Assembly: GCF_900636965.1 (NCBI RefSeq)
Contig: NZ_LR134331.1
Span: 1,674,001 to 1,738,000, forward strand
Direction: 5' to 3'
Source: Lacticaseibacillus rhamnosus
GTDB taxonomy: Bacteria > Bacillota > Bacilli > Lactobacillales > Lactobacillaceae
Length of the DNA stretch: 64,000 bases
Shown: positions 1 to 64,000 of the stretch, in pieces
How the letters are laid out: every line of letters begins with the position of its first letter
Numbering within the stretch: position 1 is the first letter of the stretch
The notes under the pieces: model-generated
Told to the model about the DNA's origin: nothing
Databases searched by the model: none
The model's input: only the letters and a program-made list of their open reading frames with translations
Program-made: the position numbers and the translations under genes

Positions 1-963
1 GAGCGCGGTTTGCCCCGCCGCCAGCACCTGCGCAATCACCTGTAGATAGACTTCGGTTTTACCTGATCCCGTCACCCCTTCAAGTAAGAAAGTTTTCGGC
101 TCTTTTGCTTTCACGGCTTGATTGATCGTGTCCACAATCTTTTTTTGATCGGCCGTTAATGGTAAGGGTTGCGTTAACGGTTGATGCCGAAGTTGCGGAT
201 AAGGATCGCGGTAGGTTTCATGGGCTTCTAATTTCAACCAGCCTTTCGCCGCGGCCTGATTAATCGTTGCTTTTGTTAACTTAGTGTGATGTTCCACATC
301 CGTCAGCAATGGTCGTTCATGTTTGGCCGCCCAGGTTCCGATCAGGTCAAGCAATTGCAATTGTTTCACGGCATTTTTGCGTGTTTGTTGCTTTTCTGCG
401 GCAACTTGCTCAGCTGACAATTGGGGAATGAGGTAGAAAACCTGTTTAACCCGGGCGCGATCTTTTTTAACGTAAGAAATGGCCACTTTTTCAGCCTGTG
501 CCAGTTTCATCAAAGCAACCTGATCCTCATCAGAAAGCGTGTTGAAGGCGACGCTATCCGCCTGACCAAAATAGCGGGCTTGCTCCTCAGCCGACAATGC
601 AATCGGTTCGGCAATTTTAACCGCATCAATTTTTAACATGGTTGGTAACATGGTTTGCATGCAGGCAATCCAAAAAGAATAAGTGGTTTCTGCCAGCCAT
701 TTCGATAGCGCCAGCATTTCCTGATTCAAGACCGGCGCGGGATCTAAAACATCCAGCAGCGGCTTGAGTTCACCGGCATACTCGCTTTGATCGGAAAGTG
801 CGACAACCATCCCGCTGACTTTCCGCGCTCCTTTTCCAAACTGAACCCAAACACGCATCCCGGGTTGAAGCGCGCCATCGAGTCGTGGTGGCACAAGATA
901 ATCAAATGGCCGGTCTGTTTGCATGGTCGGAACATCCACAATCACTTTGGCAATGGTTGCCAA
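1..963 (-). CDS. priA: Primosomal replication helicase PriA, N-terminal part (cut by window edge)
   Basis: PriA restarts replication at stalled forks: it binds D-loops and forks and loads the replicative helicase. About 321 N-terminal codons are visible; the rest of the helicase and the zinc cluster lie beyond base 1. The N-terminal fork-binding domain is followed by a Walker A motif (GVTGSGKT) near residue 298, typical of PriA. I place the start at a TTG (963-961), because GGGGTGA lies just upstream and no in-frame ATG fits before the coaBC stop 4 bp away. It is the last visible gene of gmk-rpoZ-coaBC-priA, the usual Bacillota order. Identity is from family resemblance; the start is inferred. 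Confidence 0.9.
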   Translation of the reverse strand, partial: MATIAKVIVDVPTMQTDRPFDYLVPPRLDGALQPGMRVWVQFGKGARKVSGMVVALSDQSEYAGELKPLLDVLDPAPVLNQEMLALSKWLAETTYSFWIACMQTMLPTMLKIDAVKIAEPIALSAEEQARYFGQADSVAFNTLSDEDQVALMKLAQAEKVAISYVKKDRARVKQVFYLIPQLSAEQVAAEKQQTRKNAVKQLQLLDLIGTWAAKHERPLLTDVEHHTKLTKATINQAAAKGWLKLEAHETYRDPYPQLRHQPLTQPLPLTADQKKIVDTINQAVKAKEPKTFLLEGVTGSGKTEVYLQVIAQVLAAGQTAL

Positions 964-967
964 GCGC

Positions 968-2167
968 TCACCCCTTTTGTTTCGGTAACATCCTTGTTAA
1001 TTGCTCAATTAAAGCCACGGCGACTTTTTGCTTCGTCATTTCCGGCAGCGTCACCGGTGGCTGATCAGGCCGCAAAAAAGTGACCGTATCCGTATCGGCA
1101 TTAAACCCATGGGTCGCATCGACTGGATTGGCAACGATCATGTCGGCCTTTTTTTTCGTCAGTTTGGTTTGGGCATTGGCTAACAAATCATTGGTTTCTG
1201 CGGCAAAACCGATGACTACCTGATGGGTTTTCTTTTGCCCCAATGTCGCCAGAATATCCGGATTCTGGACCAAGGTCAACGTCAAGCCGCTGTTAGCATC
1301 GACTTTTTTTATTTTGTGGTCGCTAATCGTCGGCGCGCGATAATCTGCAACCGCCGCCGCCATAATAACTGCATCGGCATCCGGAAAATCCGCCAAAATT
1401 GCATCGGCCATTGATTGGGCACTGGTCACCGGCTTCACGGTCACCCCAGGGACAACAGGCAGCTCTCTAGTGGTCACTAAAGTCACCGCTGCACCAGCAC
1501 CAGCCGCGGCGTTGGCAATGGCGGTGCCCATTTTACCTGATGAGTCATTCGTTAAATAGCGCACCGGATCTAGTCGTTCTTTTGTCCCACCGGCCGAGAC
1601 AATGATACGCCGGCCTTTTAACCGCGGCTCGGCAAGGTTTTCAAGAAACAGCGCAATCTGATCCGGTTCAGGCATCCGTCCGACTCCGGTATAACCCTCA
1701 GCCAATTGTCCGGTAGCAGGTGGCAGCAGACGATAGCCTTGTCTGCTAATCAGCCGCGCAATATTACGCTGCGTTTGTGGATTTTGCCACATTTGATCGT
1801 TCATAGCCGGGACCATTAATTTAGGGGCAGTCATTGCTAGCAGCGTCGTGGTAACAACGTTGTCAGCTAAACCGGCCGCTAGCTTTGCCAAGGTATTGGC
1901 GGTTGCCGGCACAACGACCCCCAAATCCGCCCAGTGTGCTAAAGCAACATGCGCCACGTGTTCCGGATGATCAAACTCATGTCCGTCCGTCAACACAGCA
2001 TGTTTACTAACAATGGCCAACGTTTCAGGAGTCACGAACTTCTGCGCACTGGCCGTCATCGCAACTCGGACGTCATACCCGGCTTTGACTAACGCGCGCA
2101 CCAACAGTGGTATTTTATATGCCGCAATCCCGCCAGTAACAAACAAGGCAATATGTTGCTTTTTCAT
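968..2167 (-). CDS. coaBC: Bifunctional phosphopantothenoylcysteine decarboxylase / phosphopantothenate-cysteine ligase
   Basis: Makes 4'-phosphopantetheine from phosphopantothenate and cysteine, two consecutive steps of coenzyme A synthesis in the cytosol. It has 399 residues, the usual length for the fusion. The CoaC flavoprotein half begins with TGGIAAYK (residues 11-18) and carries the substrate-clamp motif PAMNDQMW (120-127). The CoaB ligase half starts near SAGGTKE (191-197) and continues to the C-terminus. The ATG has GAGGGG upstream. An extended -10 (TGC-TATAAT, 2205-2200) lies just upstream, so the gene can probably be transcribed apart from rpoZ, whose terminator precedes it. Confidence 0.95.
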   Translation of the reverse strand: MKKQHIALFVTGGIAAYKIPLLVRALVKAGYDVRVAMTASAQKFVTPETLAIVSKHAVLTDGHEFDHPEHVAHVALAHWADLGVVVPATANTLAKLAAGLADNVVTTTLLAMTAPKLMVPAMNDQMWQNPQTQRNIARLISRQGYRLLPPATGQLAEGYTGVGRMPEPDQIALFLENLAEPRLKGRRIIVSAGGTKERLDPVRYLTNDSSGKMGTAIANAAAGAGAAVTLVTTRELPVVPGVTVKPVTSAQSMADAILADFPDADAVIMAAAVADYRAPTISDHKIKKVDANSGLTLTLVQNPDILATLGQKKTHQVVIGFAAETNDLLANAQTKLTKKKADMIVANPVDATHGFNADTDTVTFLRPDQPPVTLPEMTKQKVAVALIEQLTRMLPKQKG

Positions 2168-2199
2168 GAGGCACCCCTCTTACATTTCGTAGTAGCTTT

Positions 2200-2208
2200 A
2201 TTATAGCA
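2200..2208 (-). promoter_or_regulatory. Extended -10 promoter of coaBC
   Basis: On the minus strand TGC-TATAAT (2208-2200) lies about 33 bp before the coaBC ATG. No good -35 sits 17 bp further up, which is common for extended -10 promoters. It falls between the rpoZ terminator and coaBC. Confidence 0.55.
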
Positions 2209-2290
2209 AACGTGAGCCAAGTTTCCGGTCATGGCGATTAAACCAACTCGGCAAACGCATATCCATTAATGGTCCCAAAAATATTGCCAT

Positions 2291-2330
2291 AAAAAAAGAG
2301 CAACCGGTTGTTCTGCTTACCGTTGCCCCT
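2291..2330 (-). terminator. Rho-independent terminator after rpoZ
   Basis: GGGGCAACGGT and ACCGGTTGCTC pair with one bulge and are followed on the minus strand by seven T. It sits 27 bp beyond the rpoZ stop. Confidence 0.75.
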
Positions 2331-2356
2331 TACTTCAATGGTTTGTCTTTTAATCC

Positions 2357-2599
2357 TTAATCTTTGTGATCGAGTTTTTCGGCATCCCGTTCAAGCATCT
2401 TTGATTTTGGATCAATAATCACGTCGCCAGCAGCAATTTCTTCAAGCGCTTTGCCGACACTCTTATCTGATTTATAATCGGATAACATTTTCAAATCGCC
2501 CGCTTCAAGTTCATGTGCACGCTTGGCTGCCAAAACAGCAAGTGAATAACGTGAGGGCACCTTTTCCAATAACTTGTCAATTGAAGGATAAATAATCAT
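2357..2599 (-). CDS. rpoZ: DNA-directed RNA polymerase omega subunit
   Basis: Small RNA polymerase subunit that helps beta' fold and assemble. The 80 residues begin [14 protein letters not shown] and contain the family core [16 protein letters not shown] (about residues 16-31), which contacts beta'. It lies 59 bp downstream of gmk, the conserved Bacillota pairing, and is closed by its own terminator. A GGAG site precedes the ATG. Nothing unusual. Confidence 0.95.
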
Positions 2600-2657
2600 G
2601 TGATGAGACTCCTTTTTTCATAATCGCCAATTTGCCAAGTCGCAAGTTGGCGCTCTA

Positions 2658-3284
2658 TTATCTAGCTAAATCGGCACTCGCCAACATACCTTTGTAGCGG
2701 TCAATGACACGCGGAACACGTAAATGTTCACTTTCGATGATGCGCTCAATCCGCTTGACGGCCAAATCCACTTTGTCGTTAACCACGGCATAATCATAAT
2801 TTTCCATCATGGTAATTTCGGAAGCCGCCTTGCGAATGCGCTTATCGATGGTCTCGTCGTCATCCGTACCGCGACCTTTCAATCGATGGCGTAATTCACT
2901 TAAATCCGGTGGCGTCAGGAAGATAAACACCCCATTGGGACACTTCTTGCGCACCTGCATTGCACCATTGACTTCGATCTCAAGTAACACATCACGCCCG
3001 GACTCAAGCGTTTCATTAACGTATTTCAGTGGCGTACCGTAGTAGTTGTCGACATACTTCGCATACTCAAGCATACCACCTGTCGCGATTTCGTGCTCAA
3101 ACTGTGCTTTGGTTCTGAAGTAATAATCAACGCCATCAACCTCGCCAGGACGCATTTGGCGCGTCGTCATTGAAATAGAATATTGAAAATCCCGGTAGTT
3201 GCCTTCAAGCATGGCTTGTCGGACCGTTCCTTTGCCTACGCCGCTGGGACCAGACAAAACAATCAGCATTCCCCGTTCGTGCAT
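2658..3284 (-). CDS. gmk: Guanylate kinase
   Basis: Phosphorylates GMP to GDP with ATP, an essential purine salvage and synthesis step. The P-loop GPSGVGKGT is at residues 12-20, followed by the GMP-binding segment with [13 protein letters not shown] (about 37-49) and VDYYF. At 208 residues it is full length. AGAGGT precedes the ATG by about 7 bp. It is first in the gmk-rpoZ-coaBC-priA group; I could not name a convincing -35/-10 pair in the 66 bp before it. Confidence 0.96.
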
Positions 3285-3350
3285 GTGTGAACCTCTTTCG
3301 TTAAGTATTACTAAACATTTTGCACTTTTTCACCGCCGATTTCAACTGCT

Positions 3351-4034
3351 TCAAGACCGCGGTAATGAAAACGTCATATGGCGTAAGGTCATCTCGGCAT
3401 CTTTTTTCCCCAAGGCCATCATTTCGGCAATCGCTGCGGGACGAAAGTTGAAGAGACGAGGCAGTGGCTGACTAGGTTTCAGATAAACATCGCCGTGATC
3501 AGACCCGATCCGGCCAATCCCCGTGCCACTGATGGCCACAACAAAATCAGCGCCAATATCTCTTGCAATGTCAACGGGCAGATCATTAACCACGCCACCA
3601 TCAACAAAACTGGTGCCATGCCGGTCAATCGGTGTAAAAATCCCCGGCATTGCGCTGGAGGCTAACAACCACTCTCTGGCATCAGCAACCGAAAGTCCAT
3701 CTATGCGCGTCACATGGGCACGTAAGTCGGGTAAGCGCGTGGTGACGGCTAAAACCGCCCGTTGATCGCGTTTTGGCGACCGCAACATCTGCTCAAGTAA
3801 TGGGACAAAGTTACGTCTGGCAAAGATCGGTCCCCGCGTCTTTAAGCTGGTCAAAGACTGCCACCAATGCGCCAGTTGTTGCGGCGCCATGTGAACCGTA
3901 GCAGCAGCGTTAATGGCACCGATTGAAGAACCGATGACAAACGCAGGCACCAGTCGCGGACCCAGCACGCTCCAGACACCGGCTTGATAAGCACCATGCG
4001 CCGCCCCGCCACCAAAAACAACTGCCAATACCAA
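3351..4034 (-). CDS. Patatin-like phospholipase family protein
   Basis: Probable serine lipid acyl hydrolase with the catalytic dyad of the patatin fold. From the TTG start it has 227 residues, with oxyanion motif GGGAAHG (8-14), nucleophile elbow GSSIG (Ser37) and the dyad motif DGG (Asp145). An upstream GTG-initiated reading is possible, but GGAGGTG ends 6 bp before the TTG at 4034 and sits inside that longer frame, so I take the TTG. There is no signal peptide, so it is probably cytosolic or peripheral. It resembles the YlbK/RssA group, whose substrate is unknown. It lies just before gmk on the same strand. Confidence 0.82.
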   Translation of the reverse strand: MVLAVVFGGGAAHGAYQAGVWSVLGPRLVPAFVIGSSIGAINAAATVHMAPQQLAHWWQSLTSLKTRGPIFARRNFVPLLEQMLRSPKRDQRAVLAVTTRLPDLRAHVTRIDGLSVADAREWLLASSAMPGIFTPIDRHGTSFVDGGVVNDLPVDIARDIGADFVVAISGTGIGRIGSDHGDVYLKPSQPLPRLFNFRPAAIAEMMALGKKDAEMTLRHMTFSLPRS

Positions 4035-4100
4035 CTTTGCCACCTCCAATTCTGTCACGAGCTTGCCGTTGTTACAGGTCGAATAAATTTCAAAAAGTAG

Positions 4101-4129
4101 TTGCAAGTTTGAACACATGTTCGTATAAT
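4101..4129 (+). promoter_or_regulatory. Sigma-A type promoter of the 100-residue gene
   Basis: TTGCAA (4101-4106), a 17-bp spacer and TATAAT (4124-4129), near consensus. The RBS CGGAGGC at 4149-4155 and ATG at 4162 follow. Confidence 0.8.
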
Positions 4130-4161
4130 GAAGTTACAAACAAACGTTCGGAGGCGCGATC

Positions 4162-4464
4162 ATGGAAAATAAATCGTCAGCACTGCAAAATGTGACCCAT
4201 CACCTTGTAGCTTCATACCGGGAATTATTCGATCTGGCAGCACCCACGATGCAAATGCCCGCCCATCAAGTGGATCTTTTCATTGATCAGGCGATGCAAC
4301 GACATTACCAAATTGCACTGTATTTTAACCATGAAACCGCGCCATTTGTGGGCCACATTGTCCGACCACTTGGTGAAAAACGCTTCCTGGTTAAAGGATA
4401 CCACAGCAACATTTTCCGCATCATGACCAGCACCAGTGTCAATTATATTAAACGATTCAAATAG
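4162..4464 (+). CDS. Conserved hypothetical protein, 100 residues
   Basis: I do not recognise this protein. It is soluble, with no membrane segment or signal peptide. The N-terminal half looks helical (LVASYRELFDLAA, then VDLFIDQAMQRHY) and the C-terminal half looks like beta strands (IALYFNH, FVGHIVRPLGEKRFLVKGY). The gene has its own near-consensus promoter, a clear GGAGG site 7 bp before the ATG and a strong terminator, so it is a real monocistronic unit. It stands alone on the plus strand between minus-strand blocks. No function is assigned. Confidence 0.8.
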   Translation: MENKSSALQNVTHHLVASYRELFDLAAPTMQMPAHQVDLFIDQAMQRHYQIALYFNHETAPFVGHIVRPLGEKRFLVKGYHSNIFRIMTSTSVNYIKRFK

Positions 4465-4495
4465 CTTTTTCTGAATACGGCTCCTGTGACCAAGC

Positions 4496-4540
4496 AAAAA
4501 GCGATTCAAGTAAGACCGATGTCTCCTTGAATCGCTTTTT
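4496..4540. terminator. Terminator after the 100-residue gene, possibly bidirectional
   Basis: A 15-bp perfect stem (AAAAAGCGATTCAAG at 4496-4510 and its complement at 4526-4540) with A and T tracts on both sides. It could also stop transcripts leaving recN on the minus strand. Confidence 0.85.
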
Positions 4541-4608
4541 GTTATGCCGGAAAAAATCTACGAACATTGAATTTTTGGCGCATTCAATACCGTCACCAGT
4601 TCACCTGA

Positions 4609-6312
4609 CTACGATGACACTTTGCCATGTTTAAACTCATCGGCCATTCTTAATAGTTCTTCGGCATGTTCAATCGTCAGCTTAGTGATTTTTTCGCCGG
4701 CCAGCATCCGCGCAATTTCCTCTACCCGCGCTTTATGGGTTAGTTTATTGACTTGGGTCGTTGTCCGACCGTCATGAACCGCCTTGCTGATGACATACTC
4801 ATGATCGGCCATGGCAGCCACTTGCGGCAGGTGCGTAATACACAACACCTGCGACCTTTTGGCGATTAAGCTAATTTTATTGGCAATCGCTTGCGCAACC
4901 CGTCCGGAAACGCCGGTATCAACCTCATCGAAAATGATCGCCGTGACCCCTTCCGAGCGCGCAAAAATGGTTTTCATCGCAAGCATCAGCCGCGATAATT
5001 CCCCACCTGACGCAATTTTGGCTAACGGCTTGGCTTCTTCACCCGGATTAGTCTGAATATAAAAGACCGCTTCGTCTAACCCGTCTGCCCGAAAATCTTT
5101 GGCCTTAGTAAAATGAACCGAAAAAACCGTTTTATCCATGTACAGTGACGCCAGCTGCTCGTGGATCGCTTTGGTCAGTTGTTTGGCAGCAGCGTGCCGG
5201 CGTTTTGAAAGTGCCGCACCGAGTTTCTGAAGCTGGGCTTGAGATTCTTTTAGGTTGCTGTCTAGATCTTCAACCGATGTTTCGGCTTGTTCCATCTGAT
5301 TCAATTCCGCCGCTGCCCGTTTGCCATAAGCGATCACTTCATCAAGGGTTTCGCCGTATTTGCGTTTGAGCTGATTAAATAAGTCGAGCCGTTTTTCGAC
5401 TTCATCTAGGCGGCCTTCGTCAAATTCCTGATCATCGAGTTCTTTCGATAAATCATTTTGGACATCTTGCAAACTATAATACGCACTCTGCAAGTTGTCG
5501 GCAATTGCCGCAAAATCCGGATCCAAATCGGCAATGCTTTGCATACTCGACATTGCTTGACCAATTTGATCAAGTGCATTGACTTCCTCATCACTCAACA
5601 AGGCATAGCTTTCTTGCAAAGCAGCATTGATTCTTTGAAAGTTTGCCAACCGATCGCGTTCGGTACTTAAATCAGTATCTTCATGCGGTTGCAGATCGGC
5701 GCTTTGAATTTCGCTCACCTGGAATTTCAACATATCCAGTCGTTGCGCCCATTCCTGTTCATTTGCCTGTTTTTGCTTCACTGCTTGTAAGGTACGCTGA
5801 TAATTTTGATAAACTTCTGCATATTGGTGGCGAATTTTCAGCAGATCATCACCGGCAAAGGCATCCAATAAACCTAGATGCGTTTCCGAATGCATCAGCT
5901 GCTGATGTTCATTCTGGCCGTGAATATCCACCAACGTTTCGCCAATCGCTTTCAAGGTGGCGGTGTTGACCAGATGACCGTTAACGCGACAAACGTTCCG
6001 GCCGCTGCGGAATAATTCGCGCTGTAACAAGACGGTGTCGTTTTGGTCCGGATCCATCACCCCGAAAGCCTGGAGTTTGGCTTCCGTCAATGGATTTGCC
6101 TGCGCGTCAAACAAACCTTCCAAGCTTGCCTTGGATGCCCCGGTTCGGATGAAATCAACCGATCCGCGCCCACCAGCCAACAAACCCACCGCATCAATAA
6201 TAATTGACTTGCCGGCCCCGGTCTCACCAGTGAGCGCCGTCATCCCTGACTGAAAGCTCAACGCCAAGTTATCAATGATGGCAAAATCATGAATTGCTAA
6301 CTCCTGTAACAT
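4609..6312 (-). CDS. recN: DNA repair protein RecN
   Basis: SMC-like ATPase that gathers broken DNA ends in recombinational repair. Start at 6312: the protein then begins MLQELAIHDFAI, the family N-terminus, 4 bp after the argR stop; the frame is open further upstream but only as an extension through argR. Walker A GETGAGKS is near residues 29-36, a long coiled-coil middle follows (about 150-370), then the signature GGELSRLMLA and Walker B IIFDEVDTG near the C-terminus. It has 567 residues, the normal size. It is the last gene of the folD-to-recN operon. Confidence 0.95.
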   Translation of the reverse strand: MLQELAIHDFAIIDNLALSFQSGMTALTGETGAGKSIIIDAVGLLAGGRGSVDFIRTGASKASLEGLFDAQANPLTEAKLQAFGVMDPDQNDTVLLQRELFRSGRNVCRVNGHLVNTATLKAIGETLVDIHGQNEHQQLMHSETHLGLLDAFAGDDLLKIRHQYAEVYQNYQRTLQAVKQKQANEQEWAQRLDMLKFQVSEIQSADLQPHEDTDLSTERDRLANFQRINAALQESYALLSDEEVNALDQIGQAMSSMQSIADLDPDFAAIADNLQSAYYSLQDVQNDLSKELDDQEFDEGRLDEVEKRLDLFNQLKRKYGETLDEVIAYGKRAAAELNQMEQAETSVEDLDSNLKESQAQLQKLGAALSKRRHAAAKQLTKAIHEQLASLYMDKTVFSVHFTKAKDFRADGLDEAVFYIQTNPGEEAKPLAKIASGGELSRLMLAMKTIFARSEGVTAIIFDEVDTGVSGRVAQAIANKISLIAKRSQVLCITHLPQVAAMADHEYVISKAVHDGRTTTQVNKLTHKARVEEIARMLAGEKITKLTIEHAEELLRMADEFKHGKVSS

Positions 6313-6316
6313 CTTT

Positions 6317-6769
6317 TCACCCCACCATGGCCTCAAGTTCCGCCAATACATCGGTTGCATACTGTGCCGAGCGACAAATAATGAGAATGGATGCATCCCC
6401 GCTAATCGTCGCAAAAATTCGCCGGTCGTCCAATTGTTCGATCAGCGTCTCAACCGCGGCTGCCGTCCCTGGCAAAAGCGCCAAATGGACAAAATTATCC
6501 ATTGCTTCGCCCCACTTCATCGCGGTAACCAATGTCCGCCGCAGTTTATCCGTAGCGGGCAGCTGCTTTTCCGCGGGCATACTGTAGCGATAATGTCCTT
6601 CACCTGCCGGAATCTTAACCAATTGCATTTCTTTAATATCCCGGGAAATCGTCGCCTGAGTGACCGGAATTTTCATCTCGGTCAAACGGGCCACCAAATC
6701 TTCCTGCCGTTCTATCGGCTCACTTTGAATTAAGCGTTGAATTGTCGCTTGTCGTTCGCGCTTTCGCAT
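6317..6769 (-). CDS. argR: Arginine repressor ArgR
   Basis: Hexameric arginine-sensing regulator of arginine synthesis and catabolism. It has 150 residues: an N-terminal winged helix (to about 70, including ATISRDIKEM) and a C-terminal oligomerisation and arginine-binding domain (about 80-150, with LPGTAAAVETLID-like sequence). The effector-site segment reads GDASILII, where most ArgR proteins have GDDT, so arginine sensing could differ. An ARG-box-like site lies just upstream at 6858-6871. The tlyA-argR-recN order is conserved in Bacillota. Confidence 0.92.
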   Translation of the reverse strand: MRKRERQATIQRLIQSEPIERQEDLVARLTEMKIPVTQATISRDIKEMQLVKIPAGEGHYRYSMPAEKQLPATDKLRRTLVTAMKWGEAMDNFVHLALLPGTAAAVETLIEQLDDRRIFATISGDASILIICRSAQYATDVLAELEAMVG

Positions 6770-6818
6770 GTGCTCACCTCTGTCATGAATGCATTTTTAA
6801 CGTGAAAAAATGCTTTAC

Positions 6819-6848
6819 CCATAGCATAGCGCAGACGCACTAGGCTTA
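6819..6848 (-). promoter_or_regulatory. Possible internal promoter of argR-recN
   Basis: On the minus strand TTGGTA is followed, after 18 bp, by TATGCT, between the tlyA stop and the argR ATG. The ARG-box-like site lies just upstream of the -35. It would allow argR-recN expression apart from the long upstream operon. Confidence 0.45.
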
Positions 6849-6857
6849 CCAAATTTT

Positions 6858-6871
6858 TGCATAAATATTCA
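6858..6871. promoter_or_regulatory. ARG-box-like operator upstream of argR
   Basis: TGCATAAATATTCA matches the half-site palindrome TGAAT-N4-ATTCA at all but one position. It sits 89 bp before the argR ATG and next to a possible promoter, suggesting autoregulation (inference). A weaker partial site with TGAATGCATT lies at about 6785. Confidence 0.5.
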
Positions 6872-6872
6872 A

Positions 6873-7703
6873 TTAAGGGCGTTTTAATGCAGCATAAGCA
6901 TCACTAAGGGTTCGCTCGATATCAACAGTTGGTGCGATTTCTCCAGGGGTTTGGTCAGCATTTTGCAAATGAATTAAAAATTCAATATTGCCTTCGCCGC
7001 CTTTGATTGGACTGTACGCCAACCCTAAAACGTTATAGCCGGTGGCACTGGCAAAGTTGACGATCATCTTCAACACATCCCGATGAACCTGAGGATCGCG
7101 GACAATGCCATGCTTCCCAACATGCGCAGGCCCGGCTTCAAATTGCGGCTTAATGAGTGCCACCGCGTGACCGTGCGGCATTAAGATGGCTTTTAGCGGC
7201 GGCAAAATGAGTTTCAACGAAATAAAACTAACATCGGTCATGGCAAATTCCACGGGGCCATCGGTAAAATCTTCAGGCTTGCTATAACGAAAATTCACCC
7301 GTTCCATCACTTTCACGCGCGGATCCTCACGAAGCTTCCAAGCCAGTTGATTATAGCCGACATCCAAGGCATAGCTCATCTTGGCACCATTTTGTAAAGC
7401 AACATCGGTAAAGCCGCCAGTTGATGCGCCAATGTCAAGTACGGTTTTACCCGTCAAATCAAGCGCAAATACTTTCAGTGCTTTAGCCAGTTTAAGCCCA
7501 CCACGACTTACATACGGCATTTTTTTGCCTTTCACATGCAAAATGGCATCGCCGGGGATTTTGACCCCCGGCTTATCCAAACGTTGATTGTTCTGATCAT
7601 AGACTTCGCCAGCCATCACCGAACGCTTGGCCTGTTCGCGTGACTCAAATAAGCCTTGCTCCACAAGCAGTACATCGACCCGTTCTTTTTTTACTTTTGT
7701 CAT
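6873..7703 (-). CDS. tlyA: TlyA family rRNA (cytidine-2'-O)-methyltransferase
   Basis: S4-domain plus FtsJ-like methyltransferase, predicted to 2'-O-methylate rRNA cytidines (known for mycobacterial TlyA; Bacillota homologues, YqxC, are less studied). It has 276 residues: an S4 RNA-binding domain at about 6-65 (ERVDVLLVEQGL, AKRSVMAGEV), SAM motif DIGASTGGFTD near 92-102, then a Rossmann methyltransferase core. Its ATG overlaps the ispA stop (ATGA), showing translational coupling. Confidence 0.88.
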   Translation of the reverse strand: MTKVKKERVDVLLVEQGLFESREQAKRSVMAGEVYDQNNQRLDKPGVKIPGDAILHVKGKKMPYVSRGGLKLAKALKVFALDLTGKTVLDIGASTGGFTDVALQNGAKMSYALDVGYNQLAWKLREDPRVKVMERVNFRYSKPEDFTDGPVEFAMTDVSFISLKLILPPLKAILMPHGHAVALIKPQFEAGPAHVGKHGIVRDPQVHRDVLKMIVNFASATGYNVLGLAYSPIKGGEGNIEFLIHLQNADQTPGEIAPTVDIERTLSDAYAALKRP

Positions 7704-8551
7704 GCTTGTAACACCGCCAAAATCGATTTTAAGTCGGCTGCATCAACGGTCAGGCTGTTTAACGCAGCAGTGGCTTGCTGAAACTGGGTCGCCAATGCTT
7801 GTTTGGCACCGGCTAATCCCAGCAGTTCGGGAAATGTATTTTTGTGTTCGGCCACATCCTTATCGGCGGTTTTACCTAATTCCGCGGTGGTTTTAGTCAC
7901 ATCATTGATATCATCTTTGATTTGAAAACCCAGACCAAAAGCAGCCGCAAAATCGGCTAAGGCAACTTGATCGGCTTCGGGAATCGCGACAAACAAACTA
8001 CCCATTGCCACACCGGCCTGGATCAGCGCGCCGGTTTTAGCCTGATGCATCTGTTTGAGAGTTGCTAGGTCATATTGCGTTTGCTCGCCATCCATATCAA
8101 GTACCTGGCCTGCAACCATTCCTGAACTGCCGGCCGCTTCTGCCAGGATTTGAACAAGTGCAGCGCCTTTTTCCGGATAGTGCTGGCTTAAGATAGCAAA
8201 TGCGTCAGTTAACAACGCATCCCCAGCCAAAATCGCGAGCGCTTCGCCAAATTGCTTGTGATTCGTGGGCTGACCGCGGCGAAGATCATCATTATCCATG
8301 GCCGGTAAATCATCGTGAATCAATGAATAGGTGTGCACAAATTCAAGTGCGGTTGCAGCGGGTAATGCTTCGGCAACCACGCCATCATACATAGCAACGA
8401 TGCTCAATAACAGCAACGGCCGCAACCGCTTGCCGCCTGCATCAACCGAATAAGCCATCGCCGCACGCAAATGAGGATTGGCCACAGTTGCCAGTTGTTC
8501 GTCTAAAGCATGATTAATTGCTGTTTGCCAGTCGGTTAGCGTTGGACTCAT
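7700..8551 (-). CDS. ispA: Geranyl/farnesyl diphosphate synthase
   Basis: Short-chain trans-prenyl transferase building C15 precursors for undecaprenyl and menaquinone-type lipids. It has 283 residues with both Mg-binding aspartate motifs: DDLPAMDND (first, near 80-88) and DDIND (second, near 215). It overlaps xseB by an ATGA at the start and tlyA at the end, so translation is coupled along the operon. The xse-ispA pairing is conserved in Bacillota. Confidence 0.94.
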   Translation of the reverse strand: MSPTLTDWQTAINHALDEQLATVANPHLRAAMAYSVDAGGKRLRPLLLLSIVAMYDGVVAEALPAATALEFVHTYSLIHDDLPAMDNDDLRRGQPTNHKQFGEALAILAGDALLTDAFAILSQHYPEKGAALVQILAEAAGSSGMVAGQVLDMDGEQTQYDLATLKQMHQAKTGALIQAGVAMGSLFVAIPEADQVALADFAAAFGLGFQIKDDINDVTKTTAELGKTADKDVAEHKNTFPELLGLAGAKQALATQFQQATAALNSLTVDAADLKSILAVLQA

Positions 8552-8775
8552 TGTTGGCCTTCTTTGGGCTGAAATGGTTGGGTGGTACCATCATCGCTCA
8601 CCATTTCCGTCACCGTCTTTTCTGCTGATTTCAGCGTTTTTTCGAGTTCCTGACTCAATTTGACCCCGACTTTAAATTGATCTAGGGCTTTTTCAAGCGG
8701 TACATCGCCTTGTTCTAATTGATTCACAATGCCTTCAAGTTGTGCGAGTTTTTCTTCAAACGTTGGTTCAGCCAT
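8548..8775 (-). CDS. xseB: Exodeoxyribonuclease VII small subunit
   Basis: Regulatory small subunit of the ATP-independent ssDNA nuclease ExoVII. It has 75 residues forming a helical hairpin, with the family core TFEEKLAQLEGIVNQLE near the N-terminus and LEKALDQFKVGVKL after it. AAAGGAG lies 7 bp before the ATG. It overlaps xseA by 8 bp, as expected for subunits made in a fixed ratio. Confidence 0.94.
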   Translation of the reverse strand: MAEPTFEEKLAQLEGIVNQLEQGDVPLEKALDQFKVGVKLSQELEKTLKSAEKTVTEMVSDDGTTQPFQPKEGQQ

Positions 8776-10117
8776 GTTTATTCTCCTTTGTCGTCACGCG
8801 AGCGCCAATTTGCCCATCCGCAACGTGAATATGAATCGCGGCATCCACTTGATAATCCGCGGTCGTTTTCAACATTTTCCCTGCATCATCGGTGACAAAC
8901 GCAAAGCCGCGGCCCAATATTTTCAACGGACTTAAATGATCCAAACCAAGTGCCGCATTGGCCACCGCTTGATGCTTAGCGGTCACAAGTGCGATCATTG
9001 CCCGATCCAGCCGACGCCGATCATCCACCTGCTGTCGCTGCAGGTTGGCGACTTTTACCAGCAACTGCCGACCATCCAGTTGGGCAGTCGCCATTGCTAA
9101 CCGATGCTCATTTTCGCGTAACTGATTGTTGATACTCTGCTGGAGCCGTTGCCGTAGTTGATCGACACGCTGAACATATTGATCGTAAAGCCGATCCGGT
9201 TGGGTTAAGACAACGCTTTGAGCGGATCGTTGTAAGCGTGTTGCTGCATTTTTCAAGCGGTTATGCATGGCGTTTACCAGTCGCACCTGATCTTCTGAGA
9301 TGCGATTCAAGGCATCCACCAACGTGACTGGCGTAACAATTTCTGCAGCTGCGGTCGGGGTAGCAGCGCGGCGATCAGCCACAAAGTCCGCAATCGTTGT
9401 GTCGGTTTCGTGACCAACCGAGCTCACAATCGGCATTGGCATCTCAGCTAGTGCCCGCGCTACCTTTTCTTCATTGAACGGCCATAAATCTTCAATTGAC
9501 CCGCCGCCACGACCAATGATCACCGCATCAAATCCGGACATTGTCTTAATCCGGTTCAACTGTTTCACAATCGAATCGGCCGCCTGATCCCCTTGCACGA
9601 TAGCCGGAAATAAGATCAACTGCAATATCGGGTATCGCCGGGCCACAGTGGTGATAATATCTTGAATAACCGCGCCACTTGGGCTGGTCACCACCGCCAC
9701 GCGTTGAGGGAAAAGTGGCAGTGGCCGCTGATGGCGTTCAAATAACCCTTCCGCAGCCAGTTTTTTCTTTAATTGTTCAAACGCCTGGTACAAGGCACCA
9801 ACGCCATCCGGCTCTAATCGCTCCACAATCAGTCGATACTCGCCACTGGGTTCATACAGGCTAACACGGCCAACCACCAACACCTTCATGCCTTCTTCAA
9901 GGTTAAATTGAAGTTTGCTGAATGCGTTACGAAACATGAGAGCCCCGATTTTGGCATGATCATCTTTGAGTGAAAAATATTGATTGCCCACGCGTTTGCG
10001 GTAGTTGGAAATTTCACCGGTCAGATAAACTTTGGCTAAATACGGATCGGCATCGAATTTTCTTTTTAAATACTGCGTCAGTGCGGTAACGGTTAAATAT
10101 TGACTTGTCTCAACCAT
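8768..10117 (-). CDS. xseA: Exodeoxyribonuclease VII large subunit
   Basis: Catalytic subunit of ExoVII, which trims single-stranded DNA to acid-soluble oligonucleotides in repair. Start at 10117 (MVETSQYLTV), with GAGGCGG 4 bp upstream; the open frame continues further, but that extension lies inside folD. It has 449 residues: N-terminal OB fold (LTGEISNYR, to about 100), catalytic core with VVTSPSGAVIQDI and IGRGGGSIEDLW, then a long coiled-coil region. It overlaps folD by 8 bp. Confidence 0.95.
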   Translation of the reverse strand: MVETSQYLTVTALTQYLKRKFDADPYLAKVYLTGEISNYRKRVGNQYFSLKDDHAKIGALMFRNAFSKLQFNLEEGMKVLVVGRVSLYEPSGEYRLIVERLEPDGVGALYQAFEQLKKKLAAEGLFERHQRPLPLFPQRVAVVTSPSGAVIQDIITTVARRYPILQLILFPAIVQGDQAADSIVKQLNRIKTMSGFDAVIIGRGGGSIEDLWPFNEEKVARALAEMPMPIVSSVGHETDTTIADFVADRRAATPTAAAEIVTPVTLVDALNRISEDQVRLVNAMHNRLKNAATRLQRSAQSVVLTQPDRLYDQYVQRVDQLRQRLQQSINNQLRENEHRLAMATAQLDGRQLLVKVANLQRQQVDDRRRLDRAMIALVTAKHQAVANAALGLDHLSPLKILGRGFAFVTDDAGKMLKTTADYQVDAAIHIHVADGQIGARVTTKENKHG

Positions 10118-10961
10118 GTAACCGCCTCTTCGCCAAAGCCACCGTTTGGGCCATGAGCGATGCAATCGTCATCGGCCCCACGCCACCGGGTACTGGGGTC
10201 AAGGCGCCTGCAATCGGTGCGACCGTATCATCGTCAACATCCCCATGCAGTTTTCCATCGGCACCGCGCGAAATTCCCACGTCAATCACCGTTGCGCCGG
10301 GTTTGACGGCATCAGCGCCGATAAAATGTGGCCGTCCGACAGCAACCACTAAAATATCCGCTTCCCGCGTCAACTGTTTGAGGTTTCGGGTTTTGCTGTG
10401 AGCGATGGTAACCGTCGCATCATGATTAACCATTAATCCAGCCAGTGGCCGTCCCACAATATTCGAGCGCCCGACAATGACAACCCGCTGCCCGGCAACA
10501 TCAATATCATAAGCATCCAACAGCGCCATAATGCCATAAGGAGTTGAGGCCACAACGGTTGGCTCATTCGTCCACAACCGTCCGACACTAACCGGACTAA
10601 AGCCATCAACATCTTTATTAGGATCAATCGCATCAATAACCGCGCGTTCGTCTAAGCCAGCAGGTAACGGAAGCTGTACCAAAATAGCATCCACATCAGG
10701 ATCCTGATTCAACTCGGCCACCTTAGCTAACAATGTCATCTGAGAAGTGTCTTCTGGCAATCGATACATCAACGAGCGAACGCCAATTTCTTCAGCCCGC
10801 CGCTGTTTGTTACGAACATAGACTTCGCTAGCAGGATCCGAACCAACTAAAACAACGGCCAACGTAGGCGTGACGTCTTGTTGTGCCAATTTTGCTACCG
10901 TCTGTTTAAGTTCACCAAGTATTTTCTTTGACACTACCCGGCCATCTAATCGCGTTGCCAC
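10110..10961 (-). CDS. folD: Methylenetetrahydrofolate dehydrogenase / methenyltetrahydrofolate cyclohydrolase
   Basis: Interconverts 5,10-methylene-, methenyl- and 10-formyl-tetrahydrofolate, feeding purine and formyl-Met-tRNA synthesis. A GTG at 10961 gives 283 residues, the usual family size, with GAGGAG about 10 bp upstream; an earlier GTG at 10970 is too close to that site. Visible motifs are YVRNKQR with the catalytic lysine (near 52-58), VQLPLP, the NADP loop GRSNIVGRP and PVPGGVGPMT. It heads the folD-xseAB-ispA-tlyA-argR-recN operon. Confidence 0.95.
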   Translation of the reverse strand: MATRLDGRVVSKKILGELKQTVAKLAQQDVTPTLAVVLVGSDPASEVYVRNKQRRAEEIGVRSLMYRLPEDTSQMTLLAKVAELNQDPDVDAILVQLPLPAGLDERAVIDAIDPNKDVDGFSPVSVGRLWTNEPTVVASTPYGIMALLDAYDIDVAGQRVVIVGRSNIVGRPLAGLMVNHDATVTIAHSKTRNLKQLTREADILVVAVGRPHFIGADAVKPGATVIDVGISRGADGKLHGDVDDDTVAPIAGALTPVPGGVGPMTIASLMAQTVALAKRRLHG

Positions 10962-11050
10962 AAAAACCACTCCTCATTTTTGACGCTGCTCGCAGCAGGC
11001 GCCCAATGTTGTTTGTTACCTTGATCGTTAACGATTCGCGGATAAATTAA

Positions 11051-11081
11051 AACCGGTCAAAGTAATTGCCTTTGACCGGTT
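11051..11081 (-). terminator. Terminator after nusB
   Basis: A 12-bp perfect stem (AACCGGTCAAAG and its complement) followed on the minus strand by TTTTAATTTAT, 3 bp beyond the nusB stop. It separates the nusB unit from folD. Confidence 0.85.
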
Positions 11082-11084
11082 AAC

Positions 11085-11504
11085 TTACGCTTTTGGCGCC
11101 GCTTCGATGAAGTTTGCCAAAATGCCATTGACAAACTTCGCCGACTGCTCGTCGCTGTAACGTTTAGCCAGATTAATGGCCTCATTAATCGCTGCAGCTT
11201 CCGGCATTGCTTCTTCATAACGAATTTCATATAAGCCCAGACGTAAAATGATTAAATCTGGTTTCGTTAACCGACTCAGCGTCCAGCCTTTTTTTAGTTG
11301 CGGCGTCAAAGCTGCGTCTAAGGCTGCTTGATTTGCCAAAACGCCTTCAACTAATGCCGTTAAATATGACGGTACTTCTGTATCTTTAGGTAAAACTTCG
11401 GCGTACACCGCATTTTTATCAGCTTCCGGATTCGTTGCCAAGGCAAAGAGCGCCCGAAAGGCAGCTTCACGGATTGCATGTCGTGATTCCATCTTATTCG
11501 TCAT
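11085..11504 (-). CDS. nusB: Transcription antitermination factor NusB
   Basis: RNA-binding factor of the rRNA antitermination complex. From the ATG at 11504 (MTNKMESRHAIREAAF) it has 139 residues in the all-helical NusB fold, including LTALVEGVL and the conserved C-terminal segment EAAAINEAINLAKRYSD. Another possible start is MESR at 11492. The open frame also runs upstream through asp23, but that part has no family resemblance. With the longer start it overlaps the asp23 stop by 11 bp. Confidence 0.92.
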   Translation of the reverse strand: MTNKMESRHAIREAAFRALFALATNPEADKNAVYAEVLPKDTEVPSYLTALVEGVLANQAALDAALTPQLKKGWTLSRLTKPDLIILRLGLYEIRYEEAMPEAAAINEAINLAKRYSDEQSAKFVNGILANFIEAAPKA

Positions 11505-11958
11505 CCTGTCCGCTTGTTGTCGCTGCATCATCCGTGTCATCTGTGTCGTCATCCTTGAACAGGTCTTCCGGATTGACTGGCTCGGTCTTTTCGGGAATCA
11601 CACCAACGACATGAACATTTACTTCATCCAAAGTAAGATCGGTCATGAACAGCAATTGCTCGCGTAACTGCTCTTGCATCGCCAATGCAACCTTGGGTAC
11701 CGAAACACCATAATCCAAATAGACGTACACATCAGCCGTAATCTTATCATCGGCAACTGTCACACTCACACCTTTACCGTGATTAGCCCGGCCAAACCAG
11801 GCATTAATGGAAGATCCTAATGTGCCACGCATTTGGTAGACCCCGTCCACTTGACTGGCAGCGATGCCCAAAATGACCTCCAAAACTTCAGGAACAATTT
11901 CAATCGTCCCTTGTGCATCAGTCCGATTTGCTAATATGATATTGGTTTCTTCAGCCAT
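11494..11958 (-). CDS. Asp23/Gls24 family envelope stress response protein
   Basis: YqhY-type member of the Asp23/DUF322 family, encoded before nusB in many Bacillota; the exact role is uncertain, with links to envelope stress and lipid homeostasis in relatives. It has 154 residues: a family core from about 10 to 120 (IEIVPEVLEVILGIAASQVDGV, then VSVTVADDKITADVYVYLDYG) and a very acidic tail (DDDTDDTDD). It is soluble. AGGAGG precedes the ATG; efp is 18 bp upstream. Confidence 0.9.
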   Translation of the reverse strand: MAEETNIILANRTDAQGTIEIVPEVLEVILGIAASQVDGVYQMRGTLGSSINAWFGRANHGKGVSVTVADDKITADVYVYLDYGVSVPKVALAMQEQLREQLLFMTDLTLDEVNVHVVGVIPEKTEPVNPEDLFKDDDTDDTDDAATTSGQDDE

Positions 11959-11976
11959 TATGAGATCCTCCTAGCC

Positions 11977-12540
11977 TTAGTTGTTAGCACGTGAGATATA
12001 AGTGCCATCATCGGTGTTGATCGTCAACACATCACCGTTATTAATGAAAAATGGCACTTGAACAACCAAACCGGTTTCCATGGTTGCCGGTTTTGAACCG
12101 CCGCTACTGGTATTGCCACGAATACCCGGTTCGGTTTCTTTAACTGCCAGATCAACTGTTTTTGGCAGCTCAATACCTAGCGTTTCATTACCGTGCATGA
12201 TAATTTTAACATTCATGTTTTCTTTTAAATAATTCAACTGATCCCGAATTTCGTCACCTGGGAGTGTCAGCTGATCATAAGTATCGGTGTCCATGAATAC
12301 ATAGTTGTCGCCATCGGCATAAAGATATTGCATGTTTTTGCTATCAATCTGGGCTTTTTCAACTTTTTCAGTCGAACGGAAGGTTTTTTCCTGAACGGCA
12401 CCGGTTCGCAGGTTCTTCAAAGTCGAACGGACAAATGCCGATCCCTTACCCGGCTTAACATGCTGAAATTCAACGATCCGCCAAAGGTCACCATCGACCT
12501 CGATCGTCAAACCATTTTTAAAATCATTAACAGATATCAT
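11977..12540 (-). CDS. efp: Translation elongation factor P
   Basis: Relieves ribosome stalling at polyproline stretches. It has 187 residues in three beta-barrel domains: KOW-like N-domain (1-65), OB domain II (66-127) and C-terminal OB (128-187, with the EF-P signature [12 protein letters not shown] nearby). The tip loop is PGKG with Lys32, the residue modified in many bacteria; no modification enzyme is encoded nearby. It has a near-consensus promoter and GGAGG 5 bp before the ATG. Confidence 0.96.
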
Positions 12541-12576
12541 GAACTTCCTCCATACATTCAGTCATAAACTAAACCT

Positions 12577-12605
12577 ATTCTAGCAAGCAGCGGAGACGCT
12601 TGCAA
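12577..12605 (-). promoter_or_regulatory. Promoter of efp-asp23-nusB
   Basis: On the minus strand TTGCAA (12605-12600), a 17-bp spacer and TAGAAT (12582-12577), about 37 bp before the efp ATG. The other 200 bp of this gap hold only the pepP terminator; I see no gene in it. Confidence 0.75.
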
Positions 12606-12714
12606 CAGCCACCGGCGAACTAACCCCAATGATCTGCAATGCATCACCACACAAAGCAACCGTCTCGATACGAATTTTGCCTTGATATAACCACCCATAC
12701 CAGAGATAGGTTCG

Positions 12715-12742
12715 AAAAAGCGGTCGAATAAACTGCGACCGC
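12715..12742 (-). terminator. Terminator downstream of the Xaa-Pro aminopeptidase
   Basis: GCGGTC and GACCGC pair across an 11-base loop and are followed on the minus strand by TTTTTC, about 70 bp past the stop. Confidence 0.65.
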
Positions 12743-12812
12743 AACGCTATTCAATATTCTTATCAGTTATGCCTTTGACTATCTCAGTAGCAACCGGCGA
12801 CACTTTCAAATG

Positions 12813-13880
12813 TTAAAGTACCAACAAATCAGCCGGTGCTGGCTGGCTGAGTGATTGATTACCGTCAGCCGTTACCACCAGATCATCTTCAATGCGGACA
12901 CCACCAAGCTCTGGAATATAGATGCCTGGTTCGTCTGTGACAACATTACCTTTTGCGGCTGGCACATCAAGATATGGCCCCCAAGCACCCGGACCTTCAT
13001 GAATCGATAAACCGATTCCGTGACCCGTTCCGTGGCCAAAGTACTGACCGTAACCTGCATCATCAATGGTGTGATGCGCCAAATCGTTAATCGTCCGTCC
13101 GAGCACACCCGGTTTCAGCGCTTGTTGCACTTTTTGGTTAGTTTCGTAAACAATCTTGTAAATCGTCTTCAGCTTAGGATCTGGCTGGCCGACTGCAAAA
13201 GTGCGGGTAAGATCAGACATATAGCCATGATAAATGCAGCCCCAATCGAGCGTGACCACATCACCCTTAGCAATTTTCTTTTCGGTTGCCGCACCATGAG
13301 GCATCGCCGAGCGGGCACCTGAGGCCACAATCGTTTCGAACGAGACATTGCTGGCACCGAGTTTGCGCATATAAAAGTCCAAATCATTGGCAATATCAAT
13401 CTCCCGCATACCGGGTTTAATGGTCGCCAGCACATGTTGATAGCCTTTTTCCGCAATGGCAACAGCCTGTTTAATGAGAGCCAATTCATCATCGTCTTTA
13501 ACTTCACGCTGGCTCTCAACGAAATCGCGAGTTGGCACCAAGGTCCCTTGGGTCAACAAGTCAAACGCTTCATAATCTGCATAGTTGAGATGAACGGCTT
13601 CAAAACCAATGTGCGTTAATTGCAACCGATTGGCCAATTTTCCCGCTGCCTTAAACAACCCATCTTGATGCAAAACCAATTCGGCGTGTTGCACCTGCTG
13701 TTTAAATTGTTCGGTAAACCGCGAATCAGTAATAAAATAAGCTTTTTCCGGTGTCACCAGCAAAGCACTTTCATCGCCGGTAAAGCCGGTCAAATAAGTG
13801 ACGTTGGCGGCATCGGTAACAAAAAAGCCATCCAGTTTCTTATCCAGAATCCGTGCCTGCAATGCTGTCATTCGATCCAT
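12813..13880 (-). CDS. pepP: M24 family Xaa-Pro aminopeptidase
   Basis: Cytosolic dinuclear-metal aminopeptidase that removes N-terminal residues preceding proline, useful for proline-rich casein peptides. It has 355 residues from the ATG at 13880, which has AAGGAG 8 bp upstream. The N-terminal creatinase-like domain (to about 120) is followed by a pita-bread catalytic domain with metal ligands in LDWGCIYHGYMSDLTRTF (two Asp), GHGTGHGIGL (His), EPGIY and RIEDDL (Glu). It is the YqhT type found beside efp in Bacillus; a prolidase (PepQ) activity cannot be excluded from sequence. Confidence 0.9.
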   Translation of the reverse strand: MDRMTALQARILDKKLDGFFVTDAANVTYLTGFTGDESALLVTPEKAYFITDSRFTEQFKQQVQHAELVLHQDGLFKAAGKLANRLQLTHIGFEAVHLNYADYEAFDLLTQGTLVPTRDFVESQREVKDDDELALIKQAVAIAEKGYQHVLATIKPGMREIDIANDLDFYMRKLGASNVSFETIVASGARSAMPHGAATEKKIAKGDVVTLDWGCIYHGYMSDLTRTFAVGQPDPKLKTIYKIVYETNQKVQQALKPGVLGRTINDLAHHTIDDAGYGQYFGHGTGHGIGLSIHEGPGAWGPYLDVPAAKGNVVTDEPGIYIPELGGVRIEDDLVVTADGNQSLSQPAPADLLVL

Positions 13881-13916
13881 CCAAATCGCTCCTTTTTGAC
13901 GTTTGTCCAAACTTTG

Positions 13917-13947
13917 AAAAAAAGACGCCCCGTTTTACCGGGACGTC
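13917..13947 (-). terminator. Terminator after rpmA
   Basis: GACGTCCCG and CGGGGCGTC pair (one G-T) and are followed by seven T on the minus strand, 9 bp beyond the rpmA stop. Confidence 0.85.
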
Positions 13948-13955
13948 ATCAATCT

Positions 13956-14246
13956 TTATTCAGCAGCTGCTGCCGGATAAACTGAAACCTTCTTCTTATC
14001 ACGGCCGAAGCGTTCGAACTTAACAACGCCATCAGCGGTTGCAAATAAGGTATCATCGCCGCCGCGACCAACGTTTTCACCAGGGTGGATCTTGGTACCG
14101 CGTTGACGATACAAGATGTTGCCTGCCTTGACGAATTGGCCATCGGCACGTTTGCTGCCTAAGCGCCGACCAGCTGAGTTACGGCCGTTGGATGTTGAAC
14201 CGCCACCTTTATGGTGAGAGAAGAATTGCAGATTCATCTTTAACAT
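13956..14246 (-). CDS. rpmA: Ribosomal protein L27 (with cleavable N-terminus)
   Basis: Large-subunit protein whose N-terminal tail reaches the peptidyl transferase centre. The ATG at 14246 has GGAGGTG 6 bp upstream and gives 96 residues starting [16 protein letters not shown]. The MNLQFF segment is the Bacillota-type pro-peptide that must be cut off after the double Phe by the protease Prp, encoded 18 bp upstream. The rest is standard L27 ([28 protein letters not shown]). Confidence 0.97.
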
Positions 14247-14264
14247 AACGTACACCTCCGAGAA

Positions 14265-14615
14265 TTAATTTTGCTCTAATTGTTTTGTCGTAATCATTAA
14301 GCGATCAGGGTATTGATCTTGGATGCTTTGAAGTTCAAGCAATAAATTTTCCAACAAAATTTGACTAATATGCAACTGTTCACCGGTAATAACGGATTTG
14401 AGCTTCATTTGCAAGTGGCCACCATGGACCTCATCTGCAATGACATCCGGCTTGAATCCCGCTAAGGCTTCAACACCGTTAACCGCACCGATACTAACAG
14501 CTGAAACAGCAGCGCAGACGATATCCTGACCGGTTTTACCGGCATCGGCATGACCAGTCAGCTCAAAACTGACAATATCGCCATGCTCGTCGCGATGAAA
14601 AATTGCCTTGATCAT
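14265..14615 (-). CDS. prp: Ribosomal-processing cysteine protease Prp
   Basis: Cuts the N-terminal extension from L27, an essential maturation step in Bacillota. It has 116 residues with the expected catalytic pair His22 (TGHAD) and Cys34 (DIVCAAVS). It lies between rplU and rpmA in the conserved order rplU-prp-rpmA (YsxB in Bacillus), next to its substrate, whose cleavage motif is intact. Known family, high certainty. Confidence 0.94.
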   Translation of the reverse strand: MIKAIFHRDEHGDIVSFELTGHADAGKTGQDIVCAAVSAVSIGAVNGVEALAGFKPDVIADEVHGGHLQMKLKSVITGEQLHISQILLENLLLELQSIQDQYPDRLMITTKQLEQN

Positions 14616-14626
14616 AGCCTAACCTC

Positions 14627-14938
14627 TTATGCGTTAATCGCGTCAATAACGACTTTTGTGTAAGGCTGACGGTGGCCTTTCTTCTGATGAGAGTGCTTCT
14701 TAGGCTTGTACTTGTAAGTAACAACCTTTTTCTCGCGCCCTTGTTTTTCGACTTTACCGGTTACGGTTGCGCCGGCAACGGTTGGTGTGCCAATCTTGGC
14801 ATCGCCTTCGCCAGCAACCATAATCACTTCGTCAAAAGTCACCTGTTTGCCTTCTTCGGCATCAAGTTTTTCGACATAAATAGCTTCGCCGACTTCTGCT
14901 TTATATTGCTTGCCGCCAGTTTTAATAATTGCGTACAC
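14627..14938 (-). CDS. rplU: Ribosomal protein L21
   Basis: Large-subunit protein binding 23S rRNA. A GTG at 14938 with AGGAGGTG 6 bp upstream gives 103 residues (first residues [13 protein letters not shown]), the normal size; the open frame continues upstream, but there it overlaps the leader RNA. The C-terminal signature [18 protein letters not shown] is present. Expression is probably tuned by the L21 leader directly upstream. Confidence 0.97.
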
Positions 14939-15058
14939 TGTGTGCACCTCCTGTTTTGCCTCTCGGCTTTTCCCCTGAAGACTCGCCAAGTTAGGTGCTT
15001 GCGCTTAAAACCTAACGATGTGCGGTTGCATAGGAGGGGTGCCAAATACAACGGATTA
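14939..15058 (-). ncRNA. L21 leader (cis-regulatory ribosomal protein leader)
   Basis: The roughly 110-base 5' UTR of rplU contains a stable helix in which CGTTAGGTTTTAAGCGC and AGCACCTAACTTGGCG pair through TTAGGT and ACCTAA, plus the RBS-proximal stem around AAAGCCGAGAGGC. Position and architecture match the L21 leader class of Bacillota, thought to mediate autogenous control by L21. The assignment is from position and pairing, without a covariance search. Confidence 0.65.
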
Positions 15059-15087
15059 ATACTACCAGAGACTGGGGTAAGTTGCAA
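15059..15087 (-). promoter_or_regulatory. Promoter of rplU-prp-rpmA
   Basis: On the minus strand TTGCAA (15087-15082), a 17-bp spacer and TAGTAT (15064-15059), just before the L21 leader. Confidence 0.75.
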
Positions 15088-15188
15088 GCGTCTATGTAAG
15101 TAAGTAAACAAGTTCATTTTATCTAATGGCTTCGCGATCCAATCCAAATATCAGGACTCCCAATGCCATCTGCCTAAACAGAAATGCT

Positions 15189-15428
15189 TTACGATGCCAA
15201 ATGCCGTTTACGATAAACCCAGATTCCGCAAATGAGGGCTGGCATATAGAGTGCATAAATAATAGTAAATAACGTGAGCCACCCACCGAAAGCTGCGTTA
15301 CCTAACAGTAACCCAACATATAAAATTCCGTCGATAATCCAGTTAACCGGTTCTATCAGTTGCGTGGTCACCGTGATTAGCAACGCCCCGGTGACTAATA
15401 AAATGAGAATATCGAGCAAAATAATCAT
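15189..15428 (-). CDS. Small membrane protein, 79 residues, unknown function
   Basis: Unrecognised. From the ATG at 15428 (GGAGGTG 6 bp upstream) it has 79 residues with three hydrophobic segments, at about 2-20 (IILLDILILLVTGALLI), 33-48 and 51-72, and ends KRHLAS after a basic WVYRKRH. It looks like a polytopic inner-membrane protein. It stands alone, preceded by a promoter, a terminator hairpin and an inverted repeat (15516-15616). The neighbour upstream on the same strand is an even smaller gene. Confidence 0.65.
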   Translation of the reverse strand: MIILLDILILLVTGALLITVTTQLIEPVNWIIDGILYVGLLLGNAAFGGWLTLFTIIYALYMPALICGIWVYRKRHLAS

Positions 15429-15515
15429 ACGCGCCACCTCCTGCAAGCATTATAGCCAAGCGTGCCGGTTTCAACAAGAAAACCTTGAAATCTGACCTCA
15501 GGCGTTTTGTTGCAT

Positions 15516-15544
15516 AGAAAAAGGCCCAGAACGAATCTGAGCCT
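15516..15544 (-). terminator. Terminator-like hairpin in front of the 79-residue gene
   Basis: AGGCTCAGA and TCTGGGCCT pair (one G-T) around a TTCGT loop and are followed by TTTTTC on the minus strand. It lies only about 12 bases downstream of the likely transcription start of the adjacent promoter, so it may act as an attenuator. Confidence 0.6.
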
Positions 15545-15616
15545 GCCCCTGCCAAGATACCTAATATAGCATAAAAGGCGCCAATGTAACCAGCAAATAT
15601 TTAAAAAGGCAGGGGC
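15545..15616. repeat. 9-bp inverted repeat flanking a promoter
   Basis: GCCCCTGCC (15545-15553) and its exact complement GGCAGGGGC (15608-15616) enclose a minus-strand extended -10 (TGC-TATATT, 15571-15563) with GTTACA 16 bp further up. A related GCCTGCCCC occurs again near 15687. It could be an operator pair or a loop-forming element. Confidence 0.5.
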
Positions 15617-15716
15617 TAAAAAACAATATCTTAGTGACCTTAAACATGCCTCAAGGAAGTGAAACATCAGCGCCAAGCTTCACATGCCTGCCCCTTATCC
15701 CCTGAAAGTAGATAAA

Positions 15717-15747
15717 GAAAAGCCGCTGATCATTAAAAAATCAGCGG
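15717..15747 (-). terminator. Terminator of the 40-residue gene
   Basis: CCGCTGAT and ATCAGCGG pair and are followed by CTTTTC on the minus strand, 8 bp past the stop. Confidence 0.75.
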
Positions 15748-15754
15748 TGATGAG

Positions 15755-15877
15755 TCAACGTTTCAACTGTTGTAATGCTTTTTCAATCGTATCGCCTTTG
15801 CCAACATGTTTGGCATTTTTCGGATCAATGGCGATAAACTCTTGCGTTTTCATATTAAGTTGGATTCGATATGCCAT
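15755..15877 (-). CDS. Microprotein of 40 residues, unknown function
   Basis: A short gene that normal length cut-offs miss. It reads M-A-Y-R-I-Q-L-N-M-K-T-Q-E-F-I-A-I-D, then PKNAKHVGKGDTIEKALQQL and KR. I infer a beta-rich N-terminus and a C-terminal helix (TIEKALQQLKR); it is soluble and basic. GGAGGG lies 6 bp before the ATG, TTGACT-17-TAGCAT lies upstream, and a terminator follows, so the transcription unit is complete. I do not recognise a family. Confidence 0.65.
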   Translation of the reverse strand: MAYRIQLNMKTQEFIAIDPKNAKHVGKGDTIEKALQQLKR

Positions 15878-15930
15878 CTGAATCCCTCCATTCTTAAAGA
15901 TGTGAATGGCCTTTGGTAGCGAATACCGTC

Positions 15931-15959
15931 ATGCTACTCACTTTTAATCAGTAAGTCAA
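15931..15959 (-). promoter_or_regulatory. Promoter of the 40-residue gene
   Basis: On the minus strand TTGACT (15959-15954), 17-bp spacer, TAGCAT (15936-15931). Confidence 0.65.
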
Positions 15960-16162
15960 GCCATCCAACTTCAAAACAACCCATTAGCAATCAGGGTCTC
16001 GTTATGATGACATCCGGGTTTGAATTTAACCTAAAAGTCCAACCGGCCGGGCGGTTTCATTGACTTGACCTTCTGGCTATGGCATTAATGGATTAAAGCT
16101 TTTTATAGTTTAGTCAGTGATAGCGGATTATCAATATTTTTATTTTTAGGGGCGTGGAAATT

Positions 16163-17383
16163 TTGAAAAAATGGATCTGGGGTTCAATCGGCGGGCTAAT
16201 CGTTTTAATTGTTGTGGGCATCGGTGGATGGTGGCTTTATGACCATTTTCATTATCAGCAACTAGTTGATCAGCCTGCTGACGTTAAAAAATGGGAAGCC
16301 GACCCACGCCCACTGCAATCTGAACAAACCGCCGTTAAGCGAATCAAAGAAATCCCCCAGTCGGCACAGTTAGGCAATCGGATCGCCAAGGGGACAAAGT
16401 TGGTTGTCATTCCCGGTCTGCGTGGCGCCTGGTCAATTAACGCCAAAACCAAACGCGCCGGCTTTGGCACAAACTGGGTCCCTCAAGGCGTTACCCAGTC
16501 AAAAGACAGCCTGTTCGTCAGTCTATACGATGGCGATCACAAGTTAAATTCGCTGATCTTGGAAATCAACAAAAAAACCGGTCGTTACCGTAAGTCGTTT
16601 ATTTTAAAGTCCAAAGCACACGTCGGCGGCATCACCTATGATCGCGAAAAAAAGCGGCTGTTATGGTCAGACGACAACTCCAAACTCGGTGGCGCCGGGA
16701 TTAGTTATGCCTCTCAACGAGCACTTGATGCGTATCAAGCTCAGGTTGAAAAAGCGCCTCTTGATTCCACACGCATCCCACTGCACTTGGCTAACCGGAC
16801 ATCGGCCATCACGCTTTATGATCACCAACTTGTTTTCGTCAAGTATGGCAAGAACGCCATTAATCGGTCGCTCATTGCTTTACCAGTGAACGATGACAAC
16901 CTCCCTGCTGCCATTACCGAAGCACAATTTAACCGCTTGATTCGTGACCTTATCCCGCAACTTGAAGGTAAAAACGATACCCAAAGTTTCCAAATCATTT
17001 CTAAGAAGCTCATGGATGACAAGATCATCAATTCCGTCAATGCAGGCTGGGATCGCATTCAAGGTATTGCCATTGCCAAGACCGGCCTCACCTTTGTCAG
17101 TCAATCAAATGGTGCCAAGCCCGGCAAAATCTGGATTCGTATTCCCCTTGATAAAAGTTGGTCTAAGCTGACCTTTGCCACGCCGAAATCCGGAGACAAA
17201 ATTATTAACGTTCCTAATTCGGTGGAAGAAATTAGTCTAAACGCGGATGACAGCCAGCTGGCCCTTATTTTTGAAAGTGGTGCCAAAGCCTATCGCGAAG
17301 AAGGCTCGTTCTGGAAACGCCCGCACTACATGGATCGTATCATGCTATTGCCCATCAGCGTCCAATCAAATACAAAGAAATGA
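16163..17383 (+). CDS. Membrane-anchored extracytoplasmic protein, beta-propeller-like, unknown function
   Basis: About 406 residues from a TTG at 16163 (MKKWIWGS); an in-frame GTG at 16154 is the alternative, but the AGGGG site fits the TTG better. One N-terminal hydrophobic segment (about 4-25, ending before WWLYDHFHY) predicts a signal anchor with the rest outside. The body has repeated strand-turn units such as VPQGVTQSKDSLFVSLYDG and SKAHVGGITYDREKKRLLWS, which look like blades of a beta-propeller (inference). No catalytic motif is recognised. A weak promoter (TTGACT at 16060) may serve it. It is the only gene between two intergenic stretches. Confidence 0.7.
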   Translation: MKKWIWGSIGGLIVLIVVGIGGWWLYDHFHYQQLVDQPADVKKWEADPRPLQSEQTAVKRIKEIPQSAQLGNRIAKGTKLVVIPGLRGAWSINAKTKRAGFGTNWVPQGVTQSKDSLFVSLYDGDHKLNSLILEINKKTGRYRKSFILKSKAHVGGITYDREKKRLLWSDDNSKLGGAGISYASQRALDAYQAQVEKAPLDSTRIPLHLANRTSAITLYDHQLVFVKYGKNAINRSLIALPVNDDNLPAAITEAQFNRLIRDLIPQLEGKNDTQSFQIISKKLMDDKIINSVNAGWDRIQGIAIAKTGLTFVSQSNGAKPGKIWIRIPLDKSWSKLTFATPKSGDKIINVPNSVEEISLNADDSQLALIFESGAKAYREEGSFWKRPHYMDRIMLLPISVQSNTKK

Positions 17384-17427
17384 CCTGATTATCGGCTTAT
17401 CGCTTCATGGCAAAATGCAAGGACCCG

Positions 17428-17456
17428 TTGACGGTCTATCCCGGTTCTCGTATACT
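17428..17456 (+). promoter_or_regulatory. Promoter of tRNA-Arg
   Basis: TTGACG (17428-17433), 17-bp spacer, TATACT (17451-17456), 12 bp before the tRNA. Confidence 0.8.
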
Positions 17457-17468
17457 TAATAGTGCTTT

Positions 17469-17542
17469 GTACCAGTAGCTCAGTTGGATAGAGCAACGGT
17501 CTTCTAAACCGTTTGTCCCGGGTTCGAATCCCGGCTGGTACA
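17469..17542 (+). tRNA. tRNA-Arg (anticodon TCT)
   Basis: 74 bases fold as a standard cloverleaf: acceptor GTACCAG/CTGGTAC with discriminator A, D arm with AGCTCAGTTGGATAGAGC, anticodon stem ACGGT/ACCGT with loop CTTCTAA (anticodon TCT, reads AGA), T arm CCCGG-GTTCGAA-CCGGG type. CCA is not encoded. It has its own promoter and terminator. tRNA 3' ends like this are common integration sites; see the repeat beyond it. Confidence 0.97.
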
Positions 17543-17572
17543 TTATTAAGGTAAAACGGGAAAAGCTAAGAC

Positions 17573-17601
17573 AAAAAAGCCTGAAGAATCAGGCTTTTTT
17601 T
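17573..17601 (+). terminator. Terminator after tRNA-Arg
   Basis: AGCCTGA and TCAGGCT pair, with AAAAA before and seven T after, 31 bp beyond the tRNA. Confidence 0.85.
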
Positions 17602-17626
17602 ACGTCGGAGAAAGCAGAAAAAAATT

Positions 17627-17699
17627 TTGTGACAGTGTCGTGACAGCGAGGCTTAAAAAGTCGGCTAAAATCGGCCATTCTGTCACAAGACTGTCACAA
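17627..17699. repeat. Near-perfect 20-bp inverted repeat behind tRNA-Arg
   Basis: TTGTGACAGTGTCGTGACAG (17627-17646) and CTGTCACAAGACTGTCACAA (17680-17699) are reverse complements at 18 of 20 positions, and each arm holds the TGACAG word twice. They enclose 33 bp. The position directly after a tRNA and its terminator suggests an attachment-site or integrase-binding remnant, but no integrase is nearby. Confidence 0.7.
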
Positions 17700-17747
17700 G
17701 ATCGCTGTACACCCTGCGACATAAGGTATACAACCGGTGCTTTTTTG

Positions 17748-19382
17748 TCATTTTTTCAACTGCAACGTATGATCAACCAACTCGTAAGTTTCAACTCCAA
17801 ACGCCTGCGCCAGTTCCGCATTATAATGATGAGCAACCTCGATCACCGTCACCGGCAAGGCATAAATAAGCTTATGAATCTTGTCGGCATTTGCCTGATC
17901 AAGGCTGGCAGAAATTTCGTCTAGTAAAAAGACCGGACTTTGTCGCAAGAGGCCGCGGGCAATCCCGATTCGTTGTGCCTGGCCGCCGGATAAATTGCTG
18001 CCGTTATCAACAATTTCAAAGTCAAGAATGCCAGTACCCAGTTCCTTATCCAGGCTCACCACCTGCAAGACCCGTAAAACGGCTTCATCGCTGTAATCCT
18101 GATACAAGGTGACATTATCCCGCAACGTACCACTAAACAGCCAAACGCTCTGTGAAACCAACACAAAGTCACCGGCATGCAGCGGCTTATTGTTAAATAA
18201 AACCGTTCCCTGCGCAGTGAGCTGACCAGTGATGGCTTTTAAAAGCGTTGATTTCCCCACTCCAGAAGGCCCGGTTACCAGAATCTTAGCATCCGGTTTA
18301 AGGTTCAAATTGACCGCGTCCAAAATTAAGTGCTGATCACGGACAACGGTGAGATTTTTGATTGTTAAATGGCCTTTAACGCTTTCAGGTTCAGCTAGCG
18401 TTACTGGTTTTTCATCTGCAATCGGTGCGGCAAATGCTTTAACGACCGGCAACTCGCGTAGTTGGCTCGTCCCGACAATCTGGCTTTGATACCCGCTCAG
18501 CCGACGAACGCCCCCTATCACTGAGTCAGCTGTCATTGTCAGCGTTACAATGACACTCGTGGTGACACCAAACCATCCCTGCGCCATAAACCAAAGTCCA
18601 ATGAACATCGGAAATAAAAATGATGCAATCGCAAACATCCAGGAAATAAACTGCATTGAATATTGAAAGTCATTCAACCGCTCGTAATCTTGTTCTTCTT
18701 TGGTCAGATGCTGACGAAAACGAGCGAAAAACGCTGGCCATGCTTTAAAGTTCAAAATATCCGTTCGTCCTTGAAATAGATCTTTCATATTCAGGACCAA
18801 CGCCGCATTTGCAGCCGACCACTTTTCTGAATTTTTAGCTAACCGGTTGCGACCAAAGTGACTCGGTAGCAGCGACAACGCCGAAATAAGCACATAAATC
18901 AAGCTTAAAATCGCATTGATCTTCACAATAAAGATAACCACTACAATCACACCAATAATTTCTTGAACCATATCCATAAGCGCAACAAAATAATTTTGCT
19001 CAATTTGCTTGCCGACGTTGGTGACTTGATTGATTGTGTCTGAAACCTCGGTTACCTTGGTGCCAGCTTCAGCCATTGACGTGGTAAAGTAGACGGTTTT
19101 CAGTGCCTGATTCAATATCCTAACAACGCGTTGTTTGATACGCAAATAAAGATACAGCGAAACATAAGTCACAAAATAGGCCCCTGTTGCCATTAACACG
19201 TAACGGCCAACAGTCCCCATATTATGGAAATCGATTTTAACCAACTGGCCGAACACCCAGCCGTTTAATATTGGCTCAAACGTACTCACAATGCCAACGA
19301 TCACCAGCACTACCATCAATGGAAACGGTAATTGTTTGATAACCCAACGCACACCAATCCGTTGTGCGTGATGATCCGCCAT
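17748..19382 (-). CDS. ABC transporter, fused permease and ATPase (exporter type)
   Basis: 544-residue half-transporter, expected to work as a homodimer because no partner is encoded next to it. An N-terminal membrane domain of about six helices (roughly 17-300) is followed by a nucleotide-binding domain: Walker A GPSGVGKST (near 370), signature LSGGQAQRIGIARG (near 464) and Walker B VFLLDEISASLD (near 487), with a C-terminal H in EVAHH as switch histidine. The substrate cannot be read from sequence. There is no peptidase domain, so it is not a bacteriocin processor. Confidence 0.88.
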   Translation of the reverse strand: MADHHAQRIGVRWVIKQLPFPLMVVLVIVGIVSTFEPILNGWVFGQLVKIDFHNMGTVGRYVLMATGAYFVTYVSLYLYLRIKQRVVRILNQALKTVYFTTSMAEAGTKVTEVSDTINQVTNVGKQIEQNYFVALMDMVQEIIGVIVVVIFIVKINAILSLIYVLISALSLLPSHFGRNRLAKNSEKWSAANAALVLNMKDLFQGRTDILNFKAWPAFFARFRQHLTKEEQDYERLNDFQYSMQFISWMFAIASFLFPMFIGLWFMAQGWFGVTTSVIVTLTMTADSVIGGVRRLSGYQSQIVGTSQLRELPVVKAFAAPIADEKPVTLAEPESVKGHLTIKNLTVVRDQHLILDAVNLNLKPDAKILVTGPSGVGKSTLLKAITGQLTAQGTVLFNNKPLHAGDFVLVSQSVWLFSGTLRDNVTLYQDYSDEAVLRVLQVVSLDKELGTGILDFEIVDNGSNLSGGQAQRIGIARGLLRQSPVFLLDEISASLDQANADKIHKLIYALPVTVIEVAHHYNAELAQAFGVETYELVDHTLQLKK

Positions 19383-19445
19383 TCAGTTCACATCCTTGTC
19401 CTTTAGTAACTTCAATCGGCAACTCGCAACTTTTAATCGTGTTGC

Positions 19446-21839
19446 TTAAATGCGAAACGGCAGGGTCAAGGTACTTTTGGCCAAATCCAGCTGATAATGG
19501 GTGACTTTTGTTGGCCGAATCGTTTGCGCCATATCAGCACCATGAATAATCAGTGCCAGTTGCCGCCCAGCCGGTAAGTGATAATGCGTTGGCTGCAAAT
19601 CGAGACTCACATGGAAAAACTGTCCGGGGGTGATGGTTTGAACTTCATACGCATTCTTTGGGTTTTGCAAATTAATATGACCCAGCGTGATCAATTTGCT
19701 TGGCGTTTCCTTATTGGCCGGTTTAAATTCAACAATATCCGTGGTCTTAAAATCAAATCCCAGCTGCAAGCCACTTGCCCCCACCGTTGCGGCATTTTCC
19801 TCAAAACGCTTGGCCTTGCCTAAATCAACCAGCCGCACACTGAGAATGCCGGTTGGCGCATCAACGGCTAGCGTTAACTCAAGATGCGGAATGCCTTCTA
19901 AGACCCGATCATGCTCTAGGACCGGCTGAGTCAACCACAGACGACTGTTAACATAGGCGCTATTAGGCGTAATAATTGCTTTTTCAAAACTTGCACTCGT
20001 ATCGTGTTGGGCCGTGAATGTTGCTGTCGCATGATCCGAAAATTGATCGGTTGCGCTTTCAAAATCAGTTTTCAAATTAGCCGTGGTTGTCACATGCTCT
20101 GCAGCTGGGTTCGCAAAGTCCGAATAAGCTGACCATGTCTGCGGTGTCACGTTATCCTGAACCAACACATTCGGCAAAACCTGCTCTGCCTGATTGGCAA
20201 CTCCTAACAATTCGTGAGTCAGCCAAAGATTCATCATGTCCAGAAAGTCCAAGGAACGAACATTGTGCACGTAGACATGCTGACCTTGATGCAGGATCAA
20301 CTTCTTTTGAATCGGTAAATCCGCAATTGCCTGCCAGAACCGAATGGCGTTCTTTGGTTTAACATTCCAATCATTTAGCCCGTGAATCAGGACCACATCC
20401 GCCTTGACATTAGCCGCGTTTTTTCGGTAATTCCGCGCGTCCCACCAAGCAGTATAAGCGCCCGTTGTCCGATCCTGATCCCGAGTCATTTGCGCCAGAT
20501 GCTGCTCCCAGGCCTTTTTAAGGCGAATCATATCGCCACCGGATTTTTGCCGTGAAAAAGTATCAACCGCCAATACGTCGGCATCTTCACCTTGATAGCC
20601 ACCCGGTGCCACAACGAGACCATTTTCGCGATAGTAATCATACCAACTCGAAATCCCGGCATCAGCAACAATTGTTTTCAAACCTTCAACGCCGGTGGTT
20701 GCCGCTGCAATGGCCAGTGTCGCCAGATAAGACTTACCGGTCATAGCCACTTTGCCACTCGACCACCACGCCTTAATTGCAACGCCATCCGTGCGATTGG
20801 TAAAAGCCCGGCGTTTACCCGTCAGCCATTCAATCACGGCAACTGCCCCATCTGTTTCTTCCGGTCCGCCAATTGTGCGAAAGCCATCCGAATAACGCGT
20901 CCCGACACCAGCTGAATAAACAACCGCAAATCCTCGCGCCAGAAAATAATCATTGAAGGCATATGGACTATTTTCCTCAGCGTATGCCGCTGCCTGTTTC
21001 GTCTCACCTGTCACCGGTCGCGCTGGCAGTTTTGGTTTGGAAGCCGGCGCTGCGGTGACTTCCGCTTTCGAAGCGCCATGTGGTTTAACCGCCAAGACCG
21101 TTTCCGGAACATGCGTCGCCGCGGTGACATCGTTGGTTCCATGAAAGTAAGGGTTAGCGGTAAAAAGCACCGGAACTTTCAGCCCGCGATCGGTGGCTTT
21201 GGGGCGATAAATCGTTGCCTCAAGCAGATCACGTTGGCCGTCGTGGTCAGAATCTACATCTGATTCGATCCAGACAACCTCCCGAACAGCTTGACGCGCA
21301 TCAAACACCTGTTGCACCTTGCCATTAAAGAGCAAATGAGCCGGTTGCGAACTTTGAGCCTGAAAATCCTTAAAAAAACCGCGATTGGCTAAATCATCCA
21401 GAAAGCTAACCAAGTGCTTGGTGCGCGTGGTCAGTAACAGGTAGCTGGCCTGAAGCAAATCAGCAGTATGTAGCAAATCATGCGCAACACTCGGTAGTTT
21501 TGTTACAGTCATAAATGAAATCGGATCGCTTAAATCAAAGTCCGAAAACGCCTCAAAGCCCAAGAGCTGTAGCGCAACATTGTAAAAGTCTGCCCGCTTC
21601 ATGTGAGTGGGCTTTGTCGCCAACCACTCAGCAAGATTTTGGTGTGAATTAACCGCAACTTGAGCAAACTTATCCTGTTGCGCCGCGGGTTGATATGCCT
21701 CAGGGAAAAAGGCTGCGTACATCGCAGCTGCAGTATCCGCAAAGGGTGCTTGCGGATCGGCGGGTAACCCAATGCGTGCGAGTTCCTTTAATTGTTGATC
21801 AATATCAGGCGTTAACCGAGCAAACTGGTTTAATTTCAT
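19446..21839 (-). CDS. pepX: Xaa-Pro dipeptidyl-peptidase PepX
   Basis: Serine peptidase (S15) releasing X-Pro dipeptides from casein-derived peptides; cytosolic in lactobacilli. It has 797 residues. A helical N-terminal domain precedes the alpha/beta-hydrolase core with nucleophile motif GKSYLA (Ser near 369), acid in HGLNDWNV and His in HQGQHVYVHN (near 521); a jelly-roll C-terminal domain ends the protein. GAGGAAGG precedes the ATG. Structured repeat copy A begins 49 bp upstream and may hold the promoter or be part of the 5' UTR. Confidence 0.96.
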   Translation of the reverse strand: MKLNQFARLTPDIDQQLKELARIGLPADPQAPFADTAAAMYAAFFPEAYQPAAQQDKFAQVAVNSHQNLAEWLATKPTHMKRADFYNVALQLLGFEAFSDFDLSDPISFMTVTKLPSVAHDLLHTADLLQASYLLLTTRTKHLVSFLDDLANRGFFKDFQAQSSQPAHLLFNGKVQQVFDARQAVREVVWIESDVDSDHDGQRDLLEATIYRPKATDRGLKVPVLFTANPYFHGTNDVTAATHVPETVLAVKPHGASKAEVTAAPASKPKLPARPVTGETKQAAAYAEENSPYAFNDYFLARGFAVVYSAGVGTRYSDGFRTIGGPEETDGAVAVIEWLTGKRRAFTNRTDGVAIKAWWSSGKVAMTGKSYLATLAIAAATTGVEGLKTIVADAGISSWYDYYRENGLVVAPGGYQGEDADVLAVDTFSRQKSGGDMIRLKKAWEQHLAQMTRDQDRTTGAYTAWWDARNYRKNAANVKADVVLIHGLNDWNVKPKNAIRFWQAIADLPIQKKLILHQGQHVYVHNVRSLDFLDMMNLWLTHELLGVANQAEQVLPNVLVQDNVTPQTWSAYSDFANPAAEHVTTTANLKTDFESATDQFSDHATATFTAQHDTSASFEKAIITPNSAYVNSRLWLTQPVLEHDRVLEGIPHLELTLAVDAPTGILSVRLVDLGKAKRFEENAATVGASGLQLGFDFKTTDIVEFKPANKETPSKLITLGHINLQNPKNAYEVQTITPGQFFHVSLDLQPTHYHLPAGRQLALIIHGADMAQTIRPTKVTHYQLDLAKSTLTLPFRI

Positions 21840-21888
21840 GTGAAAACCTTCCTCGTATATTTAAATTACTGACAAGTTCTTTATGAGA

Positions 21889-22012
21889 GTGAGCGCGAGC
21901 CAGCGCGTTCAGGGGCCGGAGTGTAAGTTGCCTTGGGCGTGATGGCCGGGCTTTGGCCAGTGTGCGACCAAGGTCCTTACACCCAGGCTCCTGCGCTGGG
22001 GAGCGCGTTATG
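21889..22012 (+). repeat. Structured intergenic repeat, copy A
   Basis: About 124 bp from GTGAGCGCG to GAGCGCGTTATG, related to copies at 48229 and 60584. It folds as one long interrupted hairpin: CCAGCGC/GCGCTGG, AGGGGCC/GGCTCCT, GTGTAAG/CTTACAC, CCTTGG/CCAAGG and an inner TGGCC/GGCCA. It is followed by a truncated second start (GTGAGCGCGACTCAGC, 22013-22028). It fills most of the 425-bp gap between pepX and glnA; the remainder (22030-22145) is AT-rich with no gene seen. Confidence 0.85.
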
Positions 22013-22149
22013 GTGAGCGCGACTCAGCACGTGTATGAACTTGACAAAGCACCAAGTTATAACAGCGTAAGATGAGAGAAATGTGATAAACACAGTGTAG
22101 CCATCTCATTTAGTGTTTTCAACTCTAAAAATATTTTAAATTAAATGCA

Positions 22150-22190
22150 AAAGAAGGCTTCAGACGTGTTTTTCTGTCTGAAGCCTTCTC
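22150..22190. terminator. Terminator after glnA
   Basis: A 14-bp perfect stem, AGAAGGCTTCAGAC and its complement, with a T-rich loop. On the minus strand it is followed by TTTTGC; it lies 75 bp beyond glnA. Confidence 0.8.
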
Positions 22191-22264
22191 AATATTGTTA
22201 AATGCTTGACTGTTTTAGCTAGCCAGCAGTTCGGGTGTCAACAACAGCTTTTGGGTGGCTGAAA

Positions 22265-23605
22265 TTAATATAATTCCAGGTATTGTTGCCGTTCCCATTC
22301 AGAAACCTGCTGACGATAAGCAGACCATTCGAGGTTCTTTGAATCCATAAAGCTTTGATACAAATGTTTACCCAGGGCAGCCTTGACCACGTCATCGGCC
22401 GCCAATGCTTTCAAGGCATTGTGCAGCGTTGATGGCAGGTCTTGAATATGGTTCGCTTTACGTTCGTCATCTTGCATCCGATAAATGTTACGGTCTACCG
22501 CTTCTTCCGGCTTCAACTGGTTCTTAACCCCGTCAAGACCAGCTTGAAGAATGGCAGCGATCGCTAAGTATGGATTGGCAGTCGGATCAACCGAGCGCAA
22601 TTCCAACCGGGTTGATAAGCCACGTGATTGCGGTACCCGAATGAGAGGTGACCGGTTCTTGCCAGACCAGGCAACATAAACCGGTGCTTCAAACCCAGGG
22701 ACTAACCGCTTGTAGGAGTTAACCGTTGGATTATTGATAGCAGTTAACGCATAGGCATGCCGCAACACACCGGCAAGAAAATGCATCGCCGTCTCACTCA
22801 ATTGATCGCCTGTATCCGGGTCAAAGAATGCATTGCCTTTGTCGTGGAAAAGACTCATGTTGATATGCATCCCGCTACCGTTGATACCATGAAGCGGTTT
22901 TGGCATGAAGGTTGCATACAAACCGTGTTTGCGGGCAATCGTTTTAACGACCAGTTTGAAGGTCTGAATATTATCAGCTGCTTCAAGTGCATCGGCATAC
23001 TTGAAATCAATTTCATGCTGACCAGGCGCAACTTCGTGATGAGATGCTTCGACTTCAAAGCCCATCTTTTCCAATTCAAGGACAATATCACGCCGGCAAT
23101 TTTCACCCATATCTAACGGGGCAAAATCAAAGTATGAACCACGATCATTCAAGTGCGTTGTCGGATTGCCGTCTTCATCTAATTTAAACAAGAAGAATTC
23201 TGGTTCAGGGCCAATATTAAAGGCTGTGAACCCGGCATCTTTCATTTCATTAACGACCCGAATCAAGTTATTCCGCGGATCGCCGCCAAAAGGTGTGCCA
23301 TCCGGACGGTGTACAGAGCAGATCAGGCGAGCAATCTTACCGTGATCATTCTCCCAAGGGAACAACAGCCAGGTGTTAAGATCCGGGTAAAGCAGCATAT
23401 CGCTTTCTTCGATTCGAACAAAACCGTCGATCGAGGAACCATCAAAGGTGATCTTGTTATTGAGCACCTTTTCCAATTGTGAAATCGGCACCTCGACGTT
23501 CTTAATGATCCCGTTAATGTCGGTAAACATCAGGCGTAAGAACAAAACATTTTCGTCCTTAACTGTCTGGCGGATCTCATCAGCGGTAATTGCTTTTCTT
23601 GCCAT
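22265..23605 (-). CDS. glnA: Glutamine synthetase, type I
   Basis: ATP-dependent ammonium assimilation to glutamine; dodecamer in the cytosol. The 446 residues match the GSI-alpha size of Bacillota (no adenylylation insert). Visible motifs are [17 protein letters not shown] (about 55-71), the ATP-site [12 protein letters not shown] and [19 protein letters not shown]. It is co-transcribed with glnR, 18 bp upstream, the standard autoregulated pair in which feedback-inhibited GlnA modulates GlnR. Confidence 0.97.
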
Positions 23606-23623
23606 ATACGTGAACTCCTATCT

Positions 23624-23986
23624 TTAGTGTGATTGTCGGAAGCCAATGACGGGTCCTGGATCCGGGCTTTGATTCAGTCGGCTTTGATTCAGCAGTTCGT
23701 CCCGCAACACTTTCCGAACTTCTGCATCACTATCTTCACGGTGACGCGGATGTTTTAGCCGCTTGACATCAGCCAACGTAAAACCGTCAGCCATTTGACT
23801 GCGAATCTCAAGTAATTCGTCAACATCATTTAGCGAGTATGTTCGGTGATTACCGGCGTTGCGTTGTGGTTTGACCAACCCTTGAGTTTCATAATAACGA
23901 ATCTGACGGGCGGTCAAATCAGTCAACAACATAACTGTACCAATCGGCAAGACCGATCGCGTTCTCAGATCAGCGATCTCAGCCAT
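23624..23986 (-). CDS. glnR: Nitrogen regulator GlnR (MerR family)
   Basis: MerR-type repressor controlling glnRA and ammonium-related genes. The ATG at 23986 has GGAGG 6 bp upstream and gives 120 residues. Winged-helix DNA-binding domain at about 10-80 (LPIGTVMLLTDLTARQIRYYETQGLV, HRTYSLNDVDELLEI), then a short C-terminal tail expected to interact with glutamine synthetase. A matching operator lies upstream at 24048-24064. Confidence 0.94.
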   Translation of the reverse strand: MAEIADLRTRSVLPIGTVMLLTDLTARQIRYYETQGLVKPQRNAGNHRTYSLNDVDELLEIRSQMADGFTLADVKRLKHPRHREDSDAEVRKVLRDELLNQSRLNQSPDPGPVIGFRQSH

Positions 23987-24012
23987 AGGCATCCTCCTTT
24001 ACAACGATGTCA

Positions 24013-24040
24013 GCTTATCAAACCACTTAACACCTGTCAA
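24013..24040 (-). promoter_or_regulatory. Promoter of glnRA
   Basis: On the minus strand TTGACA (24040-24035) with a weak -10 (GATAAG or TAAGCT) 15-17 bp further on. The GlnR box lies 7 bp upstream of the -35. Confidence 0.6.
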
Positions 24041-24047
24041 CGCCACA

Positions 24048-24064
24048 TGTAAGGTTTTCTTACA
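24048..24064. promoter_or_regulatory. GlnR operator of glnRA
   Basis: TGTAA-N7-TTACA matches the known GlnR/TnrA box TGTNA-N7-TNACA exactly. Its location just upstream of the glnRA -35 supports autoregulation. Confidence 0.85.
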
Positions 24065-24237
24065 TTTATGGTTAAATTCGGTATATTTTTATTTTTCTTT
24101 TTAATCAGTTATAGACCAATAGCGAAATGTCAACGCGATAAAACTTCCCTTTTTCCGCTAAAATATTTAAGCACGTGCGAGGTAAGTTCGCTATCAGTAC
24201 CTTAGTTAAATTTTTTTGGGCCAGCCTCTAGGTATTT

Positions 24238-24266
24238 TTGGTCTCGGAAAGTATGATAACTATAGT
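24238..24266 (+). promoter_or_regulatory. Promoter of the ornithine decarboxylase gene
   Basis: TTGGTC (24238-24243), 17-bp spacer, TATAGT (24261-24266), 29 bp before the ATG. Confidence 0.6.
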
Positions 24267-24295
24267 CTGATCATTCTTGAAAGGAAGTTACTTCC

Positions 24296-26389
24296 ATGAC
24301 GTTACATCTTCACGTTGGTTATACCGCCAGCTTATCATCCCCGGACATACCGGCTGATTGGCTTCCATTTGCCTCGCACCCACTTGCGGCATTTGCTGCT
24401 GTCGTTTTACGGGCTACCGATCATCAGGCGCTAGCACAGTTAAATGCCAGCGCGCTCCCTTTGCCTGTTTTTGTGATCGGTCATCTCGAGTACACTCCTG
24501 AAAGTCAATTAAAAATCACCCAAATCGAGCGGTTAGATACTGCGAGTCTGGCTCAGATTCAGACCGCTGCAACCGAGTATGAGTCTGCCATGGTTCCCGG
24601 ATTTTTACGCGACTTACTCGCCTATGCTGCGGCTGACCCCACAAGTTTTGCAACGCCGGGCCATCATAGCGGTCATTATGACGAACTTGCGCCAGCCGGT
24701 TATCTATTGCACCAAGCGTATGGCGAAACCTTCTTTGCCAGTGACACCAGTGATGTGGTCACCGCACTTGGCGATATGCTAACACATGGGGGGACCCCGT
24801 TAGCAGCAGAGCAGGCCACCGCGTGCCTATACCATGCTGATGAAACCTACTTTGTGACCAATGGCACCACCGGATCGAACAACATTGTGGCCAGCGCGTT
24901 GTTGACACCCGGTGATCTGGTCTTATTCGATCGCAATAATCATAAGTCCTTTTACAACGCGGCTTTAGTCCAAAATGACGCCCGTCCGGTTTATTTGGAC
25001 ACACTGCGGACGCAACGTGGCTTGATTGGTCCGGTCGATCTAACCGGCATTACCGGCGAGCGACTACGGCAACTCGCGGCAACCGTTGACCCCAAAAAAG
25101 CAAGCGAACCTCGACCATTTCGCCTGGCGATTCTCGAGTTGGAGACCTTCGATGGTATTGTGCCAAACGTGCGGCAACTGCTTGATCTAATTGGCCCGCT
25201 AGTTGATTACATTGCATTTGACGCTGCTTGGGGCGGGTATGAACCGTTTATCCCGGCTATGAAAGCAATGGACCCGCTACAGTTGCAACTTGGCCCAGCA
25301 GATCCCGGTATCATCGTGACGCAAAGTGTGCATAAACAGCAATCCGGCTTTGGTCAGGCTTCCCAAATCCATAAAAAAGACGCCCACATCAAAGGTCAAG
25401 CCCGCTACGTCAGTCATGAGCAGTTCAATCACGCCTACCTCAAACACGTCACCACCAGTTATTCCTATCCGCTCTATGCGTCACTGGTGACCAATACCGC
25501 GATCAATCAAGGCCCGCGTGGCAAAAAAATTTGGGCCGATGCGATCACGGCCTCGCTCGAATTTCGGCGCTCCCTAACTGACTCCCGATTATTTTCAGCC
25601 TATGAGAATCCGCAGTTAGCAAAAACACCGCCAACCGCTGCACTAACCACCAGTGACGCGTGGGCCATGACCCCTGGCGCTTCCTGGCATCAGCTTCCAC
25701 GCTTACAACCCGATCAAGCGTTTCTTGATCCCGGCAAAGTAACGGTCTTGCTCCCAGAATCAGCGGAATTAGGCGTGAGTGGCTGGCTAGTTGATCGCTA
25801 TCTGCTTGATCATGGCATTGTTCCCGAAAAAGCAGATCTGAACAGTTTGTTGTTTCTGGTGACGCCCGGTTCTGCCAAGGCTGATTGGCAACGGTTGCGC
25901 CAAGTATTACGTCAGTTTGAAGCAGATTATTTTGCAAACAAAACGGTTGCCGAGACATTGCCAAAACTGGTGGCGGAAACTGGTCAAGCCTACACAAACC
26001 TGACTTTGCGAACACTCGGTCAGAAAATGTCTGACTTTTTCCGCCAAGCGGGGTTAGCCAAGCAGCAGCAACTCCTTTTCAGTGCGACCAACAACATTCC
26101 AACGGCCATGACGGCGCAGGCTGCTGATCGCTGCTTCGTTCGCGGCCAGTTTGAGACCATTCCGTTGCAAGCTGCGGCTGGACGGATCGCAGTTGCCGGG
26201 GCCTTACCTTATCCTCCGGGAATTTTTGTCGTCGTCCCTGGTGAACGTTGGCGACCAGAAGCAATCCAGTATTTCGAAACCTTATTTGCCGGGATCAAAC
26301 GCTTCCCAGGATTTACGCCTGAAATTCAAGGGGTTGTCACAGGCAAAAACGGCGAACCCTATGTGCAGGTCGTTGCGGACAAAGAATAA
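24296..26389 (+). CDS. Orn/Lys/Arg decarboxylase family protein, probably ornithine decarboxylase
   Basis: PLP enzyme removing the carboxyl group of a basic amino acid to give a polyamine (putrescine if ornithine). It has 697 residues: N-terminal wing domain (to about 105), large PLP domain and C-terminal domain. The Schiff-base motif is SVHKQQSG with Lys347, close to the position in inducible enterobacterial ornithine decarboxylase; TNGTTGSNN binds cofactor phosphate. No antiporter (PotE-like) gene follows, so acid-resistance coupling would need a transporter elsewhere. Substrate choice is inference. Confidence 0.87.
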   Translation: MTLHLHVGYTASLSSPDIPADWLPFASHPLAAFAAVVLRATDHQALAQLNASALPLPVFVIGHLEYTPESQLKITQIERLDTASLAQIQTAATEYESAMVPGFLRDLLAYAAADPTSFATPGHHSGHYDELAPAGYLLHQAYGETFFASDTSDVVTALGDMLTHGGTPLAAEQATACLYHADETYFVTNGTTGSNNIVASALLTPGDLVLFDRNNHKSFYNAALVQNDARPVYLDTLRTQRGLIGPVDLTGITGERLRQLAATVDPKKASEPRPFRLAILELETFDGIVPNVRQLLDLIGPLVDYIAFDAAWGGYEPFIPAMKAMDPLQLQLGPADPGIIVTQSVHKQQSGFGQASQIHKKDAHIKGQARYVSHEQFNHAYLKHVTTSYSYPLYASLVTNTAINQGPRGKKIWADAITASLEFRRSLTDSRLFSAYENPQLAKTPPTAALTTSDAWAMTPGASWHQLPRLQPDQAFLDPGKVTVLLPESAELGVSGWLVDRYLLDHGIVPEKADLNSLLFLVTPGSAKADWQRLRQVLRQFEADYFANKTVAETLPKLVAETGQAYTNLTLRTLGQKMSDFFRQAGLAKQQQLLFSATNNIPTAMTAQAADRCFVRGQFETIPLQAAAGRIAVAGALPYPPGIFVVVPGERWRPEAIQYFETLFAGIKRFPGFTPEIQGVVTGKNGEPYVQVVADKE

Positions 26390-26430
26390 CCGCTTGTCAA
26401 TCGCACGAGTCGCAATAGCAGCATCTAGTC

Positions 26431-26485
26431 AAAAAAAAACGATTCCAGCCTACGCAATTTATTGCAAGGCTGGAATCGTTTTTTA
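26431..26485. terminator. Bidirectional terminator between convergent genes
   Basis: AACGATTCCAGCC pairs with its complement, with an inner GCAA/TTGC, flanked by nine A and seven T. It serves the decarboxylase (+) and the YnbB-type gene (-). Confidence 0.9.
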
Positions 26486-26502
26486 GTGTCCTGTGTTTTA
26501 CA

Positions 26503-27765
26503 TTAGTCAGCTTTGTCAAAGAAGGTCGATTGAGCCGCGCCCATCGTTGCAAGTTTAATGTGGGCGTAGGTTAACCCGCCTTGCAGATAAAGCGTGTATG
26601 GTGGTCGCAGTGGGCCATCACCGGAAAATTCGATTGTCGAGCCCGCAACAAATGTACCGCCAGCCATGATGACTTCATCTTCATAACCAGCCATTTTCTC
26701 AGGAATCGGGGTGACGAAACTGTCTACCGGCGAATTGGCCTGAACCGCCTTGGCAAACTTGATCATGTCGTCACGATTGCCGAAATTAACGGTTTGAATT
26801 AAATCCGTCCGCGGAGCATCCCATTTTGGTGAGACGTCTAGGCCAAGCTTGGCAAACAAAGCTGCTTCAAAAATAGCGCCTTTAATGGCATTGCCGGTGG
26901 TTTGCGGCGAAATGAAAAAGCCTTGATACATGTCAGCCAGCGCGCCAACCGTTGCACCTTCTGCACCGCCGAGGCCTGGCACCGTGAACCGGTAGCTGAT
27001 GCGCTCAATCAAATCTTGCTTGCCGACAATATAGCCACCGGTTTTGGCCATGCCCCCGCCAGCATTCTTGAATAGCGATCCCGCCATAACGTCGGCGCCG
27101 ACCTCAAGCGGTTCCTTGGTTTCCGAGAACTCACCATACGCATTGTCGACAAAAATCCAGACATTTGGCAACACACTGCGAACCACCTTGATCATCGCTG
27201 CGATTTGGTCAACCGTAAACGAATCCCGAGTTGCATAGCCGCGTGAACGCTGAATCGCCACTACCTTGGTTTTCGCATTAAGCCGGGATTTAACCGCCTC
27301 GTTATCAACCGCACCATCTGGCAAAAGATCGACATAATCAACGCCAATCCCGTATTCTTTAGGACTCCCGATGCCATTGCCTGCCAGCCCAAGTACTTCT
27401 TGCAACGTATCATAAGGTTTGCCGGTAATATAGAGAATCTCGTCACCGGGACGCACCAACCCCAGCAAAGCTACCCCAATGGCATGAGTGCCAGAAACCA
27501 ACTGGGGACGGACTAAAGCATCTTCACCACCTAATACATCCGCGTAAATCTCTTCAAGCACATCACGGCCCTCATCGTTGTGCCCATAGCCGGTCGAACC
27601 GGTTAGATAGCTCTCAGCAACATGGTGTTTTTGGAAACTGGTAAGAACCTTGTCCTGATTTTCTAAAATACGGGCATCAATTGCGGCCAGTTGCGGTGCA
27701 ATTTGCGTATCGACTTCTTTAACCATTTTTAATAATGCAGGATCAAATTTATCTGTCCAACTCAT
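26503..27765 (-). CDS. YnbB-type PLP enzyme (aluminium resistance / methionine gamma-lyase family)
   Basis: 420-residue fold-type I PLP protein of the family labelled aluminium resistance protein; the true reaction is unclear (C-S lyase proposed by homology). It has GTHAIGVALLGLVRPGDE in the cofactor region, DNAYGEF with the pyridine-binding Asp, and the probable Schiff-base Lys in GSLFKNAGGGMAKTGG (near 235). AAAGGAG lies 6 bp before the ATG. It overlaps the end of miaA by 17 bp, so the two are translated together. Confidence 0.85.
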   Translation of the reverse strand: MSWTDKFDPALLKMVKEVDTQIAPQLAAIDARILENQDKVLTSFQKHHVAESYLTGSTGYGHNDEGRDVLEEIYADVLGGEDALVRPQLVSGTHAIGVALLGLVRPGDEILYITGKPYDTLQEVLGLAGNGIGSPKEYGIGVDYVDLLPDGAVDNEAVKSRLNAKTKVVAIQRSRGYATRDSFTVDQIAAMIKVVRSVLPNVWIFVDNAYGEFSETKEPLEVGADVMAGSLFKNAGGGMAKTGGYIVGKQDLIERISYRFTVPGLGGAEGATVGALADMYQGFFISPQTTGNAIKGAIFEAALFAKLGLDVSPKWDAPRTDLIQTVNFGNRDDMIKFAKAVQANSPVDSFVTPIPEKMAGYEDEVIMAGGTFVAGSTIEFSGDGPLRPPYTLYLQGGLTYAHIKLATMGAAQSTFFDKAD

Positions 27766-28708
27766 GTTTTTCTCCTTTAGCCGGTTGCTTTAGCCAATCA
27801 CGAACCAAAGCAACGACAGCAGTCTTTTCTTCTGGATGGGCAACCAAGTCAAACCAATGTGTTGGCATCTGGTTGCGAAAATAGGTCAGTTGGCGCTTGG
27901 CAAAATGACGTGAATGCTGTTTAATCAAGGCCACACAGGTTGCTAAATCAGCTTGCCCGCGAAAGTACGGGATCAATTCTTTGTAGCCAATTGCCTGCAG
28001 CGCCTGCGCATCCGGGGGAACTGTTTTTAGCAGGTTGGCGACTTCATTTTCTAGGCCTGCTGCCATCATAGTATCCACGCGCGTATTAATCCGGTCGTAC
28101 AAAACAGGGCGTGCTGTCGTCAAACCGATCACCAACGTCTCATAGCGTGGTTGCGGCTGCGGCTGCTCGGAAAAGCGCGTACCTGTCAATTCGATGACTT
28201 CTAAGGCCCGAATCACCCGGCGCGTATTTGCCGATTCAATTTGGTTAGCTGCCACCGGATCTTGCTGCTGCAACTGCTCCCACAACCAGTGTTCGCCATT
28301 TTCTGCCAATGCTGCCTGCCAACGCTGACGGACTGCAGTCGGCGGTGCCTTGCCACCCAGCGGTAAATTCAGGCGCAAACTGTTAAGATAAAAGCCGGTG
28401 CCCCCAACTAAAATCGGCAGGTGGCGCCGACTGCTGACGTCCGTGATGGCTGCCTCAGCTGCGGCTTTAAATTTGGCAACTGAATAGGCCATCTGCGGAT
28501 CCACAATATCAAGAAGATGGTGCGGAATACCGTCCATTTCATCAGGCATGATCTTGGCAGTGCCGATATTCATATGCCGATAAATTTGATACGCATCACC
28601 ATTAATGACTTCGCCTTGCAGTTGTTGGGCCAAGTAGATGCCAAGATCGCTTTTACCTACTGCGGTCGGTCCAACAATCATCACAATGCGGTTAGCCGGT
28701 TTATCCAT
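27749..28708 (-). CDS. miaA: tRNA dimethylallyltransferase MiaA
   Basis: Adds the dimethylallyl group to A37 of tRNAs reading UNN codons. The ATG at 28708 (MDKPANRIVMIVGPTAVGKSD) has GGAG 9 bp upstream; five extra codons upstream are possible. It has 319 residues with P-loop GPTAVGKSD, catalytic-region motifs GDAYQIYRHMNIGTAK and the prenyl-site VGGTGFYLNSL. In Bacillus miaA is near hfq and ynbB; here only the ynbB-type partner is kept. Confidence 0.95.
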   Translation of the reverse strand: MDKPANRIVMIVGPTAVGKSDLGIYLAQQLQGEVINGDAYQIYRHMNIGTAKIMPDEMDGIPHHLLDIVDPQMAYSVAKFKAAAEAAITDVSSRRHLPILVGGTGFYLNSLRLNLPLGGKAPPTAVRQRWQAALAENGEHWLWEQLQQQDPVAANQIESANTRRVIRALEVIELTGTRFSEQPQPQPRYETLVIGLTTARPVLYDRINTRVDTMMAAGLENEVANLLKTVPPDAQALQAIGYKELIPYFRGQADLATCVALIKQHSRHFAKRQLTYFRNQMPTHWFDLVAHPEEKTAVVALVRDWLKQPAKGEKHELDR

Positions 28709-28776
28709 TTCATTAAGCTCCATGAGTATAGTATAATTACAGTAGTATCACAGATCACCAATCAGGGGGGATTTTC

Positions 28777-28956
28777 ATGAAACATAAATTTGCACGTGGC
28801 TTTTTCGTCGGCACGCTCATGACTATTGGCGCTGTTGCCGGCAGTGTTTTCGCCTTCAAGAAAAATTATATCGAACCTGTTGAAACCAAGGTTGACGAAA
28901 TCAACGAAAATCGGCGCAAAGCCAATCGTAAACGTTTTTCGGCCCACCAAGGCTAA
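28777..28956 (+). CDS. DUF3042-type small membrane-anchored protein, 59 residues
   Basis: 59 codons, below common length cut-offs. The sequence begins MKHKFARGFFVGTLMTIGAV; a single hydrophobic segment (about 8-27) is followed by a charged tail (VETKVDEINENRRKANRKRF). This matches my recollection of the DUF3042 family, common in lactobacilli, of unknown function. GGGGGG lies 6 bp before the ATG, and a strong terminator follows 22 bp after the stop. It is divergent from miaA. Confidence 0.8.
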   Translation: MKHKFARGFFVGTLMTIGAVAGSVFAFKKNYIEPVETKVDEINENRRKANRKRFSAHQG

Positions 28957-28978
28957 ACCATTGATTGATCATTTTTAC

Positions 28979-29013
28979 CAAAAAAGCAATCGACTTGAGC
29001 GATTGCTTTTTTT
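28979..29013. terminator. Terminator between the DUF3042 gene and the rhodanese gene
   Basis: AAAAAGCAATCG and CGATTGCTTTTT pair perfectly around TTGAG-type loop bases, with T tracts both ways. Confidence 0.88.
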
Positions 29014-29029
29014 GCTGTCTATGTACGGA

Positions 29030-29437
29030 CTAATAATTAGTCGGACTTTTTTTGATTTTGCCTGACCAATTATCATAGCCGCCTTTTAACCAGCTGATTT
29101 TTTCAAAGCCGTTTTTACGTAATCGGCGTGCTGCTCGCAACGACAGTACACCCGTCTTGTCGTATAGATAAACCGGCAGATCTTTGCGCATTTCACCTAG
29201 CCGTTCCCGCAGTTGGGTGTATGGCAAATCGCGTGCCCCCAGAATATGGCCGGCTTTGAATTCGTTACGTTCGCGCAAATCAATAATCTGAGCCTTACGC
29301 ATGGTGTGTTCGAAGGTTTCCGGACTAATTTCGCCGCCGATTGCTTTAAACTTCGACTTTTGGTAGTAACTCCACAGCCAGCTAAAGCCCCAGTAAATTA
29401 AGAATAATCCAACAATGATCAGTAAATAAGTTAACAC
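29030..29437 (-). CDS. Membrane-anchored rhodanese-like domain protein lacking the catalytic cysteine
   Basis: 135 residues from a GTG with AAGGAG upstream. N-terminal hydrophobic helix (about 2-20, LTYLLIIVGLFLIYWGFSWLW) and a cytosolic rhodanese domain (about 38-130: IIDLRERNEFKAGHILGARDLPY, GGYDNW). The active-site loop, normally C-X5-R, reads YLYDKTGVLSLRA, with Asp where cysteine is expected, so sulfur transfer is unlikely and a binding or regulatory role more probable (inference). It is last in the gluP-yqgQ-glcK-rhodanese cluster, as in Bacillus YqhL-like proteins. Confidence 0.85.
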   Translation of the reverse strand: MLTYLLIIVGLFLIYWGFSWLWSYYQKSKFKAIGGEISPETFEHTMRKAQIIDLRERNEFKAGHILGARDLPYTQLRERLGEMRKDLPVYLYDKTGVLSLRAARRLRKNGFEKISWLKGGYDNWSGKIKKSPTNY

Positions 29438-29458
29438 GTCTCTGACTCCTTCTTCCGC

Positions 29459-30421
29459 TTACTTCAATGCCAAGCTTGCGGCACCGATAACGCCAGCTGT
29501 ATTCCCAAGTGTCGCCAACCGCAAACTGGTGGTTTCACGAACATTCGGGAAGGTGTTTTCTTTGAAATACTTGTCGACTCGCGTCAGCAAGAATTCACCC
29601 GCCGCGGAGACACCGCCGCCGATAACGATGAATTTCGGATTCAAAAGATTGCCGACATTGGCCAAAGCCAAACCGAGGTAAAAAGAAACCCGATCCACAA
29701 TCATCAACGCCAGACGATCGCCTTCCTTGGCCAAGTCGAAAACAATTTTGCTCGAAATCTCATCGCCATCGTCCAAGGTTTCTTTTAACTTAGAGTCACC
29801 GGCAAATTCTTCTGCCATGTCACGTGCAACCCGAACTACGCCGGTCGCACTGGCAACTGTTTCAAGGCAACCGCGTTTACCACAGGTGCAAAGATAGCCA
29901 TTAACCGGATCAACGGTGACATGGCCTAGCTCACCACCGGAACCGGCAACACCGTGCAAAAGCTCGCCATTGGCAATAATCCCGCCGCCAACACCGGTAC
30001 CCAGCGTGACAAACGTGACATCAGGATCGTTTTCACCGGCGCCTTTCCAGCGCTCACCTAACGCCGCAACATTGGCGTCATTATCCACGCTAAACGGAAT
30101 GCCGGTCCCTGATTCGATTACTTTTCTGGCTTGCTGCAAGGTTTTCCAATTTAGGTTGTAAGCACCGATGATTGTGCCCGCCTCACTGTCCACCGATCCA
30201 GGCGAACCCATGCCAATGCCGACAAAATCAGCCGGGGTCATCTTGTATAAATCCAGATGTTCGTTAATAGATGTAACAATGTCCGGTAAAATATGGCTGC
30301 CTTCATCCAAAATGTTGGTGTCAATACTCCACCTTTGTTGAATCTCGCCACCCTGCGTTAAAATGGCAAATTTTACGGTCGTCCCGCCTAAGTCGACGCC
30401 AATCAATTTTTGGTCATTCAT
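29459..30421 (-). CDS. glcK: ROK family glucokinase
   Basis: Phosphorylates glucose released inside the cell (for example from disaccharides). The ATG at 30421 gives 320 residues; GGAGG lies 10 bp upstream, and longer starts lack a site. ATP motif DLGGTTVK (10-17), catalytic DNDANVAALGE and the ROK zinc motif CTCGKRGCLE (near 176-185) are all intact. Its start overlaps the yqgQ stop by 8 bp, a conserved pair. Confidence 0.94.
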   Translation of the reverse strand: MNDQKLIGVDLGGTTVKFAILTQGGEIQQRWSIDTNILDEGSHILPDIVTSINEHLDLYKMTPADFVGIGMGSPGSVDSEAGTIIGAYNLNWKTLQQARKVIESGTGIPFSVDNDANVAALGERWKGAGENDPDVTFVTLGTGVGGGIIANGELLHGVAGSGGELGHVTVDPVNGYLCTCGKRGCLETVASATGVVRVARDMAEEFAGDSKLKETLDDGDEISSKIVFDLAKEGDRLALMIVDRVSFYLGLALANVGNLLNPKFIVIGGGVSAAGEFLLTRVDKYFKENTFPNVRETTSLRLATLGNTAGVIGAASLALK

Positions 30422-30668
30422 GTTGATCATTCCTCCGTTGATCCGAATGCAACGGCAATTCATGATTTAAAGGATCCCGTTCTTCCTGTTCATGTGCATG
30501 ACGCAGCACAATTTTTGCATTCAGATACACCTTATCATCAATCAATTTTGCCTGATGCAAGCGGTCTAATTCAAGTGCCGCAAGTTCAATATCCCAAACA
30601 CGTTTACCAACATGGATATACGTGCCAAAACCTTTTAATAATTGCAAGACATCATAGTAAGTTTTCAT
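30414..30668 (-). CDS. yqgQ: YqgQ family protein
   Basis: 84 residues starting MKTYYDVLQLLKGFGTYIHV, the YqgQ/DUF910 signature; a small helical protein reported as a possible single-strand nucleic-acid binder, function unproven. The C-terminal tail is highly charged and poorly conserved. It overlaps gluP at its start by 4 bp and glcK at its end, so it is coupled to both. Confidence 0.9.
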   Translation of the reverse strand: MKTYYDVLQLLKGFGTYIHVGKRVWDIELAALELDRLHQAKLIDDKVYLNAKIVLRHAHEQEERDPLNHELPLHSDQRRNDQHE

Positions 30669-31354
30669 ACGATTCCGCGCTGAATTCCAAATAAAAGCAA
30701 AGCAACCAATCCAAAGATCAAGGTTATCGTAGAGGCCAGTCGCCGGCCGGTGCCCATGCGACCCAATGCTGGCGCGCCTAACATCCCGGCAGCCAAGAAC
30801 CCGCCAAGCAAGCCGCCGATGTGCCCATAAATATCGACGCCGCTTGAAAACAAATTAAACGCCAGGTTCAAAACCACGAGCAGCAAAAACTGCCGTGCCA
30901 GCTGACGAATAACCGGATTCTCCCGGTAAGTATCCCCTAACATCAAGCACGCACCTAACAAGCCGAAAATTGCTGTACTGGCGCCAGCTGCCAACGTATT
31001 GGGACTGAACGCAAAGCTCGCAACATTACCGGCAAATCCGGCAATGAAATACAGCAAGAAAAAGCGCCAGTGACCAAATAACCTTTCTGTCATTTGGCCT
31101 AGGAAGTATAACGAGAATCCATTCATTAAAATGTGCGTCAAGCCGATATGCACAAATACCGGCGTGATCAAGCGCCACCATTGGCCGTACAAAATCAGCG
31201 GATTGGCCCGCGCCCCATATGCCACCAAAACAGCATTGTTAGTGCTGCCACCCGAAAGTGTCTCTAGAATGAAGACCAAAATGGTAACCGCCAAAATGCC
31301 GTTCGTCACATAGGCTGAATTTTGAAAGCGAGAGCGCCAGTTTGCGTAATTCAT
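30665..31354 (-). CDS. gluP: Rhomboid family intramembrane serine protease (GluP type)
   Basis: Cleaves membrane proteins within or beside their transmembrane segments. From the ATG at 31354 (AAAGGAA 5 bp upstream) it has 229 residues with about seven membrane helices. The catalytic pair is visible: Ser126 in GASTAIFG and His178 in GHIGGLLGG; HILMNG (74-79) supplies the conserved His/Asn. It lacks the long N-terminal cytosolic domain and TPR tail of Bacillus GluP, as is usual in lactobacilli. Confidence 0.9.
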   Translation of the reverse strand: MNYANWRSRFQNSAYVTNGILAVTILVFILETLSGGSTNNAVLVAYGARANPLILYGQWWRLITPVFVHIGLTHILMNGFSLYFLGQMTERLFGHWRFFLLYFIAGFAGNVASFAFSPNTLAAGASTAIFGLLGACLMLGDTYRENPVIRQLARQFLLLVVLNLAFNLFSSGVDIYGHIGGLLGGFLAAGMLGAPALGRMGTGRRLASTITLIFGLVALLLFGIQRGIV

Positions 31355-31426
31355 TAAATTCCTTTCTAACTTCACTGCAATAGCAGCAAGTGCGTTTCTG
31401 ACTGCCGAATAGTTGGCTTATATCGC

Positions 31427-31457
31427 TAAAAAAACAACAGGTGAACCTGTTGTTTTT
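31427..31457. terminator. Hairpin terminator between the PBP and gluP
   Basis: AACAACAGG and CCTGTTGTT pair around TGAA, with A/T tracts both sides. On the minus strand it lies downstream of both the PBP gene and a promoter at 31504-31532. Confidence 0.8.
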
Positions 31458-31503
31458 CCCCGCCACCGCTGACCATCAATCTTCTTTGGTCATGTCTTGT
31501 AGT

Positions 31504-31532
31504 AGTTTAGCATTTTTTGCACACGCTGCCAA
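31504..31532 (-). promoter_or_regulatory. Promoter upstream of the gluP operon
   Basis: On the minus strand TTGGCA (31532-31527), 17-bp spacer, TAAACT (31509-31504), with extended TGC. The transcript would meet the hairpin at 31427-31457 before gluP. Confidence 0.6.
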
Positions 31533-31537
31533 CAGCG

Positions 31538-33664
31538 TTAACCGTTGACTGTCTTTTGGTGAATCGAGTAGCCCTTATCTTCTTTAATGTCATTCATCTT
31601 GTAGAAGTCGCTAAACATTTCCTTAGCAATTTGTAACTGGTACGGCGTGGTTGTTTCCGCCTTTAGGTTTGGAATAATGACAGCAATCGCGATTTTAGGG
31701 TTCTTGGCCGGGGCATAACCAACAAAACTTTCAGTAATGGTTTCGGTTAATGCCGAGTCGTCTGATTCGCGCGCAAAGCCTTGCGCAGTACCGGTCTTAC
31801 CGGCAACGCCTGGATTAAGCGTATTTAAGGAAGTCGCGGTGGTCCAACCGTTCGTACCATGGACAACCTGCCACATACCTTGCTTGACCAAGTCAATTTG
31901 GGCCTGCGTATTTTCGATTTTCGAGGTCACCGATGGCTGTGTGGAACTCAGCACCGGCCCTTTGCTGCCATCGCTTAACGTTTGGCTGATACTGTTAACC
32001 AAATAAGGCCGCATCCGATAACCGTTATTGGCGATTGCGCTGATATATTGCAGCATTTGAATCAATGTATAGTTATCGTAGTTTCCGTATGACAAGTCCA
32101 AAGCCGACCCGACCAGCAAATTACCCGAAGAATCATGGGTTTTCCCTTCCAACCCGGCAATTTCACCGGGAAGATCAATTCCGGTCTTGATACCTAAGCC
32201 AAACTGACTGAAATAACCGCGCATTTTGGTGAAAATGTTGTCGTCCATTTTCAGATAATTGTTCGGCGAATAGGCATAGTGACCTTCTTTCATAGCCAGC
32301 CACATCATATAAATGTTACTGGAAACTTCCAAGGCCGAGGCAGCATCCAGTGAGCTGAAAGTGCCAACTGGATAAACTGACTTCTTCACTGGGGTTGCAG
32401 GCAGATAAATCGGGGTATCTTCCTGGGTATTATGCTCTACGCTAATAACGCCATCTTGAAGTGCCCCTAGCACAGTTGCCCCTTTGACCGCTGACCCGAC
32501 AACAAAAGCGCGGTTAATAACCCCCAGTGCATCGTCTTCAACTTTTTTGGTCTTAACATCCTGATGTTGCCCGGCCATCGCTAGAATCCGACCGGTGTTA
32601 GGATCCATCGCTACCGCATAAGCCCCATCGGATAATCCGCCTGCGCCAGCCGAACGAATCGAACTGAAGGTGTCTTCAAGCGCTTTTTCGACCTTCTTTT
32701 GATATTCGGAATCAATTGTCAGATTCAGGTTAGCGCCTTGTTGCCCCTTGAATTTCGACACTGATTGAACAATCTGATTGTCATTGCCAATTTCAACTTG
32801 GGTCTGACTCTTTGACCCCTTTAAAACATTCTCGTAGGCCTTTTCCAGATAACTGGTTCCAACGCGATCATTACGTGCGTATCCGTTAGCCAGATAAGCC
32901 TGCAACTCGTCAGCCGGCAACCCGCTTTTTTCATTGGATACCCGGCCAATGATAGAGGTCATTGACGTACCGTTGGGATAAGCGCGTTCCCAATCGGTGC
33001 CTAAATTAACCCCTGGCATTTGCGTCAGACGTTCACCCACAACTGCAACTTCATGTGCCGTTACATTCTGGTTTTTAAGATAGACAGTCGATAGTTGGGT
33101 GGCACCGTTCATAATCTTGTAAAGACCGGCTGCCTCTTTTTCAATTGGGGTCAATGTTGGCATATGTTTGCGGACATAGGCGACTTGATATTTATACAAT
33201 TCATCGGACTTTGATGAAGGTAGATCCTGAATTTTTTTAGGTAACTGCTTCGTCACCTGCTTGGCAATCTTGGTTCGCGCCAAATAGTAATCAATGTAAT
33301 CACGCTTAGTCAGATTCTCGGCCGGCTTGTCGATTAACTTGGCCAGTTGATTGGCGATCTCGTACATCTGCTGCGATTTGGTACCCACACTTTTGGTATA
33401 AGTAATCGCATTATTGGCTTTATTGGTCACCAATGCGCGGCCTTTACTATCAAAAATCAAGCCCCGCGGCACATTCCCGGTCACCACGGTTTTATTCGTT
33501 CGATCGACTTCGGCAGCTAATCGCGGGCCATTTAAAATCTGCAAATAAGCCAGTTGGGCAACTAAGGCCGCTAGCAAAAGAAACGCAATGAAAAATAATA
33601 AGTTTAAGCGAAACGGAATGCGACTCTTATTCCGCTTCGGCTGCGGTGTACGAATGTACTTCAC
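31538..33664 (-). CDS. Class B penicillin-binding protein (elongation type transpeptidase)
   Basis: Monofunctional transpeptidase cross-linking peptidoglycan, anchored by one N-terminal helix (about 19-42). It has 708 residues from a GTG with AAGGAG 10 bp upstream. The dimerisation domain is followed by the transpeptidase domain: SAVK (Ser near 391), SSN (near 448) and KTG (near 621) motifs. Position before gluP-yqgQ-glcK matches pbpA/pbp2b of the elongasome. There are no C-terminal PASTA repeats, which argues against the divisome PBP2x. Confidence 0.92.
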   Translation of the reverse strand: MKYIRTPQPKRNKSRIPFRLNLLFFIAFLLLAALVAQLAYLQILNGPRLAAEVDRTNKTVVTGNVPRGLIFDSKGRALVTNKANNAITYTKSVGTKSQQMYEIANQLAKLIDKPAENLTKRDYIDYYLARTKIAKQVTKQLPKKIQDLPSSKSDELYKYQVAYVRKHMPTLTPIEKEAAGLYKIMNGATQLSTVYLKNQNVTAHEVAVVGERLTQMPGVNLGTDWERAYPNGTSMTSIIGRVSNEKSGLPADELQAYLANGYARNDRVGTSYLEKAYENVLKGSKSQTQVEIGNDNQIVQSVSKFKGQQGANLNLTIDSEYQKKVEKALEDTFSSIRSAGAGGLSDGAYAVAMDPNTGRILAMAGQHQDVKTKKVEDDALGVINRAFVVGSAVKGATVLGALQDGVISVEHNTQEDTPIYLPATPVKKSVYPVGTFSSLDAASALEVSSNIYMMWLAMKEGHYAYSPNNYLKMDDNIFTKMRGYFSQFGLGIKTGIDLPGEIAGLEGKTHDSSGNLLVGSALDLSYGNYDNYTLIQMLQYISAIANNGYRMRPYLVNSISQTLSDGSKGPVLSSTQPSVTSKIENTQAQIDLVKQGMWQVVHGTNGWTTATSLNTLNPGVAGKTGTAQGFARESDDSALTETITESFVGYAPAKNPKIAIAVIIPNLKAETTTPYQLQIAKEMFSDFYKMNDIKEDKGYSIHQKTVNG

Positions 33665-33810
33665 CTAAAATTGCTCCTTCGAAATTTCTATCTTTTAAAG
33701 TGTAGCAAAGAACCCGCCAAAACGCTATGTGTCTTATGATATGCTTGATTCACAGTAACAGCTTAAAAATAAGCTGGAATTAATTTTAATTTAGAAGTTG
33801 GTGAGGGCAT

Positions 33811-36435
33811 GTGCGACAAGTCTGGTCGAAAAAGTATCCGTTAATACTGAGTTTTCTATTACCGGGACTATTGGTGGCTTTTTACTTTGCCATTCGTGGT
33901 GCTTTTCCATTTGGGTCCAGTAGCGTCTTAACCGTTGATCTCGGCCAGCAATACATTGATTTCTTTGCCTACTTGCGCCAAACCTTACTAGGCAATCCCG
34001 GACAACTTTTTTATGCCTTCAATAAAGGCCTAGGCGGTGATATGTTCGGGGTTTTTGCCTATTACTTATTGAGTCCCTTCAACCTGTTAGTTGTGCTGTT
34101 CCCTGCCGATCTGCTGGATGTCGCCGTTTTTGTCATCATGATCTTGAAAATCAGTACGGCGGGCTTGACGATGGGGTGGTATGCCAAATGTCATGCGATT
34201 ACGGGTTTAATGATCCCTACATTTGGGCTGGCTTATGCCTTAAGCGGCTGGATGTTGGCCAATAGTTTTAATTTGATGTGGCTTGATGCGGCCATTTTGT
34301 TGCCGTTAATCATCCAAAGTCTGGAGACGCTGCTCAACGGCGGGCGCGTTTTTGCTTATATCGGTTGGTTAACCGCAGCTTTCATTGTCAACTTCTACAC
34401 GGGGTATATGATCGCTATTTTCTTGGTGCTTTATACCGGTTACTGGCTGGGCAGCCATGCCGTTTCTTGGCGGCAGACAGCACATGCAGGTCTGCGCTTT
34501 GCCTGGGCTAGCATCTTGGCCGGTATGAACAGCGCAGTCGTGTTGCTGCCGACCTGGTTTCAACTCGCCCAATCCAAAGGCACCTATACCGTCAAAACCA
34601 TCCAATGGCGGTTCGAATACGCGCCGGATCAACTGCTTAGCAAAATGCTGCCCGGAAGCTTCAATTTTGATCAGATGCCTTCAGGATACCCTAATTTTTA
34701 TATCGGTGCTTTAGGCTTTGTTTTAGCCATTCTTTTCTTTATATCACGACACCAGACATGGCGCCAAAAAATGGCTGCTGCTTTGGTGACCGCATTCCTA
34801 GTGCTTTCGTGCATGTTTGAGCCGCTTGACTTAATGTGGCATGGCTTTCAATTCCCGGTTTGGTACCCGTATCGCTTTACGTTTATCTTATGCTTTTGGT
34901 TACTCAGTCTCGGCATCAGCACCCTGCAGAAGCATCAATCGGCGCTTTCATTTCGGACGCTAGTTATTTTATTAATCGTATTCGGGCTCATAGATGGGGA
35001 TGTTGCGCTTCACCTTAACCATTACAACTTTCTAACCATCGGCCACCTGATCTTTGGCATTGGCACCTTGTTGCTCGTCTTGGTCTGGCTAAGCCTTGAT
35101 CACCGCCGTCCGTTTTGGTTCGGTTTTGCCATTGTGTTGGTCGATATGAGCGGCAGTTTAATTTTAACGCTAAATCAATTGGCGTATCTTGATCATCATG
35201 CTTACCATGATTACGCCGCGGCCCTTATCCAAGGCGCACGCACCATCAATCAAACAGATAACGGCTTTTTTCGTATTGGCAAAACAACGATTCGCACCCG
35301 TAACGATCCAATGACAGGCAATTACCGCGGCGCCGATCAATTCAACTCGCTACTTGAGCCGGCCACACCTCAATTCTTCGGCCAAATCGGGCAACCGGAA
35401 GACGATGGCTCGGTCGCATACACTAACGGGACATTGATTACCGACAACTTGCTCGGCATTAAATATTTTTTAACGCCGACTCATACTTCCGCTGCCTTAC
35501 CTGATGCCGGACAACGACCTGATTTAAAGTGGTATCAACAGCTGCGAAAAGTCGGTCCGTGGCAGGTGCTAAAATCCCCGTTTGCCCAACAACTGGGTTT
35601 TGCGGCGGACAAAGCGTTATTAAATCAGCAGCTTTACAGCGACACCCCGCTTGCAAACCAGTCCTTCATTTTGCAAGCCGCACTGGGTAAGAACACAACG
35701 CCTTATTTTGCTGCTTTGCCACTTCCTTCACCGACTTTAACTGGCGTCCGTCGCGTCACCACGGGTACAAACCCAACTTTTGCCAAAAGCGGTTCCGGTC
35801 CGCACACGGTGACATATCAATTTCAACCGCAAACTGGCAAAAATTATGTACTCACCCTCGGAAGTCATTTTGCCAATCATTTGGTCACCTTGAAACAAAA
35901 TGGGAAAACGGTCACGTTACCAGAAAGTTTTAATGATACCATCACCGTTAACGTCACCCCCGCAAACGCGGCAGAAGTCCAAACGTTAACTTTTCGACTC
36001 AACAAAAAAGAAGCCTGGTTTGAAAATATCGGTCTGTATCAAGCGGATACGGAGCAGCTGATCCAGGACCTTAAGCAGCTGCAAACAGGCGGCTGGCACG
36101 TAACCCGTGTGACTGCCACCACACTTGCCGCCAATATCACCATTCACAAGCAAAACCAGATGTTGCAAACCACTATTCCCACTGCACCTGGCTGGCAAGT
36201 CAAGGTCAACGGACAACCGGTGAAACCCAAAACCAGTTTAGGTATTTTCATGGCGCTTCCGTTAAAACCCGGCCATTACCATATTACCATGCGCTATCGA
36301 CCACCCTTGTTAGGCTGGGGCAGCTTGATCACCATCGCCGGTGTACTGCTGACGTTTTGCTGGTGGCTCGTGACATCTCGCAAAAAAAGAACGGGAATTA
36401 TTGAAGCAAAACGCCGTACCATAATTGGAAAATAA
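33811..36435 (+). CDS. YfhO family multi-pass membrane protein (putative glycosyltransferase)
   Basis: 874 residues: about 12 membrane helices in the first 480 residues, then a large C-terminal extracellular region, then a last helix near 845 followed by a basic tail (RKKRTGIIEAKRR). The N-terminal region with AFPFGSSSVLTVDLGQQYIDFFAYLR is the YfhO hallmark; relatives act in lipoteichoic acid or wall polymer glycosylation. GTG start with GAGGG 3 bp upstream; the start could lie a few codons further in. It has its own unit, divergent from the PBP gene. Confidence 0.88.
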   Translation: MRQVWSKKYPLILSFLLPGLLVAFYFAIRGAFPFGSSSVLTVDLGQQYIDFFAYLRQTLLGNPGQLFYAFNKGLGGDMFGVFAYYLLSPFNLLVVLFPADLLDVAVFVIMILKISTAGLTMGWYAKCHAITGLMIPTFGLAYALSGWMLANSFNLMWLDAAILLPLIIQSLETLLNGGRVFAYIGWLTAAFIVNFYTGYMIAIFLVLYTGYWLGSHAVSWRQTAHAGLRFAWASILAGMNSAVVLLPTWFQLAQSKGTYTVKTIQWRFEYAPDQLLSKMLPGSFNFDQMPSGYPNFYIGALGFVLAILFFISRHQTWRQKMAAALVTAFLVLSCMFEPLDLMWHGFQFPVWYPYRFTFILCFWLLSLGISTLQKHQSALSFRTLVILLIVFGLIDGDVALHLNHYNFLTIGHLIFGIGTLLLVLVWLSLDHRRPFWFGFAIVLVDMSGSLILTLNQLAYLDHHAYHDYAAALIQGARTINQTDNGFFRIGKTTIRTRNDPMTGNYRGADQFNSLLEPATPQFFGQIGQPEDDGSVAYTNGTLITDNLLGIKYFLTPTHTSAALPDAGQRPDLKWYQQLRKVGPWQVLKSPFAQQLGFAADKALLNQQLYSDTPLANQSFILQAALGKNTTPYFAALPLPSPTLTGVRRVTTGTNPTFAKSGSGPHTVTYQFQPQTGKNYVLTLGSHFANHLVTLKQNGKTVTLPESFNDTITVNVTPANAAEVQTLTFRLNKKEAWFENIGLYQADTEQLIQDLKQLQTGGWHVTRVTATTLAANITIHKQNQMLQTTIPTAPGWQVKVNGQPVKPKTSLGIFMALPLKPGHYHITMRYRPPLLGWGSLITIAGVLLTFCWWLVTSRKKRTGIIEAKRRTIIGK

Positions 36436-36469
36436 AGTGTCCGCGAGTTGGTAGGTACCAACTTATAAT

Positions 36470-36521
36470 TAAAAGTCCGCCACCAGTGAAACAACGACAA
36501 TTCGCTGGCAGCGGACTTTAT
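36470..36521. terminator. Bidirectional terminator between YfhO and the IscA-like gene
   Basis: AAAGTCCGC and GCGGACTTT pair, with an inner TGGC-type helix. A separate small palindrome, GTTGGTAGGTACCAAC, lies at 36447-36462. Confidence 0.75.
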
Positions 36522-36820
36522 TATTCTTCTTTAAATTCGTACTTAGGCTCGTCAAGATGTGCATCATAGTCAACCGTCATGATCAGATTCTCAAAAAACC
36601 ACGCATCTGTCGGGTTAACGAAATAAGTCACGCCATCTTTTTTAACCGCCATAATTGGCTGGTCAGGGTGGTCATCGCGCGTCATGCCCACGCTAAAACC
36701 ATCATGCACCTGGGTTTTACCGTAAGCCTTGCCAAAGAATCGAATGCCGGCACCTTCAGCAGGCAAATCTAATTCGCGGTGAAACCATTGACTAGCTTTA
36801 TCAGTGATCGCGAGTTGCAA
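36521..36820 (-). CDS. HesB/IscA-like iron-sulfur biosynthesis family protein
   Basis: About 99 residues from a TTG (LQLAITDKASQWF), with AAGGAG 9 bp upstream; ATG alternatives lie 3-21 bp further up. It matches the lactobacillus HesB/YneR-like branch: beta-rich (IRFFGKAYGKTQ, VTYFVNPTDAWFFENLIMTVDYD) and without the cluster-binding cysteines of true IscA (no Cys at all), so it is probably not a classical A-type carrier. It starts inside the end of liaR and is likely the last gene of the lia operon. Confidence 0.8.
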   Translation of the reverse strand: MQLAITDKASQWFHRELDLPAEGAGIRFFGKAYGKTQVHDGFSVGMTRDDHPDQPIMAVKKDGVTYFVNPTDAWFFENLIMTVDYDAHLDEPKYEFKEE

Positions 36821-37466
36821 CCCCATCATCTCCTTGATCATTTTTTACCAGACCATGCTTAAGCGCGTAAATCGCTGCTTGCGTCCGATCTTCGACATCC
36901 AATTTGGCCAATATGTTTGAGACATGCGTTTTAACGGTTTTCAATGTAATAAAGAGCTCGGTCGCAATTTCCTGATTCGACTTGCCTTGAGCAATAAGCT
37001 GTAATACCTCGCGTTCGCGGTTCGTCAGCTCGTCATACTGTGGCTGCGGATGATTCATCCGATTCATCATCTTCGTGGTGACTTGCGGCTCAAGTACCCG
37101 TTCCCCGCTGGCAGTCTGACGGATAGCCTTGGCAATTTCTTCGGCCGTTGCGGTTTTCAAAATATAACTGGCCGCGCCGGCTTCCATGGCAGGATAGACT
37201 TTGGCATCATCGATAAAACTTGTCAAAATGATGATCCGAGCTTGCGGCCATGCTTTTAGAATTTCTTTTGTCGCCTCAATGCCATCTTTAACCGGCATCA
37301 CCAAATCCATCAAAATAATATCCGGGCGATCTTTCAGGGCCATTTCGACCCCTTCTTGACCATTCTCGGCTTGATCAACGACCTCTAAATCGGGTTGGAC
37401 GCCAATATAGGTGGACAGCCCCAGTCGAACCATTTCGTGATCATCAACGATCAATACTTTAATCAT
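36801..37466 (-). CDS. liaR: Response regulator LiaR (NarL/LuxR type)
   Basis: Output regulator of the cell-envelope stress system LiaFSR. The ATG at 37466 gives 221 residues; the longer open frame lies inside liaS. Receiver domain 1-120 with acidic pocket DD (8-9), phospho-acceptor Asp54 (ILMDLVMP) and LTS; C-terminal LuxR helix-turn-helix (NREREVLQLIAQGKSNQEIA, TVKTHVSNIL). It overlaps liaS by 8 bp and the IscA-like gene at its end. Confidence 0.93.
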   Translation of the reverse strand: MIKVLIVDDHEMVRLGLSTYIGVQPDLEVVDQAENGQEGVEMALKDRPDIILMDLVMPVKDGIEATKEILKAWPQARIIILTSFIDDAKVYPAMEAGAASYILKTATAEEIAKAIRQTASGERVLEPQVTTKMMNRMNHPQPQYDELTNREREVLQLIAQGKSNQEIATELFITLKTVKTHVSNILAKLDVEDRTQAAIYALKHGLVKNDQGDDGVATRDH

Positions 37467-38523
37467 GCGCAACATCCTTTGATAACGGTACTCTGACTTC
37501 AACACTGGTTCCTTGACCGACCACGCTAACGACCTTTGCCGTACCACCCATGGCTGCCGCGCGTTCTTTAATATTAGCCAGTCCATAATTGCCATTACTA
37601 CTGGTTTCTTTTGGATCAAACCCGACACCATCATCAACCATACGCAAAATGACCATATCTTGCAACCGCTTCAGATAGACTTCAAGACTATCAGCTTTTG
37701 CATGCCGCAACGTGTTGCTTAAGAGTTCCTGAACAATTCGGAAAAGATTGTCCTCCGCTGCTGCATTCAACTGAATATCGTCCAGTTGCCAAGTGATTTT
37801 GATGGTGATCTTAGTTTGTAATTCCTTCAGCAACTGGATAATGCCTTGCTTAAGTGACTTTCCTTCAAGATTCGTCGGACGCAAATGCAGCAATAAGGCG
37901 CGCATCTCTGCCTGGGCCTCATTAATCACTTTTTGAATCGTATCCAGTTGCTTATTCAAAGCTTCTTGTTTCGGATCGCGGGCTGCCACACTGCGTAACG
38001 CCGACAGCATCATCATGGCAGCAAAGAGTTGCTGGGAAACAGAATCGTGTAATTCACGCGCTAATCGGTGGCGTTCGCCGGTTAAAATGGCTTCCCGCGT
38101 CTCGCCGGAAAATCGCACCGGTGTGTTACTATAACGTTCGATTTCACGTTGCAAGCGTATCATTTTTTGCCGTAATGCTTCAAGCAAGGCAGCCGGTTGT
38201 TTTCCCAATGCCGCTTCAGCTTGTTGCGATCGATTAAATATCGGTGCCTGATACTGTCCAGCGTTTAATTGGGCTAAACGACTATCCAACTGACTACGCA
38301 CGACCCGCTGGCGCCAAAGCACAATCACCGTGACACCAGAACTAATCAATAACGCGCCAATGAGCAAATAAACCAGCAGTGGCGCCGACAATACATTGGC
38401 TAATAAAAGGCGTAGAAAATCGTGCTGAGTAACTTTTGCCAGCATAAAAACCAAACAGGCCTCGACTAGAAGTGTCCAGACCAGCAAGATCATAAAAAAA
38501 CCGACTAACATTCGTCGCCTCAT
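37459..38523 (-). CDS. liaS: Sensor histidine kinase LiaS
   Basis: Senses envelope stress together with LiaF and phosphorylates LiaR. It has 354 residues: two N-terminal membrane helices (about 6-30 and 45-70) with a very short outside loop, a HAMP-like linker, HisKA_3 with His159 in RELHDSVSQQ, then an ATPase domain (VQELLSNTLRHA, DDGVGFD, GLANIKERAAAMGG). This is the intramembrane-sensing architecture of LiaS/VraS. It overlaps liaF by 4 bp. Confidence 0.93.
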   Translation of the reverse strand: MRRRMLVGFFMILLVWTLLVEACLVFMLAKVTQHDFLRLLLANVLSAPLLVYLLIGALLISSGVTVIVLWRQRVVRSQLDSRLAQLNAGQYQAPIFNRSQQAEAALGKQPAALLEALRQKMIRLQREIERYSNTPVRFSGETREAILTGERHRLARELHDSVSQQLFAAMMMLSALRSVAARDPKQEALNKQLDTIQKVINEAQAEMRALLLHLRPTNLEGKSLKQGIIQLLKELQTKITIKITWQLDDIQLNAAAEDNLFRIVQELLSNTLRHAKADSLEVYLKRLQDMVILRMVDDGVGFDPKETSSNGNYGLANIKERAAAMGGTAKVVSVVGQGTSVEVRVPLSKDVAHD

Positions 38524-39224
38524 ACCGCCAGCACCTCCAAGTCACCTACCACTACATTCGTAATGATATGGATACGCCGTGGTGCATCGTCATAATTCTG
38601 CGAATACATCGTTACGCTTTGACTATGCAGCATCGAGTCCGCATTTTCAAAATGGAGCCGCCCGTAAAATGTCGCATGTTCAACCGCAACGCCAACGCCA
38701 ATGGGAACCAGAATTCTGGTTTTACCAAAGCCTTTGCGAATCATAATAACACTGTCGCCTTTAGGCAGGAAAGTATCCCCTAAGTCAATAATGGTATCGC
38801 CAGCAGGAACGACCATATTGATGTCGTCCCAGTCGTAACTCGGTGCAATGGTTTGCCGGTTGCCCCATGAATGAACTGTGCGGCGACCCGCTTTTTTCCC
38901 AGGCTCCTGCGTGACCGGTGCAACGTATTGTTTGCGGTCCCACATTGAAAAACCCATCCCCGGCTTGGTTAACACCATGATTAGGAACACGCCTGCTACC
39001 ATGAGAATCAACCAGACTGCCGGATTAATAAAGATTCCCAGTACCAACAGGATACCACCAAATGTCACATTGAACGCACGCATTCGATGCCAACGCGCGC
39101 CTAAAAAGAGAAAAAGAACGCCAAATAGGATCGTTGTCAACGCCATTGGATTGGTGATGATCTGAAACCCCAGCCAGAGGATCAACGCAAATTCAATTCC
39201 TAAAAACAGTTGCCAGCGGCGCAT
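38520..39224 (-). CDS. liaF: LiaF-type cell wall stress response protein
   Basis: Negative regulator of LiaS in the membrane. It has 234 residues: about four short hydrophobic segments at 1-100 and a soluble C-terminal LiaF domain (about 125-234: GDTIIDLGDTFLPKGDSVIMIRKGFGKTRILVPIGVGV). GGAGGG precedes the ATG. It heads liaF-liaS-liaR; a -10 TATAAT at 39307-39302 about 80 bp upstream probably drives the operon. Confidence 0.9.
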   Translation of the reverse strand: MRRWQLFLGIEFALILWLGFQIITNPMALTTILFGVLFLFLGARWHRMRAFNVTFGGILLVLGIFINPAVWLILMVAGVFLIMVLTKPGMGFSMWDRKQYVAPVTQEPGKKAGRRTVHSWGNRQTIAPSYDWDDINMVVPAGDTIIDLGDTFLPKGDSVIMIRKGFGKTRILVPIGVGVAVEHATFYGRLHFENADSMLHSQSVTMYSQNYDDAPRRIHIITNVVVGDLEVLAV

Positions 39225-39301
39225 TGCGATCCCTCCTTATCTAAAAATCGTTGTGAACTTAGAGCACACTATCCGAAAAAGCCTGCTACTATTCACGAAT
39301 T

Positions 39302-39307
39302 ATTATA
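39302..39307 (-). promoter_or_regulatory. -10 element of liaFSR
   Basis: TATAAT on the minus strand; no good -35 at 17 bp, in keeping with a promoter that needs an activator such as LiaR (inference). Confidence 0.4.
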
Positions 39308-39407
39308 ACGAATCGGAACACAACTCGCTTAGGGCGTAAGGCTGATATTCATTGGAAACTGGCACGAAAACTGATACAGGTGGACGTCATTGTGCGCGGC
39401 CAAGCAC

Positions 39408-39456
39408 AAAAAAACGGCAATCACTGCTCTTGCATTTGAGCGTGATTGCCGCTTTT
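39408..39456 (-). terminator. Terminator after greA
   Basis: CGGCAATCAC and GTGATTGCCG pair with an inner GCTC/GAGC helix, followed on the minus strand by a seven-T run. Confidence 0.8.
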
Positions 39457-39500
39457 GCCTTACTTACAAAACTGAAGCATACAAATCGTCAAAAACTCGC

Positions 39501-39971
39501 TTATCCTTCAACCTTGGTAATCTTAACGGTCATTTCACCACCGGGCGTGTTAATGGTGACTTGATCGCCAACTTTACGTCCGATCAGTCCTTGAGCGATC
39601 GGGCTTTCGTTGCTGATTTTGCCGTTGAAGGCGTCTGCTTCTGCCGCACCGACAATTTCATAAGTTTCCTCATCGCCGTCTTCTTCAAAGGTGACTTTTT
39701 TACCGATTGACACTTCATTTTTTGCGACTGCCTTAGCATCAATGATTTCGGCATAGCGCAACATCGTTTGAATCGTAACAATCCGATTCTCAAGGGTTGA
39801 TTGCTCATCCTTAGCTGCTTCATATTCGGAGTTTTCGGATAAATCGCCAAAACCACGCGCGACTTTGATGCGTTCGATCACTTCTGGCCGCTTCTTGGTT
39901 TTTAATTCCTCTAATTCGTTTTCAAGTTTCTTTTTACCTTCTGCTGTCATCGGATAGCTTTTGTCTGCCAT
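39501..39971 (-). CDS. greA: Transcription elongation factor GreA
   Basis: Rescues backtracked RNA polymerase by stimulating transcript cleavage. It has 156 residues: N-terminal coiled coil (about 1-75, [23 protein letters not shown] and [20 protein letters not shown] with the tip acidic residues) and a C-terminal FKBP-like domain ([16 protein letters not shown]). GAGG precedes the ATG. It lies directly downstream of udk, as in many Bacillota. Confidence 0.96.
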
Positions 39972-40037
39972 AAAATACTTACCTCACTTCTTATTTTCTT
40001 TAGTCACTTTATTAAGCCAGCAACCATTTGTCAATGG

Positions 40038-40676
40038 CTACTCTTCTAAACCGCGCTCTGCCAAAATACTTTTGATCTTTGTGACCAGCAAATCGATGGC
40101 GACCTGATTCTGACCGCCTTCTGGGACAATCAGATCTGCATAGCGTTTCGTTGGTTCAACAAACTGATGATACATTGGCTTCACGGTTTTTAAATATTGA
40201 TTAATAATGGATTCCAGCGTGCGACCACGTGACACCATATCCCGGCGAATACGACGAATCACCCGAATATCGTCATCCGTATCCACAAACACTTTAATGT
40301 CCATCATGTTGCGCAGCGCTTCGTCATCAAGAATCAAGATACCTTCGAGAATGATCACGTCTTTTGGCTCAAGGTGAACCGTTTTATCCGAGCGATTATG
40401 AATCTTGTAATCATACACCGGCTGATCAACGGCATGTCGATGAATGAGTTGCTCCAGATGATGTTTGAGTAGCGGCGTGTCAAATGCTAACGGGTGGTCG
40501 TAATTGATCTTCTTCCGCTCTGAAAACGGTTTGTCACTTTTCTTATAATACGCATCCTGTGCCAGCAAGAGCAAGGAATGACCGGAAAAATGATTAAAAA
40601 TAGCCCGACTGACACTGGTTTTGCCACTGGCTGAGCCACCTGTCACACCAATCACAATAGCTTTCTTCTGTTGCAT
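40038..40676 (-). CDS. udk: Uridine kinase
   Basis: Phosphorylates uridine and cytidine in pyrimidine salvage. The ATG at 40676 ([14 protein letters not shown]) has GAGGAAGG upstream and gives 212 residues. P-loop GGSASGKTS (13-21), [11 protein letters not shown] and the nucleoside-site VYDYKIHNR are visible. The 5' region contains a strong hairpin (40720-40762). The mltG-udk-greA order is conserved in lactobacilli. Confidence 0.95.
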
Positions 40677-40719
40677 TTTAGCCTTCCTCACTCAGTATAT
40701 AAGATCTGCGCATAACACA

Positions 40720-40762
40720 GCCTTGGAAATAACGTCCGCTGGTTGGACACTGCTTCCAAGGC
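40720..40762 (-). other. Structured leader hairpin upstream of udk
   Basis: GCCTTGGAA and TTCCAAGGC form a perfect 9-bp stem, with an inner GTCC/GGAC helix capped by AACCAGC. It lies 44 bp before the udk ATG with no U run, so it is not a terminator; it may be a leader element or processing site. Confidence 0.5.
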
Positions 40763-40899
40763 CGCTTAACCTGAAATTTGATTTAGCTTCCGGACATGAT
40801 TTTATCATATCCAAAGTTGGCTGCCTGCTGCGCTGTCAGAACGTCACGTTGTTGATTGGATTGGTTTGATGATCGCGATGCCTTCATCAACGGTTGCGC

Positions 40900-42051
40900 T
40901 TATTTATCGGCAGCGGCATTATCGCTTGCAAACTTAGCTGTATTAGCATCATGTTGCTCGCGAGTCGTTGCATACAGCACTTCACCCGTCTTCAGATTTG
41001 CAACAAAGTACAGATAATCCTTGCTGCGGGCATTCGGACTGAGAACAGCAGCAATGCTTTGTTCGCTCGGTGAATCAAATGGTCCGGGGCCGTAACCGGT
41101 GTGCACATAAAGGTTGTACGGTGAATCAACGCTAGTGTCTTTGTTGGTTAAATGCGTCTTATGCGTATTCAAGGCATACATAACAGAGATGTCGGACTGC
41201 AGTGGCATACCGGCATCAATCCGGTTCAAGAAGACGCCCGCAATGGTACGACGATCTTCTTGGGTTACCCCTTCACGCTCAACCAACGAAGCCAAGGTCA
41301 TCACTTCCTGAACAGAATAACCTTGTTTCTTAACGCTCTTGTAATAACTTTGCATCACGCTATCAGTTTTTGCCACCATTGCCTCAACCAGATCCTTGGT
41401 GGTTTCACCGGCGCTCATGCTATAAGTGGCTGGGAAAAGATACCCTTCCAGACGATACCGTACCCCTTTAGCCGAGGCTGCAGCGCTAAGTAACTTAGGA
41501 TATTTCTTAGCCAGCTGGTTGAAAAAGGTTTGGTCTTTCATCAAGGCCAGGAATTTTTTGCTCGTCAGATTTTGATTGGATTTAGCCAATTTATTAACGG
41601 AAGTCGCAATTTGCTCAACCGTTGCGCCTTCTTTTACCAGCAACTGTCCCGCCGCGGCTGCTGAAGTACCGCCTACACGCAACTTTTGAATCACCTGATC
41701 CATATTGTCACGTTGCGTTAGTTGATAGCGTCCTGCCTGAAAATCGGCAATATTGTGAAACTTCACGTAATAGTTGAAGACCATGGCACTTTTAATCACA
41801 TGCTTGGCTTCTAATCTGCTCGCAATTTGTTTCGTGCTAGAGCCAGCCGGGACTGTCACATTAATGCTTGTTTTGCCATTAGGGTCGACTGGCTGTAAGG
41901 CGGAATTGACATACCGGTAGCCCATCAGTCCAACAATCACAAGCACAGCAAATAAAATACCGAGAACCCAACCGACGATTTTTTGCGATGCTTTTTTCTC
42001 ATGTTGCCGCTGGCGTCGTTTACCCGCCACGTCCGGGGATCGCTTGTCCAA
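40900..42051 (-). CDS. mltG: Endolytic murein transglycosylase MltG
   Basis: Cuts nascent glycan strands in the membrane-proximal wall layer. It has 383 residues from a TTG at 42051 with GGAGGC 6 bp upstream. Basic cytosolic N-terminus, one membrane helix (about 28-50), LysM-like subdomain, then the YceG catalytic domain with the Glu in SLVEREGVTQEDRRTIAGVF (near 257). It is next to udk and greA as in other lactobacilli. Confidence 0.93.
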   Translation of the reverse strand: MDKRSPDVAGKRRQRQHEKKASQKIVGWVLGILFAVLVIVGLMGYRYVNSALQPVDPNGKTSINVTVPAGSSTKQIASRLEAKHVIKSAMVFNYYVKFHNIADFQAGRYQLTQRDNMDQVIQKLRVGGTSAAAAGQLLVKEGATVEQIATSVNKLAKSNQNLTSKKFLALMKDQTFFNQLAKKYPKLLSAAASAKGVRYRLEGYLFPATYSMSAGETTKDLVEAMVAKTDSVMQSYYKSVKKQGYSVQEVMTLASLVEREGVTQEDRRTIAGVFLNRIDAGMPLQSDISVMYALNTHKTHLTNKDTSVDSPYNLYVHTGYGPGPFDSPSEQSIAAVLSPNARSKDYLYFVANLKTGEVLYATTREQHDANTAKFASDNAAADK

Positions 42052-42157
42052 AAAGATGCCTCCTTTTTCTCATGCCAACGTTAACCTCATCCGTTATGCT
42101 TGTACACAAATAACCGCCCGGCATAACAGACAAAGCTATGACAACGCCATTATGTAG

Positions 42158-42193
42158 CAACGTCACCGTCAGATCATGCTTGACGGTGACGCG
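42158..42193 (-). other. Strong hairpin between pheT and mltG
   Basis: CGTCACCGTCA and TGACGGTGACG form an 11-bp perfect stem. The following bases (TTGCTACAT) are a poor U tract, so termination of pheST here is only possible, not certain. The rest of this 223-bp gap shows no gene. Confidence 0.5.
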
Positions 42194-42274
42194 ATACAGT
42201 CTGAATGTTACTGAGTCCACTGACCGTTGCCAGTGACTATCATACCGAACCACCGGCTAAAATGCGACCAACGA

Positions 42275-44686
42275 TTAACGAATGGTTGCCCCTAAATCAG
42301 ATTCAAGTGCTGCTTTGACTCGATCAAAAGCCTGCGTAACTTCTTCTTCGGTTAATGTTTGGTCATCGCGCCGATAAGTGAGCGTATAAGCCAGACTCTT
42401 TTGGCCCGGCGCCATATGCGAACCTGCATAAACATCAAACAAGGTAACGTCTTTGAGATATGCGCCGCCGTGTTGCTGGAAGATCTGCATCACTTCGGCA
42501 TTAGTAACGGTATCGGCAACTTGCAGTGCAATATCGCGCGTCACAGCCGGGAACTTCGGTGCAGGCTGGGCAATCTTCTCCTGACGCGGCGCCGCAAATA
42601 AGGCATCAAGGTCAAGCTCAAAGACAAAGGTTGCAGGTAGATGCTGTTCATGTTCAAACGCCGGGTGCAAACGGCCCAAGAAGCCGACTCGTTGTGTCCC
42701 GACCAAAATATCAGCTGCCTGACCCGGATGAAGTTCACTCACCGCCTGAGTCACTGCAAAGTGCACCGGTTCAGCCAATGAATAATCCTCCAGCAAGTGC
42801 ATCACAATGCCTTTGACATAGAAGAAATCAACGCTGCGTGCGGCTTGATGCCAATTTTTGGCGGCTACGTGGCCAGTGATAGCACCGCCTAAATACTCGA
42901 TTTCAGTTGGCCGTACCTGATCACCGGTTTTGGTAAAGATCCGTCCCTGTTCGTAAATGGCAACATCTGTTTCTTTACGCGCCTGATTATATTTAATGAC
43001 ATCTAATAAACCTGTCACCATATTCATTCGTAGTACGGCATGGTCTTTGGTCATCGGTGAATCAACCTGCGTTGGCTCGCCGGGTTGCAACTTAAATCTG
43101 GTTGCCGCTTGCTCAGTCGTCAGGCCATAAGTAATCGCTTGATTAAGACCCAACCCTTCCAGGAGATGGCGGGTACGGCGAATTCGCTTTTGCGCTGGTG
43201 TATACTCGCCAATCGTCATCGTAGTAGTCGGAAGTGTACTTGGTAAATTGTCAAAGCCATAAATACGGGCGACTTCTTCAACCAAATCCGCTTTGATATG
43301 AATATCCCAACGCCGAGGTGGAATCGCAACCGCAAATAAACCATCAGCAACTTCAACGCCAAAACCTAGTTGTTGGAAAATTCGTGTCACCTGGTCTTGG
43401 CTTAATGTCGTGCCTAACACGTGATTAATATGATCCAGCGAAATATCAACCACGACATCTTTTGCGTCAACCGCAGTCGGACTTACGGTTCCCTTGGCAG
43501 CCTGTCCGCCACCCAAGTCGCTCATCCAGGCAACTGCTGCATCTAAAGCGCGATTAATATCAGCTAAGTTAATCCCTTTTTCAAACCGCGATGATGCCTC
43601 TGAGCGCAAATTGTACTTCAGCGCTGTTTTACGAACGTTAACCGGATTAAAACTGGCAGCCTCAACGACAACCGTGGTCGTGGTTTCCGAGATCTCTGAA
43701 TCCAAGCCGCCCATCACGCCGGCTAACGCAACTGGCACCTGACCATTTGTAATCACGATATCGCTGTCATCTAGTTCGTGTTCGCCACCATCCAGTGTGG
43801 TCAACGGTTCCCCATTGCGCGCCCGCCGAACCTCAATGTGCTGACTACCGAGTTTAGCATAGTCAAACGCATGCAAAGGCTGACCATATGCCAACATGAT
43901 GAAATTAGTGATATCCACGATGTTGTTAATCGGACGCACGCCAGCATTCCATAACCGCCGTTGCAACCAAAGCGGGCTCTCTTTAACGGTGACGTGGTCA
44001 ATCACCCGTAACTGATAACTCGGGGCATCCTGAGCGTCTTTAACTTCGACACTGAGATAATCCGCCACTGGACGATCACCTTCTGTCAGCAGCTTTTCTT
44101 CAAAGTGCGGCTTTTCATCATAAGTCGCGCCCACTTCCCAAGCAACTCCGCGCATGCCTAAAGCATCAGCGCGATTTGGCGTAATCTCAAAATCCAACAC
44201 GGCATCATGCATCCCGAGCGCGGCCAACGCATCACTGCCTGGTTCTAGCGGTTCATTAAAAACGTAAATACCGTTTAAATAAGCTTTGGGAACGACATTT
44301 TCATTAAAGCCGATTTCTTGCAAAGCACAAATCATCCCAAGGCTTTCTTCGCCACGCATTTTGCCTTTTTTGATTTTGACGTTATCGGCAATCCGTGCTC
44401 CCGGAAGCGCAACGATCACCGTTTGGCCAGCCGCAACATTGGGAGCACCGCAAACAATCTGGCGCGGTTCATCTTCACCCACATCTACCTGACAAAGGTT
44501 GAGGTGATCAGAGTTTGGATGAGGTTTGATCGCCAATACCTTACCAACGACAATCTTTTTCAATCCGGCATCGGGATGTTTAACATCGTCCACTTCAATT
44601 CCGGTTCGTGACACTTTATCGGCCAATTCTTCCGGTGATACCGGGATGTTGACAAGCTCTTTTAACCAATCATATGAAACGTCCAT
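42275..44686 (-). CDS. pheT: Phenylalanyl-tRNA synthetase beta subunit
   Basis: Beta subunit of the alpha2-beta2 enzyme charging tRNA-Phe; includes editing of Tyr-tRNA-Phe. The ATG at 44686 (MDVSYDWLKELV) has GGAGGG 5 bp upstream, 1 bp after the pheS stop. It has 803 residues: EMAP-like tRNA-binding domain (about 40-150, VLAIKPHPNSDHLNLCQVDVG), B3/B4 editing domain, B5, catalytic-like core and C-terminal anticodon-binding domain (VTRDIALQVADTVTN). Confidence 0.97.
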   Translation of the reverse strand: MDVSYDWLKELVNIPVSPEELADKVSRTGIEVDDVKHPDAGLKKIVVGKVLAIKPHPNSDHLNLCQVDVGEDEPRQIVCGAPNVAAGQTVIVALPGARIADNVKIKKGKMRGEESLGMICALQEIGFNENVVPKAYLNGIYVFNEPLEPGSDALAALGMHDAVLDFEITPNRADALGMRGVAWEVGATYDEKPHFEEKLLTEGDRPVADYLSVEVKDAQDAPSYQLRVIDHVTVKESPLWLQRRLWNAGVRPINNIVDITNFIMLAYGQPLHAFDYAKLGSQHIEVRRARNGEPLTTLDGGEHELDDSDIVITNGQVPVALAGVMGGLDSEISETTTTVVVEAASFNPVNVRKTALKYNLRSEASSRFEKGINLADINRALDAAVAWMSDLGGGQAAKGTVSPTAVDAKDVVVDISLDHINHVLGTTLSQDQVTRIFQQLGFGVEVADGLFAVAIPPRRWDIHIKADLVEEVARIYGFDNLPSTLPTTTMTIGEYTPAQKRIRRTRHLLEGLGLNQAITYGLTTEQAATRFKLQPGEPTQVDSPMTKDHAVLRMNMVTGLLDVIKYNQARKETDVAIYEQGRIFTKTGDQVRPTEIEYLGGAITGHVAAKNWHQAARSVDFFYVKGIVMHLLEDYSLAEPVHFAVTQAVSELHPGQAADILVGTQRVGFLGRLHPAFEHEQHLPATFVFELDLDALFAAPRQEKIAQPAPKFPAVTRDIALQVADTVTNAEVMQIFQQHGGAYLKDVTLFDVYAGSHMAPGQKSLAYTLTYRRDDQTLTEEEVTQAFDRVKAALESDLGATIR

Positions 44687-44687
44687 C

Positions 44688-45734
44688 TTAACCCTCCTGA
44701 CTGAACTGCGTAAGGAAGCGCAAGTCGTCTGTGTAAAAACTGCGAATATCGTCAATGCCGTATTTCAGCATGGCAAACCGATCCGGGCCAAGACCAAACG
44801 CAAAGCCGCCATATACATCGGCGTCAATATTAGCCGCACGCAAAACATTCGGATGCACCATGCCGGCACCGAGAACTTCAATCCAGCCGGTATACTTGCA
44901 AACAGGGCAACCCTTGCCACCGCAGCGGAAGCAGGAAACGTCCACTTCTACAGACGGTTCTGTAAACGGAAAATAGCTCGGGCGCAGGCGAATCGTCCGA
45001 TCAGCGCCAAACACATGCTGACACATGGCGAGTAACGTCCCCTTAAGATCAGCCATTGTAATATGCTTGTCGATCACCAGACCTTCCATCTGATGGAACT
45101 GGTGGCTATGTGTGGCATCATCATCATCACGCCGATAAACCACGCCCGGACTGATCATTTTCAGCGGGCCCTTAGTAAAATCATGTTTCTCCATCGTCCG
45201 TGCCTGCATCGGGCTGGTTTGGGAACGCATCAGCAACTCATTGGTAATATAAAAAGTTTCCTGCATATCCCGCGCCGGATGGTCCTTGGGGATGTTCATC
45301 ATTTCAAAGTTGTAATGATCCTCTTCCACTTCCGGACCGGTTAGCACTTGATAGCCCATGCCCATAAAGAAGCTTTCAAGGTCATCCATAATCTGAATAA
45401 TAATATGCGGTGTGCCCGCCGTTACCGGATCGCCTGGTAATGTGACGTCCACGGTTTCAGACTTCAATTTTTCGTTGATGACTGCCTGCTCCAGTTGAGA
45501 TTTACGCGTCTCAATCACCGTACTCAGTTCATCCCGGACTTTATTGGCAAAGGCACCGACTTTTGGCCGTTCATCTGCTGATAAATCCTTCATGCCGCGC
45601 AAAACGCTGGTGATGGGGCCTTTTTTCCCTAACAACTGAACGCGAATCTGATTTAATTCGTCCAACGAGGTGATCTTTTTTATCACCTCATTATTTTGCT
45701 GAAAAAGTTGTTCAAGTTTCGTTTGAAGATCCAT
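44688..45734 (-). CDS. pheS: Phenylalanyl-tRNA synthetase alpha subunit
   Basis: Catalytic alpha subunit of PheRS. It has 348 residues: N-terminal coiled coil (1-85), class II motif 2 ([17 protein letters not shown]) and motif 3 ([22 protein letters not shown]), plus the Phe-pocket region. AGGAGG lies before the ATG. It heads pheST behind the T-box leader. Confidence 0.97.
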
Positions 45735-45785
45735 GTTCTTCCTCCTTGACTGCTAACCTGAGAAGTCCGCCGTTGATACGTTTGA

Positions 45786-46030
45786 AGGCATAAAAAAAGT
45801 CCCTTCTCAAAAAAGGGACGAAGCATCGCGGTACCACCCTTGTTCATGATTAAAAAACCTCATGCACTCAACAAGGTAACGGCCAGGCCGGAGCTTTCTA
45901 AGTGTTGCCACCTCAAAAGTCAACTCAGAAAGTGAAGACAAACATTTTGGTAACAGACGTCTTGCAGTCTCGTGAACGTCATTCCCTGATTTACCAGCCT
46001 GTTTGGGCTTTCGTCATTGTTTTTACATTT
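45786..46030 (-). ncRNA. T-box leader of pheST
   Basis: The minus strand carries the conserved T-box AAGGGTGGTACCGCG (45841-45827), followed by the terminator helix GTCCC/GGGAC and a seven-T run (45797-45791). Upstream are stem I and a GAGGTGGCAAC segment of stem III type. UUC at 45936-45934 is a candidate Phe specifier. Uncharged tRNA-Phe would favour the antiterminator and pheST transcription. Confidence 0.9.
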
Positions 46031-46043
46031 TTTTGATAAGACA

Positions 46044-46071
46044 AGCTTAGCAAATTCAGCGCAGACGTCAA
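46044..46071 (-). promoter_or_regulatory. Promoter of the pheST T-box operon
   Basis: On the minus strand TTGACG (46071-46066), 16-bp spacer, TGC-extended TAAGCT (46049-46044). Confidence 0.75.
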
Positions 46072-46159
46072 GAGCTGATGGCTAATAGTTAGGTAGTTAG
46101 GCTCTTTTTACTTAGGGCCTCTCAGATGTGTTCCGGCTAATGATCAACAATGGCATAAG

Positions 46160-46188
46160 AAAAAAACGCGTCTCTTACGCGTTTTTTT
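46160..46188. terminator. Terminator overlapping the end of the HxlR gene
   Basis: AAAAAACGCG(T) and (A)CGCGTTTTTT pair around CTCTT; the hxlR stop codon lies within it. It works on either strand. Confidence 0.8.
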
Positions 46189-46561
46189 GTTTTTCATTGG
46201 CATGGCACTCTTCATCGGTAACCCATGCATCACCCCAGGCGTGTGCAGCGGCCATGACTGAATTCAAAGCCCGGCCCTTATCTGTCAGGGCGTATTCAAT
46301 TAAATCCGAGTCCTTGTGCGTCAGACGATCAATCAAACCCTCGCCTTCAAGTTCCTTCAAGCGTTCGACCAAAACCCGATCCGAACACCGGGGAATCAGT
46401 TGCGCAATATCTTTAAACCGAGAATTGCCATTGTTTAACAAAACTTCCAGAATCAAACCGTTCCACTTCTTACCCAAAATTTCAAATGTGTGCTGAAACT
46501 TAGGACAAAGAGCGACTTGTTGACTTTGACATTCGGTTTTACTGGTTACTGTTGCATCCAC
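46175..46561 (-). CDS. HxlR family winged-helix transcriptional regulator
   Basis: About 128 residues from a GTG at 46561 with GAGG 8 bp upstream (a GTG 9 bp earlier is also possible). HxlR domain: CPKFQHTFEILGKKWNGLILEVLLNNG (about 19-45) with the conserved Cys often used in redox or electrophile sensing, recognition helix near RCSDRVLVERLKELE, and the wing with YALTDKG. Targets are unknown; no oxidoreductase is adjacent. The 290-bp gap on its upstream side (46571-46860) shows no gene. Confidence 0.87.
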   Translation of the reverse strand: MDATVTSKTECQSQQVALCPKFQHTFEILGKKWNGLILEVLLNNGNSRFKDIAQLIPRCSDRVLVERLKELEGEGLIDRLTHKDSDLIEYALTDKGRALNSVMAAAHAWGDAWVTDEECHANEKQKNA

Positions 46562-46860
46562 TCTACTCACCTCATCATACCCGCTTACTTACATTTAGAT
46601 AGTGTTAGCATAACACACTCCCAAAATATTACAAGTCATGCTTATCATCAGCAACTCAAAAGCTAATTGATGCGTCTAAAATAAACGAAAAAAACTCACA
46701 ATCCGTTTTCAAAGCGTGGCACTGCATCCAAAGTTGAATTTTGCTCTCACAATTAATGTCGGCTCGTGGGGGAAAATATACCCGTCAAAAAAGAGCCGCG
46801 GGACACCGCCCACGACTCTAATATGACGACAATAACAATGAGCTGCCGTCAATCACGATC

Positions 46861-47364
46861 CTAATTTAAAGCTTTTAAGTGAGTGTGAATCGGATGCCGG
46901 AGCTTGTGCATCCAGGGTACAACGACCTCATCCATCGCAGCATAATCATCAACTAGAGAAACAACAAAACTTTCCTTATACTTCGGCAAGCCAACTGTTG
47001 CCCCCCACATGTGCTTGATGATAATGTCTTTTTCCATCGGTGACAATTCGGTTAACTTCTCAGCATTCCGTAAAGCAATCCGGGGATGGATAAAGGCATG
47101 CGTTCCCAAGTCAAACTTGGTTTTGCGCCAATCATAGTAAAACAGATCGTGCAATAAGCCGGCTCGGGCGATCGCACGAACATTCAAATGCAGGCGCTTC
47201 CCAATCAAATAACTCTGATAGGAAACACTAATTGAATGTTCCAATCGGTTCGAATAATGGTGTTGTGGGTGTTCTGCCAGTCGCTGGACCTCAGGCTTAG
47301 CCAATAAATCAGCCACATACCCAACGTACTCAGCATCCGATTGCCAATCGCGTTTTTTGCTCAA
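46861..47364 (-). CDS. HD domain-containing hydrolase
   Basis: 167-residue HD-superfamily protein, probably a metal-dependent phosphohydrolase. Metal-site motifs: LEHSISVSY (His near 43), RAGLLHDLFYYDW (HD near 72-73), HPRIALRN and LVDDYAAMDE. TTG start with AAAGGAG upstream and a TATACT extended -10 at 47408-47403. It follows the TrmH-type methyltransferase gene, a neighbour pair seen in lactobacilli. The substrate is unknown. Confidence 0.85.
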   Translation of the reverse strand: MSKKRDWQSDAEYVGYVADLLAKPEVQRLAEHPQHHYSNRLEHSISVSYQSYLIGKRLHLNVRAIARAGLLHDLFYYDWRKTKFDLGTHAFIHPRIALRNAEKLTELSPMEKDIIIKHMWGATVGLPKYKESFVVSLVDDYAAMDEVVVPWMHKLRHPIHTHLKALN

Positions 47365-47447
47365 GACATCTGCTCCTTTTGTGGTTTGATGAACACACCC
47401 ATAGTATAACAGCTTCCCACCCTAAAAAGCACGTTCGTAACACATTC

Positions 47448-48209
47448 TTAATCACCGACTAAGTGAAACATCATGATAGCCGCTGCGACAGCGACATTCA
47501 AAGATTCTGCTTGTCCCCGAATCGGAATATACAGGTTCGTATCGGTTTGCTTTAAAAGAACAGGATCCATGCCATTGCCTTCATTGCCGACAACGAGTCC
47601 GAACTGTGCGCTCGGTTGAATACTGCGATAACTTTTAGCTTTATCATTAAGCTCCGAGCCATAAACGGGAATCCCTGCCCGTTGCAAGGCTTTAATAACA
47701 GGCATCAATTTTGCCGATACGATGCGCACGTGAAATTGGCTGCCTTGCATCGCCCGCAAAACTTTCGGACCAAAAGCGTCGGCTGTTCCATTACCAAAAA
47801 TGACGGTTTTAATGCCCGCAGCATCCGCCGTCCGCACCAAGGTTCCAACATTACCGGGATCCTGAATCGCATCCAACATTAAAAACTGCCCACTTAAAGG
47901 ATCTGGCAATTGCCCGGCCTGACGTGGCATAACCGCAAAAATTCCCTGTGGCGTTTCGGTGTCACTAAGATGCTCGGAAACCGACTCCGAAATCTGCGTC
48001 ATTTTGTCATAAAACGGCTTAAGCGCACGATCATCAACATACTTTTCGGTAGCATAAATATCATAAGGCGTCTGCCCACTCGCCAGCGCCTCTTGAACCA
48101 AGTGCCGCCCTTCTAGCAAGTAGCGCCCAGCATCCTTTTGATGTTTCTTAACCGTTAATTTCTTGGCCGTTTTAATGCGGTCATTTTTGGGTGATGAAAT
48201 ATATTCCAT
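47448..48209 (-). CDS. TrmH/SpoU family RNA 2'-O-methyltransferase
   Basis: 253 residues: N-terminal substrate-binding domain (1-100, L30e-like, YISSPKNDRIKTAKKL) and a C-terminal SPOUT knot with the three motifs LDAIQDPGNVGTLVRTADA, VVGNEGNGM and IPIRGQAESLNVAVAAAIM. It resembles Bacillus YsgA and rRNA-directed RlmB types; the target is not determinable. AAAGGAG precedes the ATG. Structured repeat copy B starts 19 bp upstream of the ATG, so the repeat must be in its promoter region or 5' UTR. Confidence 0.92.
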   Translation of the reverse strand: MEYISSPKNDRIKTAKKLTVKKHQKDAGRYLLEGRHLVQEALASGQTPYDIYATEKYVDDRALKPFYDKMTQISESVSEHLSDTETPQGIFAVMPRQAGQLPDPLSGQFLMLDAIQDPGNVGTLVRTADAAGIKTVIFGNGTADAFGPKVLRAMQGSQFHVRIVSAKLMPVIKALQRAGIPVYGSELNDKAKSYRSIQPSAQFGLVVGNEGNGMDPVLLKQTDTNLYIPIRGQAESLNVAVAAAIMMFHLVGD

Positions 48210-48228
48210 AAAAATCTCCTTTTAAAAA

Positions 48229-48350
48229 GTGAGCGCGAGCCAGCCCGGTTAGAAACCGGAGCATAAGTGGCCTTGGGCGTGATGACCCGGGTTTGGTCAT
48301 TGCGACCAAGGTCCTTATGTGCAGGTTTCTGGGCTGGTGAACGCGTTATG
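48229..48350 (+). repeat. Structured intergenic repeat, copy B
   Basis: 122 bp, same orientation and boundaries as copies A and C. Paired blocks: CCAGCCC/GGGCTGG, AGAAACC/GGTTTCT, GCATAAG/CTTATGT, CCTTGG/CCAAGG, inner ATGACC/GGTCAT. Relative to the other copies, nearly every changed base on one arm is matched by a change on the other. A partial second start (ATGAGCATGAGCCAGC) follows at 48351-48366. The rest of the 318-bp gap holds the acyP promoter. Confidence 0.87.
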
Positions 48351-48436
48351 ATGAGCATGAGCCAGCATTAACCAATCGCCAGTTCACAAACAAAAATCCG
48401 ACTTTAGCCTCTTGTCGCGTTTTCTATATACCTTAT

Positions 48437-48446
48437 GCTACACTAG
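48437..48446 (+). promoter_or_regulatory. Extended -10 promoter of acyP-yidC
   Basis: TATGC-TACACT type extended -10 (near 48433-48442), about 85 bp before acyP; the -35 is weak. Exact limits are approximate. Confidence 0.45.
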
Positions 48447-48527
48447 TATGGACTGTGGAGAAAGCAAAGATGAAGATGTTTTCATCACCTTTCGACCCAA
48501 ATCTTCTGCACGAAAGGAAGTGTCTTT

Positions 48528-48809
48528 TTGGTCAAACTCGCTAAACAAATCGTCGTTCGGGGACGGGTTCAAGGCGTTGGTTTTCGCTGGGCCACGAAGA
48601 TGATTGCGGATAATCTCAATATTAGTGGCACCATCGAAAATCGCGCTGACGGCTCGGTTTTCATTCAAGCAGCCGGTGAACCGCTCAATCTAGCCAAATT
48701 CATTGCACAGGTCAAAGCCGGTCCGAATCCTTACGCTAACGTGTCGACTTTTGAAGAAAAGCCGCTTGAAAACGTGCCGGACTTCAACGGTTTTCGTGTA
48801 ACCGGTTGA
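48528..48809 (+). CDS. acyP: Acylphosphatase
   Basis: Hydrolyses carboxyl-phosphate bonds such as acetyl phosphate. It has 93 residues from a TTG with AAAGGAAG 7 bp upstream. Phosphate loop GRVQGVGFR with catalytic Arg20 and Asn38 in TIENRADGS, both intact; C-terminal FEEKPLENVPDFNGF. It sits 58 bp before yidC, a neighbour pair common in lactobacilli. Confidence 0.95.
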   Translation: MVKLAKQIVVRGRVQGVGFRWATKMIADNLNISGTIENRADGSVFIQAAGEPLNLAKFIAQVKAGPNPYANVSTFEEKPLENVPDFNGFRVTG

Positions 48810-48867
48810 ATCCGCTTGGTCCATACAGTATAGTTAAACCCGATGACATTTTGAAGGGAAATTATTC

Positions 48868-49860
48868 ATGCACAAGTCGAAAAAAATATTTGCACTAGGA
48901 GCGGTAGGCATTCTGCCGCTATTATTATCAGCGTGTTCGCCAACGAAACAAGGCGTCACACTCAAGCCGCCGACAGATCCATTTTTCGGTACTTTCTATA
49001 AGATAATCGGGTTGCCGTTGCAGCATTTGATGGAATGGATTGCCGGATTCGTTGGGTCGACCAGCAGTTACGGCATTGCCATTATCGTCATTACCTTGTT
49101 GGTTCGCCTAATCGTGTTGCCACTCATGCTGCGCCAACAACGAACCATGACGGCTTATCAGGAAAAGCAGAAGATTCTCCAACCGCAATTAAAAATTGTT
49201 CAGGATGCCGTTAAGCGCGCAAAAACGCCAGAACAACAAATGGCTGCGAATAATTACATGCGGAAAATTTATTCTGCTAATGGCACCAGCATGATCCCGT
49301 CAATGGGTTGCTTGCCAATGCTCATTCAATTTCCAATTTTCTCAGGTTTGTATCAAGCTATTGCTTATTCACCTGAAATTTCACACGCAACTTTCTTTGG
49401 CATTCAGCTGGGGCATTCCAGTTTTATTGTCACCATTTTAGCCACGTTGCCATACATTATTGTCAGCCTGATCATGCTTCAAGGCGTCCCGCCAGAGCAG
49501 CGAAAAGCTATGCAGGCAACGGCTTTCCTGAGCCCGATCATGACATTTGTGTTCTGTATGATGTACAACGCCGGATTGGGTCTGTATTTTGGTGCCGGTG
49601 GGATTATTCTCATCATCCAGCAAGCCATCGTGACTTATATTGTGACGCCTAACATCCGGAAACGGCTTGATGCCGAAATGGAAGAAAATCCGCCTGTTGA
49701 AGTCGTTAATGAACATACCTTTGATGACTGGGGTGCCGTCACGGCCACTGCCGGATCGACTGGAACTCAAAGCCGCCAGCAACCAGTAGATCCAGATGCC
49801 ATTGATCATCAACAATTACGCAAACGAAACGCCGGCAAACAACAACGGCCACGTAAGTAA
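48868..49860 (+). CDS. yidC: Membrane protein insertase YidC/Oxa1 (lipoprotein type)
   Basis: Inserts and folds membrane proteins, alone or with Sec. It has 330 residues: lipoprotein signal with lipobox LLSAC (Cys23), five membrane helices (about 60-275) including the groove Arg in ITLLVRLIVLPL, a coiled cytosolic loop (EKQKILQPQLKIVQDAVKRA), and a basic tail (QLRKRNAGKQQRPRK) that contacts the ribosome, as in YidC2-like proteins. A weak terminator follows. Confidence 0.93.
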   Translation: MHKSKKIFALGAVGILPLLLSACSPTKQGVTLKPPTDPFFGTFYKIIGLPLQHLMEWIAGFVGSTSSYGIAIIVITLLVRLIVLPLMLRQQRTMTAYQEKQKILQPQLKIVQDAVKRAKTPEQQMAANNYMRKIYSANGTSMIPSMGCLPMLIQFPIFSGLYQAIAYSPEISHATFFGIQLGHSSFIVTILATLPYIIVSLIMLQGVPPEQRKAMQATAFLSPIMTFVFCMMYNAGLGLYFGAGGIILIIQQAIVTYIVTPNIRKRLDAEMEENPPVEVVNEHTFDDWGAVTATAGSTGTQSRQQPVDPDAIDHQQLRKRNAGKQQRPRK

Positions 49861-49875
49861 ATTACCAACACATTG

Positions 49876-49904
49876 AAGTCGTCTTTATTAGGCGGCTTTT
49901 TTGT
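49876..49904 (+). terminator. Terminator after yidC
   Basis: AAGTCGTC and GGCGGCTT pair with G-T pairs, followed by six T. Confidence 0.6.
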
Positions 49905-50007
49905 TTGTCGAAATTTGAATTCTCTATAAACACAAAAGTGGTGTACACGCCTCTGCTTACAATTGGCAAAGTCTCCTACTGGCAGCGCAAAAATATGGCC
50001 ACACGCC

Positions 50008-50056
50008 AAAAACCGGTTTCAGAGTTAACAAGAATGCTCACACTCCGAAACCGGTT
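50008..50056 (-). terminator. Terminator after the ArlS-type kinase
   Basis: AACCGGTTTC and GAAACCGGTT pair perfectly, followed on the minus strand by TTTTTGG, 22 bp beyond the stop. Confidence 0.75.
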
Positions 50057-50077
50057 CATTTATTGATTGTGTTCCGA

Positions 50078-51661
50078 CTACAAATTGCTTTTAATTGACG
50101 TATCACTTTTCGGCGCAGCAGCCTGCTTTGCTGCTTCTTGGCGTTGAAGTGCTTTGGCTTTGTCCGCCGAAATCGTTGGCAAATCAATCCGGAAGATCGA
50201 CCCATGACCTAAAGCGGAGTCTACTTCAATTTGACCATGATAGCTTTCGATCAGTTGCTGAGCGATAGATAGCCCCAGCCCATTGCCGCCTTTTTCGCGA
50301 CTGCGAGCCTTATCAACGCGATAAAAGCGATTGAACACGCGACGCCGATCCTTTTCGGCAATACCTTCACCAAAGTCCTGAACGGCAACTGCAACGCCAT
50401 TACCACTGTTTTGGGCCATTGAGACATGAATTTCCTTGCGATCAGTCGAATACTTGACGGCGTTATCGAGGAGGATAATCATCACTTGCTCCAGATGATT
50501 GCGGTACATGCGGACAAAAGTTGTCTGCTCCAAGTCATCGTCTAGCGTGAACGTAAACTCCGGATGAATCATGCGAAAATCGGCAACGACCTGCTGGATG
50601 ACTTTGTGGACATCCACAACCGCATTGGGAAACTGAACATCCACCTGATCCGCGCGCGTCAGATCCAGCATTTCCTGAATCAGGCTCTTCATACGGGTGA
50701 TTTCTTGAAGTGAAGCAGCCAGCGATTCGTCAAGCACTTCCGGATCATCCTTACCCCAGCGATTGAGCAGTTGTAAATGCCCTTCCAAAATAGCTACTGG
50801 GGTTCGTAGCTCATGCGAAACATCCTGTACAAATTCACCTTGCTGGTCAATGTAACGTTGAATCCGATCCAGCATACCGTTAAATTCCAGCACCAAATCG
50901 CCAAGCTCGTCATTGCGCTTCAATGCCGGAATCCGAACCGTGCTTTGCGGCTCCTCATTGACAACATCAATGGCATTAGTAATCAGCTTAATCGGACTTA
51001 AGAATCGGGTTGCCAGCACATAGCCAATTAGAATTGAAATGAGAATGGCAGCAAAACTTAAACCAATAATTAACAAGGTAATTTCATGCATGGTCGCATG
51101 AAACGCTGTCAGTTTGTTCGTCACCTGAACGTAACCAATCAAATTTGAACTCTCAGCCGAATAAATAGGTGCAGTTCCGACCAGTCCGTTAAAATCACCG
51201 ATATGACTTTCCTGAACTTCAAATCCATGAACCTTACCCAACGTGATCGGGGTGTCGCGCGACTGAAAAATTGTCGTCCGATCACGCGAAAACACCGACA
51301 CGCTAACGTCTGCCTGAGCCAATTTCTGAATAACGGAATCAGAAAAAATCCGCGTGTGTGACTCGCTGGGAGTAGGTAGTGACGACTGATCGGACGGCGT
51401 TGTCCCTTCCAATCGCGGAACCACCTGGGCCATGGTCAAATCGCCACTGACTGGGGAAAGCCGTTGGACGACTGTGTTAAGGGTATCGGTGACGGTTCGA
51501 CGCTCCTGATTAATCAGAATCTGCCGCATCGCACCATAAAGGATCATTGAAAAAGTGACAAAAGTGACAAAAATCCCGACACCAACTGTGACGGCCCATT
51601 TGACCTTCAACGAGATGCGGGGATTCTTCTTTTGCTTAGTACTGGTTTGCTTGATATGCAT
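50078..51661 (-). CDS. arlS: ArlS-type sensor histidine kinase
   Basis: 527-residue membrane kinase: helix 1 (about 25-48), extracytoplasmic sensor loop (49-190), helix 2 (about 193-215), HAMP, dimerisation domain with HELRTPVAILEGH (His near 283), then ATPase motifs DNAVKYS, DFGEGI and GLGLSIAQQ. Architecture and partner match ArlS/CsrS-like systems governing autolysis, adhesion and stress in Gram-positives. Its ATG shares one base with the stop of the regulator gene (TAATG). Confidence 0.88.
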   Translation of the reverse strand: MHIKQTSTKQKKNPRISLKVKWAVTVGVGIFVTFVTFSMILYGAMRQILINQERRTVTDTLNTVVQRLSPVSGDLTMAQVVPRLEGTTPSDQSSLPTPSESHTRIFSDSVIQKLAQADVSVSVFSRDRTTIFQSRDTPITLGKVHGFEVQESHIGDFNGLVGTAPIYSAESSNLIGYVQVTNKLTAFHATMHEITLLIIGLSFAAILISILIGYVLATRFLSPIKLITNAIDVVNEEPQSTVRIPALKRNDELGDLVLEFNGMLDRIQRYIDQQGEFVQDVSHELRTPVAILEGHLQLLNRWGKDDPEVLDESLAASLQEITRMKSLIQEMLDLTRADQVDVQFPNAVVDVHKVIQQVVADFRMIHPEFTFTLDDDLEQTTFVRMYRNHLEQVMIILLDNAVKYSTDRKEIHVSMAQNSGNGVAVAVQDFGEGIAEKDRRRVFNRFYRVDKARSREKGGNGLGLSIAQQLIESYHGQIEVDSALGHGSIFRIDLPTISADKAKALQRQEAAKQAAAPKSDTSIKSNL

Positions 51662-52347
51662 TATGACCGCATAACATAGCCGGTTCCCCGAACCGTCTGA
51701 ATATAACTAGGTTCACCGGGCCGATCAATTTTATTTCGAATGTAGCGGACATAAACATCAACGACATTCGTTTCAACATCGGAATTATAACCCCAGACTT
51801 TAGACAGCAAAACATCACGTGCTAGAACAACGTTGACATTTTCCATTAAAGTTAAAAGCAATTCGTATTCACGCTTGGTCAATTCGATGATGTCATCGCC
51901 ACGCCGCACAACGCGATTTTCCTTTTCGATGACAAGATCGCGATACTTGATGGTCGTTTGCTTGGCAGTGTTGTTTTCGCCCTCAATACTAATTCGACGT
52001 AGTAAGGCGCGTAACCGTGCCAGCAGCTCCTCAATGGCAAACGGCTTAACAATATAGTCATCTGCCCCATGATCCAAGCCGCTGACCCGATCAATCACCG
52101 AATCACGCGCCGTCATCATGATAATCGGCGTATTCTTCACCTGACGAACACGCCGGCAGACTTCCAATCCGTTCAGTTCCGGCAACATGAGGTCCAGCAA
52201 GATAGCATCCCAATCTTCTGCTAGGGCTGCTTCCAAACCGGTACGGCCATTAAAGTGAACTTCGGTTTCGTAACCTTCATGCTTTAGTTCAAGTTCAACA
52301 AAGCGGGCAAGATTTTTTTCGTCTTCAATAATTAATATTTTACTCAT
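51661..52347 (-). CDS. arlR: ArlR-type response regulator (OmpR family)
   Basis: Start at 52347 (MSKILIIEDEKNLARF), AAGGAG 7 bp upstream, giving 228 residues; the open frame continues into the 5' UTR. Receiver 1-120 with phospho-acceptor Asp52 (LLDLMLPELNG) and MMTA, then a winged-helix output domain (TKREYELLLTLMENVNVV, VWGYNSDVETNVVDVYVRYIRNKI). It is coupled to the kinase gene. A TAAACT extended -10 lies at 52433-52428. Confidence 0.9.
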   Translation of the reverse strand: MSKILIIEDEKNLARFVELELKHEGYETEVHFNGRTGLEAALAEDWDAILLDLMLPELNGLEVCRRVRQVKNTPIIMMTARDSVIDRVSGLDHGADDYIVKPFAIEELLARLRALLRRISIEGENNTAKQTTIKYRDLVIEKENRVVRRGDDIIELTKREYELLLTLMENVNVVLARDVLLSKVWGYNSDVETNVVDVYVRYIRNKIDRPGEPSYIQTVRGTGYVMRS

Positions 52348-52427
52348 TAGCGTCTCCTTATACTTTCGGTGCATGAACACACAATCTGAATCTATTTTTA
52401 GTTTCTCATAAAAACATACGCTAGGAT

Positions 52428-52436
52428 AGTTTAGCA
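52428..52436 (-). promoter_or_regulatory. Extended -10 promoter of arlRS
   Basis: TGC-TAAACT on the minus strand, about 80 bp before arlR, with TAGTCA 17 bp further up as a weak -35. Confidence 0.5.
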
Positions 52437-52467
52437 CAGTTTTCTCATTTTGACTATCAGCCCCGCG

Positions 52468-52503
52468 TTAATAGGCATCAATGCTAATGGAAATGCCTAT
52501 TAA
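52468..52503. repeat. 11-bp perfect palindrome upstream of arlRS
   Basis: TTAATAGGCAT and ATGCCTATTAA, separated by 14 bp, lie about 35 bp upstream of the arlRS -10. They are not followed by a T run; this may be an operator or a hairpin. Confidence 0.55.
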
Positions 52504-52628
52504 TCAAGGCTCTCATTTTTCAATTCGGCTAATTCTCATAATAACCCGCGATACTTTCTAATCTGTCTTTACGAAACATATACCATTTTTTAAGTCTGAT
52601 TGTCAAAGCCTTTGTGACAAGGATAGAT

Positions 52629-52677
52629 TAAAAAAACCAATTCACATGCGACACTTAATCGCAGGTGAATTGGTTTA
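52629..52677 (-). terminator. Terminator after gnd
   Basis: AAACCAATTCAC pairs with GTGAATTGGTTT, with an inner TGCGA/TCGCA helix, and is followed by seven T on the minus strand, 18 bp beyond gnd. Confidence 0.88.
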
Positions 52678-52695
52678 GACTTAAACTTCAATGAA

Positions 52696-54114
52696 TTAAG
52701 CTTCGTCGTACCACGTGTAATGGAAAATGCCATCACGATCAGTACGTTCATATGTGTGGGCACCAAAGTAGTCACGCTGAGCCTGAGTCAGGTTGGCCGG
52801 CAGAACAGGGGCACGATAAGAGTCGTAGTAACTGATCGCCGCTGAGAAGCCCGGCACCGGAACGCCGGCTTTAACAGCCAAGCCGACCAAGTCACGGACA
52901 CTTTCCTGATAGTTCTTAGCAATATTCAGGAAGTAATCGTCTAACAACAAGTTCTGTAAATCCGGCTTCTTATCATAGGCATCGGTGATATTTTGCAAGA
53001 AGCGTGCGCGAATGATGCAACCTGCACGCCAAATCTTGGCCAATTCACCGTATTGCAGGTTCCAGTCGTAGTTGTCCGATGCAACGCGCATTTGTTCAAA
53101 GCCTTGAGCATAAGACATCAACTTGCTGAAGTATAACGCCTTACGGATCATCTCGATAGCTTCTTTTTTGTCAATCGTCACATTGCCAACCGGCTTTGGC
53201 AGAACTTTACTTGCCGCAACCCGCTCCTGCTTCATCGCACTAATGTAACGCGCATAGACGGATTCGGTAATCACACTTTGCGGAACACCTAGCTCAAGAG
53301 CAGATTGTGAAGACCATTTGCCGGTCCCTTTGTTGCCAGCGCGATCCAAAATCACATCAACGATCGGCTTGTCGCTGCCAAGATCGTCTTTACGGGTCAG
53401 AATGTCTGCCGTGATGTCGATGAGGTAGGAGTCCAGTTCGCCTTTATTCCAGTCACTAAAAATACCGGCGATTTCTTCTACGTCCAAACCAAGCAAATGA
53501 CGCATCAAGTTGTAACTTTCAGCAATTAATTCCATATCGCCGTATTCGATGCCGTTATGAACCATTTTGACATAATGGCCGGCACCGTTTGGCCCAATGT
53601 AAGTCACACAAGGTGCACCGTCATCCGCTTTTGCCGAAATAGCCTCCAGAATCGGTGCTACCAAGTCATAAGCCTCTTTTTGGCCGCCTGGCATTAAGGA
53701 TGGTCCGTGTAGTGCGCCAAGTTCGCCACCGGAAACGCCCATACCAATGAAATTGATCCCGGATTTATCCAGTTCGGCACTGCGCCGCATAGTGTCTTCA
53801 AAGAAGGTGTTCCCGCCATCAATCAAAACGTCACCTTTATCTAACAGCGGCAATAATTCTTTAATCACGGCATCGGTACCGGCACCGGCTTTAACCATCA
53901 TGATAATCCGGCGAGGCTTCTCTAATGAAGCAACAAAGTCCTCGATTTTATAGCTCGGGACCAATTTCTTGTCCGGATGTTCTTCTACAACCGCCTTGGT
54001 TTTACTTCCGGTACGATTGTAGATTGCAACGGTATTGCCGCGGCTTTCGATATTCAAGGCAAGATTCTTGCCCATAACCGCCATGCCGACAACACCAATT
54101 TGTGGTTTATCCAT
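52696..54114 (-). CDS. gnd: 6-phosphogluconate dehydrogenase, decarboxylating
   Basis: Oxidises 6-phosphogluconate to ribulose 5-phosphate and CO2, reducing NADP. From the ATG at 54114 ([21 protein letters not shown]), 9 bp after GAGGAGG, it has 472 residues; two in-frame ATGs just upstream are possible. Rossmann motif [12 protein letters not shown] cofactor selector, substrate motifs [19 protein letters not shown] and [12 protein letters not shown] with catalytic Lys and Glu, and a C-terminal dimer tail. Confidence 0.96.
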
Positions 54115-54285
54115 TAACATGGACCTCCTCATTCATTTCATCATTTACGACTTTTATGTTAGCAGAAACCGCCGCGCTTTAACAGTCGGCAGACGGGTTA
54201 TCACAGCTCAATTTGATCTAATTTTTTGAAGTCATCTTTCTAGTGGCGAAACAAGCTTGGCGGATAAACCATTTTTTGTTAACAG

Positions 54286-54332
54286 AAAAAAACAGCCCCT
54301 TCTAAATGCCATCGCGAAGGTGCCGTTTTCCA
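54286..54332 (-). terminator. Terminator after the YceD gene
   Basis: ACGGCACCTTC and GAAGGGGCTGT pair with two mismatches, followed by TTTTTTT on the minus strand. Confidence 0.65.
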
Positions 54333-54353
54333 ATAAATCAACTCGCTATATCA

Positions 54354-54902
54354 TCACGACTGATCATCATCCGGGAACATCCCTTTTAATTTCGTAAAAG
54401 GGTTATCTGCCTGCTTCTCTTTTTTAACGGCTTTATCAAAATCTTCTTCAGCCATGACTTCCCAGTCCTCGCCTGAAGGCATCTCGCCACTGGCGGCTTC
54501 TTCTGGCGTTAGCACTTGCATGGGGATGCTTAACAACAAATGATCCTCCACTGCCGGCAACAAATCCAGCTCCGGATCCTCAAGCGGCATCAGAATTTCG
54601 CCGTCTTCATATTGATCGGCATGGCCGTCATCGGTCAGATAGATCTCGCTAAACGTGAAATCCTGTGGCAGCGTGACTGGGGTCAAACTGCGCGTCGAGG
54701 GAACTACCAAAGTACCCTTTAAGTTGACACTAACCAGAAAATCGCCGCGATCATAAACAATATCGCCGTTTACCTGGATGGGACTGACATCAAGAACCTC
54801 TGGATCACGATCCTGCAAATCTGCCTTGACATCCAACGTGGTACTAAAATGCAACGGTTCCTGATCGTGTTTCATTAATTCCTGAATCGTCCATTTCAAC
54901 AT
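54354..54902 (-). CDS. YceD family (DUF177) protein
   Basis: 182 residues with the DUF177 core (ILDVSPIQVNGDIVYDRGDFLVSVNLKGTL-like, then LDLLPAVEDHLLLSIP). The family is linked to 23S rRNA/ribosome metabolism through its usual neighbour rpmF (L32). No rpmF follows here: a terminator and gnd come next. In this protein the family cysteines are absent. GGAGG lies 9 bp before the ATG. It is 58 bp downstream of tmcAL. Confidence 0.88.
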   Translation of the reverse strand: MLKWTIQELMKHDQEPLHFSTTLDVKADLQDRDPEVLDVSPIQVNGDIVYDRGDFLVSVNLKGTLVVPSTRSLTPVTLPQDFTFSEIYLTDDGHADQYEDGEILMPLEDPELDLLPAVEDHLLLSIPMQVLTPEEAASGEMPSGEDWEVMAEEDFDKAVKKEKQADNPFTKLKGMFPDDDQS

Positions 54903-54960
54903 GTTATTTTGCCTCCTTTAGACGCGCACACTAACCTTAAGATGGAGTTATGAGCGCGTT

Positions 54961-56097
54961 TCACATCAACGGTCGGCGGCCATAATTTTGTTCAACACCG
55001 CTAATCGTGGTGATTAATCGATCCGCACGATGGGTCATCGCAAGGATCCCATTCGGTGCAAGCATATCAGCACTAACGCGAGTGAGCAAGGGCCAGCCAA
55101 CTTGGTGTTTAACCTGGCGCAAGTATTGCTGACCGGCTGGCGTAAACCCGAGCACATGCAGCTGCGGCAAGTGCCGAGCCTTTTCCACCGCCGCTATTGT
55201 CATATTCAGCGTGATTGCTAAAGCTAATCGCCGCAGTCTGGCGTAGGTATACCGCTTGGACTTAACCCGCTTTAAAAAGCTCGTCATATCAATAGCGTCA
55301 TCAATCTGCTGGGTGAAACGATATTCCAGCCCTTCCGCCATCGTGGCAACCTGCCGCAACTGCGCCAAATCTGCTGTCTGTAGACGATATTTCAACCATG
55401 GAAAATATTGCGACCACCCATATTGTTGCTGCTTAGAATAAACCGGAATCAGATCTGCAGGAACAATCTTCGCGAGCGATTCACCTCTGCGCAATCGCTG
55501 ACGAATCGCTGACGCACTGGCCAGATTAGCTGTCAACTGGAGCGCGTCATGGGCCACGCCTTGTCGACCGAACGGATAAAGCTGCATCGGCACTTGCAAC
55601 GCCAAAACCGCTTTTGCATAGCTCAACCCCAACATGAAATTCGGGTCTGTTTGCGTGATGCCGGCTGCTTTTGCATAAGCGGCATTAAGCTGGGTCGCAT
55701 AAGTCTGGGTATAATCCGAAAATCCCGGATCCGTCAAAGGGGCTTTTTCTAATTGTCGGGCAAGGTCCAGATAGGCAAGTTCGGGGTGTTCGGTTCCAAA
55801 TGCCAGTGCGGTCACGCGTAACGCCGCTAACGTCGCAACCCCGGCTTCCGCAAATTGATCCGCCGCTTGCACCGCTCCGGTTACCGGCAGCTCAATGACA
55901 ATATCGGCGCCATGATCCAACGCCGCCCGCGCCCGCACCCACTTATCAAAAATCGCGGGTTCGCCACGCTGGACATAGTTTCCCGACATCACCACAACGA
56001 CAACATCAGCTTGCGTTAATTTTCGGGCTTGTGCCAGTGCATATGCGTGACCAGCATGAAATGGATTAAACTCTGCAATCATACCGACCGCTTGCAT
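54961..56097 (-). CDS. tmcAL: tRNA(Met) cytidine acetate ligase TmcAL
   Basis: Forms N4-acetylcytidine at the wobble base of elongator tRNA-Met from acetate and ATP (YlbM family). It has 378 residues with nucleotidyltransferase motif [15 protein letters not shown] (HxGH, about 15-18), [19 protein letters not shown] and the SxxRxR-type [15 protein letters not shown] precedes the ATG. It is the last gene of the yqeG operon, 45 bp after the methyltransferase. Confidence 0.93.
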
Positions 56098-56141
56098 AGA
56101 CGCCTCCTAATAAATTTGCTTATTCATTTGGCTCATCACGA

Positions 56142-56879
56142 CTATTTTTTGCGCGCGTGGAAAAACCAGCGCGTACTTTCAGGTCCCACCGGCTCGTTGC
56201 CAAAATCGTCGGTAACCTCAATTTTTTCGAACCCGGCATTCTGTAAGGCCCGCAAATAATCAGCCAACGGATAAGTGCGTTCCTTGTGTGTTTCTGTCAA
56301 AGGCTTATAGGCATCCAAGGCTTCGTCGTACATAAAAAAGGTGAGGTCATGTTCAATGCTATGTGGATGCTCACCAATAAAACTATTCCATAAGAACGCA
56401 AAGTCATCCGTTTGATAGTTGTACATATAACCCGGAAAGACCTGATCCATTTGATAAAGCGAGTGAGCATCAAAAAGAAAGTCGCCACCAGTCGGCAACT
56501 TTGACGCTACCTGCGTAAAGACCTGTTGCACCTCATCCAGATTCTGCATATAGCAAATCGAATCGTCAAAACAAGTAACAATTGGAAATTCCGGTAGCGT
56601 TTCCAGATCACGCATATCGCCTTGAAGCAGGGTTAATGCCACCCCTGCAGCATCAGCTTTTTCCTCTGCCAAGGTCAACATTTCTTCAGATAAATCAAAA
56701 TCCGTGACTTGATAACCTGACTGAGCCAATAGCACGGCCAAAAAGCCGGAACCGCCAGCCAACTCAAGCAATGGCTGATGACTCGGCTTCACTCGCTTGA
56801 CCACATAATCACGCCACCGTTGATACAATGACTGATCCATCAATTGGTCGTAAACTTCGGCAAAGGTCGTGTAGATCAT
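56142..56879 (-). CDS. YqeM-type class I SAM-dependent methyltransferase
   Basis: 245 residues; SAM motif LLELAGGSGFLAVLLAQSG (about 37-55; typical consensus GxGTG altered to GGSGF), acidic DFDLSEEML and LLQGDMRDLETLP. The substrate is unknown; the family is encoded after rsfS across Bacillota. It overlaps the rsfS stop (ATGA), so translation is coupled. Confidence 0.9.
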   Translation of the reverse strand: MIYTTFAEVYDQLMDQSLYQRWRDYVVKRVKPSHQPLLELAGGSGFLAVLLAQSGYQVTDFDLSEEMLTLAEEKADAAGVALTLLQGDMRDLETLPEFPIVTCFDDSICYMQNLDEVQQVFTQVASKLPTGGDFLFDAHSLYQMDQVFPGYMYNYQTDDFAFLWNSFIGEHPHSIEHDLTFFMYDEALDAYKPLTETHKERTYPLADYLRALQNAGFEKIEVTDDFGNEPVGPESTRWFFHARKK

Positions 56880-57235
56880 GCCTCAACCCACTGATCCACT
56901 TTAACCAGCGGTGCATCTTGCCATAACTTTTCCAGGTTGTAGAATTGTCGCTCTTCTGGCATAAAGACATGAACCACCACATCGTTTAAGTCAATCAGCA
57001 TCCACTTGGACCCTTTTTGTCCCTCAATCCGGCGAATCTCAACGCCGGCCGCTTCTTCTTTTTCTTCGATTTCATCAACAATTGCCTGAACCTGACGATC
57101 CGAAGTGCCGCTCATGATAACAAAATAATCGGCCAACAGACTCACACCGCGCATGTCCAATGCAACAATGTCTTCGGCTCGCTTCGAATCACCGGCTTTA
57201 ACAGCAATTTCCAACATGGTTTTTGCGTCGATCAT
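56876..57235 (-). CDS. rsfS: Ribosome silencing factor RsfS
   Basis: Binds L14 of free 50S subunits and blocks subunit joining when nutrients are short. It has 119 residues; family core EDIVALDMRGVSLLADYFVIMSGTSDRQVQAI (about 21-52) and WMLIDLNDVVVHVFMPEERQFYNLEKLW. AAGGAG before the ATG is shared with the yqeK stop. High certainty. Confidence 0.95.
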   Translation of the reverse strand: MIDAKTMLEIAVKAGDSKRAEDIVALDMRGVSLLADYFVIMSGTSDRQVQAIVDEIEEKEEAAGVEIRRIEGQKGSKWMLIDLNDVVVHVFMPEERQFYNLEKLWQDAPLVKVDQWVEA

Positions 57236-57238
57236 AAA

Positions 57239-57838
57239 TTACTCCTTTGATAAAAATGCATTGTAGGTTAACAGTGTTTTCGGATAAACCAATTGACGCG
57301 CCCCGATTAGATAGGTCAGGGTGTTTTCAAGCTCAATGCGGCTGGCTTCTTCCAAGTTAGTTTCGGCTGCCTTGCGTGCTTTGGCCTCAACCGGCAATGA
57401 CCGTTGGGGTTCAATAAAGTCACCGACAAACACACATTCATCCAGCTTGGTCATTTCCGGATCACCGGTTGTATGCCGCGCAATAGCCGTCAGCACTTGT
57501 TTATCGGTAATGCCGACTTCGGTTTGAATAAAATGAATCCCGACAACGCCATGCCACACACCACGGCCATACTGCAGTAACTTGGGGTCAAAGCCGTCTT
57601 CGATAATCACGCGTTTATATGTTTCAACCGAGATTTCTTTACCATAATCATGCAGTAAGCCCGCCAAACCTGCTCGATCCACATCTTGGTCAAAACGCTT
57701 TGCCAATTCGATAGCCGTTGCTTCAACCCGCAAACAATGTTCATAGCGAGGCTGATCAAGGCGATTACGTAGGCGATTCAGAATTTCTTTTCGACTCAAG
57801 CCATGCGTTAAACTTGCTGGATATTGATGTTCATTCAC
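57239..57838 (-). CDS. yqeK: YqeK: symmetrical Ap4A hydrolase, HD domain
   Basis: Splits diadenosine tetraphosphate into two ADP (activity known for YqeK relatives). A GTG at 57838 (within GTGAATGA, where it overlaps the nadD stop) with GAGGG 9 bp upstream gives 199 residues. Metal motifs: RYEHCLRVEATAIELA, LAGLLHDYGKE (HD) and AIARHTTG, and DFIEPQR near the C-terminus. Confidence 0.93.
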   Translation of the reverse strand: MNEHQYPASLTHGLSRKEILNRLRNRLDQPRYEHCLRVEATAIELAKRFDQDVDRAGLAGLLHDYGKEISVETYKRVIIEDGFDPKLLQYGRGVWHGVVGIHFIQTEVGITDKQVLTAIARHTTGDPEMTKLDECVFVGDFIEPQRSLPVEAKARKAAETNLEEASRIELENTLTYLIGARQLVYPKTLLTYNAFLSKE

Positions 57839-58481
57839 GATATAATCCCTCTTTTTGAATATAGTCAATCACTGGGTCAGGCACCAAATACTTCAAGCTG
57901 CGCCCCGCTTGAACGCGATCCCGCACCGCTGTCGAACTGATATCGATCAGCGGCGCGTCAACCCATAAAATCGGATAGCGGCTAGCCGGTGTATACCCGC
58001 GCCGCTTAACGCCGACGAAGGTTACTAATTTTACCAGTTCATCAATGTGCGCCCATTTTGGTAAGTAGTCAACCATGTCGGCACCGATGATAAAGTAGTA
58101 ATCCGTATCCGGATGAAGTCGGTGCAACTCCTGCATGGTTTGATACGTGTAACTAATGCCCCCACGCCGAATTTCAATGCCTTCCAACCCAAAAAGTGGA
58201 TTATCGGCAATCGCTAATTGTACCATATTCACCCGGTGCCGAGCAGAAATGGCCGTTTTTGTATCAACATGCGGTGGCATATTATCGGGCATGAAATAAA
58301 CTTTCTCCAAGCCTAATTCAGTGCCTGCCGCTTCTGCCATAATCAGATGACCGTTATGAATCGGATTGAAGGTCCCACCGAACAAACCAACCTGCTTGCG
58401 ACGATGCGTTCCCAGAATCTGTTCGCGCATCGCAACAGAAATAACCGGTTGCGTCAACGTGACATTCTGCATCTTTTTCAT
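57831..58481 (-). CDS. nadD: Nicotinate-nucleotide adenylyltransferase
   Basis: Adenylates nicotinate mononucleotide in NAD synthesis. It has 216 residues from the ATG at 58481 (AGGAG 5 bp upstream); a shorter start at MREQIL would also leave the fold complete. Motifs GLFGGTFNPIHNGHL (HxGH) and ISSTAVRDRV are intact, and VDYLPKW is present. The first about 25 residues are an unusual extension relative to Bacillus NadD. Confidence 0.95.
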   Translation of the reverse strand: MKKMQNVTLTQPVISVAMREQILGTHRRKQVGLFGGTFNPIHNGHLIMAEAAGTELGLEKVYFMPDNMPPHVDTKTAISARHRVNMVQLAIADNPLFGLEGIEIRRGGISYTYQTMQELHRLHPDTDYYFIIGADMVDYLPKWAHIDELVKLVTFVGVKRRGYTPASRYPILWVDAPLIDISSTAVRDRVQAGRSLKYLVPDPVIDYIQKEGLYRE

Positions 58482-58489
58482 CACAACTC

Positions 58490-58801
58490 CTACCGCGCAT
58501 TGACTTCAAGACTGATGCGACGATGTTCCGACTTTTCAGCCTGCTTATAAACGATCACGGTGCGCCCAATAATCTGCGCCACTTCCAAACCGGCAATCGC
58601 TGCCTGTAACGTATCCGCAACTTCTTGCGGTGTATCGTCAGCAGTCGGTAACAGGCTGATCTTGACTAATTCACGGGTTTCGATGGCATCCTTTACGCCA
58701 GCGACAAAAGCATCGCCTAGCCCATTTTTGCCAACTTGAATTAACGGTTTGGTCGTCATTGCCAAACTGCGTAAATAACGTTTTTGTTTACCAGTTAACA
58801 T
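58490..58801 (-). CDS. yhbY: Ribosome assembly RNA-binding protein YhbY
   Basis: CRM-domain protein binding pre-50S rRNA. The ATG at 58801 (MLTGKQKRYLRSLA) gives 103 residues with the GxxG loop VGKNGLGDAFVAGV. GAGGAG lies 10 bp upstream. The frame is open further upstream, into yqeH, without family resemblance. Position between yqeH and nadD is the standard order (YqeI). Confidence 0.94.
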   Translation of the reverse strand: MLTGKQKRYLRSLAMTTKPLIQVGKNGLGDAFVAGVKDAIETRELVKISLLPTADDTPQEVADTLQAAIAGLEVAQIIGRTVIVYKQAEKSEHRRISLEVNAR

Positions 58802-58886
58802 GTTTTTAACGCTCCTCTGATTCAGTTGTGCCGCCTTTCCACCACCCGTGCAGCTTTTGGGTCGCTGCGGGTTGGCTGCGGCTCGT

Positions 58887-60011
58887 TTAAATAAATGCTT
58901 TACGTAATAAAACATCCACGCCTTTAGGGGCATAACCTGCAATGGTGACGCCAGCCGGTACCGTAATCCAGCCGAGACCGGCAAAAACCAGATCCGATTT
59001 TTCTTTCGGCGTGAATTCAAAGCGAACCAGCGGCGGAAAATCTCTGACTTCATCAGCTTGTGGCGGCGCTAGAAGACCCCCGACATGCTTCTGATAAAAC
59101 TCATCAGCGTTGATCAATTTTGTCCGGTGCAGCGGCAATTGCGTATCGGCGTAAATGACAAAGCTTTGGCGGCCGCCGCGAAGATAATCGAACCGTGCCA
59201 GTCCGCCGAGAAAGATGGTCTGGCCTTCATTCAACTGATAAGTCGCCGGTTTAATCACCGAAGTCGGGGATACCAGTTTCAAATCCTTGGAGCCGACAAA
59301 ATGTGCCATCTGGTGGCGATGAATGATGCCTGGCGTGTCAATTAGCGACTGCCCATCATCTAACGGAATCATAATGCGATCAAGCGTGGTTCCCGGGAAG
59401 CGCGATGTTGTAATGAGATCCTCGACACCGGTTAATTGCTTAATAATGCGGTTGATTAACGTTGACTTGCCAGTATTGGTCACCCCGACAACGTACACAT
59501 CGCGATGTTCGCGATACTTCTCGATAGCGGTGAGTAACTCGTCAACCCCAAATCCTTTTTTGGCACTGGCCAGCAAGGTTGTTACCGGCCGTAATCCCTG
59601 CGCTTTAGCTTGCTGCTGCAGCCAGTTTTTTAATTTATTGGGATTCAACGATTTAGGCAAGACATCTGCCTTATTCCCGACCAAAATGACGGGATTATCC
59701 CCGACAAAACGATGCAATCCGGGAATCACACTGCCATTAAAATCAAAAATATCAATGACATTCACAATCAATGCGTTACTTTCACCGATCGCATTCAGGA
59801 GGCGTAAAAAATCATCGTCAGTTAACGTGACGGGTGCAATTTCATTGTAATGCCGCAGTCGAAAGCAGCGTTGGCAATAAATGTCATCGTCAGCCTCGGC
59901 TTTTGCTAATGTCGCGGCTGGCAGATAGCCTGGCTTTTTAGGATCGGTTGTCTGCAAAATAGCGCCACAGCCTATGCAGCGGCGCTCTGTTTCATCATTG
60001 ATGATGTCCAT
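58887..60011 (-). CDS. yqeH: Ribosome biogenesis GTPase YqeH
   Basis: Circularly permuted GTPase needed for 30S maturation. It has 374 residues: N-terminal zinc finger (CIGCGA near 15-20 and CQRC near 47-50), then G4 (GNKADVLPK), G5, G1 (GVTNTGKST), G2/G3 (DTPG) in permuted order, and a C-terminal RNA-binding-like domain. GGAGG precedes the ATG. It overlaps yqeG by 17 bp. Confidence 0.95.
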   Translation of the reverse strand: MDIINDETERRCIGCGAILQTTDPKKPGYLPAATLAKAEADDDIYCQRCFRLRHYNEIAPVTLTDDDFLRLLNAIGESNALIVNVIDIFDFNGSVIPGLHRFVGDNPVILVGNKADVLPKSLNPNKLKNWLQQQAKAQGLRPVTTLLASAKKGFGVDELLTAIEKYREHRDVYVVGVTNTGKSTLINRIIKQLTGVEDLITTSRFPGTTLDRIMIPLDDGQSLIDTPGIIHRHQMAHFVGSKDLKLVSPTSVIKPATYQLNEGQTIFLGGLARFDYLRGGRQSFVIYADTQLPLHRTKLINADEFYQKHVGGLLAPPQADEVRDFPPLVRFEFTPKEKSDLVFAGLGWITVPAGVTIAGYAPKGVDVLLRKAFI

Positions 60012-60528
60012 GAATATCCTCCTGATAATTCAGTTGCCTTTTCTTGGCTAAGGCTTTAAAAACAAAGCCCTCAAAAAAGCGATTTATCCGCGTGTTCCAG
60101 GCGTCACTTTGCACCAACGGCTGAGTTAAGATGGTCCGCACGCCGGCAAGATTACCGGCCCAGATATCTGTCAGCAGCTGATCCCCTACCATGACAACTT
60201 CAGAACGCGTCAGCCCTAATTCTTTGCGCGCTTTGGTAATCCCGACTGGCAAAGGTTTTAATGCCCGGGCAACATAAGCCACTTGCAGCTTTGCCATCGC
60301 TTTATGGATACGATTGGCGTTGTTATTTGACACAACAACCACCTGGATGCCGCCGTTACGTAAATCAGAAAGCCACTGGGTCAGCTTAGCCGTACCTTCT
60401 GGGTGATCCCATGCCATCAGCGTGTTGTCTAAATCGGTCAACACCGCTTTAATACCTTGCTGCTTTAGACTAGCAGGCGTCAGGCTAAAAATATTCGTTA
60501 CCAGCCAAGTCGGCTCAAAAACTGCCAC
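59995..60528 (-). CDS. yqeG: YqeG family HAD-type phosphatase
   Basis: 177-residue HAD IIIA protein: motif I TDLDNTLMAWD (nucleophile Asp near 32), motif II VVVSNNN, and VMVGDQLLTDIWAGN. A phosphoglycerolphosphatase-like role is reported for plant and cyanobacterial relatives; the role here is unproven. GTG start. A TATAAT lies about 40 bp upstream, between the gene and structured repeat copy C. First gene of the eight-gene cluster ending at tmcAL. Confidence 0.9.
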   Translation of the reverse strand: MAVFEPTWLVTNIFSLTPASLKQQGIKAVLTDLDNTLMAWDHPEGTAKLTQWLSDLRNGGIQVVVVSNNNANRIHKAMAKLQVAYVARALKPLPVGITKARKELGLTRSEVVMVGDQLLTDIWAGNLAGVRTILTQPLVQSDAWNTRINRFFEGFVFKALAKKRQLNYQEDIHGHHQ

Positions 60529-60583
60529 AAATCCTGTCCCCTCTCCGGTTGTTCATATCCTTATATTATAACGGAAAAAACTG

Positions 60584-60705
60584 GTGAGCGCGAGCCAGCG
60601 CGGTTAGGAGTCGGAGTGTAAGCGGCCTTAAACGTGATGGCCCGGTCTTGGCCATTGCGTTTAAGGTCCTTACACGCAGACTCCTGCGCTGGGGAGCGCG
60701 TTATG
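60584..60705 (+). repeat. Structured intergenic repeat, copy C
   Basis: 122 bp, the best-paired copy. Arm blocks: 60595-60601/60686-60692 (CCAGCGC/GCGCTGG), 60606-60612/60679-60685 (AGGAGTC/GACTCCT), 60616-60622/60669-60675 (GTGTAAG/CTTACAC), 60626-60634/60658-60666 (CCTTAAACG/CGTTTAAGG) and 60637-60642/60650-60655 (ATGGCC/GGCCAT). All 36 pairs are perfect. No coding frame is plausible. Confidence 0.9.
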
Positions 60706-60808
60706 GGAGTAAAAGCGAACTAGTGCCCTTAGACATAACGGCTCGGTCTTGGCCATTACGCTCAATGCCCTTACACGCAGACTCCTACGCCGGTAAATAT
60801 GCTTATGG
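60706..60808 (+). repeat. Decayed tandem copy C' of the structured repeat
   Basis: The right half matches copy C closely (CGGTCTTGGCCATTACGCTC, then CCTTACACGCAGACTCCT), while the left arm is mostly lost. It directly follows copy C, so units can stand head to tail. The remainder of this 509-bp gap up to 60990 shows no gene. Confidence 0.7.
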
Positions 60809-60992
60809 CAACCGCGGCCCACCCAAATCTCAAGCCCCAAAATCGGCCACCAAGTTGCAGCTAAGTAACAGCCTTCGCATTGGCAGTGCCAAAAATGTAA
60901 ACGTTATCTTTAAAAGGCGAAATAATCGCGTTATCAGAATAAACAGGGTAGGATGAATTTGATAGCAAACGCTCGCATTCCGATATTAAGCC

Positions 60993-61001
60993 TGTTATAC
61001 T
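60993..61001 (+). promoter_or_regulatory. Extended -10 promoter and palindrome before the VOC operon
   Basis: TGT-TATACT (60993-61001), with the imperfect palindrome TTATACTTA / TAAGTGTTATAA at 60995-61022 overlapping it, a likely regulator site (inference). Confidence 0.5.
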
Positions 61002-61037
61002 TATTTTTAGTAAGTGTTATAAAGAAGGAGGCTCATC

Positions 61038-61937
61038 ATGACTCGTTTGCACCATGTATCGTTGCTGACTGGCGATGCTGCCGCAACGATCCGATTCTAT
61101 ACCGATGTTTTGGGATTGCGATTGGTCAAAAATACCGTCAATCAGGAAAATATTCATGTACGGCACTTATTTTTCGGTGATTATCAGGGAACACCCGGCA
61201 GTGTCGTGACCTTCTTTGCCATTGATCGACTGGGGCATCGTTATGATGGGCCAAATCAATTAGGCGGGATTGATTTGTCGATTCCTACTGAGTCGTTAGC
61301 ATTTTGGCATGAGCGGTTGCAACAAGCGGGTTGTGTGGTGACGAAAATCGCTAATTGGCTTGCGTTGGTTGACCCCGCGGATACCCCGGTTCGACTCATC
61401 CCCTACCAACGGACTTTGCCGGATGCGCTAACGGTTCCCAATGATGTTCCGGGAAGCCAGCAGATCACTGGCTTAATTAACGTTGATATCCCTGTTGCAG
61501 ATCGTGATGCCGAAGAAGCCTTTTTTGAAACGATGTTGGGACAGGCGCCGGAGCAGCATCAATTTAAGCTGGCCGCTGGCAACACCCTGACCATCCGCCC
61601 AAGTTTGACGGCTGGGACTAAGCGTTTTGGCCGCGGGAGCATGGATCATTTTGCGCTGACGGTTGACCATGAAGAAGCATTACCGCGATTGGGCACCATT
61701 GCCGCTCAACATGGTTACGAAATCGAGGAATTCGCCGACCGCGGCTGGTTTAAGAGCCTGTACGTGCGTGATCCGGCCGATAACCGAATCGAATTTGCAA
61801 CTCAAGCGCCGGGCTTCACTTTAGATGAGCCGCTGGAACATTTGGGTGAGCGCCTTGGTTTACCACCGAAATTTGAAGACCGGCGCGCCGAAATCGAAAC
61901 TTATTTCAAAACTAAAGGAGTGGATTTCCATGATTGA
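61038..61937 (+). CDS. VOC family ring-cleaving dioxygenase / glyoxalase-like protein
   Basis: 299 residues in two glyoxalase/bleomycin-resistance modules (about 1-140 and 150-280). Metal-ligand His and Glu candidates are HHVSLLTG near the N-terminus, DHFALTV and NRIEFATQ. It resembles Bacillus MhqA/MhqO, hydroquinone-specific dioxygenases of the quinone-stress response. AAGGAGG 6 bp before the ATG. First gene of a four-gene operon; its end overlaps the next start by 8 bp. Confidence 0.85.
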   Translation: MTRLHHVSLLTGDAAATIRFYTDVLGLRLVKNTVNQENIHVRHLFFGDYQGTPGSVVTFFAIDRLGHRYDGPNQLGGIDLSIPTESLAFWHERLQQAGCVVTKIANWLALVDPADTPVRLIPYQRTLPDALTVPNDVPGSQQITGLINVDIPVADRDAEEAFFETMLGQAPEQHQFKLAAGNTLTIRPSLTAGTKRFGRGSMDHFALTVDHEEALPRLGTIAAQHGYEIEEFADRGWFKSLYVRDPADNRIEFATQAPGFTLDEPLEHLGERLGLPPKFEDRRAEIETYFKTKGVDFHD

Positions 61938-62898
61938 ACATCCATTATTAGGTATGAACCACGTAACTGCTATGGCAAGTGACCCACAAGCGATTTTTGA
62001 TTTTATGAGTAAAACGTTAGGCCTGCATTTAATTAAGAAAACGGTCAACCAAGACGCCTTGGACACCTATCATTTTTATTTCACCGATGACCAAGGCACG
62101 GCCGGCACCGACATGACCTTCTTCACCTTCCCTAATCAGGAAAAAGGCAAAAAAGGCACCAACATGATCTCGCGCGCCAGCTTCCGGGTTCCCAGTGACG
62201 CCGCTTTGGACTACTGGTTGAAACGGTTTGCTGACAAAGGGGTAGCAAATGACGGGATTAACACCCAATTTGACGCGAAAATCATCAATTTCCACGACCA
62301 GGATGATCAACAATATCAATTAATTTCGGACGAACACAACCATGGGGTGGCTGGTGGAACGCCATGGAAGCATAATGATGTTCCTGAAGAATTCGCAATC
62401 ACCGGTCTCGGCCCAGTCACCGTCACGATTTTTAACCTCGGCCATATGCAGTATGTGCTGACCGAAATCATGGGCTACAAACAGATTGCCGAAGATGGTA
62501 ACTGGTCGCTCTATGAAGTTGGTGATGGTGGTCATGGTGCGCAAGTGATTCTAGAGCATCGCGAGGATCTGCCAATTTCTGTTGAAGGGTTTGGCAACAT
62601 TCATCACGCCGCTTTTTCTACTGATAATCGTGAGACTTTGGGCACCTGGATTGATCGGATTAAGCAATATCGTCTGCCACAATCAGGTTATGTCGATCGC
62701 TTCTACTTTAAGTCCGAATACTTTCGGGCCGCGCCGCAAGTCCTGTTTGAACTGGCAACAACCGGTCCCGGCTTCTTACAGGATGAAACTTACGATGAAG
62801 CCGGTATTCATCTTGAATTGCCGCCATTTTTGGAAAGCAAACGTGCGGAAATCGAACGCGGTCTGACCCCGGTTAAAACCGATTGGCGCGGCCGCTAA
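61930..62898 (+). CDS. VOC family ring-cleaving dioxygenase (MhqO-like), second copy
   Basis: 322 residues from the ATG at 61930 (MIEHPLLGMNHVTAMA), AAAGGAG 9 bp upstream. Two VOC modules; NHVTAM, HHAAFSTD and VLFELATTGPG carry the predicted metal ligands. It is similar in plan to the preceding gene, suggesting an old duplication. Overlap of 8 bp with it implies coupled translation. Confidence 0.87.
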   Translation: MIEHPLLGMNHVTAMASDPQAIFDFMSKTLGLHLIKKTVNQDALDTYHFYFTDDQGTAGTDMTFFTFPNQEKGKKGTNMISRASFRVPSDAALDYWLKRFADKGVANDGINTQFDAKIINFHDQDDQQYQLISDEHNHGVAGGTPWKHNDVPEEFAITGLGPVTVTIFNLGHMQYVLTEIMGYKQIAEDGNWSLYEVGDGGHGAQVILEHREDLPISVEGFGNIHHAAFSTDNRETLGTWIDRIKQYRLPQSGYVDRFYFKSEYFRAAPQVLFELATTGPGFLQDETYDEAGIHLELPPFLESKRAEIERGLTPVKTDWRGR

Positions 62899-62913
62899 GC
62901 AACGGAGGTTATG

Positions 62914-63555
62914 ATGGCAGAAGAAAACGTAAATTATACATTTGTCAAAGGCGATCCCAGTGTGTCACCATTATTGTTACTGCATGGTCAAGGTGGCGAT
63001 GAAAATGATCTGCTGCCGATTGGTAAGTATCTCTCACCCAATAGTCCGATGCTTTCCATTCGTGGGCGCGTTCAGGAACAAGGGATGAACCGGTATTTCA
63101 AGCATTCCGAAAACGGCGGCTTCGATCTGAATAATCTTGAACAGGAAACCACTTGGCTGTTTAAGGTATTAAATGAGCTTTGCCAGAAATTCAATATCGA
63201 TTATGAGCGGTTTATTGTGGTGGGCTATTCAAACGGCGCGAATGTAGCAGCCCGAGCCCTTTTAACTCGCAGTGACACTTTTCACACCGGAATCTTTTTC
63301 CATCCCATGGCGCTTTCAACCGTTGATTCCAAACAGGATTTAAGTGATGTCAAGGTTTGGATGTCCCATGGCGATCAAGATCCGATTGTGCCGGCGCAAA
63401 ACTTCAAGGTGTTAGATACTTATCTTGAAGAACAAGGCGCCGAGGTCACCATTTTCCGCCATGATCAGAGCCATAATTTGAATGAAGCAGAGTTAGCAAA
63501 TGCCAAGTCCTGGTTGGCTAATAGCGGCCGATTGCAGGATTGGCAACGGAGGTGA
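62914..63555 (+). CDS. Alpha/beta-hydrolase, carboxylesterase/phospholipase type (MhqD-like)
   Basis: About 213 residues; GGAGG 5 bp before the ATG at 62914 (an adjacent ATG at 62911 is too close to it). Triad visible: Ser in VGYSNGANVA (near 109), Asp in GDQDPIVPA, His in DQSHNL. Oxyanion LLHGQGGDENDL. It follows the two VOC genes by 15 bp, as mhqD follows mhq dioxygenases in relatives. Confidence 0.88.
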   Translation: MAEENVNYTFVKGDPSVSPLLLLHGQGGDENDLLPIGKYLSPNSPMLSIRGRVQEQGMNRYFKHSENGGFDLNNLEQETTWLFKVLNELCQKFNIDYERFIVVGYSNGANVAARALLTRSDTFHTGIFFHPMALSTVDSKQDLSDVKVWMSHGDQDPIVPAQNFKVLDTYLEEQGAEVTIFRHDQSHNLNEAELANAKSWLANSGRLQDWQRR

Positions 63556-63560
63556 GCCAG

Positions 63561-64000
63561 ATGGAACGTTTTGGGTTTGAACAATATGGTAACCCAAGTG
63601 TCTTTGAAAGCATTGAGGCGCCTGTCCCGGAGCCAAAAGCCGGTCAGGTGCAGTTGCAAGTGTTGGGCTTTGGCCTTAACCCTTATGACGCTTCGTTGCG
63701 CCGTGGTGAACAGGCGGCTTTTCGCAAGGTTAAGTTTCCGGTCGTTCCGGGTACGGATGTGCTTGGCCGCATCACTAAGCTTGGCGAAGGCGTTAGTGAG
63801 TTTGCAGTTGGCGATTTAGTTATGAATTATCGACCCATTGGCGGTTACAGTGAATTTGTCACGGCATCAACTTCTAAGATCTATAAAAAGCCCACTGCCT
63901 TGAGTTTCCTTGATGCAGCAGCGCTTCCCCAAGTCGGGTTAGCCGCATTTAATATTTTGCATTACATGTTGGCGCTTAAGCCTGGGCAAACGTTGGGGAT
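63561..64000 (+). CDS. Quinone oxidoreductase / zinc-type alcohol dehydrogenase-like protein, N-terminal part
   Basis: Cut by the window end; about 146 residues visible. MDR-superfamily N-terminal GroES-like fold with no zinc-binding cysteine in the visible part, hence the NADPH:quinone reductase class: PKAGQVQLQVLGFGLNPYDASLRRG, VPGTDVLGRITKLGEGVSEFAVGDLV and LPQVGLAAFNIL. GGAGGTGAG 7 bp before the ATG. It is fourth in the operon with two dioxygenases and an esterase. Confidence 0.87.
   Translation, partial: MERFGFEQYGNPSVFESIEAPVPEPKAGQVQLQVLGFGLNPYDASLRRGEQAAFRKVKFPVVPGTDVLGRITKLGEGVSEFAVGDLVMNYRPIGGYSEFVTASTSKIYKKPTALSFLDAAALPQVGLAAFNILHYMLALKPGQTLG

Follow-up and report, generated by a model that had tools for sequence, protein, structure and literature searches.

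Why do the paired bases of an intergenic hairpin change together, and where does the selection or copying that couples them act? The question is raised by a 122-nt repeat in a 64,000-nucleotide stretch of Lacticaseibacillus rhamnosus DNA (GCF_900636965.1, NZ_LR134331.1, 1674001–1738000), hereafter the window, from a genome that is one contig of 2,988,387 bases. From the window alone, the original prediction described three copies with common ends and orientation, each folding into one long hairpin and differing from the others mainly at paired bases. Coordinates, + orientation and common ends are correct for all three, and the predicted folds are single long hairpins of −72.2, −72.4 and −78.3 kcal/mol (z −5.7, −8.2 and −11.0; 0 of 200 shuffles in each case). 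The listed paired differences are present as well, with a G-T included in AGGGGCC/GGCTCCT. The 16-base start of the unit occurs six times in the window at up to 3 mismatches, against 0.52 expected. The features of the three sites are as follows.

60584–60705, +: full unit of 122 nt, a single long hairpin (sequence, fold, covariance model)
59995–60528, −: HAD-hydrolase ORF, the gene left of the 60584 unit (Pfam)
60602–60605, +: 4-nt one-sided bulge GGTT between two 7-bp helices (fold; a like bulge recurs in other species)
60613–60615, +: left side, GGA, of a conserved 3x3 internal loop (survey of units, below)
60676–60678, +: right side, GCA, of the same loop (same survey)
60586–60592, +: GAGCGCG, left member of a short direct repeat on either side of the hairpin (sequence; scars elsewhere)
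60694–60700, +: right copy of GAGCGCG (sequence)
60722–60796, +: degenerate second unit of the 60584 array, profile positions 38–112 (sequence, profile)
48229–48350, +: full unit beside the anti-Shine-Dalgarno of the gene to its left, 19 bp from that gene's start codon
47448–48209, −: gene left of the 48229 unit (ORF list)
48351–48366, +: piece of the left end of another unit, with 3 mismatches over 16 bases
21889–22012, +: full unit of 124 nt (fold)
19446–21839, −: gene left of the 21889 unit (ORF list)
22013–22028, +: piece of the left end of another unit, with 2 mismatches over 16 bases

With the degenerate unit and the two fragments counted, every window site has, besides its full unit, a further unit or a piece of one. 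The five proteins flanking the 60584 copy belong by Pfam scan to a HAD hydrolase, two glyoxalases, a YqeH-like GTPase and an alpha/beta hydrolase, and for that copy the statement that no transposase is near holds. Rfam gave no family match for the hairpin copies, with 0 matches for the hairpins in the window, 0 for 15 loci of several genera and, on 60560–60830, a best E of 1.2 and none above the gathering cut-off. Weak miRNA matches far below gathering scores, expected for any long hairpin, were rejected as evidence of a known RNA family. The sole Rfam matches in the window are an L21 leader (14969–15037, −) and a tRNA (17469–17542, +). The open-access literature yielded no paper on the family, most subscription papers lying outside the scope of that search.

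Family size, arrays and anchored left ends

The repeat family is real, and the three window copies are a small part of it. Blastn against the L. rhamnosus genome returned at least 86 pieces with the best 40 of 205 candidates scored. A covariance model trained on 57 copies matched 150 of 150 scored candidates (from 1545 first-look candidates); together with the window copy at 21889, these bring the count to 151 full copies or more, spread over 115 sites in 2.99 Mb. Two or three full copies lie at 33 of the 115 sites, and none of these 33 mixes strands. A profile search of 418,455 bases, picked as stretches around copies and thus giving densities that are not genome-wide, yielded 121 arrays with one (32), two (47), three (32) or four (10) units; the 262 units in them include 190 full ones. 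Near-identical copies at different sites are scarce (19 pairs with at most 3 differences, 1 identical), giving no sign of strong recent activity and suggesting that present activity is low. Divergence within arrays (0.157) is barely lower than between arrays (0.165), which argues against recent simple tandem duplication as the main source of arrays. A second unit type with a short leader (GGGCGTAAACCAGAACATAAG...) is common downstream in arrays of this genome, for example in L010, L008 and L023, and is never the first unit; it resembles a unit without the left arms of helices 2 and 3, and leaders like GGGCGTAAACCAGAACATAAG seem to follow first units in other genera too.

Units are ordered by quality along the array. 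Of the 89 arrays with several units, 78 have a first unit with a higher profile score than their last, and in 68 the first unit has the top score of the array; this comparison favours first units because they form 120 of the 190 training units. Broken stem pairs, a count independent of the consensus, were used instead: they rise from 1.4% at rank 1 (72/5144) to 3.5% at rank 2 (80/2293) and 8.1% at rank 3 (48/595), with 3/86 at rank 4. Two or more of the units are full in 55 arrays: in 32 of these the last full unit has more broken pairs than the first unit, in 7 it has fewer and in 16 as many. Partial units are distributed in the same direction, 1 at rank 1 and 71 at ranks 2–4. The simplest reading of the gradient is that new copies would enter at the left junction, so that the newest stands at the left.

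The left end is also the end that is anchored. By a simple ORF caller, all but one of the 121 arrays are intergenic, and the neighbouring gene strands (left,right) are (−,−) in 43, (+,+) in 32, (−,+) in 21, (+,−) in 15 and unclear in 10. In the 120 arrays with a complete left end, the left flank holds T5 within 13 nt in 42 and an anti-Shine-Dalgarno within 25 nt in 35, and 43 arrays have neither; the corresponding rates are 1.9% and 1.6% at random positions, and right flanks reach only 3/121 and 2/121, respectively. The flanks of the 42 T5 arrays fold with a median of −17.2 kcal/mol against −3.4 for the rest. Strand by replication arm (38 − and 28 + on one arm, 21 − and 34 + on the other; p 0.045) was set aside as a feature, being weak and confounded with gene direction.

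Gain and loss were followed in three related genomes of 90–95% mutual identity (G005, G006 and G028) and on plasmids. One site is a clean empty site, filled in G006 and empty in G005 and G028, with no long target duplication and room for 0–3 bp; at another site, the filled copy is placed after a terminator T-run. Several other "empty" plasmid or chromosome sites turned out to be deletion scars or ambiguous, and the window sites in L. zeae and L. chiayiensis lack the copies in flanks too diverged for exact junctions. Loss is by deletion: on plasmids, hairpins are deleted with their ends left behind, and related plasmids carry the site minus the hairpin. In a PTS operon gap on L. paracasei and Pediococcus plasmids, two very different hairpins occupy the same position between flanks that hardly differ; of the hairpin, L060, an L. 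plantarum plasmid, retains only the right end.

L054 and L055 versus L059 and L035, around 2501–2620 (L035, 1501–1621): the two hairpins of the PTS gap

In L182 (around 6125–6270) and L176, a short scar (TGAGCGCGTTATAG) that stands alone in a related species has a full copy to its left, possibly a second insertion at one junction. Among 72,556 plasmid records the family occurs in 15 (9 from Pediococcus, 6 from Lacticaseibacillus); a phage origin was rejected, as 0 of 50,697 phage records contain it.

Covariation at the same site and between sites

The compensatory change from which the original prediction argued is real. In the 57 copies, 20 of 43 stem pairs show two-sided change, and two-sided cells number 183 versus 54.4 ± 10.3 in shuffles (0 of 500 as high) and 5–39 in slid controls. 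Across 258 units (190 from the L. rhamnosus genome, 28 from G005, 20 from G006 and 20 from G028), copy pairs differing at 4–7 positions carry 355 two-sided stem changes where 30 are expected.

Comparing the same site between species with different sites within a species separates selection in place from effects of copying. Mapping of arrays between G005, G006 and G028 gave 57 mappings, both directions counted, of which 46 are occupied, all in identical orientation, and 11 have no copy. Twenty first-unit pairs are comparable. The 16 with at most 21 differences, a cut chosen after the list was seen, contain 73 one-sided and 9 two-sided stem changes, with 3.2 two-sided expected if sides change independently; 38 of the 73 one-sided changes break pairing and 35 retain a standard pair. 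The four pairs with at least 25 differences, likely replacements among them, contain 32 one-sided and 17 two-sided changes, which brings all 20 to 105 and 26. Different-site copies within a genome, under the same divergence limit, show 932 one-sided and 1015 two-sided changes, with 182 two-sided expected. The one-sided excess at orthologous sites, against the two-sided changes of paralogs, indicates that covariation is made or selected between copies and not at sites. Stem sides have changed slightly less than unpaired positions in the 16 pairs (7.0% versus 10.0%), which, with 9 two-sided changes against 3.2 expected, leaves room for weak constraint on resident copies in place. The proposal that covariation reflects selection on structure finds no support for resident copies, whose ortholog changes are mainly one-sided and about half pair-breaking and which are lost with scars; such selection is better placed at the moving stage.

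G-T and A-C combinations were compared as a wobble test. At 40 stem pairs with a Watson-Crick consensus, the 258 units hold 245 G-T and 182 A-C, with 17 pairs favouring G-T, 19 favouring A-C and 4 tied. The excess is strongest at pairs 32–91, 40–84 and 58–66, and leaving these three out post hoc gives 173 and 178. By array rank, the G-T/A-C counts are 81/38 in first units, 61/58 in second and 15/38 in third. The G-T excess on the + strand of first units fits a pairing needed by the + strand hairpin during movement; weak in-place selection on first units would produce the same excess, and only the ortholog comparison argues against it.

Quasi-palindromes undergo template switching, and traces of copying between arms are visible in the internal loop. 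GGA/GCA is retained in 222 of 248 readable units (10 of the 258 are unreadable). In seven units, a two-base change has made one side of the loop exactly complementary to the other (5 GGA/TCC and 2 TGC/GCA), and 2 further units have a perfectly paired loop in other letters; the four one-step intermediates of the two-base changes are absent from the 248 units. On one plasmid copy, the left arm has been rewritten from the right arm. This rewriting of loop and arm is likely caused by template switching, and occasional arm-to-arm copying makes covariation possible without selection. A unit at 1501–1621 of L030 has the loop segment inverted relative to the family (GGCCAAGACCGGGCC).

Two rival accounts of the covariation were weighed. 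The hairpin could be a cis-acting RNA selected at each site, as an mRNA stabiliser, RNase III site or backup terminator, with stems covarying to preserve the fold. Its strong fold, its nearly always intergenic sites beside terminators or Shine-Dalgarno sequences, the 2:1 ratio of G-T over A-C in first units and the strong G-T excess at three pairs speak for such a role, which we nevertheless consider unlikely: every orientation to neighbouring genes occurs, related plasmids have lost the hairpin from the site, all units together split 17 to 19 between pairs favouring G-T and A-C in spite of the overall 245 to 182, and in the 16 retained ortholog pairs change is mainly one-sided, 38 of the 73 such changes breaking a pair. 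About equally improbable is that covariation is purely mutational, one arm being rewritten from the other by template switching, and owes nothing to selection on structure. The exact-complement and otherwise perfect loops that lack one-step intermediates, the rewritten plasmid arm and the inverted loop are what it predicts, but the loop is still asymmetric in 222 of 248 units, and the few two-sided changes at orthologous sites (9 versus 73) make in-place arm copying too slow for the paralog pattern. Arm copying contributes and is not the whole cause, unless it takes place during copying of the element. Covariation in a repeat family, even when strong and shuffle-proof, is no proof that an RNA functions at every site, and the same-site/different-site comparison could serve for further hairpin families as well, REPINs and MITEs among them.

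A proposed mobile hairpin and the search for a mobiliser

We interpret the family as a non-autonomous, REPIN-like mobile hairpin of ~120 nt without a RAYT, whose structure is needed for moving and not for sitting, and give this reading a probability of about 0.6. Among the three options first raised, namely a non-autonomous mobile element, an RNA element and a protein-binding hairpin, the mobile element is the best. In a single-stranded form, DNA or RNA, the + strand would fold into the long hairpin, with two nearly constant asymmetric landmarks (the 4-nt bulge and the 3x3 GGA/GCA loop) on stems that could be any pairing sequence. A putative trans-acting enzyme may recognise the shape and the landmarks and set the left end of the new copy at the same junction, the end of a terminator T-run or a point just upstream of a Shine-Dalgarno, each insertion presumably displacing older copies rightward. 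Mobilisation would be restricted to well-paired copies, and after insertion a copy would decay near-neutrally and be lost by slippage between its flanking direct repeats. Against this reading stand the failure to find a mobiliser in the form of a Y1 gene in the L. rhamnosus genome, the scarcity of near-identical copies at different sites, the single clean empty site, the signs of weak constraint in retained orthologs and the 43 of 120 arrays with neither flank type.

The candidate examined was the Y1 transposase, PF01797, which has 0 matches in the L. rhamnosus genome and is present in 5 of 14 control genomes. Of five genomes with many blastn matches, L. rhamnosus, G005 and G017 lack it and G006 and G028 have it; over the genus, 13 of 30 genomes carry it, genomes without the hairpin included. 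A classical REP/RAYT system was therefore rejected, there being no Y1 gene in the L. rhamnosus genome and no tracking of the hairpin family by Y1 in the genus.

REPINs are extragenic, non-autonomous hairpins of ~100 nt in hundreds of copies, for which PMC3116915 describes private covariation, compensatory changes and cluster growth beside older copies. The present family is alike in being an extragenic hairpin with compensatory changes, in clustering beside existing copies and in being non-autonomous. It differs in that its genome is without Y1/RAYT, in that a REPIN is a doublet of conserved short REPs and the unit here a single hairpin carrying a 4-nt bulge and a 3x3 loop, and in having left ends anchored at T-runs or anti-Shine-Dalgarno sequences and one-orientation arrays with a decay gradient. 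That these are REP/REPIN elements moved by a RAYT is accordingly very improbable in spite of the agreement in size, hairpin, extragenic dispersal, compensatory changes and clusters with what PMC3116915 reports, given the absence of PF01797 from L. rhamnosus, G005 and G017 and its presence in non-carriers. We give just as little credence to a MITE derived from, and mobilised by, a known IS: the units are short, non-coding and dispersed, with inverted-repeat-like ends, but the hairpin spans the whole element, the stems are not fixed, the clean empty site shows no long target duplication, and no parent IS was noticed in the DNA stretches read.

Other systems share some of these properties with the mobile hairpin proposed here. 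Integron attC sites and the Vibrio cholerae repeats are species-specific hairpins of ~120 nt with variable stems, read by shape and unpaired landmarks; size, species-specific variable stems and landmarks are common to both, and the hairpins here differ in being dispersed in the genome, with neither cassettes nor an integrase noticed. IS200/IS605 elements and PATEs have strand-specific hairpins and insert beside T-rich sites without target duplication, from which our family is set apart by a genome without Y1 transposase and only a weak, confounded strand bias (p 0.045). BOX is modular in layout, and EFAR of Enterococcus faecalis (Venditti et al. 2007) reportedly inserts into stem-loops such as terminators. 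Compared by description only, BOX and RUP are likewise intergenic, structured and multi-copy, and Efa-1 and EFAR are palindromic intergenic repeats of a related order. Efa-1 is, according to PMC2267715, a palindromic intergenic repeat of 163 bp made of a pair of adjacent stem-loops, and this description sets it apart from the single hairpin studied here; the same paper names BOX and RUP as repeats of Streptococcus pneumoniae. The family is unusual in its anchored left end, its polar arrays and its species-specific stems on a common architecture.

Distribution across Lactobacillales

At the level of DNA similarity, blastn matches are present in 7 of the 30 genomes of the genus, five of which have many pieces. 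The covariance model reaches further, matching 21 of 25 other genus genomes at E ≤ 0.01 (93 of 144 scored candidates in G016), 32 of 151 genomes of the taxonomic family, from 14 of 40 genera, at E ≤ 1e-8, and 12 of 295 genomes of the order, including three from a single genus outside that family. In the larger of these searches, only 23 or 12 candidates were scored per genome under stricter filters, so absences mean little. The model is permissive, the antisense strand of members from L. rhamnosus and related species scoring ~49–57 bits, and cross-genus matches near that level therefore rest on structure; some genus matches (e.g. G003, G013, G001 and G023) resemble the family less and may be unrelated hairpins.

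Architecture is the same across species and stems are species-specific. The 4-nt one-sided bulge after the second helix is readable in 47 of 64 sequences, and flanks in other species, in the examples seen, again hold T-runs or anti-Shine-Dalgarno sequences. With one row per species (n = 15), 97.0% of cells pair and 38 of 43 pairs change on both sides, against 38.4% and 34.9% in slid controls, a count that leans towards the model's structure since the rows were chosen and aligned by it. These observations allow the tentative suggestion of a new Lactobacillales hairpin class, in which a non-Y1 enzyme would read bulge and loop instead of sequence, stems would form species "dialects", and returns to the same junction, next to a terminator or ribosome-binding site, would build arrays with the newest copy at the left. 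If polar arrays and landmarks are rightly understood, the arrays would be a dated insertion record and a route to a new hairpin-reading enzyme in food and probiotic bacteria, and hairpins beside Shine-Dalgarno sequences could influence gene expression.

One copy has travelled between genomes. Five of the inspected matches in the taxonomic family (G084, G123, G129, G148 and G166) are one identical copy beside a copper-type P-ATPase operon, also found in three other Lacticaseibacillus genomes; a copy common to several genera points to horizontal transfer and not to a resident family. In L209–L211, L277–L280 and L282, from several genera, the copy lies with identical flanks between CopY-like and copper-type P-ATPase ORFs.
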